From positions 113,356,723 to 113,420,722 of the forward strand of contig CP136063.1 in the NCBI GenBank assembly GCA_032622095.1: a stretch of 64,000 nt of DNA. Reading direction: 5' to 3'. This DNA comes from Siphonodentalium dalli. Its lineage: Eukaryota > Mollusca > Scaphopoda > Gadilida > Siphonodentaliidae. A program made the translations under genes and the position numbers. Position 1 is the first letter of the stretch, and every line of letters begins with the position of its first letter. A model generated the notes under the pieces. That model did not search any database and had not been told where the DNA came from. It saw only the letters and a program-made list of their open reading frames with translations. Positions 1 to 64,000 of this stretch are shown piece after piece.

Positions 1-11
1 TGGTATGTGTG

Positions 12-63
12 TCATTGACATGCTCATGTAATGGGTAATTTGCATTATCATGTGACAATTACC
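12..63. other. Two hairpins at the start of every satellite unit
   Basis: Seen in U1 and repeated in every unit: CATTGACATG-CT-CATGTAATG (about 13-32; one base bulges), then GGTAATT (34-40) pairing with AATTACC (57-63) across a 16-base loop. An ATTTGCAT octamer-like string lies inside the second structure. U3 carries its private variant just past this region. No known RNA or protein-binding element is recognised, so a function is not claimed. Confidence 0.5.
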
Positions 64-287
64 ACCTTGAATTTTTTTGAAAATACCTTGAAAAATTGGC
101 ATTTTTTATGAAAAATCATACCATTTTTTTGGCCGATGGAAGTGAAAGAAGACATCAGCAGCAAGAATAGCCACACCATGCATGGGAGATTCATTGGACT
201 GAAAGACCAGGCTGTGAAAAATGCATTAAAATACTTTAAAGTGACTCCCAGGAATCAAAAATGCCAAAAAGTTCATTTTTCCCTTTA

Positions 288-738
288 GGTTACACTGGTG
301 TAAATGTTTTCCATAGGCCTCAGTGCTAACGTTTTAGCGTATGCTGTTGGCTATATGAACCATGGGTCCAATTTTTTTTTTTAATCTGAAAAATTGACAT
401 TTCGGGAAACTTTTTACACAAAAAAATCATATCTGTCTAGCAGGGAATTCGCCTTTAAATCTTGTGTTTTCGTAACTAGTGTCAGATCCGCATAAAAAAA
501 TACTGTCATATTTTAGACCACACCAACAAATTCAAACTTCACTACAAAGGGTTAATTCCTGTGCCAATGGCTATCTTACCTATGGGAAATCATAGGGAAG
601 AGGTGTGATGATTTTTTTATGCAAAAAGCACACAAGGCTATTGACCAATCAGGGCCCAGTGTCTATTTTATTCTCTCCTATATATTCCTCCCGCATCCGC
701 TAGAGGTCTCTCCGAGCCTTATTTACACCAGTGTAACC
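288..738. mobile_element. 451-bp TA-target MITE (reference copy, in U1)
   Basis: Terminal inverted repeats are 18 bp and perfect: GGTTACACTGGTGTAAAT at 288-305 and its complement at 721-738. TA flanks both ends (286-287, 739-740) and the short units show the empty site with one TA, so the boundaries are well defined. No coding capacity, so it must depend on a transposase in trans. TA duplication fits Tc1/mariner-type or ISL2EU-type families; the TIR does not let me choose. The TIR is itself near-palindromic (TTACAC-TG-GTGTAA). Internal hairpins: GCTAA-CGT-TTAGC near 327 and CCTATG (579-584) with CATAGG (591-596). The copy in each other long unit is given in that unit's entry; all 26 sit at one position, so they descend from one insertion. 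Confidence 0.93.
645..686 (+). promoter_or_regulatory. CCAAT box plus TATA-like box inside the MITE (all 26 copies)
   Basis: In U1, GACCAATCAG (CCAAT at 645-649) is followed about 30 bp later by TATATATT (679-686). This is the order and spacing of a basal RNA polymerase II promoter. A start about 30 bp downstream would fall near 710, inside the MITE, reading rightward through the right TIR into the satellite core. The element recurs at the same offset in every long unit and in none of the short ones. AT-rich DNA produces TATA-like strings by chance, so this rests on the pair, not on either box alone. Promoter activity is inference. Confidence 0.35.
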
Positions 739-1353
739 TAAAGCGATAGCCCGCTTTTTCGCGGAATAATTGTAACACCCTACATTTTTTCAGAATTGCC
801 CATGAATGAAAAAAATGTGTTCAAAAATAATATCACTTCTGTGGTTCTTTATTTATCACACACAATTTAACCCCACTCTCTGTAACACATTATTCATCAA
901 AAAAGCACATTTTTCCACCACAAGTCATATTCAGGCCCCATTTTCACACAGTTTTTGGGGTCTGGTGTTGCAAACTTGGATCAGCTATGGAAGACTGTAC
1001 AAGATCCTTTCCATGAGAGAACTTCTGGTGATGTGAGGTCATTGAGTCCAGATCTGATCAGCTGAGCATCAAGCACATGACTTTATCAGCACATGGAAGA
1101 CTAAAATATGACATTTTCAGGTCTGCAAGGGTGATCCAAGATAACTGGATGTGGGTGTATATTGAATTAGTTGAACAAAGATATGCTCTCTTTGAAATGC
1201 TGAAGCATTTTCTTAAATGTGTCCAAGTTTTAGTGCTATTAACCTTCAAATGGCCATACCCACCAGTGAAAATGAGACACTTTTATTATATATATCTGTA
1301 TATCACTGGCTATAAAATCCAAAATACTTGTTAGATTAGCTTCTTATAACAAT

Positions 1354-2706
1354 TGGTATGTGTGTCATTGACATGCTCATGTAATGGGTAATTTGCATTA
1401 TCATGTGACAATTACCACCTTGAATTTTTTTGAAAATACCTTGAAAAATTGGCATTTTTTATGAAAAATCATACCATTTTTTTGGCCGATGGAAGTGAAA
1501 GAAGACATCAGCAGCAAGAATAGCCACACCATGCATGGGAGATTCATTGGACTGAAAGACCAGGCTGTGAAAAATGCATTAAAATACTTTAAAGTGACTC
1601 CCAGGAATCAAAAATGCCAAAAAGTTCATTTTTCCCTTTAGGTTACACTGGTGTAAATGTTTTCCATAGGCCTCAGTGCTAACGTTTTAGCGTATGCTGT
1701 TGGCTATATGAACCATGGGTCCAATTTTTTTTTTTAATCTGAAAAATTGACATTTCGGGAAACTTTTTACACAAAAAAATCATATCTGTCTAGCAGGGAA
1801 TTCGCCTTTAAATCTTGTGTTTTCGTAACTAGTGTCAGATCCGCATAAAAAAATACTGTCATATTTTAGACCACACCAACAAATTCAAACTTCACTACAA
1901 AGGGTTAATTCCTGTGCCAATGGCTATCTTACCTATGGGAAATCATAGGGAAGAGGTGTGATGATTTTTTTATGCAAAAAGCACACAAGGCTATTGACCA
2001 ATCAGGGCCCAGTGTCTATTTTATTCTCTCCTATATATTCCTCCCGCATCCGCTAGAGGTCTCTCCGAGCCTTATTTACACCAGTGTAACCTAAAGCGAT
2101 AGCCCGCTTTTTCGCGGAATAATTGTAACACCCTACATTTTTTCAGAATTGCCCATGAATGAAAAAAATGTGTTCAAAAATAATATCACTTCTGTGGTTC
2201 TTTATTTATCACACACAATTTAACCCCACTCTCTGTAACACATTATTCATCAAAAAAGCACATTTTTCCACCACAAGTCATATTCAGGCCCCATTTTCAC
2301 ACAGTTTTTGGGGTCTGGTGTTGCAAACTTGGATCAGCTATGGAAGACTGTACAAGATCCTTTCCATGAGAGAACTTCTGGTGATGTGAGGTCATTGAGT
2401 CCAGATCTGATCAGCTGAGCATCAAGCACATGACTTTATCAGCACATGGAAGACTAAAATATGACATTTTCAGGTCTGCAAGGGTGATCCAAGATAACTG
2501 GATGTGGGTGTATATTGAATTAGTTGAACAAAGATATGCTCTCTTTGAAATGCTGAAGCATTTTCTTAAATGTGTCCAAGTTTTAGTGCTATTAACCTTC
2601 AAATGGCCATACCCACCAGTGAAAATGAGACACTTTTATTATATATATCTGTATATCACTGGCTATAAAATCCAAAATACTTGTTAGATTAGCTTCTTAT
2701 AACAAT
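1354..2706 (+). repeat. Satellite unit U2, long form
   Basis: 1353 bp; MITE at 1641-2091. No difference from U1 noticed. Confidence 0.97.
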
Positions 2707-3606
2707 TGGTATGTGTGTCATTGACATGCTCATGTAATGGGTAATTTGCATTATCATGTGACAATTACCACATTGAATTTTTTTGAAAATACCTTGAAAA
2801 ATTGGCATTTTTTATGAAAAATCATACCATTTTTTTGGCCGATGGAAGTGAAAGAAGACATCAGCAGCAAGAATAGCCACACCATGCATGGGAGATTCAT
2901 TGGACTGAAAGACCAGGCTGTGAAAAATGCATTAAAATACTTTAAAGTGACTCCCAGGAATCAAAAATGCCAAAAAGTTCATTTTTCCCTTTAAAGCGAT
3001 AGCCCGCTTTTTCGCGGAATAATTGTAACACCCTACATTTTTTCAGAATTGCCCATGAATGAAAAAAATGTGTTCAAAAATAATATCACTTCTGTGGTTC
3101 TTTATTTATCACACACAATTTAACCCCACTCTCTGTAACACATTATTCATCAAAAAAGCACATTTTTCCACCACAAGTCATATTCAGGCCCCATTTTCAC
3201 ACAGTTTTTGGGGTCTGGTGTTGCAAACTTGGATCAGCTATGGAAGACTGTACAAGATCCTTTCCATGAGAGAACTTCTGGTGATGTGAGGTCATTGAGT
3301 CCAGATCTGATCAGCTGAGCATCAAGCACATGACTTTATCAGCACATGGAAGACTAAAATATGACATTTTCAGGTCTGCAAGGGTGATCCAAGATAACTG
3401 GATGTGGGTGTATATTGAATTAGTTGAACAAAGATATGCTCTCTTTGAAATGCTGAAGCATTTTCTTAAATGTGTCCAAGTTTTAGTGCTATTAACCTTC
3501 AAATGGCCATACCCACCAGTGAAAATGAGACACTTTTATTATATATATCTGTATATCACTGGCTATAAAATCCAAAATACTTGTTAGATTAGCTTCTTAT
3601 AACAAT
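2707..3606 (+). repeat. Satellite unit U3, short form, intact empty site
   Basis: 900 bp; no MITE. The junction reads CCC-TTTAAA-GCG at 2990-2995, exactly the long form minus the 451-bp element and one TA. Private C-to-A at 2772. Confidence 0.97.
2993..3010. other. Hairpin at the MITE target site
   Basis: In the short unit, AAAGCG (2993-2998), a 6-base loop, and CGCTTT (3005-3010) form an inverted repeat immediately beside the TTTAAA empty site. In long units the MITE's right TA abuts this stem. An alternative pairing exists with the following TTTTTCGCGG. It might have shaped target choice or repair; no RNA function is implied. Confidence 0.45.
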
Positions 3607-4959
3607 TGGTATGTGTGTCATTGACATGCTCATGTAATGGGTAATTTGCATTATCATGTGACAATTACCACCTTGAATTTTTTTGAAAATACCTTGAAAA
3701 ATTGGCATTTTTTATGAAAAATCATACCATTTTTTTGGCCGATGGAAGTGAAAGAAGACATCAGCAGCAAGAATAGCCACACCATGCATGGGAGATTCAT
3801 TGGACTGAAAGACCAGGCTGTGAAAAATGCATTAAAATACTTTAAAGTGACTCCCAGGAATCAAAAATGCCAAAAAGTTCATTTTTCCCTTTAGGTTACA
3901 CTGGTGTAAATGTTTTCCATAGGCCTCAGTGCTAACGTTTTAGCGTATGCTGTTGGCTATATGAACCATGGGTCCAATTTTTTTTTTTAATCTGAAAAAT
4001 TGACATTTCGGGAAACTTTTTACACAAAAAAATCATATCTGTCTAGCAGGGAATTCGCCTTTAAATCTTGTGTTTTCGTAACTAGTGTCAGATCCGCATA
4101 AAAAAATACTGTCATATTTTAGACCACACCAACAAATTCAAACTTCACTACAAAGGGTTAATTCCTGTGCCAATGGCTATCTTACCTATGGGAAATCATA
4201 GGGAAGAGGTGTGATGATTTTTTTATGCCAAAAGCACACAAGGCTATTGACCAATCAGGGCCCAGTGTCTATTTTATTCTCTCCTATATATTCCTCCCGC
4301 ATCCGCTAGAGGTCTCTCCGAGCCTTATTTACACCAGTGTAACCTAAAGCGATAGCCCGCTTTTTCGCGGAATAATTGTAACACCCTACATTTTTTCAGA
4401 ATTGCCCATGAATGAAAAAAATGTGTTCAAAAATAATATCACTTCTGTGGTTCTTTATTTATCACACACAATTTAACCCCACTCTCTGTAACACATTATT
4501 CATCAAAAAAGCACATTTTTCCACCACAAGTCATATTCAGGCCCCATTTTCACACAGTTTTTGGGGTCTGGTGTTGCAAACTTGGATCAGCTATGGAAGA
4601 CTGTACAAGATCCTTTCCATGAGAGAACTTCTGGTGATGTGAGGTCATTGAGTCCAGATCTGATCAGCTGAGCATCAAGCACATGACTTTATCAGCACAT
4701 GGAAGACTAAAATATGACATTTTCAGGTCTGCAAGGGTGATCCAAGATAACTGGATGTGGGTGTATATTGAATTAGTTGAACAAAGATATGCTCTCTTTG
4801 AAATGCTGAAGCATTTTCTTAAATGTGTCCAAGTTTTAGTGCTATTAACCTTCAAATGGCCATACCCACCAGTGAAAATGAGACACTTTTATTATATATA
4901 TCTGTATATCACTGGCTATAAAATCCAAAATACTTGTTAGATTAGCTTCTTATAACAAT
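3607..4959 (+). repeat. Satellite unit U4, long form
   Basis: 1353 bp; MITE at 3894-4344, with a private A-to-C inside it at 4229. Confidence 0.97.
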
Positions 4960-6312
4960 TGGTATGTGTGTCATTGACATGCTCATGTAATGGGTAATTT
5001 GCATTATCATGTGACAATTACCACCTTGAATTTTTTTGAAAATACCTTGAAAAATTGGCATTTTTTATGAAAAATCATACCATTTTTTTGGCCGATGGAA
5101 GTGAAAGAAGACATCAGCAGCAAGAATAGCCACACCATGCATGGGAGATTCATTGGACTGAAAGACCAGGCTGTGAAAAATGCATTAAAATACTTTAAAG
5201 TGACTCCCAGGAATCAAAAATGCCAAAAAGTTCATTTTTCCCTTTAGGTTACACTGGTGTAAATGTTTTCCATAGGCCTCAGTGCTAACGTTTTAGCGTA
5301 TGCTGTTGGCTATATGAACCATGGGTCCAATTTTTTTTTTTAATCTGAAAAATTGACATTTCGGGAAACTTTTTACACAAAAAAATCATATCTGTCTAGC
5401 AGGGAATTCGCCTTTAAATCTTGTGTTTTCGTAACTAGTGTCAGATCCGCATAAAAAAATACTGTCATATTTTAGACCACACCAACAAATTCAAACTTCA
5501 CTACAAAGGGTTAATTCCTGTGCCAATGGCTATCTTACCTATGGGAAATCATAGGGAAGAGGTGTGATGATTTTTTTATGCAAAAAGCACACAAGGCTAT
5601 TGACCAATCAGGGCCCAGTGTCTATTTTATTCTCTCCTATATATTCCTCCCGCATCCGCTAGAGGTCTCTCCGAGCCTTATTTACACCAGTGTAACCTAA
5701 AGCGATAGCCCGCTTTTTCGCGGAATAATTGTAACACCCTACATTTTTTCAGAATTGCCCATGAATGAAAAAAATGTGTTCAAAAATAATATCACTTCTG
5801 TGGTTCTTTATTTATCACACACAATTTAACCCCACTCTCTGTAACACATTATCCATCAAAAAAGCACATTTTTCCACCACAAGTCATATTCAGGCCCCAT
5901 TTTCACACAGTTTTTGGGGTCTGGTGTTGCAAACTTGGATCAGCTATGGAAGACTGTACAAGATCCTTTCCATGAGAGAACTTCTGGTGATGTGAGGTCA
6001 TTGAGTCCAGATCTGATCAGCTGAGCATCAAGCACATGACTTTATCAGCACATGGAAGACTAAAATATGACATTTTCAGGTCTGCAAGGGTGATCCAAGA
6101 TAACTGGATGTGGGTGTATATTGAATTAGTTGAACAAAGATATGCTCTCTTTGAAATGCTGAAGCATTTTCTTAAATGTGTCCAAGTTTTAGTGCTATTA
6201 ACCTTCAAATGGCCATACCCACCAGTGAAAATGAGACACTTTTATTATATATATCTGTATATCACTGGCTATAAAATCCAAAATACTTGTTAGATTAGCT
6301 TCTTATAACAAT
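4960..6312 (+). repeat. Satellite unit U5, long form
   Basis: 1353 bp; MITE at 5247-5697. Private T-to-C at 5853 in the core. Confidence 0.97.
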
Positions 6313-7213
6313 TGGTATGTGTGTCATTGACATGCTCATGTAATGGGTAATTTGCATTATCATGTGACAATTACCACCTTGAATTTTTTTGAAAATACCT
6401 TGAAAAATTGGCATTTTTTATGAAAAATCATACCATTTTTTTGGCCGATGGAAGTGAAAGAAGACATCAGCAGCAAGAATAGCCACACCATGCATGGGAG
6501 ATTCATTGGACTGAAAGACCAGGCTGTGAAAAATGCATTAAAATACTTTAAAGTGACTCCCAGGAATCAAAAATGCCAAAAAGTTCATTTCTCCCTTTAA
6601 AGCGATAGCCCGCTTTTTCGCGGAATAATTGTAACACCCTACATTTTTTCAGAATTGCCCATGAATGAAAAAAATGTGTTCAAAAATAATATCACTTCTG
6701 TGGTTCTTTATTTATCACACACAATTTAACCCCACTCTCTGTAACACATTATTCATCAAAAAAGCACATTTTTCCACCACAAGTCATATTCAGGCCCCAT
6801 TTTCACACAGTTTTTGGGGTCTGGTGTTGCAAACTTGGATCAGCTATGGAAGACTGTACAAGATCCTTTCCATGAGAGAACTTCTGGTGATGTGAGGTCA
6901 TTGAGTCCAGATCTGATCAGCTGAGCATCAAGCACATGACTTTATCAGCACATGGAAGACTAAAATATGACATTTTCAGGTCTGCAAGGGTGATCCAAGA
7001 TAACTGGATTGTGGGTGTATATTGAATTAGTTGAACAAAGATATGCTCTCTTTGAAATGCTGAAGCATTTTCTTAAATGTGTCCAAGTTTTAGTGCTATT
7101 AACCTTCAAATGGCCATACCCACCAGTGAAAATGAGACACTTTTATTATATATATCTGTATATCACTGGCTATAAAATCCAAAATACTTGTTAGATTAGC
7201 TTCTTATAACAAT
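6313..7213 (+). repeat. Satellite unit U6, short form, intact empty site
   Basis: 901 bp. Junction TTTAAA at 6596-6601. Private T-to-C at 6591 and one extra T near 7009-7010. Confidence 0.97.
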
Positions 7214-8113
7214 TGGTATGTGTGTCATTGACATGCTCATGTAATGGGTAATTTGCATTATCATGTGACAATTACCACCTTGAATTTTTTTGAAAATACC
7301 TTGAAAAATTGGGATTTTTTATGAAAAATCATACCATTTTTTTGGCCGATGGAAGTGAAAGAAGACATCAGCAGCAAGAATAGCCACACCATGCATGGGA
7401 GATTCATTGGACTGAAAGACCAGGCTGTGAAAAATGCATTAAAATACTTTAAAGTGACTCCCAGGAATCAAAAATGCCAAAAAGTTCATTTTTCCCTTTA
7501 AAGCGATAGCCCGCTTTTTCGCGGAATAATTGTAACACCCTACATTTTTTCAGAATTGCCCATGAATGAAAAAAATGTGTTCAAAAATAATATCACTTCT
7601 GTGGTTCTTTATTTATCACACACAATTTAACCCCACTCTCTGTAACACATTATTCATCAAAAAAGCACATTTTTCCACCACAAGTCATATTCAGGCCCCA
7701 TTTTCACACAGTTTTTGGGGTCTGGTGTTGCAAACTTGGATCAGCTATGGAAGACTGTACAAGATCCTTTCCATGAGAGAACTTCTGGTGATGTGAGGTC
7801 ATTGAGTCCAGATCTGATCAGCTGAGCATCAAGCACATGACTTTATCAGCACATGGAAGACTAAAATATGACATTTTCAGGTCTGCAAGGGTGATCCAAG
7901 ATAACTGGATGTGGGTGTATATTGAATTAGTTGAACAAAGATATGCTCTCTTTGAAATGCTGAAGCATTTTCTTAAATGTGTCCAAGTTTTAGTGCTATT
8001 AACCTTCAAATGGCCATACCCACCAGTGAAAATGAGACACTTTTATTATATATATCTGTATATCACTGGCTATAAAATCCAAAATACTTGTTAGATTAGC
8101 TTCTTATAACAAT
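7214..8113 (+). repeat. Satellite unit U7, short form, intact empty site
   Basis: 900 bp; junction TTTAAA at 7497-7502. Private C-to-G at 7313. Second of two adjacent short units. Confidence 0.97.
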
Positions 8114-9466
8114 TGGTATGTGTGTCATTGACATGCTCATGTAATGGGTAATTTGCATTATCATGTGACAATTACCACCTTGAATTTTTTTGAAAATACC
8201 TTGAAAAATTGGCATTTTTTATGAAAAATCATACCATTTTTTTGGCCGATGGAAGTGAAAGAAGACATCAGCAGCAAGAATAGCCACACCATGCATGGGA
8301 GATTCATTGGACTGAAAGACCAGGCTGTGAAAAATGCATTAAAATACTTTAAAGTGACTCCCAGGAATCAAAAATGCCAAAAAGTTCATTTTTCCCTTTA
8401 GGTTACACTGGTGTAAATGTTTTCCATAGGCCTCAGTGCTAACGTTTTAGCGTATGCTGTTGGCTATATGAACCATGGGTCCAATTTTTTTTTTTAATCT
8501 GAAAAATTGACATTTCGGGAAACTTTTTACACAAAAAAATCATATCTGTCTAGCAGGGAATTCGCCTTTAAATCTTGTGTTTTCGTAACTAGTGTCAGAT
8601 CCGCATAAAAAAATACTGTCATATTTTAGACCACACCAACAAATTCAAACTTCACTACAAAGGGTTAATTCCTGTGCCAATGGCTATCTTACCTATGGGA
8701 AATCATAGGGAAGAGGTGTGATGATTTTTTTATGCAAAAAGCACACAAGGCTATTGACCAATCAGGGCCCAGTGTCTATTTTATTCTCTCCTATATATTC
8801 CTCCCGCATCCGCTAGAGGTCTCTCCGAGCCTTATTTACACCAGTGTAACCTAAAGCGATAGCCCGCTTTTTCGCGGAATAATTGTAACACCCTACATTT
8901 TTTCAGAATTGCCCATGAATGAAAAAAATGTGTTCAAAAATAATATCACTTCTGTGGTTCTTTATTTATCACACACAATTTAACCCCACTCTCTGTAACA
9001 CATTATTCATCAAAAAAGCACATTTTTCCACCACAAGTCATATTCAGGCCCCATTTTCACACAGTTTTTGGGGTCTGGTGTTGCAAACTTGGATCAGCTA
9101 TGGAAGACTGTACAAGATCCTTTCCATGAGAGAACTTCTGGTGATGTGAGGTCATTGAGTCCAGATCTGATCAGCTGAGCATCAAGCACATGACTTTATC
9201 AGCACATGGAAGACTAAAATATGACATTTTCAGGTCTGCAAGGGTGATCCAAGATAACTGGATGTGGGTGTATATTGAATTAGTTGAACAAAGATATGCT
9301 CTCTTTGAAATGCTGAAGCATTTTCTTAAATGTGTCCAAGTTTTAGTGCTATTAACCTTCAAATGGCCATACCCACCAGTGAAAATGAGACACTTTTATT
9401 ATATATATCTGTATATCACTGGCTATAAAATCCAAAATACTTGTTAGATTAGCTTCTTATAACAAT
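8114..9466 (+). repeat. Satellite unit U8, long form
   Basis: 1353 bp; MITE at 8401-8851. Confidence 0.97.
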
Positions 9467-10819
9467 TGGTATGTGTGTCATTGACATGCTCATGTAATGG
9501 GTAATTTGCATTATCATGTGACAATTACCACCTTGAATTTTTTTGAAAATACCTTGAAAAATTGGCATTTTTTATGAAAAATCATACCATTTTTTTGGCC
9601 GATGGAAGTGAAAGAAGACATCAGCAGCAAGAATAGCCACACCATGCATGGGAGATTCATTGGACTGAAAGACCAGGCTGTGAAAAATGCATTAAAATAC
9701 TTTAAAGTGACTCCCAGGAATCAAAAATGCCAAAAAGTTCATTTTTCCCTTTAGGTTACACTGGTGTAAATGTTTTCCATAGGCCTCAGTGCTAACGTTT
9801 TAGCGTATGCTGTTGGCTATATGAACCATGGGTCCAATTTTTTTTTTTAATCTGAAAAATTGACATTTCGGGAAACTTTTTACACAAAAAAATCATATCT
9901 GTCTAGCAGGGAATTCGCCTTTAAATCTTGTGTTTTCGTAACTAGTGTCAGATCCGCATAAAAAAATACTGTCATATTTTAGACCACACCAACAAATTCA
10001 AACTTCACTACAAAGGGTTAATTCCTGTGCCAATGGCTATCTTACCTATGGGAAATCATAGGGAAGAGGTGTGATGATTTTTTTATGCAAAAAGCACACA
10101 AGGCTATTGACCAATCAGGGCCCAGTGTCTATTTTATTCTCTCCTATATATTCCTCCCGCATCCGCTAGAGGTCTCTCCGAGCCTTATTTACACCAGTGT
10201 AACCTAAAGCGATAGCCCGCTTTTTCGCGGAATAATTGTAACACCCTACATTTTTTCAGAATTGCCCATGAATGAAAAAAATGTGTTCAAAAATAATATC
10301 ACTTCTGTGGTTCTTTATTTATCACACACAATTTAACCCCACTCTCTGTAACACATTATTCATCAAAAAAGCACATTTTTCCACCACAAGTCATATTCAG
10401 GCCCCATTTTCACACAGTTTTTGGGGTCTGGTGTTGCAAACTTGGATCAGCTATGGAAGACTGTACAAGATCCTTTCCATGAGAGAACTTCTGGTGATGT
10501 GAGGTCATTGAGTCCAGATCTGATCAGCTGAGCATCAAGCACATGACTTTATCAGCACATGGAAGACTAAAATATGACATTTTCAGGTCTGCAAGGGTGA
10601 TCCAAGATAACTGGATGTGGGTGTATATTGAATTAGTTGAACAAAGATATGCTCTCTTTGAAATGCTGAAGCATTTTCTTAAATGTGTCCAAGTTTTAGT
10701 GCTATTAACCTTCAAATGGCCATACCCACCAGTGAAAATGAGACACTTTTATTATATATATCTGTATATCACTGGCTATAAAATCCAAAATACTTGTTAG
10801 ATTAGCTTCTTATAACAAT
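9467..10819 (+). repeat. Satellite unit U9, long form
   Basis: 1353 bp; MITE at 9754-10204. Confidence 0.97.
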
Positions 10820-11718
10820 TGGTATGTGTGTCATTGACATGCTCATGTAATGGGTAATTTGCATTATCATGTGACAATTACCACCTTGAATTTTTTTGAA
10901 AATACCTTGAAAAATTGGCATTTTTTATGAAAAATCATACCATTTTTTTGGCCGATGGAAGTGAAAGAAGACATCAGCAGCAAGAATAGCCACACCATGC
11001 ATGGGAGATTCATTGGACTGAAAGACCAGGCTGTGAAAAATGCATTAAAATACTTTAAAGTGACTCCCAGGAATCAAAAATGCCAAAAAGTTCATTTTTC
11101 CCTTAAAGCGATAGCCCGCTTTTTCGCGGAATAATTGTAACACCCTACATTTTTTCAGAATTGCCCATGAATGAAAAAAATGTGTTCAAAAATAATATCA
11201 CTTCTGTGGTTCTTTATTTATCACACACAATTTAACCCCACTCTCTGTAACACATTATTCATCAAAAAAGCACATTTTTCCACCACAAGTCATATTCAGG
11301 CCCCATTTTCACACAGTTTTTGGGGTCTGGTGTTGCAAACTTGGATCAGCTATGGAAGACTGTACAAGATCCTTTCCATGAGAGAACTTCTGGTGATGTG
11401 AGGTCATTGAGTCCAGATCTGATCAGCTGAGCATCAAGCACATGACTTTATCAGCACATGGAAGACTAAAATATGACATTTTCAGGTCTGCAAGGGTGAT
11501 CCAAGATAACTGGATGTGGGTGTATATTGAATTAGTTGAACAAAGATATGCTCTCTTTGAAATGCTGAAGCATTTTCTTAAATGTGTCCAAGTTTTAGTG
11601 CTATTAACCTTCAAATGGCCATACCCACCAGTGAAAATGAGACACTTTTATTATATATATCTGTATATCACTGGCTATAAAATCCAAAATACTTGTTAGA
11701 TTAGCTTCTTATAACAAT
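10820..11718 (+). repeat. Satellite unit U10, short form, TTAAA junction
   Basis: 899 bp. Junction at 11103-11107 is TTAAA, one T fewer than the intact empty site; otherwise standard. Confidence 0.97.
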
Positions 11719-12617
11719 TGGTATGTGTGTCATTGACATGCTCATGTAATGGGTAATTTGCATTATCATGTGACAATTACCACCTTGAATTTTTTTGAAA
11801 ATACCTTGAAAAATTGGCATTTTTTATGAAAAATCATACCATTTTTTTGGCCGATGGAAGTGAAAGAAGACATCAGCAGCAAGAATAGCCACACCATGCA
11901 TGGGAGATTCATTGGACTGAAAGACCAGGCTGTGAAAAATGCATTAAAATACTTTAAAGTGACTCCCAGGAATCAAAAATGCCAAAAAGTTCATTTTTCC
12001 CTTTAAGCGATAGCCCGCTTTTTCGCGGAATAATTGTAACACCCTACATTTTTTCAGAATTGCCCATGAATGAAAAAAATGTGTTCAAAAATAATATCAC
12101 TTCTGTGGTTCTTTATTTATCACACACAATTTAACCCCACTCTCTGTAACACATTATTCATCAAAAAAGCACATTTTTCCACCACAAGTCATATTCAGGC
12201 CCCATTTTCACACAGTTTTTGGGGTCTGGTGTTGCAAACTTGGATCAGCTATGGAAGACTGTACAAGATCCTTTCCATGAGAGAACTTCTGGTGATGTGA
12301 GGTCATTGAGTCCAGATCTGATCAGCTGAGCATCAAGCACATGACTTTATCAGCACATGGAAGACTAAAATATGACATTTTCAGGTCTGCAAGGGTGATC
12401 CAAGATAACTGGATGTGGGTGTATATTGAATTAGTTGAACAAAGATATGCTCTCTTTGAAATGCTGAAGCATTTTCTTAAATGTGTCCAAGTTTTAGTGC
12501 TATTAACCTTCAAATGGCCATACCCACCAGTGAAAATGAGACACTTTTATTATATATATCTGTATATCACTGGCTATAAAATCCAAAATACTTGTTAGAT
12601 TAGCTTCTTATAACAAT
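11719..12617 (+). repeat. Satellite unit U11, short form, TTTAA junction
   Basis: 899 bp. Junction at 12002-12006 is TTTAA, one A fewer; a different allele from its neighbour U10. Confidence 0.97.
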
Positions 12618-13970
12618 TGGTATGTGTGTCATTGACATGCTCATGTAATGGGTAATTTGCATTATCATGTGACAATTACCACCTTGAATTTTTTTGAAAA
12701 TACCTTGAAAAATTGGCATTTTTTATGAAAAATCATACCATTTTTTTGGCCGATGGAAGTGAAAGAAGACATCAGCAGCAAGAATAGCCACACCATGCAT
12801 GGGAGATTCATTGGACTGAAAGACCAGGCTGTGAAAAATGCATTAAAATACTTTAAAGTGACTCCCAGGAATCAAAAATGCCAAAAAGTTCATTTTTCCC
12901 TTTAGGTTACACTGGTGTAAATGTTTTCCATAGGCCTCAGTGCTAACGTTTTAGCGTATGCTGTTGGCTATATGAACCATGGGTCCAATTTTTTTTTTTA
13001 ATCTGAAAAATTGACATTTTGGGAAACTTTTTACACAAAAAAATCATATCTGTCTAGCAGGGAATTCGCCTTTAAATCTTGTGTTTTCGTAACTAGTGTC
13101 AGATCCGCATAAAAAAATACTGTCATATTTTAGACCACACCAACAAATTCAAACTTCACTACAAAGGGTTAATTCCTGTGCCAATGGCTATCTTACCTAT
13201 GGGAAATCATAGGGAAGAGGTGTGATGATTTTTTTATGCAAAAAGCACACAAGGCTATTGACCAATCAGGGCCCAGTGTCTATTTTATTCTCTCCTATAT
13301 ATTCCTCCCGCATCCGCTAGAGGTCTCTCCGAGCCTTATTTACACCAGTGTAACCTAAAGCGATAGCCCGCTTTTTCGCGGAATAATTGTAACACCCTAC
13401 ATTTTTTCAGAATTGCCCATGAATGAAAAAAATGTGTTCAAAAATAATATCACTTCTGTGGTTCTTTATTTATCACACACAATTTAACCCCACTCTCTGT
13501 AACACATTATTCATCAAAAAAGCACATTTTTCCACCACAAGTCATATTCAGGCCCCATTTTCACACAGTTTTTGGGGTCTGGTGTTGCAAACTTGGATCA
13601 GCTATGGAAGACTGTACAAGATCCTTTCCATGAGAGAACTTCTGGTGATGTGAGGTCATTGAGTCCAGATCTGATCAGCTGAGCATCAAGCACATGACTT
13701 TATCAGCACATGGAAGACTAAAATATGACATTTTCAGGTCTGCAAGGGTGATCCAAGATAACTGGATGTGGGTGTATATTGAATTAGTTGAACAAAGATA
13801 TGCTCTCTTTGAAATGCTGAAGCATTTTCTTAAATGTGTCCAAGTTTTAGTGCTATTAACCTTCAAATGGCCATACCCACCAGTGAAAATGAGACACTTT
13901 TATTATATATATCTGTATATCACTGGCTATAAAATCCAAAATACTTGTTAGATTAGCTTCTTATAACAAT
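12618..13970 (+). repeat. Satellite unit U12, long form
   Basis: 1353 bp; MITE at 12905-13355, with C-to-T at 13020. U15, three units on, has the same variant. Confidence 0.97.
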
Positions 13971-14870
13971 TGGTATGTGTGTCATTGACATGCTCATGTA
14001 ATGGGTAATTTGCATTATCATGTGACAATTACCACCTTGAATTTTTTTGAAAATACCTTGAAAAATTGGCATTTTTTATGAAAAATCATACCATTTTTTT
14101 GGCCGATGGAAGTGAAAGAAGACATCAGCAGCAAGAATAGCCACACCATGCATGGGAGATTCATTGGACTGAAAGACCAGGCTGTGAAAAATGCATTAAA
14201 ATACTTTAAAGTGACTCCCAGGAATCAAAAATGCCAAAAAGTTCATTTTTCCCTTTAAAGCGATAGCCCGCTTTTTCGCGGAATAATTGTAACACCCTAC
14301 ATTTTTTCAGAATTGCCCATGAATGAAAAAAATGTGTTCAAAAATAATATCACTTCTGTGGTTCTTTATTTATCACACACAATTTAACCCCACTCTCTGT
14401 AACACATTATTCATCAAAAAAGCACATTTTTCCACCACAAGTCATATTCAGGCCCCATTTTCACACAGTTTTTGGGGTCTGGTGTTGCAAACTTGGATCA
14501 GCTATGGAAGACTGTACAAGATCCTTTCCATGAGAGAACTTCTGGTGATGTGAGGTCATTGAGTCCAGATCTGATCAGCTGAGCATCAAGCACATGACTT
14601 TATCAGCACATGGAAGACTAAAATATGACATTTTCAGGTCTGCAAGGGTGATCCAAGATAACTGGATGTGGGTGTATATTGAATTAGTTGAACAAAGATA
14701 TGCTCTCTTTGAAATGCTGAAGCATTTTCTTAAATGTGTCCAAGTTTTAGTGCTATTAACCTTCAAATGGCCATACCCACCAGTGAAAATGAGACACTTT
14801 TATTATATATATCTGTATATCACTGGCTATAAAATCCAAAATACTTGTTAGATTAGCTTCTTATAACAAT
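13971..14870 (+). repeat. Satellite unit U13, short form, intact empty site
   Basis: 900 bp; junction TTTAAA at 14254-14259. Confidence 0.97.
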
Positions 14871-16223
14871 TGGTATGTGTGTCATTGACATGCTCATGTA
14901 ATGGGTAATTTGCATTATCATGTGACAATTACCACCTTGAATTTTTTTGAAAATACCTTGAAAAATTGGCATTTTTTATGAAAAATCATACCATTTTTTT
15001 GGCCGATGGAAGTGAAAGAAGACATCAGCAGCAAGAATAGCCACACCATGCATGGGAGATTCATTGGACTGAAAGACCAGGCTGTGAAAAATGCATTAAA
15101 ATACTTTAAAGTGACTCCCAGGAATCAAAAATGCCAAAAAGTTCATTTTTCCCTTTAGGTTACACTGGTGTAAATGTTTTCCATAGGCCTCAGTGCTAAC
15201 GTTTTAGCGTATGCTGTTGGCTATATGAACCATGGGTCCAATTTTTTTTTTTAATCTGAAAAATTGACATTTCGGGAAACTTTTTACACAAAAAAATCAT
15301 ATCTGTCTAGCAGGGAATTCGCCTTTAAATCTTGTGTTTTCGTAACTAGTGTCAGATCCGCATAAAAAAATACTGTCATATTTTAGACCACACCAACAAA
15401 TTCAAACTTCACTACAAAGGGTTAATTCCTGTGCCAATGGCTATCTTACCTATGGGAAATCATAGGGAAGAGGTGTGATGATTTTTTTATGCAAAAAGCA
15501 CACAAGGCTATTGACCAATCAGGGCCCAGTGTCTATTTTATTCTCTCCTATATATTCCTCCCGCATCCGCTAGAGGTCTCTCCGAGCCTTATTTACACCA
15601 GTGTAACCTAAAGCGATAGCCCGCTTTTTCGCGGAATAATTGTAACACCCTACATTTTTTCAGAATTGCCCATGAATGAAAAAAATGTGTTCAAAAATAA
15701 TATCACTTCTGTGGTTCTTTATTTATCACACACAATTTAACCCCACTCTCTGTAACACATTATTCATCAAAAAAGCACATTTTTCCACCACAAGTCATAT
15801 TCAGGCCCCATTTTCACACAGTTTTTGGGGTCTGGTGTTGCAAACTTGGATCAGCTATGGAAGACTGTACAAGATCCTTTCCATGAGAGAACTTCTGGTG
15901 ATGTGAGGTCATTGAGTCCAGATCTGATCAGCTGAGCATCAAGCACATGACTTTATCAGCACATGGAAGACTAAAATATGACATTTTCAGGTCTGCAAGG
16001 GTGATCCAAGATAACTGGATGTGGGTGTATATTGAATTAGTTGAACAAAGATATGCTCTCTTTGAAATGCTGAAGCATTTTCTTAAATGTGTCCAAGTTT
16101 TAGTGCTATTAACCTTCAAATGGCCATACCCACCAGTGAAAATGAGACACTTTTATTATATATATCTGTATATCACTGGCTATAAAATCCAAAATACTTG
16201 TTAGATTAGCTTCTTATAACAAT
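14871..16223 (+). repeat. Satellite unit U14, long form
   Basis: 1353 bp; MITE at 15158-15608. Confidence 0.97.
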
Positions 16224-17576
16224 TGGTATGTGTGTCATTGACATGCTCATGTAATGGGTAATTTGCATTATCATGTGACAATTACCACCTTGAATTTTTT
16301 TGAAAATACCTTGAAAAATTGGCATTTTTTATGAAAAATCATACCATTTTTTTGGCCGATGGAAGTGAAAGAAGACATCAGCAGCAAGAATAGCCACACC
16401 ATGCATGGGAGATTCATTGGACTGAAAGACCAGGCTGTGAAAAATGCATTAAAATACTTTAAAGTGACTCCCAGGAATCAAAAATGCCAAAAAGTTCATT
16501 TTTCCCTTTAGGTTACACTGGTGTAAATGTTTTCCATAGGCCTCAGTGCTAACGTTTTAGCGTATGCTGTTGGCTATATGAACCATGGGTCCAATTTTTT
16601 TTTTTAATCTGAAAAATTGACATTTTGGGAAACTTTTTACACAAAAAAATCATATCTGTCTAGCAGGGAATTCGCCTTTAAATCTTGTGTTTTCGTAACT
16701 AGTGTCAGATCCGCATAAAAAAATACTGTCATATTTTAGACCACACCAACAAATTCAAACTTCACTACAAAGGGTTAATTCCTGTGCCAATGGCTATCTT
16801 ACCTATGGGAAATCATAGGGAAGAGGTGTGATGATTTTTTTATGCAAAAAGCACACAAGGCTATTGACCAATCAGGGCCCAGTGTCTATTTTATTCTCTC
16901 CTATATATTCCTCCCGCATCCGCTAGAGGTCTCTCCGAGCCTTATTTACACCAGTGTAACCTAAAGCGATAGCCCGCTTTTTCGCGGAATAATTGTAACA
17001 CCCTACATTTTTTCAGAATTGCCCATGAATGAAAAAAATGTGTTCAAAAATAATATCACTTCTGTGGTTCTTTATTTATCACACACAATTTAACCCCACT
17101 CTCTGTAACACATTATTCATCAAAAAAGCACATTTTTCCACCACAAGTCATATTCAGGCCCCATTTTCACACAGTTTTTGGGGTCTGGTGTTGCAAACTT
17201 GGATCAGCTATGGAAGACTGTACAAGATCCTTTCCATGAGAGAACTTCTGGTGATGTGAGGTCATTGAGTCCAGATCTGATCAGCTGAGCATCAAGCACA
17301 TGACTTTATCAGCACATGGAAGACTAAAATATGACATTTTCAGGTCTGCAAGGGTGATCCAAGATAACTGGATGTGGGTGTATATTGAATTAGTTGAACA
17401 AAGATATGCTCTCTTTGAAATGCTGAAGCATTTTCTTAAATGTGTCCAAGTTTTAGTGCTATTAACCTTCAAATGGCCATACCCACCAGTGAAAATGAGA
17501 CACTTTTATTATATATATCTGTATATCACTGGCTATAAAATCCAAAATACTTGTTAGATTAGCTTCTTATAACAAT
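16224..17576 (+). repeat. Satellite unit U15, long form
   Basis: 1353 bp; MITE at 16511-16961. C-to-T at 16626, shared with U12 at the same unit offset. Confidence 0.97.
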
Positions 17577-18476
17577 TGGTATGTGTGTCATTGACATGCT
17601 CATGTAATGGGTAATTTGCATTATCATGTGACAATTACCACCTTGAATTTTTTTGAAAATACCTTGAAAAATTGGCATTTTTTATGAAAAATCATACCAT
17701 TTTTTTGGCCGATGGAAGTGAAAGAAGACATCAGCAGCAAGAATAGCCACACCATGCATGGGAGATTCATTGGACTGAAAGACCAGGCTGTGAAAAATGC
17801 ATTAAAATACTTTAAAGTGACTCCCAGGAATCAAAAATGCCAAAAAGTTCATTTTTCCCTTTAAAGCGATAGCCCGCTTTTTCGCGGAATAATTGTAACA
17901 CCCTACATTTTTTCAGAATTGCCCATGAATGAAAAAAATGTGTTCAAAAATAATATCACTTCTGTGGTTCTTTATTTATCACACACAATTTAACCCCACT
18001 CTCTGTAACACATTATTCATCAAAAAAGCACATTTTTCCACCACAAGTCATATTCAGGCCCCATTTTCACACAGTTTTTGGGGTCTGGTGTTGCAAACTT
18101 GGATCAGCTATGGAAGACTGTACAAGATCCTTTCCATGAGAGAACTTCTGGTGATGTGAGGTCATTGAGTCCAGATCTGATCAGCTGAGCATCAAGCACA
18201 TGACTTTATCAGCACATGGAAGACTAAAATATGACATTTTCAGGTCTGCAAGGGTGATCCAAGATAACTGGATGTGGGTGTATATTGAATTAGTTGAACA
18301 AAGATATGCTCTCTTTGAAATGCTGAAGCATTTTCTTAAATGTGTCCAAGTTTTAGTGCTATTAACCTTCAAATGGCCATACCCACCAGTGAAAATGAGA
18401 CACTTTTATTATATATATCTGTATATCACTGGCTATAAAATCCAAAATACTTGTTAGATTAGCTTCTTATAACAAT
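17577..18476 (+). repeat. Satellite unit U16, short form, intact empty site
   Basis: 900 bp; junction TTTAAA at 17860-17865. Confidence 0.97.
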
Positions 18477-19829
18477 TGGTATGTGTGTCATTGACATGCT
18501 CATGTAATGGGTAATTTGCATTATCATGTGACAATTACCACCTTGAATTTTTTTGAAAATACCTTGAAAAATTGGCATTTTTTATGAAAAATCATACCAT
18601 TTTTTTGGCCGATGGAAGTGAAAGAAGACATCAGCAGCAAGAATAGCCACACCATGCATGGGAGATTCATTGGACTGAAAGACCAGGCTGTGAAAAATGC
18701 ATTAAAATACTTTAAAGTGACTCCCAGGAATCAAAAATGCCAAAAAGTTCATTTTTCCCTTTAGGTTACACTGGTGTAAATGTTTTCCATAGGCCTCAGT
18801 GCTAACGTTTTAGCGTATGCTGTTGGCTATATGAACCATGGGTCCAATTTTTTTTTTTAATCTGAAAAATTGACATTTCGGGAAACTTTTTACACAAAAA
18901 AATCATATCTGTCTAGCAGGGAATTCGCCTTTAAATCTTGTGTTTTCGTAACTAGTGTCAGATCCGCATAAAAAAATACTGTCATATTTTAGACCACACC
19001 AACAAATTCAAACTTCACTACAAAGGGTTAATTCCTGTGCCAATGGCTATCTTACCTATGGGAAATCATAGGGAAGAGGTGTGATGATTTTTTTATGCAA
19101 AAAGCACACAAGGCTATTGACCAATCAGGGCCCAGTGTCTATTTTATTCTCTCCTATATATTCCTCCCGCATCCGCTAGAGGTCTCTCCGAGCCTTATTT
19201 ACACCAGTGTAACCTAAAGCGATAGCCCGCTTTTTCGCGGAATAATTGTAACACCCTACATTTTTTCAGAATTGCCCATGAATGAAAAAAATGTGTTCAA
19301 AAATAATATCACTTCTGTGGTTCTTTATTTATCACACACAATTTAACCCCACTCTCTGTAACACATTATTCATCAAAAAAGCACATTTTTCCACCACAAG
19401 TCATATTCAGGCCCCATTTTCACACAGTTTTTGGGGTCTGGTGTTGCAAACTTGGATCAGCTATGGAAGACTGTACAAGATCCTTTCCATGAGAGAACTT
19501 CTGGTGATGTGAGGTCATTGAGTCCAGATCTGATCAGCTGAGCATCAAGCACATGACTTTATCAGCACATGGAAGACTAAAATATGACATTTTCAGGTCT
19601 GCAAGGGTGATCCAAGATAACTGGATGTGGGTGTATATTGAATTAGTTGAACAAAGATATGCTCTCTTTGAAATGCTGAAGCATTTTCTTAAATGTGTCC
19701 AAGTTTTAGTGCTATTAACCTTCAAATGGCCATACCCACCAGTGAAAATGAGACACTTTTATTATATATATCTGTATATCACTGGCTATAAAATCCAAAA
19801 TACTTGTTAGATTAGCTTCTTATAACAAT
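18477..19829 (+). repeat. Satellite unit U17, long form
   Basis: 1353 bp; MITE at 18764-19214. Confidence 0.97.
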
Positions 19830-20728
19830 TGGTATGTGTGTCATTGACATGCTCATGTAATGGGTAATTTGCATTATCATGTGACAATTACCACCTTGAA
19901 TTTTTTTGAAAATACCTTGAAAAATTGGCATTTTTTATGAAAAATCATACCATTTTTTTGGCCGATGGAAGTGAAAGAAGACATCAGCAGCAAGAATAGC
20001 CACACCATGCATGGGAGATTCATTGGACTGAAAGACCAGGCTGTGAAAAATGCATTAAAATACTTTAAAGTGACTCCCAGGAATCAAAAATGCCAAAAAG
20101 TTCATTTTTCCCTTAAAGCGATAGCCCGCTTTTTCGCGGAATAATTGTAACACCCTACATTTTTTCAGAATTGCCCATGAATGAAAAAAATGTGTTCAAA
20201 AATAATATCACTTCTGTGGTTCTTTATTTATCACACACAATTTAACCCCACTCTCTGTAACACATTATTCATCAAAAAAGCACATTTTTCCACCACAAGT
20301 CATATTCAGGCCCCATTTTCACACAGTTTTTGGGGTCTGGTGTTGCAAACTTGGATCAGCTATGGAAGACTGTACAAGATCCTTTCCATGAGAGAACTTC
20401 TGGTGATGTGAGGTCATTGAGTCCAGATCTGATCAGCTGAGCATCAAGCACATGACTTTATCAGCACATGGAAGACTAAAATATGACATTTTCAGGTCTG
20501 CAAGGGTGATCCAAGATAACTGGATGTGGGTGTATATTGAATTAGTTGAACAAAGATATGCTCTCTTTGAAATGCTGAAGCATTTTCTTAAATGTGTCCA
20601 AGTTTTAGTGCTATTAACCTTCAAATGGCCATACCCACCAGTGAAAATGAGACACTTTTATTATATATATCTGTATATCACTGGCTATAAAATCCAAAAT
20701 ACTTGTTAGATTAGCTTCTTATAACAAT
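19830..20728 (+). repeat. Satellite unit U18, short form, TTAAA junction
   Basis: 899 bp; junction TTAAA at 20113-20117. Confidence 0.97.
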
Positions 20729-22081
20729 TGGTATGTGTGTCATTGACATGCTCATGTAATGGGTAATTTGCATTATCATGTGACAATTACCACCTTGAAT
20801 TTTTTTGAAAATACCTTGAAAAATTGGCATTTTTTATGAAAAATCATACCATTTTTTTGGCCGATGGAAGTGAAAGAAGACATCAGCAGCAAGAATAGCC
20901 ACACCATGCATGGGAGATTCATTGGACTGAAAGACCAGGCTGTGAAAAATGCATTAAAATACTTTAAAGTGACTCCCAGGAATCAAAAATGCCAAAAAGT
21001 TCATTTTTCCCTTTAGGTTACACTGGTGTAAATGTTTTCCATAGGCCTCAGTGCTAACGTTTTAGCGTATGCTGTTGGCTATATGAACCATGGGTCCAAT
21101 TTTTTTTTTTAATCTGAAAAATTGACATTTCGGGAAACTTTTTACACAAAAAAATCATATCTGTCTAGCAGGGAATTCGCCTTTAAATCTTGTGTTTTCG
21201 TAACTAGTGTCAGATCCGCATAAAAAAATACTGTCATATTTTAGACCACACCAACAAATTCAAACTTCACTACAAGGGGTTAATTCCTGTGCCAATGGCT
21301 ATCTTACCTATGGGAAATCATAGGGAAGAGGTGTGATGATTTTTTTATGCAAAAAGCACACAAGGCTATTGACCAATCAGGGCCCAGTGTCTATTTTATT
21401 CTCTCCTATATATTCCTCCCGCATCCGCTAGAGGTCTCTCCGAGCCTTATTTACACCAGTGTAACCTAAAGCGATAGCCCGCTTTTTCGCGGAATAATTG
21501 TAACACCCTACATTTTTTCAGAATTGCCCATGAATGAAAAAAATGTGTTCAAAAATAATATCACTTCTGTGGTTCTTTATTTATCACACACAATTTAACC
21601 CCACTCTCTGTAACACATTATTCATCAAAAAAGCACATTTTTCCACCACAAGTCATATTCAGGCCCCATTTTCACACAGTTTTTGGGGTCTGGTGTTGCA
21701 AACTTGGATCAGCTATGGAAGACTGTACAAGATCCTTTCCATGAGAGAACTTCTGGTGATGTGAGGTCATTGAGTCCAGATCTGATCAGCTGAGCATCAA
21801 GCACATGACTTTATCAGCACATGGAAGACTAAAATATGACATTTTCAGGTCTGCAAGGGTGATCCAAGATAACTGGATGTGGGTGTATATTGAATTAGTT
21901 GAACAAAGATATGCTCTCTTTGAAATGCTGAAGCATTTTCTTAAATGTGTCCAAGTTTTAGTGCTATTAACCTTCAAATGGCCATACCCACCAGTGAAAA
22001 TGAGACACTTTTATTATATATATCTGTATATCACTGGCTATAAAATCCAAAATACTTGTTAGATTAGCTTCTTATAACAAT
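20729..22081 (+). repeat. Satellite unit U19, long form
   Basis: 1353 bp; MITE at 21016-21466, with a private A-to-G at 21276. Confidence 0.97.
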
Positions 22082-23435
22082 TGGTATGTGTGTCATTGAC
22101 ATGCTCATGTAATGGGTAATTTGCATTATCATGTGACAATTACCACCTTGAATTTTTTTGAAAATACCTTGAAAAATTGGCATTTTTTTATGAAAAATCA
22201 TACCATTTTTTTGGCCGATGGAAGTGAAAGAAGACATCAGCAGCAAGAATAGCCACACCATGCATGGGAGATTCATTGGACTGAAAGACCAGGCTGTGAA
22301 AAATGCATTAAAATACTTTAAAGTGACTCCCAGGAATCAAAAATGCCAAAAAGTTCATTTTTCCCTTTAGGTTACACTGGTGTAAATGTTTTCCATAGGC
22401 CTCAGTGCTAACGTTTTAGCGTATGCTGTTGGCTATATGAACCATGGGTCCAATTTTTTTTTTTAATCTGAAAAATTGACATTTCGGGAAACTTTTTACA
22501 CAAAAAAATCATATCTGTCTAGCAGGGAATTCGCCTTTAAATCTTGTGTTTTCGTAACTAGTGTCAGATCCGCATAAAAAAATACTGTCATATTTTAGAC
22601 CACACCAACAAATTCAAACTTCACTACAAAGGGTTAATTCCTGTGCCAATGGCTATCTTACCTATGGGAAATCATAGGGAAGAGGTGTGATGATTTTTTT
22701 ATGCAAAAAGCACACAAGGCTATTGACCAATCAGGGCCCAGTGTCTATTTTATTCTCTCCTATATATTCCTCCCGCATCCGCTAGAGGTCTCTCCGAGCC
22801 TTATTTACACCAGTGTAACCTAAAGCGATAGCCCGCTTTTTCGCGGAATAATTGTAACACCCTACATTTTTTCAGAATTGCCCATGAATGAAAAAAATGT
22901 GTTCAAAAATAATATCACTTCTGTGGTTCTTTATTTATCACACACAATTTAACCCCACTCTCTGTAACACATTATTCATCAAAAAAGCACATTTTTCCAC
23001 CACAAGTCATATTCAGGCCCCATTTTCACACAGTTTTTGGGGTCTGGTGTTGCAAACTTGGATCAGCTATGGAAGACTGTACAAGATCCTTTCCATGAGA
23101 GAACTTCTGGTGATGTGAGGTCATTGAGTCCAGATCTGATCAGCTGAGCATCAAGCACATGACTTTATCAGCACATGGAAGACTAAAATATGACATTTTC
23201 AGGTCTGCAAGGGTGATCCAAGATAACTGGATGTGGGTGTATATTGAATTAGTTGAACAAAGATATGCTCTCTTTGAAATGCTGAAGCATTTTCTTAAAT
23301 GTGTCCAAGTTTTAGTGCTATTAACCTTCAAATGGCCATACCCACCAGTGAAAATGAGACACTTTTATTATATATATCTGTATATCACTGGCTATAAAAT
23401 CCAAAATACTTGTTAGATTAGCTTCTTATAACAAT
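22082..23435 (+). repeat. Satellite unit U20, long form with extra T
   Basis: 1354 bp; MITE at 22370-22820. One extra T in the T-run near 22182-22188. Its short neighbour U21 has the same indel. Confidence 0.97.
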
Positions 23436-24335
23436 TGGTATGTGTGTCATTGACATGCTCATGTAATGGGTAATTTGCATTATCATGTGACAATTACCAC
23501 CTTGAATTTTTTTGAAAATACCTTGAAAAATTGGCATTTTTTTATGAAAAATCATACCATTTTTTTGGCCGATGGAAGTGAAAGAAGACATCAGCAGCAA
23601 GAATAGCCACACCATGCATGGGAGATTCATTGGACTGAAAGACCAGGCTGTGAAAAATGCATTAAAATACTTTAAAGTGACTCCCAGGAATCAAAAATGC
23701 CAAAAAGTTCATTTTTCCCTTAAAGCGATAGCCCGCTTTTTCGCGGAATAATTGTAACACCCTACATTTTTTCAGAATTGCCCATGAATGAAAAAAATGT
23801 GTTCAAAAATAATATCACTTCTGTGGTTCTTTATTTATCACACACAATTTAACCCCACTCTCTGTAACACATTATTCATCAAAAAAGCACATTTTTCCAC
23901 CACAAGTCATATTCAGGCCCCATTTTCACACAGTTTTTGGGGTCTGGTGTTGCAAACTTGGATCAGCTATGGAAGACTGTACAAGATCCTTTCCATGAGA
24001 GAACTTCTGGTGATGTGAGGTCATTGAGTCCAGATCTGATCAGCTGAGCATCAAGCACATGACTTTATCAGCACATGGAAGACTAAAATATGACATTTTC
24101 AGGTCTGCAAGGGTGATCCAAGATAACTGGATGTGGGTGTATATTGAATTAGTTGAACAAAGATATGCTCTCTTTGAAATGCTGAAGCATTTTCTTAAAT
24201 GTGTCCAAGTTTTAGTGCTATTAACCTTCAAATGGCCATACCCACCAGTGAAAATGAGACACTTTTATTATATATATCTGTATATCACTGGCTATAAAAT
24301 CCAAAATACTTGTTAGATTAGCTTCTTATAACAAT
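23436..24335 (+). repeat. Satellite unit U21, short form, extra T and TTAAA junction
   Basis: 900 bp: the extra T (run near 23537-23543, shared with U20) offsets the one-base-short TTAAA junction at 23720-23724. Confidence 0.97.
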
Positions 24336-24913
24336 TGGTATGTGTGTCATTGACATGCTCATGTAATGGGTAATTTGCATTATCATGTGACAATTACCAC
24401 CTTGAATTTTTTTGAAAATACCTTGAAAAATTGGCATTTTTTATGAAAAATCATACCATTTTTTTGGCCGATGGAAGTGAAAGAAGACATCAGCAGCAAG
24501 AATAGCCACACCATGCATGGGAGATTCATTGGACTGAAAGACCAGGCTGTGAAAAATGCATTAAAATACTTTAAAGTGACTCCCAGGAATCAAAAATGCC
24601 AAAAAGTTCATTTTTCTCTTTAGGTTACACTGGTGTAAATGTTTTCCATAGGCCTCAGTGCTAACGTTTTAGCGTATGCTGTTGGCTATATGAACCATGG
24701 GTCCAATTTTTTTTTTTAATCTGAAAAATTGACATTTCGGGAAACTTTTTACACAAAAAAATCATATCTGTCTAGCAGGGAATTCGCCTTTAAATCTTGT
24801 GTTTTCGTAACTAGTGTCAGATCCGCATAAAAAAATACTGTCATATTTTAGACCACACCAACAAATTCAAACTTCACTACAAAGGGTTAATTCCTGTGCC
24901 AATGGCTATCTTA

Positions 24914-25160
24914 GGGAGCATGTCAAAACCTCTTTCGCATATGCGAAAATATTGTCGATAATGTCGAAAAAGTTTTGACGTAATTGACGTAAATGTGCAA
25001 AAACGAAATGTCGGAAATGACGAAAAATAATGCGATAACGTCGAAAGCGACTGGCCATAAAAGTGCGATAACGTCGAAACCACAACAGACCAAAATTTCC
25101 GTAAAATGTCGAAACTTTCGACAACGCGAAAGTCGCGACGTCGAAACATTGATCGATATT
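24914..25160. repeat. Left end of the Harbinger-like element: TIR and subterminal motif cluster
   Basis: TIR 24914-24948, then dense CGAAA-type motifs to about 25150. The 16-mer TGCGATAACGTCGAAA occurs at 25031-25046 and again at 25064-25079, 33 bp apart. Apparent minus-strand reading frames here are translations of these repeats, not genes. Confidence 0.7.
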
Positions 25161-26930
25161 CGCAAACGATGAAAAGTTAAAACATCCATACGATGTTGTC
25201 GCACTTTATAAATCCGCGCATTTATTTTTGACTTCTGCGTAATCAGATGCCAGCTGAATTTTTATTGGCTGTCAGCCAAAGGCCATACAAACAACTCTAT
25301 GCGTTTAACACACAAGTACAATGACTTGACAGTTCGACTGTTTTGATAGCTATGAGTTCGCACAAGGCCTAATTAAACAATAGTCAACCCATTCCAAATG
25401 TGTGAAGGGGTGACATTTAGCAAAAGGCTATACAAACATATAGGTCTACTGACATATAATGACGTATATACCGGTCCTTCACAACTATGCGTGAACTGTG
25501 CGACAGTTTTGTTGTTGTCGTGATGTCTTCTCAATTAGTGAACAATGGTTTAACTCGTTGGACAAAAACAACACATCTGATATATAAAATTCCAAAATGA
25601 AGCGACTTGATGTCATAATATCAGTTCGATCATGGCTAGAAACAGTGATGAAATCGAATAGATCTATCGGTAGCGGACATATACGCAGTTGGGAAAATAT
25701 TAGACCAGCAGTTTACACAGGTCGACAGTACGAAGAAGTTAGGGGTTTCACAACCCCAGGTATCACACATCTAACAGAAAAAAGATGAAATCACACAGAA
25801 ATTTGAAACCAGCTGCACCCACCCACAACGGGAGCGACAACGGTCCATCCACATGATCCAGCATTTGAAGCAATAGGCCCGATATAGAACAAGCCCTCAT
25901 CACATTCTGACATATATAGAGCCATACCCTCTAAGTTCATTGTTTTATAATGGTATGATATCCATATTTTTATTATTCATTCAATAAAGAATCGAGAAAA
26001 ACATAACACTCAACTCCTCTGTCAGTCAATGCTACCCACAAACGAAACTAGGACTGGCCTGGGAAATTAGTGCTAAAAATAGCACAACATAACATGATTG
26101 TGCTATTCGTGGAAATTCCAAACTATTATATAATATGTTTTGTATTAACTTAACTTTGTCGCATCTGATCGCTGATATATATTGAATAAAATGTGTAGAT
26201 TTGAAATAAAAGTATAAATGTCGCCGACGAATTAATCATGATGACGCTGCGCTTCCGATATCTAACAATGATTTCATACGTATATTGCGAAAATTAAAGC
26301 ATTGTTTACGACTGTCCGACGATGCCGTAAACACCCTGATTTGCGTCCACATTAAAATATGTGTCTGGTCTAGAAAGACAGATTGAAACTGTAGAAATTA
26401 ACTCTACGTGGCATACTATAAATCGGGGTTGTGGAATAATTTATTGTCGTCCACGGCTGTATTCTTTTATTCATAATAGTTCGCACAATTAAATGGTGAC
26501 GGTTTACCCAAAGTGAAGACAAGTTACATAATCACACACAAAAACGATTTTCGAAATCAAAATTTGCATTGTTTACGGTACCACTCTGCAGTATTAATGC
26601 GACGGTGTAGCAATTATTGCTCGAGATTTAGGGGGACTTCAACCTGTACTGTAATATGTACTGTAAACCAGTGATGCAATATCACTGCTATAAACCCACG
26701 GATTTGCGGGCACCGTGTGATATAAAAACGTAGGAATTGATTGTGTTGGCCTATCCTATTATATAAATTGGGTCTGGGAATAATTTATTTGGGACTTTAA
26801 ATAATCTTCTATTAATAATAGTTTATTATTAAACGAAGTTTGAATTGTCCGATATTAACCAAATCGGAGATTTCAGTAGATCGGAGAAATTTACTAATAG
26901 GCCTACATTTATAAACTCCGATCAAATCGG
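25161..26930. other. Interior of the Harbinger-like element, no gene recognised
   Basis: AT-rich, non-repetitive sequence. The longest plus-strand frame (25597-25788, 63 codons from an ATG) has no family signature I recognise and no conserved catalytic pattern. An AATAAA string lies near 25983. Near 26840-26945 short CCGAT/ATCGG words recur. I see no transposase remnant. Confidence 0.6.
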
Positions 26931-26987
26931 AAATGTTTTCATATCGGCGAATACTCCGATTAAATCATTGGAATTCTTATGATAAAA

Positions 26988-27191
26988 ACTCCGATCTGAG
27001 AAATTTCAGCATGGACACCGACATCTTCCCGTTCGCGACACATCAGTATAAAACTGCGACTATGGAGTATTTATTGAACACAAACTGTCACTCCGATCTG
27101 AGAAATTTCAGCATGGAGATCGACATCTTCCCGTTCGCGACACATCAGTATAAAACTGCGACCATGGAGTATTTATTGAACACAAACTGTC
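26988..27191 (+). repeat. 102-bp tandem duplication inside the Harbinger-like element
   Basis: Two adjacent copies, 26988-27089 and 27090-27191, differ at only a few bases. They lie in a frame open from 26933 to 27247, so the translation repeats a 34-residue block (core DIFPFATHQYKTATMEYLL). The period is a multiple of three, which keeps the frame open across both copies, but nothing else supports coding and no family is recognised. Confidence 0.7.
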
Positions 27192-27244
27192 CTGCCAATC
27201 ATATCGACACAGCAGCAATATTGACGGATTTAATGCTGCGATCT

Positions 27245-27510
27245 TGACGAAAACAAACACTGCGAAAATATGTCGAAACAGAACAGCGAACATTTGAGCA
27301 AAACTGCGAAACAAAACTGCGATAATTGCGAAAACATCGAACCAAGACAGCGAAAATGACGAAAAATTGACGAAAACGTACAACGTTACGGCGTGCGATA
27401 ATGACGAAAAAACTCCGATAATGTAGAAAAAACGACGTCAATGACGCCACATTTTTCGCACTTTTTTCGCATTTCTTTCGCATATGCGAAAGAGGTTTTG
27501 ACATGCTCCC
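27245..27510. repeat. Right end of the Harbinger-like element: subterminal motif cluster and TIR
   Basis: About ten GCGAAA/ACGAAA/TCGAAA-type motifs precede the TIR (27476-27510). Beyond the 35-bp TIR the two ends no longer align base for base, but the same motif vocabulary persists, arguing for shared binding sites and not for a longer TIR. Confidence 0.7.
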
Positions 27511-28288
27511 TTACCTATGGGAAATCATAGGGAAGAGGTGTGATGATTTTTTTATGCAAAAAGCACACAAGGCTATTGACCAATCAGGGCCCAGTGTCTA
27601 TTTTATTCTCTCCTATATATTCCTCCCGCATCCGCTAGAGGTCTCTCCGAGCCTTATTTACACCAGTGTAACCTAAAGCGATAGCCCGCTTTTTCGCGGA
27701 ATAATTGTAACACCCTACATTTTTTCAGAATTGCCCATGAATGAAAAAAATGTGTTCAAAAATAATATCACTTCTGTGGTTCTTTATTTATCACACACAA
27801 TTTAACCCCACTCTCTGTAACACATTATTCATCAAAAAAGCACATTTTTCCACCACAAGTCATATTCAGGCCCCATTTTCACACAGTTTTTGGGGTCTGG
27901 TGTTGCAAACTTGGATCAGCTATGGAAGACTGTACAAGATCCTTTCCATGAGAGAACTTCTGGTGATGTGAGGTCATTGAGTCCAGATCTGATCAGCTGA
28001 GCATCAAGCACATGACTTTATCAGCACATGGAAGACTAAAATATGACATTTTCAGGTCTGCAAGGGTGATCCAAGATAACTGGATGTGGGTGTATATTGA
28101 ATTAGTTGAACAAAGATATGCTCTCTTTGAAATGCTGAAGCATTTTCTTAAATGTGTCCAAGTTTTAGTGCTATTAACCTTCAAATGGCCATACCCACCA
28201 GTGAAAATGAGACACTTTTATTATATATATCTGTATATCACTGGCTATAAAATCCAAAATACTTGTTAGATTAGCTTCTTATAACAAT

Positions 28289-29641
28289 TGGTATGTGTGT
28301 CATTGACATGCTCATGTAATGGGTAATTTGCATTATCATGTGACAATTACCACCTTGAATTTTTTTGAAAATACCTTGAAAAATTGGCATTTTTTATGAA
28401 AAATCATACCATTTTTTTGGCCGATGGAAGTGAAAGAAGACATCAGCAGCAAGAATAGCCACACCATGCATGGGAGATTCATTGGACTGAAAGACCAGGC
28501 TGTGAAAAATGCATTAAAATACTTTAAAGTGACTCCCAGGAATCAAAAATGCCAAAAAGTTCATTTTTCCCTTTAGGTTACACTGGTGTAAATGTTTTCC
28601 ATAGGCCTCAGTGCTAACGTTTTAGCGTATGCTGTTGGCTATATGAACCATGGGTCCAATTTTTTTTTTTAATCTGAAAAATTGACATTTCGGGAAACTT
28701 TTTACACAAAAAAATCATATCTGTCTAGCAGGGAATTCGCCTTTAAATCTTGTGTTTTCGTAACTAGTGTCAGATCCGCATAAAAAAATACTGTCATATT
28801 TTAGACCACACCAACAAATTCAAACTTCACTACAAAGGGTTAATTCCTGTGCCAATGGCTATCTTACCTATGGGAAATCATAGGGAAGAGGTGTGATGAT
28901 TTTTTTATGCAAAAAGCACACAAGGCTATTGACCAATCAGGGCCCAGTGTCTATTTTATTCTCTCCTATATATTCCTCCCGCATCCGCTAGAGGTCTCTC
29001 CGAGCCTTATTTACACCAGTGTAACCTAAAGCGATAGCCCGCTTTTTCGCGGAATAATTGTAACACCCTACATTTTTTCAGAATTGCCCATGAATGAAAA
29101 AAATGTGTTCAAAAATAATATCACTTCTGTGGTTCTTTATTTATCACACACAATTTAACCCCACTCTCTGTAACACATTATTCATCAAAAAAGCACATTT
29201 TTCCACCACAAGTCATATTCAGGCCCCATTTTCACACAGTTTTTGGGGTCTGGTGTTGCAAACTTGGATCAGCTATGGAAGACTGTACAAGATCCTTTCC
29301 ATGAGAGAACTTCTGGTGATGTGAGGTCATTGAGTCCAGATCTGATCAGCTGAGCATCAAGCACATGACTTTATCAGCACATGGAAGACTAAAATATGAC
29401 ATTTTCAGGTCTGCAAGGGTGATCCAAGATAACTGGATGTGGGTGTATATTGAATTAGTTGAACAAAGATATGCTCTCTTTGAAATGCTGAAGCATTTTC
29501 TTAAATGTGTCCAAGTTTTAGTGCTATTAACCTTCAAATGGCCATACCCACCAGTGAAAATGAGACACTTTTATTATATATATCTGTATATCACTGGCTA
29601 TAAAATCCAAAATACTTGTTAGATTAGCTTCTTATAACAAT
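28289..29641 (+). repeat. Satellite unit U23, long form
   Basis: 1353 bp; MITE at 28576-29026. Confidence 0.97.
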
Positions 29642-30539
29642 TGGTATGTGTGTCATTGACATGCTCATGTAATGGGTAATTTGCATTATCATGTGACAAT
29701 TACCACCTTGAATTTTTTTGAAAATACCTTGAAAAATTGGCATTTTTTATGAAAAATCATACCATTTTTTTGGCCGATGGAAGTGAAAGAAGACATCAGC
29801 AGCAAGAATAGCCACACCATGCATGGGAGATTCATTGGACTGAAAGACCAGGCTGTGAAAAATGCATTAAAATACTTTAAAGTGACTCCCAGGAATCAAA
29901 AATGCCAAAAAGTTCATTTTTCCCTAAAGCGATAGCCCGCTTTTTCGCGGAATAATTGTAACACCCTACATTTTTTCAGAATTGCCCATGAATGAAAAAA
30001 ATGTGTTCAAAAATAATATCACTTCTGTGGTTCTTTATTTATCACACACAATTTAACCCCACTCTCTGTAACACATTATTCATCAAAAAAGCACATTTTT
30101 CCACCACAAGTCATATTCAGGCCCCATTTTCACACAGTTTTTGGGGTCTGGTGTTGCAAACTTGGATCAGCTATGGAAGACTGTACAAGATCCTTTCCAT
30201 GAGAGAACTTCTGGTGATGTGAGGTCATTGAGTCCAGATCTGATCAGCTGAGCATCAAGCACATGACTTTATCAGCACATGGAAGACTAAAATATGACAT
30301 TTTCAGGTCTGCAAGGGTGATCCAAGATAACTGGATGTGGGTGTATATTGAATTAGTTGAACAAAGATATGCTCTCTTTGAAATGCTGAAGCATTTTCTT
30401 AAATGTGTCCAAGTTTTAGTGCTATTAACCTTCAAATGGCCATACCCACCAGTGAAAATGAGACACTTTTATTATATATATCTGTATATCACTGGCTATA
30501 AAATCCAAAATACTTGTTAGATTAGCTTCTTATAACAAT
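29642..30539 (+). repeat. Satellite unit U24, short form, TAAA junction
   Basis: 898 bp. Junction at 29925-29928 is TAAA, two T fewer than the intact empty site. Confidence 0.97.
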
Positions 30540-31437
30540 TGGTATGTGTGTCATTGACATGCTCATGTAATGGGTAATTTGCATTATCATGTGACAATTA
30601 CCACCTTGAATTTTTTTGAAAATACCTTGAAAAATTGGCATTTTTTATGAAAAATCATACCATTTTTTTGGCCGATGGAAGTGAAAGAAGACATCAGCAG
30701 CAAGAATAGCCACACCATGCATGGGAGATTCATTGGACTGAAAGACCAGGCTGTGAAAAATGCATTAAAATACTTTAAAGTGACTCCCAGGAATCAAAAA
30801 TGCCAAAAAGTTCATTTTTCCCTAAAGCGATAGCCCGCTTTTTCGCGGAATAATTGTAACACCCTACATTTTTTCAGAATTGCCCATGAATGAAAAAAAT
30901 GTGTTCAAAAATAATATCACTTCTGTGGTTCTTTATTTATCACACACAATTTAACCCCACTCTCTGTAACACATTATTCATCAAAAAAGCACATTTTTCC
31001 ACCACAAGTCATATTCAGGCCCCATTTTCACACAGTTTTTGGGGTCTGGTGTTGCAAACTTGGATCAGCTATGGAAGACTGTACAAGATCCTTTCCATGA
31101 GAGAACTTCTGGTGATGTGAGGTCATTGAGTCCAGATCTGATCAGCTGAGCATCAAGCACATGACTTTATCAGCACATGGAAGACTAAAATATGACATTT
31201 TCAGGTCTGCAAGGGTGATCCAAGATAACTGGATGTGGGTGTATATTGAATTAGTTGAACAAAGATATGCTCTCTTTGAAATGCTGAAGCATTTTCTTAA
31301 ATGTGTCCAAGTTTTAGTGCTATTAACCTTCAAATGGCCATACCCACCAGTGAAAATGAGACACTTTTATTATATATATCTGTATATCACTGGCTATAAA
31401 ATCCAAAATACTTGTTAGATTAGCTTCTTATAACAAT
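30540..31437 (+). repeat. Satellite unit U25, short form, TAAA junction
   Basis: 898 bp; TAAA at 30823-30826. Same rare allele as adjacent U24, so the pair probably arose by one unit duplication. Confidence 0.97.
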
Positions 31438-32337
31438 TGGTATGTGTGTCATTGACATGCTCATGTAATGGGTAATTTGCATTATCATGTGACAATTACC
31501 ACCTTGAATTTTTTTGAAAATACCTTGAAAAATTGGCATTTTTTATGAAAAATCATACCATTTTTTTGGCCGATGGAAGTGAAAGAAGACATCAGCAGCA
31601 AGAATAGCCACACCATGCATGGGAGATTCATTGGACTGAAAGACCAGGCTGTGAAAAATGCATTAAAATACTTTAAAGTGACTCCCAGGAATCAAAAATG
31701 CCAAAAAGTTCATTTTTCCCTTTAAAGCGATAGCCCGCTTTTTCGCGGAATAATTGTAACACCCTACATTTTTTCAGAATTGCCCATGAATGAAAAAAAT
31801 GTGTTCAAAAATAATATCACTTCTGTGGTTCTTTATTTATCACACACAATTTAACCCCACTCTCTGTAACACATTATTCATCAAAAAAGCACATTTTTCC
31901 ACCACAAGTCATATTCAGGCCCCATTTTCACACAGTTTTTGGGGTCTGGTGTTGCAAACTTGGATCAGCTATGGAAGACTGTACAAGATCCTTTCCATGA
32001 GAGAACTTCTGGTGATGTGAGGTCATTGAGTCCAGATCTGATCAGCTGAGCATCAAGCACATGACTTTATCAGCACATGGAAGACTAAAATATGACATTT
32101 TCAGGTCTGCAAGGGTGATCCAAGATAACTGGATGTGGGTGTATATTGAATTAGTTGAACAAAGATATGCTCTCTTTGAAATGCTGAAGCATTTTCTTAA
32201 ATGTGTCCAAGTTTTAGTGCTATTAACCTTCAAATGGCCATACCCACCAGTGAAAATGAGACACTTTTATTATATATATCTGTATATCACTGGCTATAAA
32301 ATCCAAAATACTTGTTAGATTAGCTTCTTATAACAAT
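31438..32337 (+). repeat. Satellite unit U26, short form, intact empty site
   Basis: 900 bp; junction TTTAAA at 31721-31726. Confidence 0.97.
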
Positions 32338-33690
32338 TGGTATGTGTGTCATTGACATGCTCATGTAATGGGTAATTTGCATTATCATGTGACAATTACC
32401 ACCTTGAATTTTTTTGAAAATACCTTGAAAAATTGGCATTTTTTATGAAAAATCATACCATTTTTTTGGCCGATGGAAGTGAAAGAAGACATCAGCAGCA
32501 AGAATAGCCACACCATGCATGGGAGATTCATTGGACTGAAAGACCAGGCTGTGAAAAATGCATTAAAATACTTTAAAGTGACTCCCAGGAATCAAAAATG
32601 CCAAAAAGTTCATTTTTCCCTTTAGGTTACACTGGTGTAAATGTTTTCCATAGGCCTCAGTGCTAACGTTTTAGCGTATGCTGTTGGCTATATGAACCAT
32701 GGGTCCAATTTTTTTTTTTAATCTGAAAAATTGACATTTCGGGAAACTTTTTACACAAAAAAATCATATCTGTCTAGCAGGGAATTCGCCTTTAAATCTT
32801 GTGTTTTCGTAACTAGTGTCAGATCCGCATAAAAAAATACTGTCATATTTTAGACCACACCAACAAATTCAAACTTCACTACAAAGGGTTAATTCCTGTG
32901 CCAATGGCTATCTTACCTATGGGAAATCATAGGGAAGAGGTGTGATGATTTTTTTATGCAAAAAGCACACAAGGCTATTGACCAATCAGGGCCCAGTGTC
33001 TATTTTATTCTCTCCTATATATTCCTCCCGCATCCGCTAGAGGTCTCTCCGAGCCTTATTTACACCAGTGTAACCTAAAGCGATAGCCCGCTTTTTCGCG
33101 GAATAATTGTAACACCCTACATTTTTTCAGAATTGCCCATGAATGAAAAAAATGTGTTCAAAAATAATATCACTTCTGTGGTTCTTTATTTATCACACAC
33201 AATTTAACCCCACTCTCTGTAACACATTATTCATCAAAAAAGCACATTTTTCCACCACAAGTCATATTCAGGCCCCATTTTCACACAGTTTTTGGGGTCT
33301 GGTGTTGCAAACTTGGATCAGCTATGGAAGACTGTACAAGATCCTTTCCATGAGAGAACTTCTGGTGATGTGAGGTCATTGAGTCCAGATCTGATCAGCT
33401 GAGCATCAAGCACATGACTTTATCAGCACATGGAAGACTAAAATATGACATTTTCAGGTCTGCAAGGGTGATCCAAGATAACTGGATGTGGGTGTATATT
33501 GAATTAGTTGAACAAAGATATGCTCTCTTTGAAATGCTGAAGCATTTTCTTAAATGTGTCCAAGTTTTAGTGCTATTAACCTTCAAATGGCCATACCCAC
33601 CAGTGAAAATGAGACACTTTTATTATATATATCTGTATATCACTGGCTATAAAATCCAAAATACTTGTTAGATTAGCTTCTTATAACAAT
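32338..33690 (+). repeat. Satellite unit U27, long form
   Basis: 1353 bp; MITE at 32625-33075. Confidence 0.97.
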
Positions 33691-35043
33691 TGGTATGTGT
33701 GTCATTGACATGCTCATGTAATGGGTAATTTGCATTATCATGTGACAATTACCACCTTGAATTTTTTTGAAAATACCTTGAAAAATTGGCATTTTTTATG
33801 AAAAATCATACCATTTTTTTGGCCGATGGAAGTGAAAGAAGACATCAGCAGCAAGAATAGCCACACCATGCATGGGAGATTCATTGGACTGAAAGACCAG
33901 GCTGTGAAAAATGCATTAAAATACTTTAAAGTGACTCCCAGGAATCAAAAATGCCAAAAAGTTCATTTTTCCCTTTAGGTTACACTGGTGTAAATGTTTT
34001 CCATAGGCCTCAGTGCTAACGTTTTAGCGTATGCTGTTGGCTATATGAACCATGGGTCCAATTTTTTTTTTTAATCTGAAAAATTGACATTTCGGGAAAC
34101 TTTTTACACAAAAAAATCATATCTGTCTAGCAGGGAATTCGCCTTTAAATCTTGTGTTTTCGTAACTAGTGTCAGATCCGCATAAAAAAATACTGTCATA
34201 TTTTAGACCACACCAACAAATTCAAACTTCACTACAAAGGGTTAATTCCTGTGCCAATGGCTATCTTACCTATGGGAAATCATAGGGAAGAGGTGTGATG
34301 ATTTTTTTATGCAAAAAGCACACAAGGCTATTGACCAATCAGGGCCCAGTGTCTATTTTATTCTCTCCTATATATTCCTCCCGCATCCGCTAGAGGTCTC
34401 TCCGAGCCTTATTTACACCAGTGTAACCTAAAGCGATAGCCCGCTTTTTCGCGGAATAATTGTAACACCCTACATTTTTTCAGAATTGCCCATGAATGAA
34501 AAAAATGTGTTCAAAAATAATATCACTTCTGTGGTTCTTTATTTATCACACACAATTTAACCCCACTCTCTGTAACACATTATTCATCAAAAAAGCACAT
34601 TTTTCCACCACAAGTCATATTCAGGCCCCATTTTCACACAGTTTTTGGGGTCTGGTGTTGCAAACTTGGATCAGCTATGGAAGACTGTACAAGATCCTTT
34701 CCATGAGAGAACTTCTGGTGATGTGAGGTCATTGAGTCCAGATCTGATCAGCTGAGCATCAAGCACATGACTTTATCAGCACATGGAAGACTAAAATATG
34801 ACATTTTCAGGTCTGCAAGGGTGATCCAAGATAACTGGATGTGGGTGTATATTGAATTAGTTGAACAAAGATATGCTCTCTTTGAAATGCTGAAGCATTT
34901 TCTTAAATGTGTCCAAGTTTTAGTGCTATTAACCTTCAAATGGCCATACCCACCAGTGAAAATGAGACACTTTTATTATATATATCTGTATATCACTGGC
35001 TATAAAATCCAAAATACTTGTTAGATTAGCTTCTTATAACAAT
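33691..35043 (+). repeat. Satellite unit U28, long form
   Basis: 1353 bp; MITE at 33978-34428. Confidence 0.97.
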
Positions 35044-35942
35044 TGGTATGTGTGTCATTGACATGCTCATGTAATGGGTAATTTGCATTATCATGTGACA
35101 ATTACCACCTTGAATTTTTTTGAAAATACCTTGAAAAATTGGCATTTTTTATGAAAAATCATACCATTTTTTTGGCCGATGGAAGTGAAAGAAGACATCA
35201 GCAGCAAGAATAGCCACACCATGCATGGGAGATTCATTGGACTGAAAGACCAGGCTGTGAAAAATGCATTAAAATACTTTAAAGTGACTCCCAGGAATCA
35301 AAAATGCCAAAAAGTTCATTTTTCCCTTTAAGCGATAGCCCGCTTTTTCGCGGAATAATTGTAACACCCTACATTTTTTCAGAATTGCCCATGAATGAAA
35401 AAAATGTGTTCAAAAATAATATCACTTCTGTGGTTCTTTATTTATCACACACAATTTAACCCCACTCTCTGTAACACATTATTCATCAAAAAAGCACATT
35501 TTTCCACCACAAGTCATATTCAGGCCCCATTTTCACACAGTTTTTGGGGTCTGGTGTTGCAAACTTGGATCAGCTATGGAAGACTGTACAAGATCCTTTC
35601 CATGAGAGAACTTCTGGTGATGTGAGGTCATTGAGTCCAGATCTGATCAGCTGAGCATCAAGCACATGACTTTATCAGCACATGGAAGACTAAAATATGA
35701 CATTTTCAGGTCTGCAAGGGTGATCCAAGATAACTGGATGTGGGTGTATATTGAATTAGTTGAACAAAGATATGCTCTCTTTGAAATGCTGAAGCATTTT
35801 CTTAAATGTGTCCAAGTTTTAGTGCTATTAACCTTCAAATGGCCATACCCACCAGTGAAAATGAGACACTTTTATTATATATATCTGTATATCACTGGCT
35901 ATAAAATCCAAAATACTTGTTAGATTAGCTTCTTATAACAAT
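35044..35942 (+). repeat. Satellite unit U29, short form, TTTAA junction
   Basis: 899 bp; junction TTTAA at 35327-35331. Confidence 0.97.
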
Positions 35943-37295
35943 TGGTATGTGTGTCATTGACATGCTCATGTAATGGGTAATTTGCATTATCATGTGACAA
36001 TTACCACCTTGAATTTTTTTGAAAATACCTTGAAAAATTGGCATTTTTTATGAAAAATCATACCATTTTTTTGGCCGATGGAAGTGAAAGAAGACATCAG
36101 CAGCAAGAATAGCCACACCATGCATGGGAGATTCATTGGACTGAAAGACCAGGCTGTGAAAAATGCATTAAAATACTTTAAAGTGACTCCCAGGAATCAA
36201 AAATGCCAAAAAGTTCATTTTTCCCTTTAGGTTACACTGGTGTAAATGTTTTCCATAGGCCTCAGTGCTAACGTTTTAGCGTATGCTGTTGGCTATATGA
36301 ACCATGGGTCCAATTTTTTTTTTTAATCTGAAAAATTGACATTTCGGGAAACTTTTTACACAAAAAAATCATATCTGTCTAGCAGGGAATTCGCCTTTAA
36401 ATCTTGTGTTTTCGTAACTAGTGTCAGATCCGCATAAAAAAATACTGTCATATTTTAGACCACACCAACAAATTCAAACTTCACTACAAAGGGTTAATTC
36501 CTGTGCCAATGGCTATCTTACCTATGGGAAATCATAGGGAAGAGGTGTGATGATTTTTTTATGCAAAAAGCACACAAGGCTATTGACCAATCAGGGCCCA
36601 GTGTCTATTTTATTCTCTCCTATATATTCCTCCCGCATCCGCTAGAGGTCTCTCCGAGCCTTATTTACACCAGTGTAACCTAAAGCGATAGCCCGCTTTT
36701 TCGCGGAATAATTGTAACACCCTACATTTTTTCAGAATTGCCCATGAATGAAAAAAATGTGTTCAAAAATAATATCACTTCTGTGGTTCTTTATTTATCA
36801 CACACAATTTAACCCCACTCTCTGTAACACATTATTCATCAAAAAAGCACATTTTTCCACCACAAGTCATATTCAGGCCCCATTTTCACACAGTTTTTGG
36901 GGTCTGGTGTTGCAAACTTGGATCAGCTATGGAAGACTGTACAAGATCCTTTCCATGAGAGAACTTCTGGTGATGTGAGGTCATTGAGTCCAGATCTGAT
37001 CAGCTGAGCATCAAGCACATGACTTTATCAGCACATGGAAGACTAAAATATGACATTTTCAGGTCTGCAAGGGTGATCCAAGATAACTGGATGTGGGTGT
37101 ATATTGAATTAGTTGAACAAAGATATGCTCTCTTTGAAATGCTGAAGCATTTTCTTAAATGTGTCCAAGTTTTAGTGCTATTAACCTTCAAATGGCCATA
37201 CCCACCAGTGAAAATGAGACACTTTTATTATATATATCTGTATATCACTGGCTATAAAATCCAAAATACTTGTTAGATTAGCTTCTTATAACAAT
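35943..37295 (+). repeat. Satellite unit U30, long form
   Basis: 1353 bp; MITE at 36230-36680. Confidence 0.97.
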
Positions 37296-38648
37296 TGGTA
37301 TGTGTGTCATTGACATGCTCATGTAATGGGTAATTTGCATTATCATGTGACAATTACCACCTTGAATTTTTTTGAAAATACCTTGAAAAATTGGCATTTT
37401 TTATGAAAAATCATACCATTTTTTTGGCCGATGGAAGTGAAAGAAGACATCAGCAGCAAGAATAGCCACACCATGCATGGGAGATTCATTGGACTGAAAG
37501 ACCAGGCTGTGAAAAATGCATTAAAATACTTTAAAGTGACTCCCAGGAATCAAAAATGCCAAAAAGTTCATTTTTCCCTTTAGGTTACACTGGTGTAAAT
37601 GTTTTCCATAGGCCTCAGTGCTAACGTTTTAGCGTATGCTGTTGGCTATATGAACCATGGGTCCAATTTTTTTTTTTAATCTGAAAAATTGACATTTCGG
37701 GAAACTTTTTACACAAAAAAATCATATCTGTCTAGCAGGGAATTCGCCTTTAAATCTTGTGTTTTCGTAACTAGTGTCAGATCCGCATAAAAAAATACTG
37801 TCATATTTTAGACCACACCAACAAATTCAAACTTCACTACAAAGGGTTAATTCCTGTGCCAATGGCTATCTTACCTATGGGAAATCATAGGGAAGAGGTG
37901 TGATGATTTTTTTATGCAAAAAGCACACAAGGCTATTGACCAATCAGGGCCCAGTGTCTATTTTATTCTCTCCTATATATTCCTCCCGCATCCGCTAGAG
38001 GTCTCTCCGAGCCTTATTTACACCAGTGTAACCTAAAGCGATAGCCCGCTTTTTCGCGGAATAATTGTAACACCCTACATTTTTTCAGAATTGCCCATGA
38101 ATGAAAAAAATGTGTTCAAAAATAATATCACTTCTGTGGTTCTTTATTTATCACACACAATTTAACCCCACTCTCTGTAACACATTATTCATCAAAAAAG
38201 CACATTTTTCCACCACAAGTCATATTCAGGCCCCATTTTCACACAGTTTTTGGGGTCTGGTGTTGCAAACTTGGATCAGCTATGGAAGACTGTACAAGAT
38301 CCTTTCCATGAGAGAACTTCTGGTGATGTGAGGTCATTGAGTCCAGATCTGATCAGCTGAGCATCAAGCACATGACTTTATCAGCACATGGAAGACTAAA
38401 ATATGACATTTTCAGGTCTGCAAGGGTGATCCAAGATAACTGGATGTGGGTGTATATTGAATTAGTTGAACAAAGATATGCTCTCTTTGAAATGCTGAAG
38501 CATTTTCTTAAATGTGTCCAAGTTTTAGTGCTATTAACCTTCAAATGGCCATACCCACCAGTGAAAATGAGACACTTTTATTATATATATCTGTATATCA
38601 CTGGCTATAAAATCCAAAATACTTGTTAGATTAGCTTCTTATAACAAT
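37296..38648 (+). repeat. Satellite unit U31, long form
   Basis: 1353 bp; MITE at 37583-38033. Confidence 0.97.
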
Positions 38649-39547
38649 TGGTATGTGTGTCATTGACATGCTCATGTAATGGGTAATTTGCATTATCATG
38701 TGACAATTACCACCTTGAATTTTTTTGAAAATACCTTGAAAAATTGGCATTTTTTATGAAAAATCATACCATTTTTTTGGCCGATGGAAGTGAAAGAAGA
38801 CATCAGCAGCAAGAATAGCCACACCATGCATGGGAGATTCATTGGACTGAAAGACCAGGCTGTGAAAAATGCATTAAAATACTTTAAAGTGACTCCCAGG
38901 AATCAAAAATGCCAAAAAGTTCATTTTTCCCTTTAAGCGATAGCCCGCTTTTTCGCGGAATAATTGTAACACCCTACATTTTTTCAGAATTGCCCATGAA
39001 TGAAAAAAATGTGTTCAAAAATAATATCACTTCTGTGGTTCTTTATTTATCACACACAATTTAACCCCACTCTCTGTAACACATTATTCATCAAAAAAGC
39101 ACATTTTTCCACCACAAGTCATATTCAGGCCCCATTTTCACACAGTTTTTGGGGTCTGGTGTTGCAAACTTGGATCAGCTATGGAAGACTGTACAAGATC
39201 CTTTCCATGAGAGAACTTCTGGTGATGTGAGGTCATTGAGTCCAGATCTGATCAGCTGAGCATCAAGCACATGACTTTATCAGCACATGGAAGACTAAAA
39301 TATGACATTTTCAGGTCTGCAAGGGTGATCCAAGATAACTGGATGTGGGTGTATATTGAATTAGTTGAACAAAGATATGCTCTCTTTGAAATGCTGAAGC
39401 ATTTTCTTAAATGTGTCCAAGTTTTAGTGCTATTAACCTTCAAATGGCCATACCCACCAGTGAAAATGAGACACTTTTATTATATATATCTGTATATCAC
39501 TGGCTATAAAATCCAAAATACTTGTTAGATTAGCTTCTTATAACAAT
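38649..39547 (+). repeat. Satellite unit U32, short form, TTTAA junction
   Basis: 899 bp; junction TTTAA at 38932-38936, the same allele as U29 three units earlier. Confidence 0.97.
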
Positions 39548-40900
39548 TGGTATGTGTGTCATTGACATGCTCATGTAATGGGTAATTTGCATTATCATGT
39601 GACAATTACCACCTTGAATTTTTTTGAAAATACCTTGAAAAATTGGCATTTTTTATGAAAAATCATACCATTTTTTTGGCCGATGGAAGTGAAAGAAGAC
39701 ATCAGCAGCAAGAATAGCCACACCATGCATGGGAGATTCATTGGACTGAAAGACCAGGCTGTGAAAAATGCATTAAAATACTTTAAAGTGACTCCCAGGA
39801 ATCAAAAATGCCAAAAAGTTCATTTTTCCCTTTAGGTTACACTGGTGTAAATGTTTTCCATAGGCCTCAGTGCTAACGTTTTAGCGTATGCTGTTGGCTA
39901 TATGAACCATGGGTCCAATTTTTTTTTTTAATCTGAAAAATTGACATTTCGGGAAACTTTTTACACAAAAAAATCATATCTGTCTAGCAGGGAATTCGCC
40001 TTTAAATCTTGTGTTTTCGTAACTAGTGTCAGATCCGCATAAAAAAATACTGTCATATTTTAGACCACACCAACAAATTCAAACTTCACTACAAAGGGTT
40101 AATTCCTGTGCCAATGGCTATCTTACCTATGGGAAATCATAGGGAAGAGGTGTGATGATTTTTTTATGCAAAAAGCACACAAGGCTATTGACCAATCAGG
40201 GCCCAGTGTCTATTTTATTCTCTCCTATATATTCCTCCCGCATCCGCTAGAGGTCTCTCCGAGCCTTATTTACACCAGTGTAACCTAAAGCGATAGCCCG
40301 CTTTTTCGCGGAATAATTGTAACACCCTACATTTTTTCAGAATTGCCCATGAATGAAAAAAATGTGTTCAAAAATAATATCACTTCTGTGGTTCTTTATT
40401 TATCACACACAATTTAACCCCACTCTCTGTAACACATTATTCATCAAAAAAGCACATTTTTCCACCACAAGTCATATTCAGGCCCCATTTTCACACAGTT
40501 TTTGGGGTCTGGTGTTGCAAACTTGGATCAGCTATGGAAGACTGTACAAGATCCTTTCCATGAGAGAACTTCTGGTGATGTGAGGTCATTGAGTCCAGAT
40601 CTGATCAGCTGAGCATCAAGCACATGACTTTATCAGCACATGGAAGACTAAAATATGACATTTTCAGGTCTGCAAGGGTGATCCAAGATAACTGGATGTG
40701 GGTGTATATTGAATTAGTTGAACAAAGATATGCTCTCTTTGAAATGCTGAAGCATTTTCTTAAATGTGTCCAAGTTTTAGTGCTATTAACCTTCAAATGG
40801 CCATACCCACCAGTGAAAATGAGACACTTTTATTATATATATCTGTATATCACTGGCTATAAAATCCAAAATACTTGTTAGATTAGCTTCTTATAACAAT
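39548..40900 (+). repeat. Satellite unit U33, long form
   Basis: 1353 bp; MITE at 39835-40285. Confidence 0.97.
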
Positions 40901-41800
40901 TGGTATGTGTGTCATTGACATGCTCATGTAATGGGTAATTTGCATTATCATGTGACAATTACCACCTTGAATTTTTTTGAAAATACCTTGAAAAATTGGC
41001 ATTTTTTATGAAAAATCATACCATTTTTTTGGCCGATGGAAGTGAAAGAAGACATCAGCAGCAAGAATAGCCACACCATGCATGGGAGATTCATTGGACT
41101 GAAAGACCAGGCTGTGAAAAATGCATTAAAATACTTTAAAGTGACTCCCAGGAATCAAAAATGCCAAAAAGTTCATTTTTCCCTTTAAAGCGATAGCCCG
41201 CTTTTTCGCGGAATAATTGTAACACCCTACATTTTTTCAGAATTGCCCATGAATGAAAAAAATGTGTTCAAAAATAATATCACTTCTGTGGTTCTTTATT
41301 TATCACACACAATTTAACCCCACTCTCTGTAACACATTATTCATCAAAAAAGCACATTTTTCCACCACAAGTCATATTCAGGCCCCATTTTCACACAGTT
41401 TTTGGGGTCTGGTGTTGCAAACTTGGATCAGCTATGGAAGACTGTACAAGATCCTTTCCATGAGAGAACTTCTGGTGATGTGAGGTCATTGAGTCCAGAT
41501 CTGATCAGCTGAGCATCAAGCACATGACTTTATCAGCACATGGAAGACTAAAATATGACATTTTCAGGTCTGCAAGGGTGATCCAAGATAACTGGATGTG
41601 GGTGTATATTGAATTAGTTGAACAAAGATATGCTCTCTTTGAAATGCTGAAGCATTTTCTTAAATGTGTCCAAGTTTTAGTGCTATTAACCTTCAAATGG
41701 CCATACCCACCAGTGAAAATGAGACACTTTTATTATATATATCTGTATATCACTGGCTATAAAATCCAAAATACTTGTTAGATTAGCTTCTTATAACAAT
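40901..41800 (+). repeat. Satellite unit U34, short form, intact empty site
   Basis: 900 bp; junction TTTAAA at 41184-41189. Confidence 0.97.
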
Positions 41801-43153
41801 TGGTATGTGTGTCATTGACATGCTCATGTAATGGGTAATTTGCATTATCATGTGACAATTACCACCTTGAATTTTTTTGAAAATACCTTGAAAAATTGGC
41901 ATTTTTTATGAAAAATCATACCATTTTTTTGGCCGATGGAAGTGAAAGAAGACATCAGCAGCAAGAATAGCCACACCATGCATGGGAGATTCATTGGACT
42001 GAAAGACCAGGCTGTGAAAAATGCATTAAAATACTTTAAAGTGACTCCCAGGAATCAAAAATGCCAAAAAGTTCATTTTTCCCTTTAGGTTACACTGGTG
42101 TAAATGTTTTCCATAGGCCTCAGTGCTAACGTTTTAGCGTATGCTGTTGGCTATATGAACCATGGGTCCAATTTTTTTTTTTAATCTGAAAAATTGACAT
42201 TTCGGGAAACTTTTTACACAAAAAAATCATATCTGTCTAGCAGGGAATTCGCCTTTAAATCTTGTGTTTTCGCAACTAGTGTCAGATCCGCATAAAAAAA
42301 TACTGTCATATTTTAGACCACACCAACAAATTCAAACTTCACTACAAAGGGTTAATTCCTGTGCCAATGGCTATCTTACCTATGGGAAATCATAGGGAAG
42401 AGGTGTGATGATTTTTTTATGCAAAAAGCACACAAGGCTATTGACCAATCAGGGCCCAGTGTCTATTTTATTCTCTCCTATATATTCCTCCCGCATCCGC
42501 TAGAGGTCTCTCCGAGCCTTATTTACACCAGTGTAACCTAAAGCGATAGCCCGCTTTTTCGCGGAATAATTGTAACACCCTACATTTTTTCAGAATTGCC
42601 CATGAATGAAAAAAATGTGTTCAAAAATAATATCACTTCTGTGGTTCTTTATTTATCACACACAATTTAACCCCACTCTCTGTAACACATTATTCATCAA
42701 AAAAGCACATTTTTCCACCACAAGTCATATTCAGGCCCCATTTTCACACAGTTTTTGGGGTCTGGTGTTGCAAACTTGGATCAGCTATGGAAGACTGTAC
42801 AAGATCCTTTCCATGAGAGAACTTCTGGTGATGTGAGGTCATTGAGTCCAGATCTGATCAGCTGAGCATCAAGCACATGACTTTATCAGCACATGGAAGA
42901 CTAAAATATGACATTTTCAGGTCTGCAAGGGTGATCCAAGATAACTGGATGTGGGTGTATATTGAATTAGTTGAACAAAGATATGCTCTCTTTGAAATGC
43001 TGAAGCATTTTCTTAAATGTGTCCAAGTTTTAGTGCTATTAACCTTCAAATGGCCATACCCACCAGTGAAAATGAGACACTTTTATTATATATATCTGTA
43101 TATCACTGGCTATAAAATCCAAAATACTTGTTAGATTAGCTTCTTATAACAAT
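41801..43153 (+). repeat. Satellite unit U35, long form
   Basis: 1353 bp; MITE at 42088-42538, with a private T-to-C at 42273. Confidence 0.97.
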
Positions 43154-44052
43154 TGGTATGTGTGTCATTGACATGCTCATGTAATGGGTAATTTGCATTA
43201 TCATGTGACAATTACCACCTTGAATTTTTTTGAAAATACCTTGAAAAATTGGCATTTTTTATGAAAAATCATACCATTTTTTTGGCCGATGGAAGTGAAA
43301 GAAGACATCAGCAGCAAGAATAGCCACACCATGCATGGGAGATTCATTGGACTGAAAGACCAGGCTGTGAAAAATGCATTAAAATACTTTAAAGTGACTC
43401 CCAGGAATCAAAAATGCCAAAAAGTTCATTTTTCCCTTTAAGCGATAGCCCGCTTTTTCGCGGAATAATTGTAACACCCTACATTTTTTCAGAATTGCCC
43501 ATGAATGAAAAAAATGTGTTCAAAAATAATATCACTTCTGTGGTTCTTTATTTATCACACACAATTTAACCCCACTCTCTGTAACACATTATTCATCAAA
43601 AAAGCACATTTTTCCACCACAAGTCATATTCAGGCCCCATTTTCACACAGTTTTTGGGGTCTGGTGTTGCAAACTTGGATCAGCTATGGAAGACTGTACA
43701 AGATCCTTTCCATGAGAGAACTTCTGGTGATGTGAGGTCATTGAGTCCAGATCTGATCAGCTGAGCATCAAGCACATGACTTTATCAGCACATGGAAGAC
43801 TAAAATATGACATTTTCAGGTCTGCAAGGGTGATCCAAGATAACTGGATGTGGGTGTATATTGAATTAGTTGAACAAAGATATGCTCTCTTTGAAATGCT
43901 GAAGCATTTTCTTAAATGTGTCCAAGTTTTAGTGCTATTAACCTTCAAATGGCCATACCCACCAGTGAAAATGAGACACTTTTATTATATATATCTGTAT
44001 ATCACTGGCTATAAAATCCAAAATACTTGTTAGATTAGCTTCTTATAACAAT
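43154..44052 (+). repeat. Satellite unit U36, short form, TTTAA junction
   Basis: 899 bp; junction TTTAA at 43437-43441. First of five consecutive short units. Confidence 0.97.
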
Positions 44053-44952
44053 TGGTATGTGTGTCATTGACATGCTCATGTAATGGGTAATTTGCATTAT
44101 CATGTGACAATTACCACCTTGAATTTTTTTGAAAATACCTTGAAAAATTGGCATTTTTTATGAAAAATCATACCATTTTTTTGGCCGATGGAAGTGAAAG
44201 AAGACATCAGCAGCAAGAATAGCCACACCATGCATGGGAGATTCATTGGACTGAAAGACCAGGCTGTGAAAAATGCATTAAAATACTTTAAAGTGACTCC
44301 CAGGAATCAAAAATGCCAAAAAGTTCATTTTTCCCCTTAAAGCGATAGCCCGCTTTTTCGCGGAATAATTGTAACACCCTACATTTTTTCAGAATTGCCC
44401 ATGAATGAAAAAAATGTGTTCAAAAATAATATCACTTCTGTGGTTCTTTATTTATCACACACAATTTAACCCCACTCTCTGTAACACATTATTCATCAAA
44501 AAAGCACATTTTTCCACCACAAGTCATATTCAGGCCCCATTTTCACACAGTTTTTGGGGTCTAGTGTTGCAAACTTGGATCAGCTATGGAAGACTGTACA
44601 AGATCCTTTCCATGAGAGAACTTCTGGTGATGTGAGGTCATTGAGTCCAGATCTGATCAGCTGAGCATCAAGCACATGACTTTATCAGCACATGGAAGAC
44701 TAAAATATGACATTTTCAGGTCTGCAAGGGTGATCCAAGATAACTGGATGTGGGTGTATATTGAATTAGTTGAACAAAGATATGCTCTCTTTGAAATGCT
44801 GAAGCATTTTCTTAAATGTGTCCAAGTTTTAGTGCTATTAACCTTCAAATGGCCATACCCACCAGTGAAAATGAGACACTTTTATTATATATATCTGTAT
44901 ATCACTGGCTATAAAATCCAAAATACTTGTTAGATTAGCTTCTTATAACAAT
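44053..44952 (+). repeat. Satellite unit U37, short form, CTTAAA junction
   Basis: 900 bp. Junction at 44336-44341 is CTTAAA: a T-to-C change with no length change. Private G-to-A at 44563. Confidence 0.97.
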
Positions 44953-45852
44953 TGGTATGTGTGTCATTGACATGCTCATGTAATGGGTAATTTGCATTAT
45001 CATGTGACAATTACCACCTTGAAATTTTTTGAAAATACCTTGAAAAATTGGCATTTTTTATGAAAAATCATACCATTTTTTTGGCCGATGGAAGTGAAAG
45101 AAGACATCAGCAGCAAGAATAGCCACACCATGCATGGGAGATTCATTGGACTGAAAGACCAGGCTGTGAAAAATGCATTAAAATACTTTAAAGTGACTCC
45201 CAGGAATCAAAAATGCCAAAAAGTTCATTTTTCCCTTTAAAGCGATAGCCCGCTTTTTCGCGGAATAATTGTAACACCCTACATTTTTTCAGAATTGCCC
45301 ATGAATGAAAAAAATGTGTTCAAAAATAATATCACTTCTGTGGTTCTTTATTTATCACACACAATTTAACCCCACTCTCTGTAACACATTATTCATCAAA
45401 AAAGCACATTTTTCCACCACAAGTCATATTCAGGCCCCATTTTCACACAGTTTTTGGGGTCTGGTGTTGCAAACTTGGATCAGCTATGGAAGACTGTACA
45501 AGATCCTTTCCATGAGAGAACTTCTGGTGATGTGAGGTCATTGAGTCCAGATCTGATCAGCTGAGCATCAAGCACATGACTTTATCAGCACATGGAAGAC
45601 TAAAATATGACATTTTCAGGTCTGCAAGGGTGATCCAAGATAACTGGATGTGGGTGTATATTGAATTAGTTGAACAAAGATATGCTCTCTTTGAAATGCT
45701 GAAGCATTTTCTTAAATGTGTCCAAGTTTTAGTGCTATTAACCTTCAAATGGCCATACCCACCAGTGAAAATGAGACACTTTTATTATATATATCTGTAT
45801 ATCACTGGCTATAAAATCCAAAATACTTGTTAGATTAGCTTCTTATAACAAT
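44953..45852 (+). repeat. Satellite unit U38, short form, intact empty site
   Basis: 900 bp; junction TTTAAA at 45236-45241. Private T-to-A at 45024. Confidence 0.97.
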
Positions 45853-46752
45853 TGGTATGTGTGTCATTGACATGCTCATGTAATGGGTAATTTGCATTAT
45901 CATGTGACAATTACCACCTTGAATTTTTTTGAAAATACCTTGAAAAATTGGCATTTTTTATGAAAAATCATACCATTTTTTTGGCCGATGGAAGTGAAAG
46001 AAGACATCAGCAGCAAGAATAGCCACACCATGCATGGGAGATTCATTGGACTGAAAGACCAGGCTGTGAAAAATGCATCAAAATACTTTAAAGTGACTCC
46101 CAGGAATCAAAAATGCCAAAAAGTTCATTTTTCCCTTTAAAGCGATAGCCCGCTTTTTCGCGGAATAATTGTAACACCCTACATTTTTTCAGAATTGCCC
46201 ATGAATGAAAAAAATGTGTTCAAAAATAATATCACTTCTGTGGTTCTTTATTTATCACACACAATTTAACCCCACTCTCTGTAACGCATTATTCATCAAA
46301 AAAGCACATTTTTCCACCACAAGTCATATTCAGGCCCCATTTTCACACAGTTTTTGGGGTCTGGTGTTGCAAACTTGGATCAGCTATGGAAGACTGTACA
46401 AGATCCTTTCCATGAGAGAACTTCTGGTGATGTGAGGTCATTGAGTCCAGATCTGATCAGCTGAGCATCAAGCACATGACTTTATCAGCACATGGAAGAC
46501 TAAAATATGACATTTTCAGGTCTGCAAGGGTGATCCAAGATAACTGGATGTGGGTGTATATTGAATTAGTTGAACAAAGATATGCTCTCTTTGAAATGCT
46601 GAAGCATTTTCTTAAATGTGTCCAAGTTTTAGTGCTATTAACCTTCAAATGGCCATACCCACCAGTGAAAATGAGACACTTTTATTATATATATCTGTAT
46701 ATCACTGGCTATAAAATCCAAAATACTTGTTAGATTAGCTTCTTATAACAAT
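45853..46752 (+). repeat. Satellite unit U39, short form, intact empty site
   Basis: 900 bp; junction TTTAAA at 46136-46141. Private T-to-C at 46079 and A-to-G at 46286. Confidence 0.97.
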
Positions 46753-47652
46753 TGGTATGTGTGTCATTGACATGCTCATGTAATGGGTAATTTGCATTAT
46801 CATGTGACAATTACCACCTTGAATTTTTTTGAAAATACCTTGAAAAATTGGCATTTTTTATGAAAAATCATACCATTTTTTTGGCCGATGGAAGTGAAAG
46901 AAGACATCAGCAGCAAGAATAGCCACACCATGCATGGGAGATTCATTGGACTGAAAGACCAGGCTGTGAAAAATGCATTAAAATACTTTAAAGTGACTCC
47001 CAGGAATCAAAAATGCCAAAAAGTTCATTTTTCCCTTTAAAGCGATAGCCCGCTTTTTCGCGGAATAATTGTAACACCCTACATTTTTTCAGAATTGCCC
47101 ATGAATGAAAAAAATGTGTTCAAAAATAATATCACTTCTGTGGTTCTTTATTTATCACACACAATTTAACCCCACTCTCTGTAACACATTATTCATCAAA
47201 AAAGCACATTTTTCCACCACAAGTCATATTCAGGCCCCATTTTCACACAGTTTTTGGGGTCTGGTGTTGCAAACTTGGATCAGCTATGGAAGACTGTACA
47301 AGATCCTTTCCATGAGAGAACTTCTGGTGATGTGAGGTCATTGAGTCCAGATCTGATCAGCTGAGCATCAAGCACATGACTTTATCAGCACATGGAAGAC
47401 TAAAATATGACATTTTCAGGTCTGCAAGGGTGATCCAAGATAACTGGATGTGGGTGTATATTGAATTAGTTGAACAAAGATATGCTCTCTTTGAAATGCT
47501 GAAGCATTTTCTTAAATGTGTCCAAGTTTTAGTGCTATTAACCTTCAAATGGCCATACCCACCAGTGAAAATGAGACACTTTTATTATATATATCTGTAT
47601 ATCACTGGCTATAAAATCCAAAATACTTGTTAGATTAGCTTCTTATAACAAT
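46753..47652 (+). repeat. Satellite unit U40, short form, intact empty site
   Basis: 900 bp; junction TTTAAA at 47036-47041. Last of five consecutive short units (U36-U40). Confidence 0.97.
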
Positions 47653-49005
47653 TGGTATGTGTGTCATTGACATGCTCATGTAATGGGTAATTTGCATTAT
47701 CATGTGACAATTACCACCTTGAATTTTTTTGAAAATACCTTGAAAAATTGGCATTTTTTATGAAAAATCATACCATTTTTTTGGCCGATGGAAGTGAAAG
47801 AAGACATCAGCAGCAAGAATAGCCACACCATGCATGGGAGATTCATTGGACTGAAAGACCAGGCTGTGAAAAATGCATTAAAATACTTTAAAGTGACTCC
47901 CAGGAATCAAAAATGCCAAAAAGTTCATTTTTCCCTTTAGGTTACACTGGTGTAAATGTTTTCCATAGGCCTCAGTGCTAACGTTTTAGCGTATGCTGTT
48001 GGCTATATGAACCATGGGTCCAATTTTTTTTTTTAATCTGAAAAATTGACATTTCGGGAAACTTTTTACACAAAAAAATCATATCTGTCTAGCAGGGAAT
48101 TCGCCTTTAAATCTTGTGTTTTCGTAACTAGTGTCAGATCCGCATAAAAAAATACTGTCATATTTAAGACCACACCAACAAATTCAAACTTCACTACAAA
48201 GGGTTAATTCCTGTGCCAATGGCTATCTTACCTATGGGAAATCATAGGGAAGAGGTGTGATGATTTTTTTATGCAAAAAGCACACAAGGCTATTGACCAA
48301 TCAGGGCCCAGTGTCTATTTTATTCTCTCCTATATATTCCTCCCGCATCCGCTAGAGGTCTCTCCGAGCCTTATTTACACCAGTGTAACCTAAAGCGATA
48401 GCCCGCTTTTTCGCGGAATAATTGTAACACCCTACATTTTTTCAGAATTGCCCATGAATGAAAAAAATGTGTTCAAAAATAATATCACTTCTGTGGTTCT
48501 TTATTTATCACACACAATTTAACCCCACTCTCTGTAACACATTATTCATCAAAAAAGCACATTTTTCCACCACAAGTCATATTCAGGCCCCATTTTCACA
48601 CAGTTTTTGGGGTCTGGTGTTGCAAACTTGGATCAGCTATGGAAGACTGTACAAGATCCTTTCCATGAGAGAACTTCTGGTGATGTGAGGTCATTGAGTC
48701 CAGATCTGATCAGCTGAGCATCAAGCACATGACTTTATCAGCACATGGAAGACTAAAATATGACATTTTCAGGTCTGCAAGGGTGATCCAAGATAACTGG
48801 ATGTGGGTGTATATTGAATTAGTTGAACAAAGATATGCTCTCTTTGAAATGCTGAAGCATTTTCTTAAATGTGTCCAAGTTTTAGTGCTATTAACCTTCA
48901 AATGGCCATACCCACCAGTGAAAATGAGACACTTTTATTATATATATCTGTATATCACTGGCTATAAAATCCAAAATACTTGTTAGATTAGCTTCTTATA
49001 ACAAT
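47653..49005 (+). repeat. Satellite unit U41, long form
   Basis: 1353 bp; MITE at 47940-48390, with a private T-to-A at 48166. First of four consecutive long units. Confidence 0.97.
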
Positions 49006-50358
49006 TGGTATGTGTGTCATTGACATGCTCATGTAATGGGTAATTTGCATTATCATGTGACAATTACCACCTTGAATTTTTTTGAAAATACCTTGAAAAA
49101 TTGGCATTTTTTATGAAAAATCATACCATTTTTTTGGCCGATGGAAGTGAAAGAAGACATCAGCAGCAAGAATAGCCACACCATGCATGGGAGATTCATT
49201 GGACTGAAAGACCAGGCTGTGAAAAATGCATTAAAATACTTTAAAGTGACTCCCAGGAATCAAAAATGCCAAAAAGTTCATTTTTCCCTTTAGGTTACAC
49301 TGGTGTAAATGTTTTCCATAGGCCTCAGTGCTAACGTTTTAGCGTATGCTGTTGGCTATATGAACCATGGGTCCAATTTTTTTTTTTAATCTGAAAAATT
49401 GACATTTCGGGAAACTTTTTACACAAAAAAATCATATCTGTCTAGCAGGGAATTCGCCTTTAAATCTTGTGTTTTCGTAACTAGTGTCAGATCCGCATAA
49501 AAAAATACTGTCATATTTTAGACCACACCAACAAATTCAAACTTCACTACAAAGGGTTAATTCCTGTGCCAATGGCTATCTTACCTATGGGAAATCATAG
49601 GGAAGAGGTGTGATGATTTTTTTATGCAAAAAGCACACAAGGCTATTGACCAATCAGGGCCCAGTGTCTATTTTATTCTCTCCTATATATTCCTCCCGCA
49701 TCCGCTAGAGGTCTCTCCGAGCCTTATTTACACCAGTGTAACCTAAAGCGATAGCCCGCTTTTTCGCGGAATAATTGTAACACCCTACATTTTTTCAGAA
49801 TTGCCCATGAATGAAAAAAATGTGTTCAAAAATAATATCACTTCTGTGGTTCTTTATTTATCACACACAATTTAACCCCACTCTCTGTAACACATTATTC
49901 ATCAAAAAAGCACATTTTTCCACCACAAGTCATATTCAGGCCCCATTTTCACACAGTTTTTGGGGTCTGGTGTTGCAAACTTGGATCAGCTATGGAAGAC
50001 TGTACAAGATCCTTTCCATGAGAGAACTTCTGGTGATGTGAGGTCATTGAGTCCAGATCTGATCAGCTGAGCATCAAGCACATGACTTTATCAGCACATG
50101 GAAGACTAAAATATGACATTTTCAGGTCTGCAAGGGTGATCCAAGATAACTGGATGTGGGTGTATATTGAATTAGTTGAACAAAGATATGCTCTCTTTGA
50201 AATGCTGAAGCATTTTCTTAAATGTGTCCAAGTTTTAGTGCTATTAACCTTCAAATGGCCATACCCACCAGTGAAAATGAGACACTTTTATTATATATAT
50301 CTGTATATCACTGGCTATAAAATCCAAAATACTTGTTAGATTAGCTTCTTATAACAAT
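49006..50358 (+). repeat. Satellite unit U42, long form
   Basis: 1353 bp; MITE at 49293-49743. Confidence 0.97.
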
Positions 50359-51711
50359 TGGTATGTGTGTCATTGACATGCTCATGTAATGGGTAATTTG
50401 CATTATCATGTGACAATTACCACCTTGAATTTTTTTGAAAATACCTTGAAAAATTGGCATTTTTTATGAAAAATCATACCATTTTTTTGGCCGATGGAAG
50501 TGAAAGAAGACATCAGCAGCAAGAATAGCCACACCATGCATGGGAGATTCATTGGACTGAAAGACCAGGCTGTGAAAAATGCATTAAAATACTTTAAAGT
50601 GACTCCCAGGAATCAAAAATGCCAAAAAGTTCATTTTTCCCTTTAGGTTACACTGGTGTAAATGTTTTCCATAGGCCTCAGTGCTAACGTTTTAGCGTAT
50701 GCTGTTGGCTATATGAACCATGGGTCCAATTTTTTTTTTTAATCTGAAAAATTGACATTTCGGGAAACTTTTTACACAAAAAAATCATATCTGTCTAGCA
50801 GGGAATTCGCCTTTAAATCTTGTGTTTTCGTAACTAGTGTCAGATCCGCATAAAAAAATACTGTCATATTTTAGACCACACCAACAAATTCAAACTTCAC
50901 TACAAAGGGTTAATTCCTGTGCCAATGGCTATCTTACCTATGGGAAATCATAGGGAAGAGGTGTGATGATTTTTTTATGCAAAAAGCACACAAGGCTATT
51001 GACCAATCAGGGCCCAGTGTCTATTTTATTCTCTCCTATATATTCCTCCCGCATCCGCTAGAGGTCTCTCCGAGCCTTATTTACACCAGTGTAACCTAAA
51101 GCGATAGCCCGCTTTTTCGCGGAATAATTGTAACACCCTACATTTTTTCAGAATTGCCCATGAATGAAAAAAATGTGTTCAAAAATAATATCACTTCTGT
51201 GGTTCTTTATTTATCACACACAATTTAACCCCACTCTCTGTAACACATTATTCATCAAAAAAGCACATTTTTCCACCACAAGTCATATTCAGGCCCCATT
51301 TTCACACAGTTTTTGGGGTCTGGTGTTGCAAACTTGGATCAGCTATGGAAGACTGTACAAGATCCTTTCCATGAGAGAACTTCTGGTGATGTGAGGTCAT
51401 TGAGTCCAGATCTGATCAGCTGAGCATCAAGCACATGACTTTATCAGCACATGGAAGACTAAAATATGACATTTTCAGGTCTGCAAGGGTGATCCAAGAT
51501 AACTGGATGTGGGTGTATATTGAATTAGTTGAACAAAGATATGCTCTCTTTGAAATGCTGAAGCATTTTCTTAAATGTGTCCAAGTTTTAGTGCTATTAA
51601 CCTTCAAATGGCCATACCCACCAGTGAAAATGAGACACTTTTATTATATATATCTGTATATCACTGGCTATAAAATCCAAAATACTTGTTAGATTAGCTT
51701 CTTATAACAAT
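50359..51711 (+). repeat. Satellite unit U43, long form
   Basis: 1353 bp; MITE at 50646-51096. Confidence 0.97.
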
Positions 51712-53064
51712 TGGTATGTGTGTCATTGACATGCTCATGTAATGGGTAATTTGCATTATCATGTGACAATTACCACCTTGAATTTTTTTGAAAATACCTT
51801 GAAAAATTGGCATTTTTTATGAAAAATCATACCATTTTTTTGGCCGATGGAAGTGAAAGAAGACATCAGCAGCAAGAATAGCCACACCATGCATGGGAGA
51901 TTCATTGGACTGAAAGACCAGGCTGTGAAAAATGCATTAAAATACTTTAAAGTGACTCCCAGGAATCAAAAATGCCAAAAAGTTCATTTTTCCCTTTAGG
52001 TTACACTGGTGTAAATGTTTTCCATAGGCCTCAGTGCTAACGTTTTAGCGTATGCTGTTGGCTATATGAACCATGGGTCCAATTTTTTTTTTTAATCTGA
52101 AAAATTGACATTTCGGGAAACTTTTTACACAAAAAAATCATATCTGTCTAGCAGGGAATTCGCCTTTAAATCTTGTGTTTTCGTAACTAGTGTCAGATCC
52201 GCATAAAAAAATACTGTCATATTTTAGACCACACCAACAAATTCAAACTTCACTACAAAGGGTTAATTCCTGTGCCAATGGCTATCTTACCTATGGAAAA
52301 TCATAGGGAAGAGGTGTGATGATTTTTTTATGCAAAAAGCACACAAGGCTATTGACCAATCAGGGCCCAGTGTCTATTTTATTCTCTCCTATATATTCCT
52401 CCCGCATCCGCTAGAGGTCTCTCCGAGCCTTATTTACACCAGTGTAACCTAAAGCGATAGCCCGCTTTTTCGCGGAATAATTGTAACACCCTACATTTTT
52501 TCAGAATTGCCCATGAATGAAAAAAATGTGTTCAAAAATAATATCACTTCTGTGGTTCTTTATTTATCACACACAATTTAACCCCACTCTCTGTAACACA
52601 TTATTCATCAAAAAAGCACATTTTTCCACCACAAGTCATATTCAGGCCCCATTTTCACACAGTTTTTGGGGTCTGGTGTTGCAAACTTGGATCAGCTATG
52701 GAAGACTGTACAAGATCCTTTCCATGAGAGAACTTCTGGTGATGTGAGGTCATTGAGTCCAGATCTGATCAGCTGAGCATCAAGCACATGACTTTATCAG
52801 CACATGGAAGACTAAAATATGACATTTTCAGGTCTGCAAGGGTGATCCAAGATAACTGGATGTGGGTGTATATTGAATTAGTTGAACAAAGATATGCTCT
52901 CTTTGAAATGCTGAAGCATTTTCTTAAATGTGTCCAAGTTTTAGTGCTATTAACCTTCAAATGGCCATACCCACCAGTGAAAATGAGACACTTTTATTAT
53001 ATATATCTGTATATCACTGGCTATAAAATCCAAAATACTTGTTAGATTAGCTTCTTATAACAAT
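51712..53064 (+). repeat. Satellite unit U44, long form
   Basis: 1353 bp; MITE at 51999-52449. G-to-A at 52297, shared with U47 at the same offset. Confidence 0.97.
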
Positions 53065-53887
53065 TGGTATGTGTGTCATTGACATGCTCATGTAATGGGT
53101 AATTTGCATTATCATGTGACAATTACCACCTTGAATTTTTTTGAAAATACCTTGAAAAATTGGCATTTTTTATGAAAAATCATACCATTTTTTTGGCCGA
53201 TGGAAGTGAAAGAAGACATCAGCAGCAAGAATAGCCACACCATGCATGGGAGATTCATTGGACTGAAAGACCAGGCTGTGAAAAATGCATTAAAATACTT
53301 TAAAGTGACTCCCAGGAATCAAAAATGCCAAAAAGTTCATTTTTCCCTTAAAGCGATAGCCCGCTTTTTCGCGGAATAATTGTAACACCCTACATTTTTT
53401 CAGAATTGCCCATGAATGAAAAAAATGTGTTCAAAAATAATATCACTTCTGTGGTTCTTTATTTATCACACACAATTTAACCCCACTCTCTGTAACACAT
53501 TATTCATCAAAAAAGCACATTTTTCCACCACAAGTCATATTCAGGCCCCATTTTCACACAGTTTTTGGGGTCTGGTGTTGCAAACTTGGATCAGCTATGG
53601 AAGACTGTACAAGATCCTTTCCATGAGAGAACTTCTGGTGATGTGAGGTCATTGAGTCCAGATCTGATCAGCTGAGCATCAAGCACATGACTTTATCAGC
53701 ACATGGAAGACTAAAATATGACATTTTCAGGTCTGCAAGGGTGATCCAAGATAACTGGATGTGGGTGTATATTGAATTAGTTGAACAAAGATATGCTCTC
53801 TTTGAAATGCTGAAGCATTTTCTTAAATGTGTCCAAGTTTTAGTGCTATTAACCTTCAAATGGCCATACCCACCAGTGAAAATGAGA

Positions 53888-53896
53888 CACTTTTAT
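53888..53896 (+). other. Left 9-bp target-site duplication CACTTTTAT
   Basis: Matches 61546-61554 base for base, and the single occurrence at this offset in every uninterrupted unit. It lies three bases before an ATATA-TCTG-TATAT inverted repeat of the satellite. Confidence 0.93.
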
Positions 53897-53943
53897 AGCA
53901 GCGTGAATTTAGTTACTTATTCCTTATTCCTTATTCCTTATTC
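53897..53943 (+). repeat. Left 47-bp TIR with CTTATTC heptamers
   Basis: 19 bp beginning AGCAGCGTG, then CTTATTC four times (53916-53943). Mirrors 61499-61545 with a single A/C mismatch. Confidence 0.9.
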
Positions 53944-54901
53944 AAAAATTTGGGAAAATGTGGCAAATGACCATGGCAACGTCTTAAGTAGGGCGAGACA
54001 AAACTTCCTGTGAAAAAAAAGTTCCAAAATGCACGAAATTAGGCAAAGTCCGAAAATGAACGGAAATTGGCCGAAACAAGTGCGGGGTCATAAATGGCCA
54101 CCTCGGCCAAAAATTTTGGGCCGAAAAATATTTGGGTCGAGTCCGAAAAAGTGGGTCGAATCCCAGTTTTCGCTCTGCTCGGTCGGGAAAATTTCGGAAA
54201 ATGTGGCAAACTGTCACATATTAAAAAATGGCCACCTGGGCCGAACTTTTTGGGCCGGAAAGTTTTTGGGTCGAGTCCCAAAAAGTGGGTCAAATAGAAA
54301 TTCCCGCTCTGCTCGGTCAGGAAAATTTGGGGAAATGTGGCAAATGACCATGGCAACGTCTTAAGTAGGACGAGACAAAACTTCCTATGAAATTTTTTTT
54401 TCGAAAAAAAGTTCCAAAATGCACGAAATTAGGCAAAGTCCGAAAATGAACGGAAATTGGCCGAAACAAGTGCGGGGTCATAAATGGCCACCTCGGCCAA
54501 AAATTTTGGGCCGTAAAAAGTTTGGGTCGAGTCCGAAAAAGTCTGTCGAATCCCAGTTTTCGCTCTGCTCGATCGGGAAAATTTCGGAAAATGTGGCAAA
54601 CTGTCACATATTAAAAAATGGCCACCTGGGCCGAACTTTTTGGGCCGAATAGTTTTTGGGTCGAGTCCCAAAAAGTGGGTCAAATAGAAATTCCCGCTCT
54701 GCTCGGTCAGGAAAATTTGGGGAAATGTGGCAAATGACCATGGCAACGTCTTAAGTAGGTCGAGAAAAAAATTCCTGTAAAAAAAAATTCTGGAAAAAAG
54801 TTCAAAAATGCCTCGAAAATTGGCAAAGTCTGAAAATGAACGGAAATTGGCCGAAACAAGTGGTGGGTCATTAATGGACACCTCGGCCAAAAATTTTGGG
54901 T
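53944..54901 (-). repeat. Left inverted arm: about 2.5 subrepeats
   Basis: Copies start near 53944, 54322 and 54712; landmark CCATGG at 53971, 54348 and 54738 gives periods of 377 and 390 bp. Each full copy contains two related halves, each opening with the CGACCGAGCAGAGCG motif (seen here in reverse complement) and running through GACCCACTTTT, CTCGACCCAAA and GGTGGCCATTT. The third copy is cut at 54901, where core sequence begins. The open frames on both strands are by-products of low-stop repeat DNA. Confidence 0.88.
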
Positions 54902-55096
54902 CTTGAGTAAAGACTCGACTTTAGGCAGCAGGTACTTCTGAAACACATCAGGAAACTCAGCTTGAAAAGCGCCCGCGGATAGGTATGTCTGTATCTGGAT
55001 ATTGGAACGTGTTAGCTCTAAGTCAACTTTGGAGTCGAATACTCCACCAGTCCTGTACTTAGCCTCGCTAATAAAGCCGAACGCCTTATTCGTCAT
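54902..55096 (-). pseudogene. Unrecognised gene fragment cut by the left arm
   Basis: A minus-strand frame opens at an ATG (55096-55094) and stays open across the arm boundary at 54901, where its amino-acid character changes abruptly to arm-repeat translation. The genuine part is about 65 residues with balanced composition, containing e.g. AFGFISEAKYRTGGVFD near the start and FPDVFQKYLLPKVESLLK near the break. It is divergent from the integrase, with an 86-bp AT-rich gap between them. I do not recognise the family. A virion or accessory protein of a Polinton-like ancestor is conceivable but unsupported. Its 3' portion is missing. Confidence 0.5.
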
Positions 55097-55182
55097 TATT
55101 ATATTGTATACGTGTATACATATAATAGTAGCTTAGCTATAGGTATGTTCATAACACTCACAAATGTCCAAAAGGCGAGGCG
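55097..55182. promoter_or_regulatory. Divergent AT-rich intergenic gap
   Basis: Between the minus-strand fragment and the plus-strand integrase. It contains TATATTGTATACGTGTATAC, with two GTATAC palindromes, offering TATA-like strings on both strands. Position suggests a former bidirectional promoter; nothing shows activity. Confidence 0.3.
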
Positions 55183-56247
55183 GTGGAACTCCTCCAATGC
55201 ATTGACAAGGTATATAATGACAACCGCGGTGGGGATCTACGAGTTGGCCTCCGCTCAATCACTTATACAGTTGGATGGTACAACATAAACAATCTACTAC
55301 AGCCCGAGGGTTACTGGAAGGGGCTTGCAGCAATCAAGAACCTCGCGGCAGCAGCCAATGTTTCTGAAGATGTGGCACGGGCGTGGCACAAGAAGCAGGC
55401 CATCTGGCAGATATACCTACCCAATCAACTTGTGCCAAGGCCCAAGTTTGACGAGCCAGTGCCAAATGAAGTCCACCAGACCGACCTGCTTTTTCTGCCT
55501 CATGACCGGGTGGGTCGCAAGACATACAAGTTCGCACTCACCGTCGTCGACGTGGCCTCTCGATACAAATAAGCCGAGCCCCTCGCCACAAAAGAAGCCA
55601 CAAAGGTCGCGGATGCCATTGAACGGATCTACAGTCGAGGCCCTCTTAGATGGCCGAAATTGCGCCAGGTAGACCCGGGGCTCGAGTTCATGGGTGCTGT
55701 GAGCCTCCTGCTAAGCAAGCACAGCGTTCAGGTGACGTGTGGATGTCCAACGACACCAGGGGGTCGTGGAGTGCTTCAACCGGATCCTGGCAGAGCGATT
55801 GTTTGTGCACCAATACGCCCAGGAGATGAAGCTTCCCGCCGGCCAAAGGTCGACTGAATGGGTGTTTCGACTGCCCGCTGTTGTATCGGATCTGAACAAT
55901 GAAATGACTCGTCTGACCGAAAAATGCACTCTGATGCCATCAAGATCAAGTCAGTGAAAACAAAACACATATTCTGCTGTTCCAGGTCGCCCAATGGGGC
56001 CCAAAAAGCAAAAGCACCCCTCGCGAGTGGGCGTTCGTTACATCTACCAGCTTGGCGAGCTGGAAGGGGGCCGCCGACGCACAACTGACCCTGTGTGGTC
56101 CCTACATGTGTACCAGCTTGAACGCTTATCACCAAGCCCGACGAGCCTGTGCTATATTTAGTGGATGGGCCAGCGCGCGGATTTGTCCGGAAAGTGTTGC
56201 TTGTGGTGCCCCCCGACACCCAGCTGCCACCAACTAGTTCCGTATGA
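55183..56247 (+). pseudogene. Retroviral-type DDE integrase relic (Maverick/Polinton-like)
   Basis: Catalyses strand transfer of element ends in the parent family. The frame is open from 55132, but no in-frame ATG precedes the conserved part; the nearest ATG (55164) is in another frame. The core begins around NEVHQTDLLFLPHD, giving a first catalytic Asp at residue 101 (counting from 55183). A stop at 55570-55572 follows VVDVASRYK. The same frame then continues through QVDPGLEF (second Asp, 55672-55674; about 63 residues after the first). A frameshift near 55750 precedes GVVECFNRILAERLF with the Glu codon at 55769-55771, a D-D-about-33-E spacing typical of rve-fold integrases. A basic C-terminal module (GVRYIYQLGELEGGRRR, about 56029-56080) is separated by further shifts and ends at TGA 56245-56247, 20 bp from the convergent polymerase-helicase relic. 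All three catalytic residues survive, but the gene cannot make one protein. Confidence 0.82.
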
Positions 56248-56267
56248 ACTGCTAGAAGGACTAGACA

Positions 56268-57649
56268 CTAGGTGTCTCGTTCCATGAACAATGCTGCAGC
56301 CCCTCTTTTTCGGTTGCACTCTAGACAGGTCAGCCTCACATCTTTCTGCAGTGCCCTTTGTTGTTGTCCAGCCAGTCGATACTAAATTGCTGTGTGTCTT
56401 TGGGTTGGAAGGCCCAGAGCAACCCAATCTCGCACGCCATGCAGCGGTTCTGTTTGGGCCTCACGGAGCTCGAGGATATAGTCGACCTTGAGATTGAATC
56501 CCTGGCGTCCATTAGCCTGGTCCTGGCGCTTGTATGCCACAAGCTTCCTTTGTATTTCCTTGCAGGCCTGGCATCGGAACCCTCTTCCGGTGGACAGGTT
56601 ACCCGTTCGAGCTGTTGAAAATACTGCACGCGGGATACGGCTAAGTAGCACATATTGGAACACTGGAAGTAGTCGTCGATGATCCAGACATTCTGAGGGC
56701 CGTGGACCGTAAGTCTCTGACTCGAGTGGACGGTGAAAGCATAGCCCAGGCGCCAATCATCGGTTTTAATAGCACACTCGGCGGCCTCGATATAGACCGC
56801 AACGACGTCATTGAGAACAAACTCTTCTCTGTGCGACGGGTCGCCAGTACCTGGGATTGTGACGTCAATGTCCTGCTTTCGGCTGTCCTTGGGTGGTAAA
56901 GGATAGACACTGGGTTATCTAGGAAATGCTCCTTATGGCGTCGGAGCAACAGCTCATGTGTCTGGTCACGGATCTTCTGGTGGCTGGTGATGATTAGGTC
57001 ACCGGACCTCCACTGCTCCACAAATCGGTCACCCCAGTCAGCTGGGGAGAGCCTTCCGCATTTCCTGGCATTGGACTTTGTCACTATGAAGGCGTATACG
57101 CCTTTTCAGGACTTTGAGGGCTTCATTTTTTGCTCTGTAGTCGACGCCAACCTCTGCCTTTTTTGCAACCAATGGCGAGGTATTTCACCTGCAATCGGTG
57201 GCGGCTGTCGTTGATCCCCGCAGAAAATTACATGGACGCCATGTTGGTCAAGTCAGTTTGAGAAAATCTCCAGGATAGGCCGGGGCACAGTGCAGACCTC
57301 GTCCCAGATGATGGCGCGCGTGATGAACTTCTGCCCCATGCGGTCGGGCATCCAGTCATTCTGACCACTCCATCGGAAGAAGCTGTGGTATGTCTGTGCT
57401 TTGACCCCACGGGCCCGCATTTCTTTCGCGAGGCGATGGGTCGGGGTAAATACGGGGATCTCTTAAACGGAAGAGCTCAATCGCTCTTGTGGTCTGGCAA
57501 CTGCCCCTCCGTCATTAAGTTAGCTCAGTCGGTGCCGGGTCAGTTCGTCGTTGTAGCTGGGCGCCGTTGATTCCGCCATCGGTTTGGCTTGGCTACAGTA
57601 TTCTGGCTTGGAGAAGTACTCGGTGTGTTCCTGCGGCATGTATAACTAC
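56268..57649 (-). pseudogene. SF1 (Pif1/RecD-like) helicase with C-terminal HNH-like domain, decayed
   Basis: Downstream of the PolB relic on the same strand and probably once part of one long protein. Visible in order on the minus strand: a damaged P-loop near 57490-57540 followed by a TRAIELFR-type helix; VFTPTHRLAKEMRARG (near 57411-57455); Walker B IIWDEV (57295-57312); motif III with FCGDQRQPPP (near 57190-57230); a motif-V-like VHSSQ stretch (near 56683-56750), where the expected Gly is Arg; and motif-VI-like LAVSRV (near 56630-56660). An HNH-like zinc domain ends the gene: CMAC, SIDWLDNNKGH and CLECN (about 56300-56440). A TAG stop lies at 56270-56268. Several frameshifts and at least one internal stop break it. 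The helicase presumably aided element replication; the role of the HNH module is unknown. Confidence 0.75.
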
Positions 57650-58908
57650 TCTCCCTTGTCGTGCCACTGAGCGGCATGAACCCTGTCTCGGGCCGGTGGC
57701 CTGTGAGTTAGCTCGTAGTGACTCCTGAGACAGTTGCGGCAGTATCCCGGGAGATACTCCGCCTGTGGCACGTACGCCTAGACACCGTCAAGCTTCTGCA
57801 ACGCGGTCTTCTGGACGTAAATGCTATAAGTGGCCACCCGGACAGCCTAATCGGGTTCAAATCTTGCCAGCATAGCGAGGAGGTTGATGGCATAGGCCAA
57901 CATTGAGGCCCTCACGTGGGTGTACTGGGGCTGCGAGCCATCGTAGTATGTGAGAATGTGGCCCAAGGGACACCGTTGGGGTGCGCCAACAAGACTGCCG
58001 CTTTTACGGGTGTCGCTTACCAAGAAGTCAAGCTCTCCCTGGTCGACCACAAGCCTCCGTGTCAGTCTTTTGTCGTCGACCTTGCTGCCCTGGGTGAACT
58101 TGCCTATGATGCTGCAGCCTTGATCACGATATTCAGGGAGCCAGACCTCGGTTCGTTTCTCAAAGGTGATGATTGCATCTAGGACATTCAGGCTCTTCAG
58201 GAGACCGGACTCAACAGGAAGGCGAGCAGGGGTGCGAGGGGGGGGGAGCAGCACTGATCTGCGGAATGCCTTCCCAAACAGGCGGGGATGACGGGATGGC
58301 AGTTAGGGTCGAACTCCCATTCCTGGACCTCGGCAAAACCAGTGCCGATATCTTGAGGACGGGGGCCGTTTATTGAGACCCGGGTCATGTGGTGGCTGGG
58401 TGCCAGAATCTGTCAAAATATGGCTTGGCCTCACCATGACCTTGGAATCTGACCGGGTAGCAGGCTTTCATATCGATGCTGACGACGTCTCTTGTATCGT
58501 AGCCCATCGCATTCCAAAGGCTTCCATGCTCGACGCAGGCTTTCTGCATGTCATCTCCGAGGCTAGCCGGGGTCGGTTTCCAACCATTGTGGTCTTTGGC
58601 CATGATACTGGTTGCGTGGTTCACCCGAAGGCTCGGTCTGCGAGCGACTAATCGCCCAGAACTATGCATGCTTCCCGTATGTTTTGATGAGTCTCCCATG
58701 TCCTGTAATTGCGGCCGTCTAGCACAAACTGGTCCACATTGAGCTGTCTGTCTTGGCCCCCACAGCAGTCAGACTGCAATCGGCTCGTCCTGTATTGTCC
58801 CTCTGATTACTTGCCAGACGTCGCTTTCGTAGAAGTTGACCTCCCTGGACTGTGGGAAGTGCAGGTCCTTGGACCATGCATGGCCGTTGTGGCAGATGAG
58901 CTTTATAT
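57650..58908 (-). pseudogene. Family-B DNA polymerase relic (Polinton-type), N-terminally truncated
   Basis: The parent family copies the element's own genome. Motif A is recognisable as DVVSIDMKACYP (about 58455-58489). The frame breaks at 58385-58388 and resumes with GFAEVQEWEFDP, then shifts again into a long stretch (57847-58254) ending in SQPQYTHVRASMLAYAINLL, typical of the palm/fingers before motif C. Motif C follows after another shift as VATYSIYV: the catalytic Asp position is Tyr (codon 57828-57826). The reading begins at the right-arm boundary, leaving too little room for the 3'-5' exonuclease domain. Protein-primed PolB of the Maverick/Polinton type is the best guess, from the pairing with the integrase; the fragments alone do not prove it. 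Confidence 0.75.
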
Positions 58909-61498
58909 CTATTTTCGAGGCATTTTTGAACTTTTTTCCCCGGATTGTTTTTCACAGGAAATTATGTCTCGCCCAACTTAAGATGTTGCCATGGTCATTT
59001 GCCACATTTTCGAGGTGGCCATTTATGACCCCGCACTTGTTTCGGCCAATTTCCGTTCATTTTCGGACTTTGCCTAATTTCGTGCATTTTGGAACTTTTT
59101 TTCGAAAAAAACATTTCACAGGAAGTTTTGTCTCGTCCTACTTAAGACGTTGCCATGGTCATTTGCCACATTTGCCCAAATTTTCCTGACCGAGCAGAGC
59201 GGGAATTTCTATTTGACCCACTTTTTGGGACTCGACACAAAAACTTTCCGGCCCAAAAAGTTCGGCCCAGGTGGCCATTTTTTTATATGTGACAGTTTGC
59301 CACATTTTCCTAAATTTTCCCGACCGAGCAGAGCGAAAACTGGGATTCGACCCAAATTTTTTTTGGCCCAAAATTTTTGGCCGAGGTGGCCATTTATGAC
59401 CCCGCACTTGTTTCGGCCAATTTCCGTTCATTTTCGGACTTTGCCTAATTTCGTGCATTTTGGAACTTTAAAAAAAAAAACAAATTCACAGTAAATTTTG
59501 TCTCGACCTACTTAACACGTTGCCATAGTCATTTGCCACATTTTCCCAAATATTCCCGACCGAGCAGAGCGGGAATTTCTATTTGACCAACTTTTGGGGG
59601 CTCGACCCAAATACTTTTGGGCCCAAAAAGTTCGGGCCAGGTGGCCATTTTTTAATATGTGACAGTTTGCCACATTTTCCAAAATTTTCCCGACCGAGCA
59701 GAGCGAAAACTGGGATTCGACCCACTTTTTCGTACTCGACCCAAATGTTTTTCGACCCAAAAGTTTTGGCCGAGGTGGCCATTTATGACCCCGCACTTGT
59801 TTCGGCCAATTTCCGTTCATTTTCGGACTTTGCCTAATTTCGTGCATTTTTGAACTTTTTTTCAAAAAAACTTTTCACAGGAAATGTTGTCTCGCCCTAC
59901 TTAAGACGTTGCCATAGTCATTTGCCACATTTTCCCAAATTTTCCCGACCGAGCAGAGCGGGAATTTCTATTTGACCCACTTTTGGGAGCTCGACCCAAA
60001 AACTTTTGGGCCCAAAAAGTTCGGGCCAGGTGGCCATTTTTTAATATGTGACAGTTTGCCACATTTTCCTAAATTTTCCCGACCGAGCAGAGCGAAAACT
60101 GGGATTCGACCCACTTTTCGGACTCGACCCAATTTTTTTTCGGCCCAAAATTTTTGGCCGAGGTGGCCATTTATGACCCCGCACTTGTTTCGGCCAATTT
60201 TCGTTCATTTTCGGACTTTGCCTAATTTCGTGCATTTTTGAACTTTTTTCCAAATTTTTTTTTCACAGGAAATTTTGTCTCGCCCTACTTAACATGTTGC
60301 CATAGTCATTTGCCACATTTTCCCAAATTTTCCCGACCGAGCAGAGCGTGAATTTCTATTTGACCCACTTTTGGGGGCTCGACCCAAAAACTTTTGGGTC
60401 CAAAAAGTTCGGGCCAGGTGGCCATTTTTTAATATGTGACAGTTTGCCACATTTTCCTAAATTTTCGCGACCGAGCAGAGCGAAAACTGGGATTCGACCC
60501 ACTTTTTTGGACTCGACCCAAATTTTTTCGGCCCAAAATTTTTGGCCGAGGTGGCCATTTATGACCCCGCATTTGTTTCGGCCAATTTCCGTTCATTTTC
60601 GGACTTTGCCTAATTTCGTGCATTTTTGAACTTTTTTCAAAAAACTTTTTTAAAGGAAATTTTGTCTCGCCCTACTTAAGACGTTGCCATAGTCATTTGC
60701 CACATTTTCCCAAATTTTCCCGACCGAGCAGAGCGGGAATTTCTATTTGACCCACTTTTGGGGGCTCGACCCAAAAACTTTTGGGCCCAAAAAGTTCGGG
60801 CCAGGTGGCCTTTTTTAATATGTGACAGTTTGCCACATTTTCCTAAATTTTCCCGACCGAGCAGAGCGAAAACTGGGATTCGACCCACTTTTTCGAACTC
60901 GACCCAAATTTTTTTCGGCCCAAATTTTTTGGCCGAGGTGGCCATTTATGATCCCGCACTTGTTTCGGCCAATTTCCGTTCATTTTCGGACTTTGCGTAA
61001 TTTCGTGCATTTTTGAACTTTTTTTTCAAAAAACTTTTTCACAGGAAATGTTGTCTCGCCCTACTTAAGACGTTGCCATAGTCATTTGCCACATTTTCCC
61101 AAATTTTCCCGACCGAGCAGAGCGGGAATTTCTATTTGACACACTTTTGGGGGCTCGACCCAAAAACTTTTGGGTCCAAAAAGTTCGGGCCAGGTGGCCA
61201 TTTTTTAATATGTGACAGTTTGCCACATTTTCCTAAATTTTCCCGACCGAGCAGAGCGAAAACTGGGATTCGACCCACTTTTTAGGACTCGACCCAAATT
61301 TTTTTCGGCCCAAAATTTTTGGCCGAGGTGTCCATTTATGACCCCGCACTTGTTTCGGCCAATTTCCGTTCATTTTCGGACTTTGCCTAATTTCGTGCAT
61401 TTTTGAACTTTTTTCCAAAAAAAAATTTCACAGGAAATTTTGTCTCGCCCTACTTAACACGTTGCCATAGTCATTTGCCACATTTCCCCAAATGTTTT
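58909..61498 (+). repeat. Right inverted arm: about 7 subrepeats
   Basis: Landmark TGCCAT(A/G)G occurs at 58987, 59151, 59521, 59910, 60298, 60685, 61074 and 61463; the last five intervals are 387-389 bp. The innermost copy is internally deleted (164-bp spacing). Same subrepeat as the left arm, inverted. The innermost copies of both arms share a CCTCGAAAA variant where all others read GCACGAAAT, so the arms were once mirror images up to the core. Confidence 0.88.
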
Positions 61499-61545
61499 GA
61501 ATAAGGAATAAGGAATAAGGAATAAGTAACGAAATTCACGCTGCT
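61499..61545 (-). repeat. Right 47-bp TIR with GAATAAG heptamers
   Basis: Four GAATAAG heptamers (61499-61526), then 19 bp ending CGCTGCT, directly followed by the CACTTTTAT duplication at 61546-61554. Confidence 0.9.
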
Positions 61546-61621
61546 CACTTTTATTATATATATCTGTATATCACTGGCTATAAAATCCAAAATACTTGTT
61601 AGATTAGCTTCTTATAACAAT

Positions 61622-62974
61622 TGGTATGTGTGTCATTGACATGCTCATGTAATGGGTAATTTGCATTATCATGTGACAATTACCACCTTGAATTTTTTTG
61701 AAAATACCTTGAAAAATTGGCATTTTTTATGAAAAATCATACCATTTTTTTGGCCGATGGAAGTGAAAGAAGACATCAGCAGCAAGAATAGCCACACCAT
61801 GCATGGGAGATTCATTGGACTGAAAGACCAGGCTGTGAAAAATGCATTAAAATACTTTAAAGTGACTCCCAGGAATCAAAAATGCCAAAAAGTTCATTTT
61901 TCCCTTTAGGTTACACTGGTGTAAATGTTTTCCATAGGCCTCAGTGCTAACGTTTTAGCGTATGCTGTTGGCTATATGAACCATGGGTCCAATTTTTTTT
62001 TTTAATCTGAAAAATTGACATTTCGGGAAACTTTTTACACAAAAAAATCATATCTGTCTAGCAGGGAATTCGCCTTTAAATCTTGTGTTTTCGTAACTAG
62101 TGTCAGATCCGCATAAAAAAATACTGTCATATTTTAGACCACACCAACAAATTCAAACTTCACTACAAAGGGTTAATTCCTGTGCCAATGGCTATCTTAC
62201 CTATGGGAAATCATAGGGAAGAGGTGTGATGATTTTTTTATGCAAAAAGCACACAAGGCTATTGACCAATCAGGGCCCAGTGTCTATTTTATTCTCTCCT
62301 ATATATTCCTCCCGCATCCGCTAGAGGTCTCTCCGAGCCTTATTTACACCAGTGTAACCTAAAGCGATAGCCCGCTTTTTCGCGGAATAATTGTAACACC
62401 CTACATTTTTTCAGAATTGCCCATGAATGAAAAAAATGTGTTCAAAAATAATATCACTTCTGTGGTTCTTTATTTATCACACACAATTTAACCCCACTCT
62501 CTGTAACACATTATTCATCAAAAAAGCACATTTTTCCACCACAAGTCATATTCAGGCCCCATTTTCACACAGTTTTTGGGGTCTGGTGTTGCAAACTTGG
62601 ATCAGCTATGGAAGACTGTACAAGATCCTTTCCATGAGAGAACTTCTGGTGATGTGAGGTCATTGAGTCCAGATCTGATCAGCTGAGCATCAAGCACATG
62701 ACTTTATCAGCACATGGAAGACTAAAATATGACATTTTCAGGTCTGCAAGGGTGATCCAAGATAACTGGATGTGGGTGTATATTGAATTAGTTGAACAAA
62801 GATATGCTCTCTTTGAAATGCTGAAGCATTTTCTTAAATGTGTCCAAGTTTTAGTGCTATTAACCTTCAAATGGCCATACCCACCAGTGAAAATGAGACA
62901 CTTTTATTATATATATCTGTATATCACTGGCTATAAAATCCAAAATACTTGTTAGATTAGCTTCTTATAACAAT
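61622..62974 (+). repeat. Satellite unit U46, long form
   Basis: 1353 bp; MITE at 61909-62359. The array resumes normally after the large insertion in U45. Confidence 0.97.
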
Positions 62975-64000
62975 TGGTATGTGTGTCATTGACATGCTCA
63001 TGTAATGGGTAATTTGCATTATCATGTGACAATTACCACCTTGAATTTTTTTGAAAATACCTTGAAAAATTGGCATTTTTTATGAAAAATCATACCATTT
63101 TTTTGGCCGATGGAAGTGAAAGAAGACATCAGCAGCAAGAATAGCCACACCATGCATGGGAGATTCATTGGACTGAAAGACCAGGCTGTGAAAAATGCAT
63201 TAAAATACTTTAAAGTGACTCCCAGGAATCAAAAATGCCAAAAAGTTCATTTTTCCCTTTAGGTTACACTGGTGTAAATGTTTTCCATAGGCCTCAGTGC
63301 TAACGTTTTAGCGTATGCTGTTGGCTATATGAACCATGGGTCCAATTTTTTTTTTTAATCTGAAAAATTGACATTTCGGGAAACTTTTTACACAAAAAAA
63401 TCATATCTGTCTAGCAGGGAATTCGCCTTTAAATCTTGTGTTTTCGTAACTAGTGTCAGATCCGCATAAAAAAATACTGTCATATTTTAGACCACACCAA
63501 CAAATTCAAACTTCACTACAAAGGGTTAATTCCTGTGCCAATGGCTATCTTACCTATGGAAAATCATAGGGAAGAGGTGTGATGATTTTTTTATGCAAAA
63601 AGCACACAAGGCTATTGACCAATCAGGGCCCAGTGTCTATTTTATTCTCTCCTATATATTCCTCCCGCATCCGCTAGAGGTCTCTCCGAGCCTTATTTAC
63701 ACCAGTGTAACCTAAAGCGATAGCCCGCTTTTTCGCGGAATAATTGTAACACCCTACATTTTTTCAGAATTGCCCATGAATGAAAAAAATGTGTTCAAAA
63801 ATAATATCACTTCTGTGGTTCTTTATTTATCACACACAATTTAACCCCACTCTCTGTAACACATTATTCATCAAAAAAGCACATTTTTCCACCACAAGTC
63901 ATATTCAGGCCCCATTTTCACACAGTTTTTGGGGTCTGGTGTTGCAAACTTGGATCAGCTATGGAAGACTGTACAAGATCCTTTCCATGAGAGAACTTCT
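62975..64000 (+). repeat. Satellite unit U47, long form, cut by window end
   Basis: First 1026 bp of a long unit; MITE at 63262-63712. G-to-A at 63560, shared with U44 three units upstream. Confidence 0.97.

Follow-up and report, generated by a model that had tools for sequence, protein, structure and literature searches.

Polinton integrases of the retroviral (RVE) type give 6-bp target duplications and retroviruses duplications of 4-6 bp, and Tlr elements possess long inverted repeats with tandem repeats. Previous work showed that Tlr1 of Tetrahymena encodes an RVE integrase and a protein composed of a palm, an SF1 helicase and a GIY-YIG domain, that kindred proteins in polinton-like viruses may have an HNH domain at the C-terminus, and that palm-helicase replication proteins occur in protist elements, polinton-like viruses and transpovirons (PMC11071308, PMC12721341, PMC4028283). 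Further N-terminal domains precede motif A in Tlr1-like helicases (PMC11071308), and the pPolB-S1H type has N-terminal TP-like and vOTU domains and no exonuclease. Mutator-like foldback elements have subterminal tandem repeats, heterogeneous interiors and 8-9-bp duplications, within a Foldback/Mutator-like range of 8-10 bp (PMC5225508). The subrepeat is 12 bp long in Muta1 (PMC5225508), and Rehavkus-1_TC has 164-bp tandem repeats in its inverted termini (PMC10218199). Animal Pack-TIRs, FB4 included, have a median size of 224 bp, and GC-rich cargo is preferred by the multicopy, as opposed to the single-copy, ones (PMC8277862). Here, an element with likenesses to both the Tlr1 and the foldback groups was examined in a 64-kb stretch of DNA from Siphonodentalium dalli, referred to throughout as the window.

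Insertion site, ends and arms

The window is a satellite array, and the element was confirmed to sit within one unit of it. Since the window is an array, its other units show the site in its unoccupied state: the target site is present in 46 array copies, of which 45 are empty with one CACTTTTAT and a single copy is filled, with two. The element is delimited exactly, at positions 53897-61545 (7649 bp), with CACTTTTAT as a direct repeat on either side, and the 9-bp duplication reported in the preliminary description is thereby borne out against 45 empty copies of the site. The features concerned are as follows.

53888..53896, unstranded: left copy of the 9-bp target duplication, CACTTTTAT, single in the 45 empty site copies
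53897..53943, plus strand: left terminal inverted repeat, 47 bp, with an AGCAGCG end followed by TTATTCC-type heptad repeats (46/47 against the right end)
53897..54900, plus strand: left arm, ~1.0 kb, the length of ~2.6 subrepeats of ~390 bp, GC 43% (repeat listing, arm alignment)
58911..61545, minus strand: right arm, ~2.6 kb, the length of ~6.8 subrepeats of ~389 bp, inverted, GC 43% (repeat listing, arm alignment)
61499..61545, minus strand: right terminal inverted repeat, 47 bp (46/47 against the left end)
61546..61554, unstranded: right copy of the 9-bp target duplication, CACTTTTAT (direct sequence comparison)

The left flank is identical over 500/500 positions to 41 of the 45 empty copies and the right flank over 300/300 positions to 39 of them, which indicates that the insertion is young. 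Misassembly of long repeats and satellite arrays does occur, and an assembly chimera of unrelated sequences could in principle be envisaged. However, the precise 9-bp duplication, the agreement between the two ends and the identity of the flanks with most empty copies are unlike a misjoin, and relatives of the integrase and the helicase-HNH protein share a short contig elsewhere (equal size, 8280 bp); this explanation is considered extremely improbable. The GC content is 36% in the array, 43% in the arms and 54% in the interior. Homogenisation of an array is itself a process that could make flanks look young.

The terminal 47 bp proved to be identical in inverted orientation at 46 of 47 bases, and the arms to be inverted with respect to each other and built of ~389-bp subrepeats, in line with the 47-bp terminal inverted repeats and subrepeat arms of the preliminary description. 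Within an arm, the direct repeats are spaced mostly at 370-390 bp. Aligned over 1017 columns, the two arms show 92% identity, as opposed to ~100%, indicating that the composite as such did not arise very recently. With up to 2 mismatches allowed, AGCAGCGTGAATTT, the 14-bp end, is present in the window at the two element ends only, a count that is weak alone in that 6 of 100 shuffles gave 2 or more. Viral contigs, a poor place to look, gave 0 matches to either the arm pattern or the end pattern.

Long inverted termini of tandem subrepeats are shared with Muta1, Rehavkus-1_TC and FB4, and the 9-bp duplication, like the existence of derivatives with heterogeneous interiors, recalls Muta1 and its relatives. 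Unlike these elements, the window element has a subrepeat of ~389 bp, an interior probably derived from a virus-like element and no transposase gene among the 21 of 81 ORFs scanned. Since no Mutator-like transposase was seen in those ORFs, the element is referred to as foldback-like and is not filed as Mutator-like.

Two broken genes between the arms

The GC-rich interior contains two convergent genes, both of them pseudogenes, together with a possible third.

54902..55096, minus strand: uncertain candidate for the 5' part of a third gene, an ATG-initiated stretch of 65 codons that leads into the left arm (ORF reading; no homologue found)
55288..56232, plus strand: RVE (retroviral-type) integrase pseudogene, interrupted by 1 in-frame stop and, according to the reference used, by 3-4 frameshifts (homologue alignments; relatives match Pfam PF00665)
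56295..58549, minus strand: pseudogene of a fusion of PolB-like palm, SF1 helicase and C-terminal HNH of endonuclease VII-like type (Pfam, homologue alignments)
57253..57462, minus strand: SF1 helicase piece within the fusion (Pfam AAA_19, E=1.3e-4, under the curated cut-off)

The first stop-to-stop stretch of the integrase has 903 homologues at E<=1 among 946 candidates, and Pfam rve recognises both of the intact relatives that were compared with it (5.8e-10 and 5.7e-9), placing the plus-strand DDE integrase of the preliminary description in the RVE family. With integrase alignment A1, a PDB sequence search gave 10 hits annotated as integrase or pol polyprotein (best E 2.7e-4); with the first integrase piece it gave none. 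In a phage collection, the related integrase P0010 had a single weak hit (30% identity, E 3e-4), and the helicase piece had none.

In the minus-strand gene, two non-overlapping stretches, aligned with P0252 and P0151, together hold 6 frameshifts and 1 stop. The order of palm then helicase, fused, is that of relatives P0324 and P0337. The helicase piece (69 aa) matches Pfam AAA_19 with 22.6 bits, against that family's own cut-off of 25.1, and relatives match AAA_19/AAA_30 as well as a Dda-like PHROG (1.3e-9); the PDB sequence search with the helicase alignment gave 11 weak, senseless matches (best E 0.055). The HNH domain is known through relatives, with a PHROG endonuclease VII match of 2.5e-16 in P0122. 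AlphaFold models were weak (mean pLDDT 54 for the palm, 61 for helicase-HNH), but the HNH part alone was confident throughout; in Foldseek searches, the second-ranked BFVD match bears the name HNH endonuclease (E=3.8e-7), and the best of the PDB matches, none of which fell below 0.001, is the PacI HNH (E=0.011). Motif A of the palm is present in the window; in relatives it is accompanied by an ATDS resembling motif C, as read by eye. These motifs suggest that the palm is a polymerase, an identity that Pfam, PDB sequence (0 matches) and Foldseek searches left unconfirmed, and neither the palm pieces nor their relatives had a Pfam match to a protein-primed polymerase of DNA_pol_B_2 type. Of the minus-strand features claimed earlier, motif A, helicase and HNH stand, whereas the PolB polymerase as such was not confirmed by library or fold searches.

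The fusion gene probably continues upstream towards the right arm, from which motif A is separated by only ~140 codons in the window copy, and the coding sequence seems to be truncated where the arms begin. Neither the lesions in both genes nor this apparent truncation featured in the preliminary description. The candidate third gene had no homologue in Pfam or viral-contig scans. Transposase, capsid and packaging ATPase were not found by Pfam in the 21 of 81 stop-to-stop ORFs scanned, five of the 21 lying in arms. Rfam gave 0 matches, and 0 tRNA genes were found.

The preliminary description knew of no described family with this combination. On the contrary, an RVE integrase with a protein comprising a palm of PolB-like kind, an SF1 helicase and a C-terminal endonuclease has been published for Tlr1 and polinton-like viruses (PMC11071308, PMC12721341, PMC4028283). 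Some Tlr1/pPolB-S1H members have a C-terminal GIY-YIG or HNH nuclease, the two published types, and here it is HNH; the relatives, moreover, have ATDS in place of motif C and thus miss its first Asp, a trait described for this group (PMC11071308). Unlike that group, the window element has foldback arms and a 9-bp duplication, its palm fold is without a structure or profile match, and its named homologues come from animals and a fungus as opposed to protists. The cargo is termed Tlr1-like, and not a Tlr1 element, since capsid and packaging ATPase were not found in the 21 of 81 ORFs, a scan that concerns the window and not the intact relatives.

With Polinton/Maverick elements the window element shares an RVE integrase family, by way of contig L001 (below), and differs in its kind of polymerase, in its 9-bp duplication and in that ATPase, protease and capsid genes were not found. 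An ordinary Polinton was rejected on duplication length (9 versus 6 bp) and polymerase type. No Cas1 was found by Pfam in the 21 ORFs scanned, and a casposon was rejected.

Relatives of the integrase and the replication protein

Named homologues came from sea slugs, a sea anemone and an arbuscular-mycorrhizal fungus. Contigs of equal size (8280 bp) carry integrase P0012 and helicase-HNH protein P0121 and are taken as one shared contig; palm and helicase are likewise taken as sharing contigs of 12018 bp (P0184/P0257) and 8637 bp (P0215/P0252). The RVE integrase family and the Tlr1-like palm-SF1-helicase-HNH protein hence occur, sharing contigs, in animal and fungal data. No relative was found in viral contigs scanned with the integrase piece, the helicase piece, or alignments A1, A2 (helicase-HNH) and A3 (palm). 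In an integrase tree of 121 rows the window piece was not placed with support, and four helicase-linked integrases did not group (3 changes; shuffles were equally low in 294 of 500).

A scan of genome contigs yielded one relative among 26 candidate stretches, namely L001, a contig of 5112 bp from a bacterial MAG. Its integrase is 80% identical to P0010 and 67% identical to that of the window over 276 aligned codons, and is convergent with a DNA_pol_B_2 polymerase, to which the window palm showed no profile similarity by hhalign. The presence of one integrase family beside two dissimilar polymerases, in the window and on L001, points to exchange of replication modules. The preliminary description had proposed that simple capture would be revealed by intact relatives with ordinary Polinton ends and 6-bp duplications, together with AGCAGCG-ended elements otherwise devoid of these genes; L001 does provide an integrase relative beside an ordinary Polinton-type polymerase, but the element ends lie beyond this contig.

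The arms could feasibly be native to a capsid-free, Tlr1-like self-synthesising lineage, whose own integrase makes the 9-bp duplication and of which the window copy decayed and was moved by an intact sister. Both genes needed for self-synthesis and integration do lie between the arms, convergent as on L001, their homologues share contigs elsewhere as judged by the equal sizes given above, and Tlr elements too have long, tandem-repeat-containing inverted repeats. However, the reading frames appear to be cut by the arms, with few codons left before motif A, the 9-bp duplication departs from the 6 bp of Polintons and the 4-6 bp of retroviruses, both genes are dead in the window copy, and viral contigs, poor ground for such a search, held no second copy with these arms. 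This origin is considered unlikely. The fuller proposition, of an undescribed capsid-free animal lineage with native foldback arms of ~389-bp repeats, an RVE integrase, a palm-SF1-helicase-HNH protein and 9-bp duplications, of which the window copy would be a dead member, is likewise considered unlikely.

Origin of the composite element

The interior forms a single slice between the arms, and elements often insert into elements; a complete Tlr1-like element may, then, have entered a foldback element between its arms, with deletions on both sides leaving only the middle. Such a history would require two separate deletions, each ending at an arm, and the 25 longest of the 130 inverted repeat pairs in positions 53400-62000 include no inner terminal-repeat pair. 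It is regarded as improbable.

Two readings were offered in the preliminary description, a chimera formed by capture and a hitherto undescribed self-synthesising lineage without capsid genes. The presence of broken and apparently cut-off genes in a young insertion, the 9-bp duplication and the foldback/Mutator-like arms favour the former, with the lineage less likely. It seems probable (roughly 0.68) that a non-autonomous foldback-type DNA transposon, of Mutator-like foldback or Rehavkus build, captured ~4.0 kb of a Tlr1-like (polinton-like) element. The captured slice would comprise the integrase gene and most of the PolB-like-palm/SF1-helicase/HNH gene, perhaps taken up by template switch or gap filling, and the composite would act in the manner of a Pack-TIR. 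The AGCAGCG ends would then be cut by a DDE transposase acting in trans, most probably one of Mutator-like type, the tandem-repeat arms serving as presumed transposase-binding and pairing sequences, and the whole 7.6 kb would be reinserted with a 9-bp staggered cut, with no role for the captured integrase and polymerase-helicase in this last move. Since the insertion is young and the genes are decayed, the element probably landed here with its genes already defunct and was mobilised in trans. The superfamily of the putative mover is suggested by duplication length and arm structure, no Mutator-like transposase having been seen in the ORFs scanned.

As in Pack-TIRs and Pack-MULEs, foreign sequence would here have been captured between terminal inverted repeats, in keeping with the GC-rich tendency of the multicopy ones. 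Unlike them, the element holds 4.0 kb of mobile-element genes, far above the published animal median of 224 bp, and the GC-rich preference concerns multicopy Pack-TIRs only (PMC8277862). The genes, moreover, rather neatly fill the space between the arms and are convergent, like integrase and polymerase on L001, which could also be a native layout. If capture is nonetheless the correct explanation, a foldback-type transposon here carries genes for replication and integration that stem from a virus-like element, and capture of this kind would provide a route by which such modules may gain new ends and a new mobilising enzyme.

Insertion into a satellite array

The window consists of a satellite array (GC 36%) in which units of ~900 and ~1353 bp predominate, and the element occupies one array unit close to the right end. 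The features concerned are as follows.

1-53896 and 61546-64000: satellite array
24914-27510: second insertion, 2597 bp
53897-61545: element, 7649 bp
54901-58910: interior between the arms, GC 54%
55100-55135: AT-rich near-palindrome between the integrase and a divergent open frame
55132-55572, plus strand: stop-to-stop stretch of the integrase gene
interior, minus strand: putative palm-helicase-HNH gene

A site scan revealed 46 copies of the target site in the window, of which 45 are empty, reading GAGACACTTTTATTATATATAT, and one is filled, reading GAGACACTTTTAT, element, CACTTTTATTATATATAT. Comparison with the empty copies confirmed the 9-bp target duplication proposed in the preliminary description, with CACTTTTAT present at both sides; the limits of the element were upheld also, as were its 47-bp TIRs, which match at 46 of 47 positions. 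In an ungapped comparison, where strongly differing outliers may be shifts, the left 500 bp of flank proved identical in 41 of the 45 empty copies (three with one base difference, one very different) and the right 300 bp in 39 (four with one base difference, two very different). Since the flanks are identical to most empty copies, the insertion is young, unless the flanks have been refreshed by array homogenisation.

Adding a 451-bp insert to the ~900-bp unit gives the ~1353-bp unit; the insert has the inverted ends GGTTACACTGG/CCAGTGTAACC and is bordered by TTTA/TAAA, indicating a MITE-like element amplified along with part of the array. The second insertion has inverted ends GGGAGCATGTCAAAACCTC and TTA at both sides, and an array unit without it reads straight across its site.

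The arms of the element (left ~1.0 kb, right ~2.6 kb) are mutually inverted, with 92% identity over 1017 alignment columns. They are built of direct repeats with a spacing of mostly 370-390 bp, amounting by length to about 2.6 units on the left and 6.8 on the right. Segments of 61 and 53 bp are repeated inside the ~389-bp unit (85% and 77% identity), indicating that the unit is itself partly duplicated internally. The arms showed no significant similarity to the remaining window or to L001, a 5112-bp contig with an integrase relative (best E 0.53), and five ORFs taken from the arms had no Pfam match at E<=1.

Genes of the interior

The interior carries an RVE integrase gene on the plus strand, the stop-to-stop stretch of which matched 903 of 946 candidate proteins at E<=1; the 120 matches listed share 57-82% identity across part of the query, with Elysia marginata and Actinostola among the named sources. 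Both intact relatives tested match Pfam rve; the window's own integrase piece gave no significant Pfam match. On the minus strand, the helicase-end and HNH piece has 161 homologues among 191 candidates and the palm piece 154 among 197; the sources include Elysia crispata and Funneliformis geosporum, a mycorrhizal fungus. The fungal palm relative, P0305 (60% identity, 79% of the query covered), places the palm protein family in both animals and fungi. Several integrase matches, and a number of helicase and palm matches too, are annotated in Candidatus Thiodiazotropha assemblies, and probably represent animal host DNA contaminating symbiont bins.

Palm-side sequence, a Walker A region and the helicase occur in a single predicted protein in relatives P0324 and P0337, and helicase and HNH together in P0121, P0122, P0123 and P0131, indicating that the minus-strand gene encodes a putative palm fused to an SF1 helicase and an HNH domain. 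Evidence for the helicase comes from Pfam AAA_19/AAA_30 and a PHROG Dda-like family; the nuclease assignment draws on PHROG endonuclease VII (2.5e-16) together with structural matches to HNH proteins. The palm is a putative assignment made from motifs identified by visual inspection, SIDMKACYP being present both in the window and in relatives, RASMLAYAHINLL and ATDS in relatives; Pfam, PDB-sequence and fold searches gave no supporting match, and the predicted model of the palm is of low confidence.

Frameshift-tolerant comparison with three reference relatives revealed one stop and three to four frameshifts in the integrase. The minus-strand gene has two frameshifts and no stops against P0252, and four frameshifts and one stop against P0151, the two relatives covering non-overlapping stretches. 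Judged from these lesions, both genes are pseudogenes. Given a young insertion and decayed genes, both were most likely broken ahead of this copy's landing, such that neither would have moved it.

Inter-arm homology extends right up to position 58911, where the tested right-arm segment starts. The ~140 codons between motif A and the right-arm boundary are too few for the N-terminal domains located upstream of the palm in published Tlr1-like helicases (PMC11071308). At the left of the interior, a 65-codon frame from an ATG points away from the integrase and enters the left arm; homologue searches found none, hence it is perhaps not a real gene. The interior is tentatively read as one portion of a larger element, truncated by the arms. 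The near-palindrome may have served the source element as a bidirectional promoter.

Linkage and affinities of the cargo

Contig sizes were compared by eye among three homologue lists of 120 listed matches each. Equal-sized contigs, which suggest that the homologues share one contig, were found for integrase and helicase-HNH (at least 8280, 466608, 586501 and 1612983), helicase and palm (at least 938059, 8637, 12018, 1343670, 312435 and 291014) and integrase and palm (at least 384585); sharing means close neighbours on short contigs and means little on long ones. The association of integrase and palm-helicase-HNH genes is thus probably no accident of this window.

The cargo matches Tlr1 and polinton-like viruses in architecture, namely an RVE integrase and an SF1 helicase with a putative palm and a C-terminal nuclease. 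According to published accounts, Tlr1 encodes an RVE integrase and a palm-SF1 helicase-GIY-YIG protein, and similar palm-SF1 helicase proteins occur in polinton-like viruses and transpovirons; some end in GIY-YIG or HNH, and motif C has its first Asp altered (PMC11071308, PMC12721341, PMC4028283, PMC3671162, PMC4642659). A Pfam scan of 21 of the element's 81 stop-to-stop ORFs revealed neither a capsid nor a packaging gene, and the cargo is therefore termed Tlr1-like rather than a Tlr1 element. Polinton membership was rejected, given the different polymerase type and the 9-bp duplication.

The L001 integrase is 80% identical to relative P0010 and 67% to that of the window (276 aligned codons), and adjoins a DNA_pol_B_2 polymerase in convergent orientation. 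Profile comparison revealed no similarity between this polymerase and the palm of the window's protein family, indicating that members of one integrase family accompany two dissimilar polymerases. L001 (1-5112) is filed under an Oligoflexia bacterium MAG; it carries a eukaryotic-type RVE integrase and a Polinton-type polymerase, and is most likely host DNA within a bacterial bin.

Origin of the shell and of the combination

The duplication made by Rehavkus-1_TC is 9 bp. Its inverted termini hold tandem repeats of 164 bp, usually five and eight in number (PMC10218199), foldback-type Mutator-like elements (Muta1 and relatives) show 8-9-bp duplications, subterminal tandem repeats and derivatives with heterogeneous interiors (PMC5225508), and animal Pack-TIRs, FB4 included, capture foreign DNA through template switching or gap filling (PMC8277862). 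The shell here probably works in the same manner; no transposase was found in it among the ORFs scanned, hence it is not filed as a Mutator-like element.

It seems most likely, with a probability of roughly two in three, that the element is a foldback-type Pack-TIR whose cargo is a defunct portion of some Tlr1-like element, as the broken genes and truncated interior would suggest. Neither a published description of such a combination nor a report of a palm-SF1-HNH protein in molluscs was found in the literature examined, which is weak evidence of absence. A native capsid-free lineage with foldback ends, with which the recurrent gene association would also agree, is possible though less likely; such a lineage would, if true, be notable.
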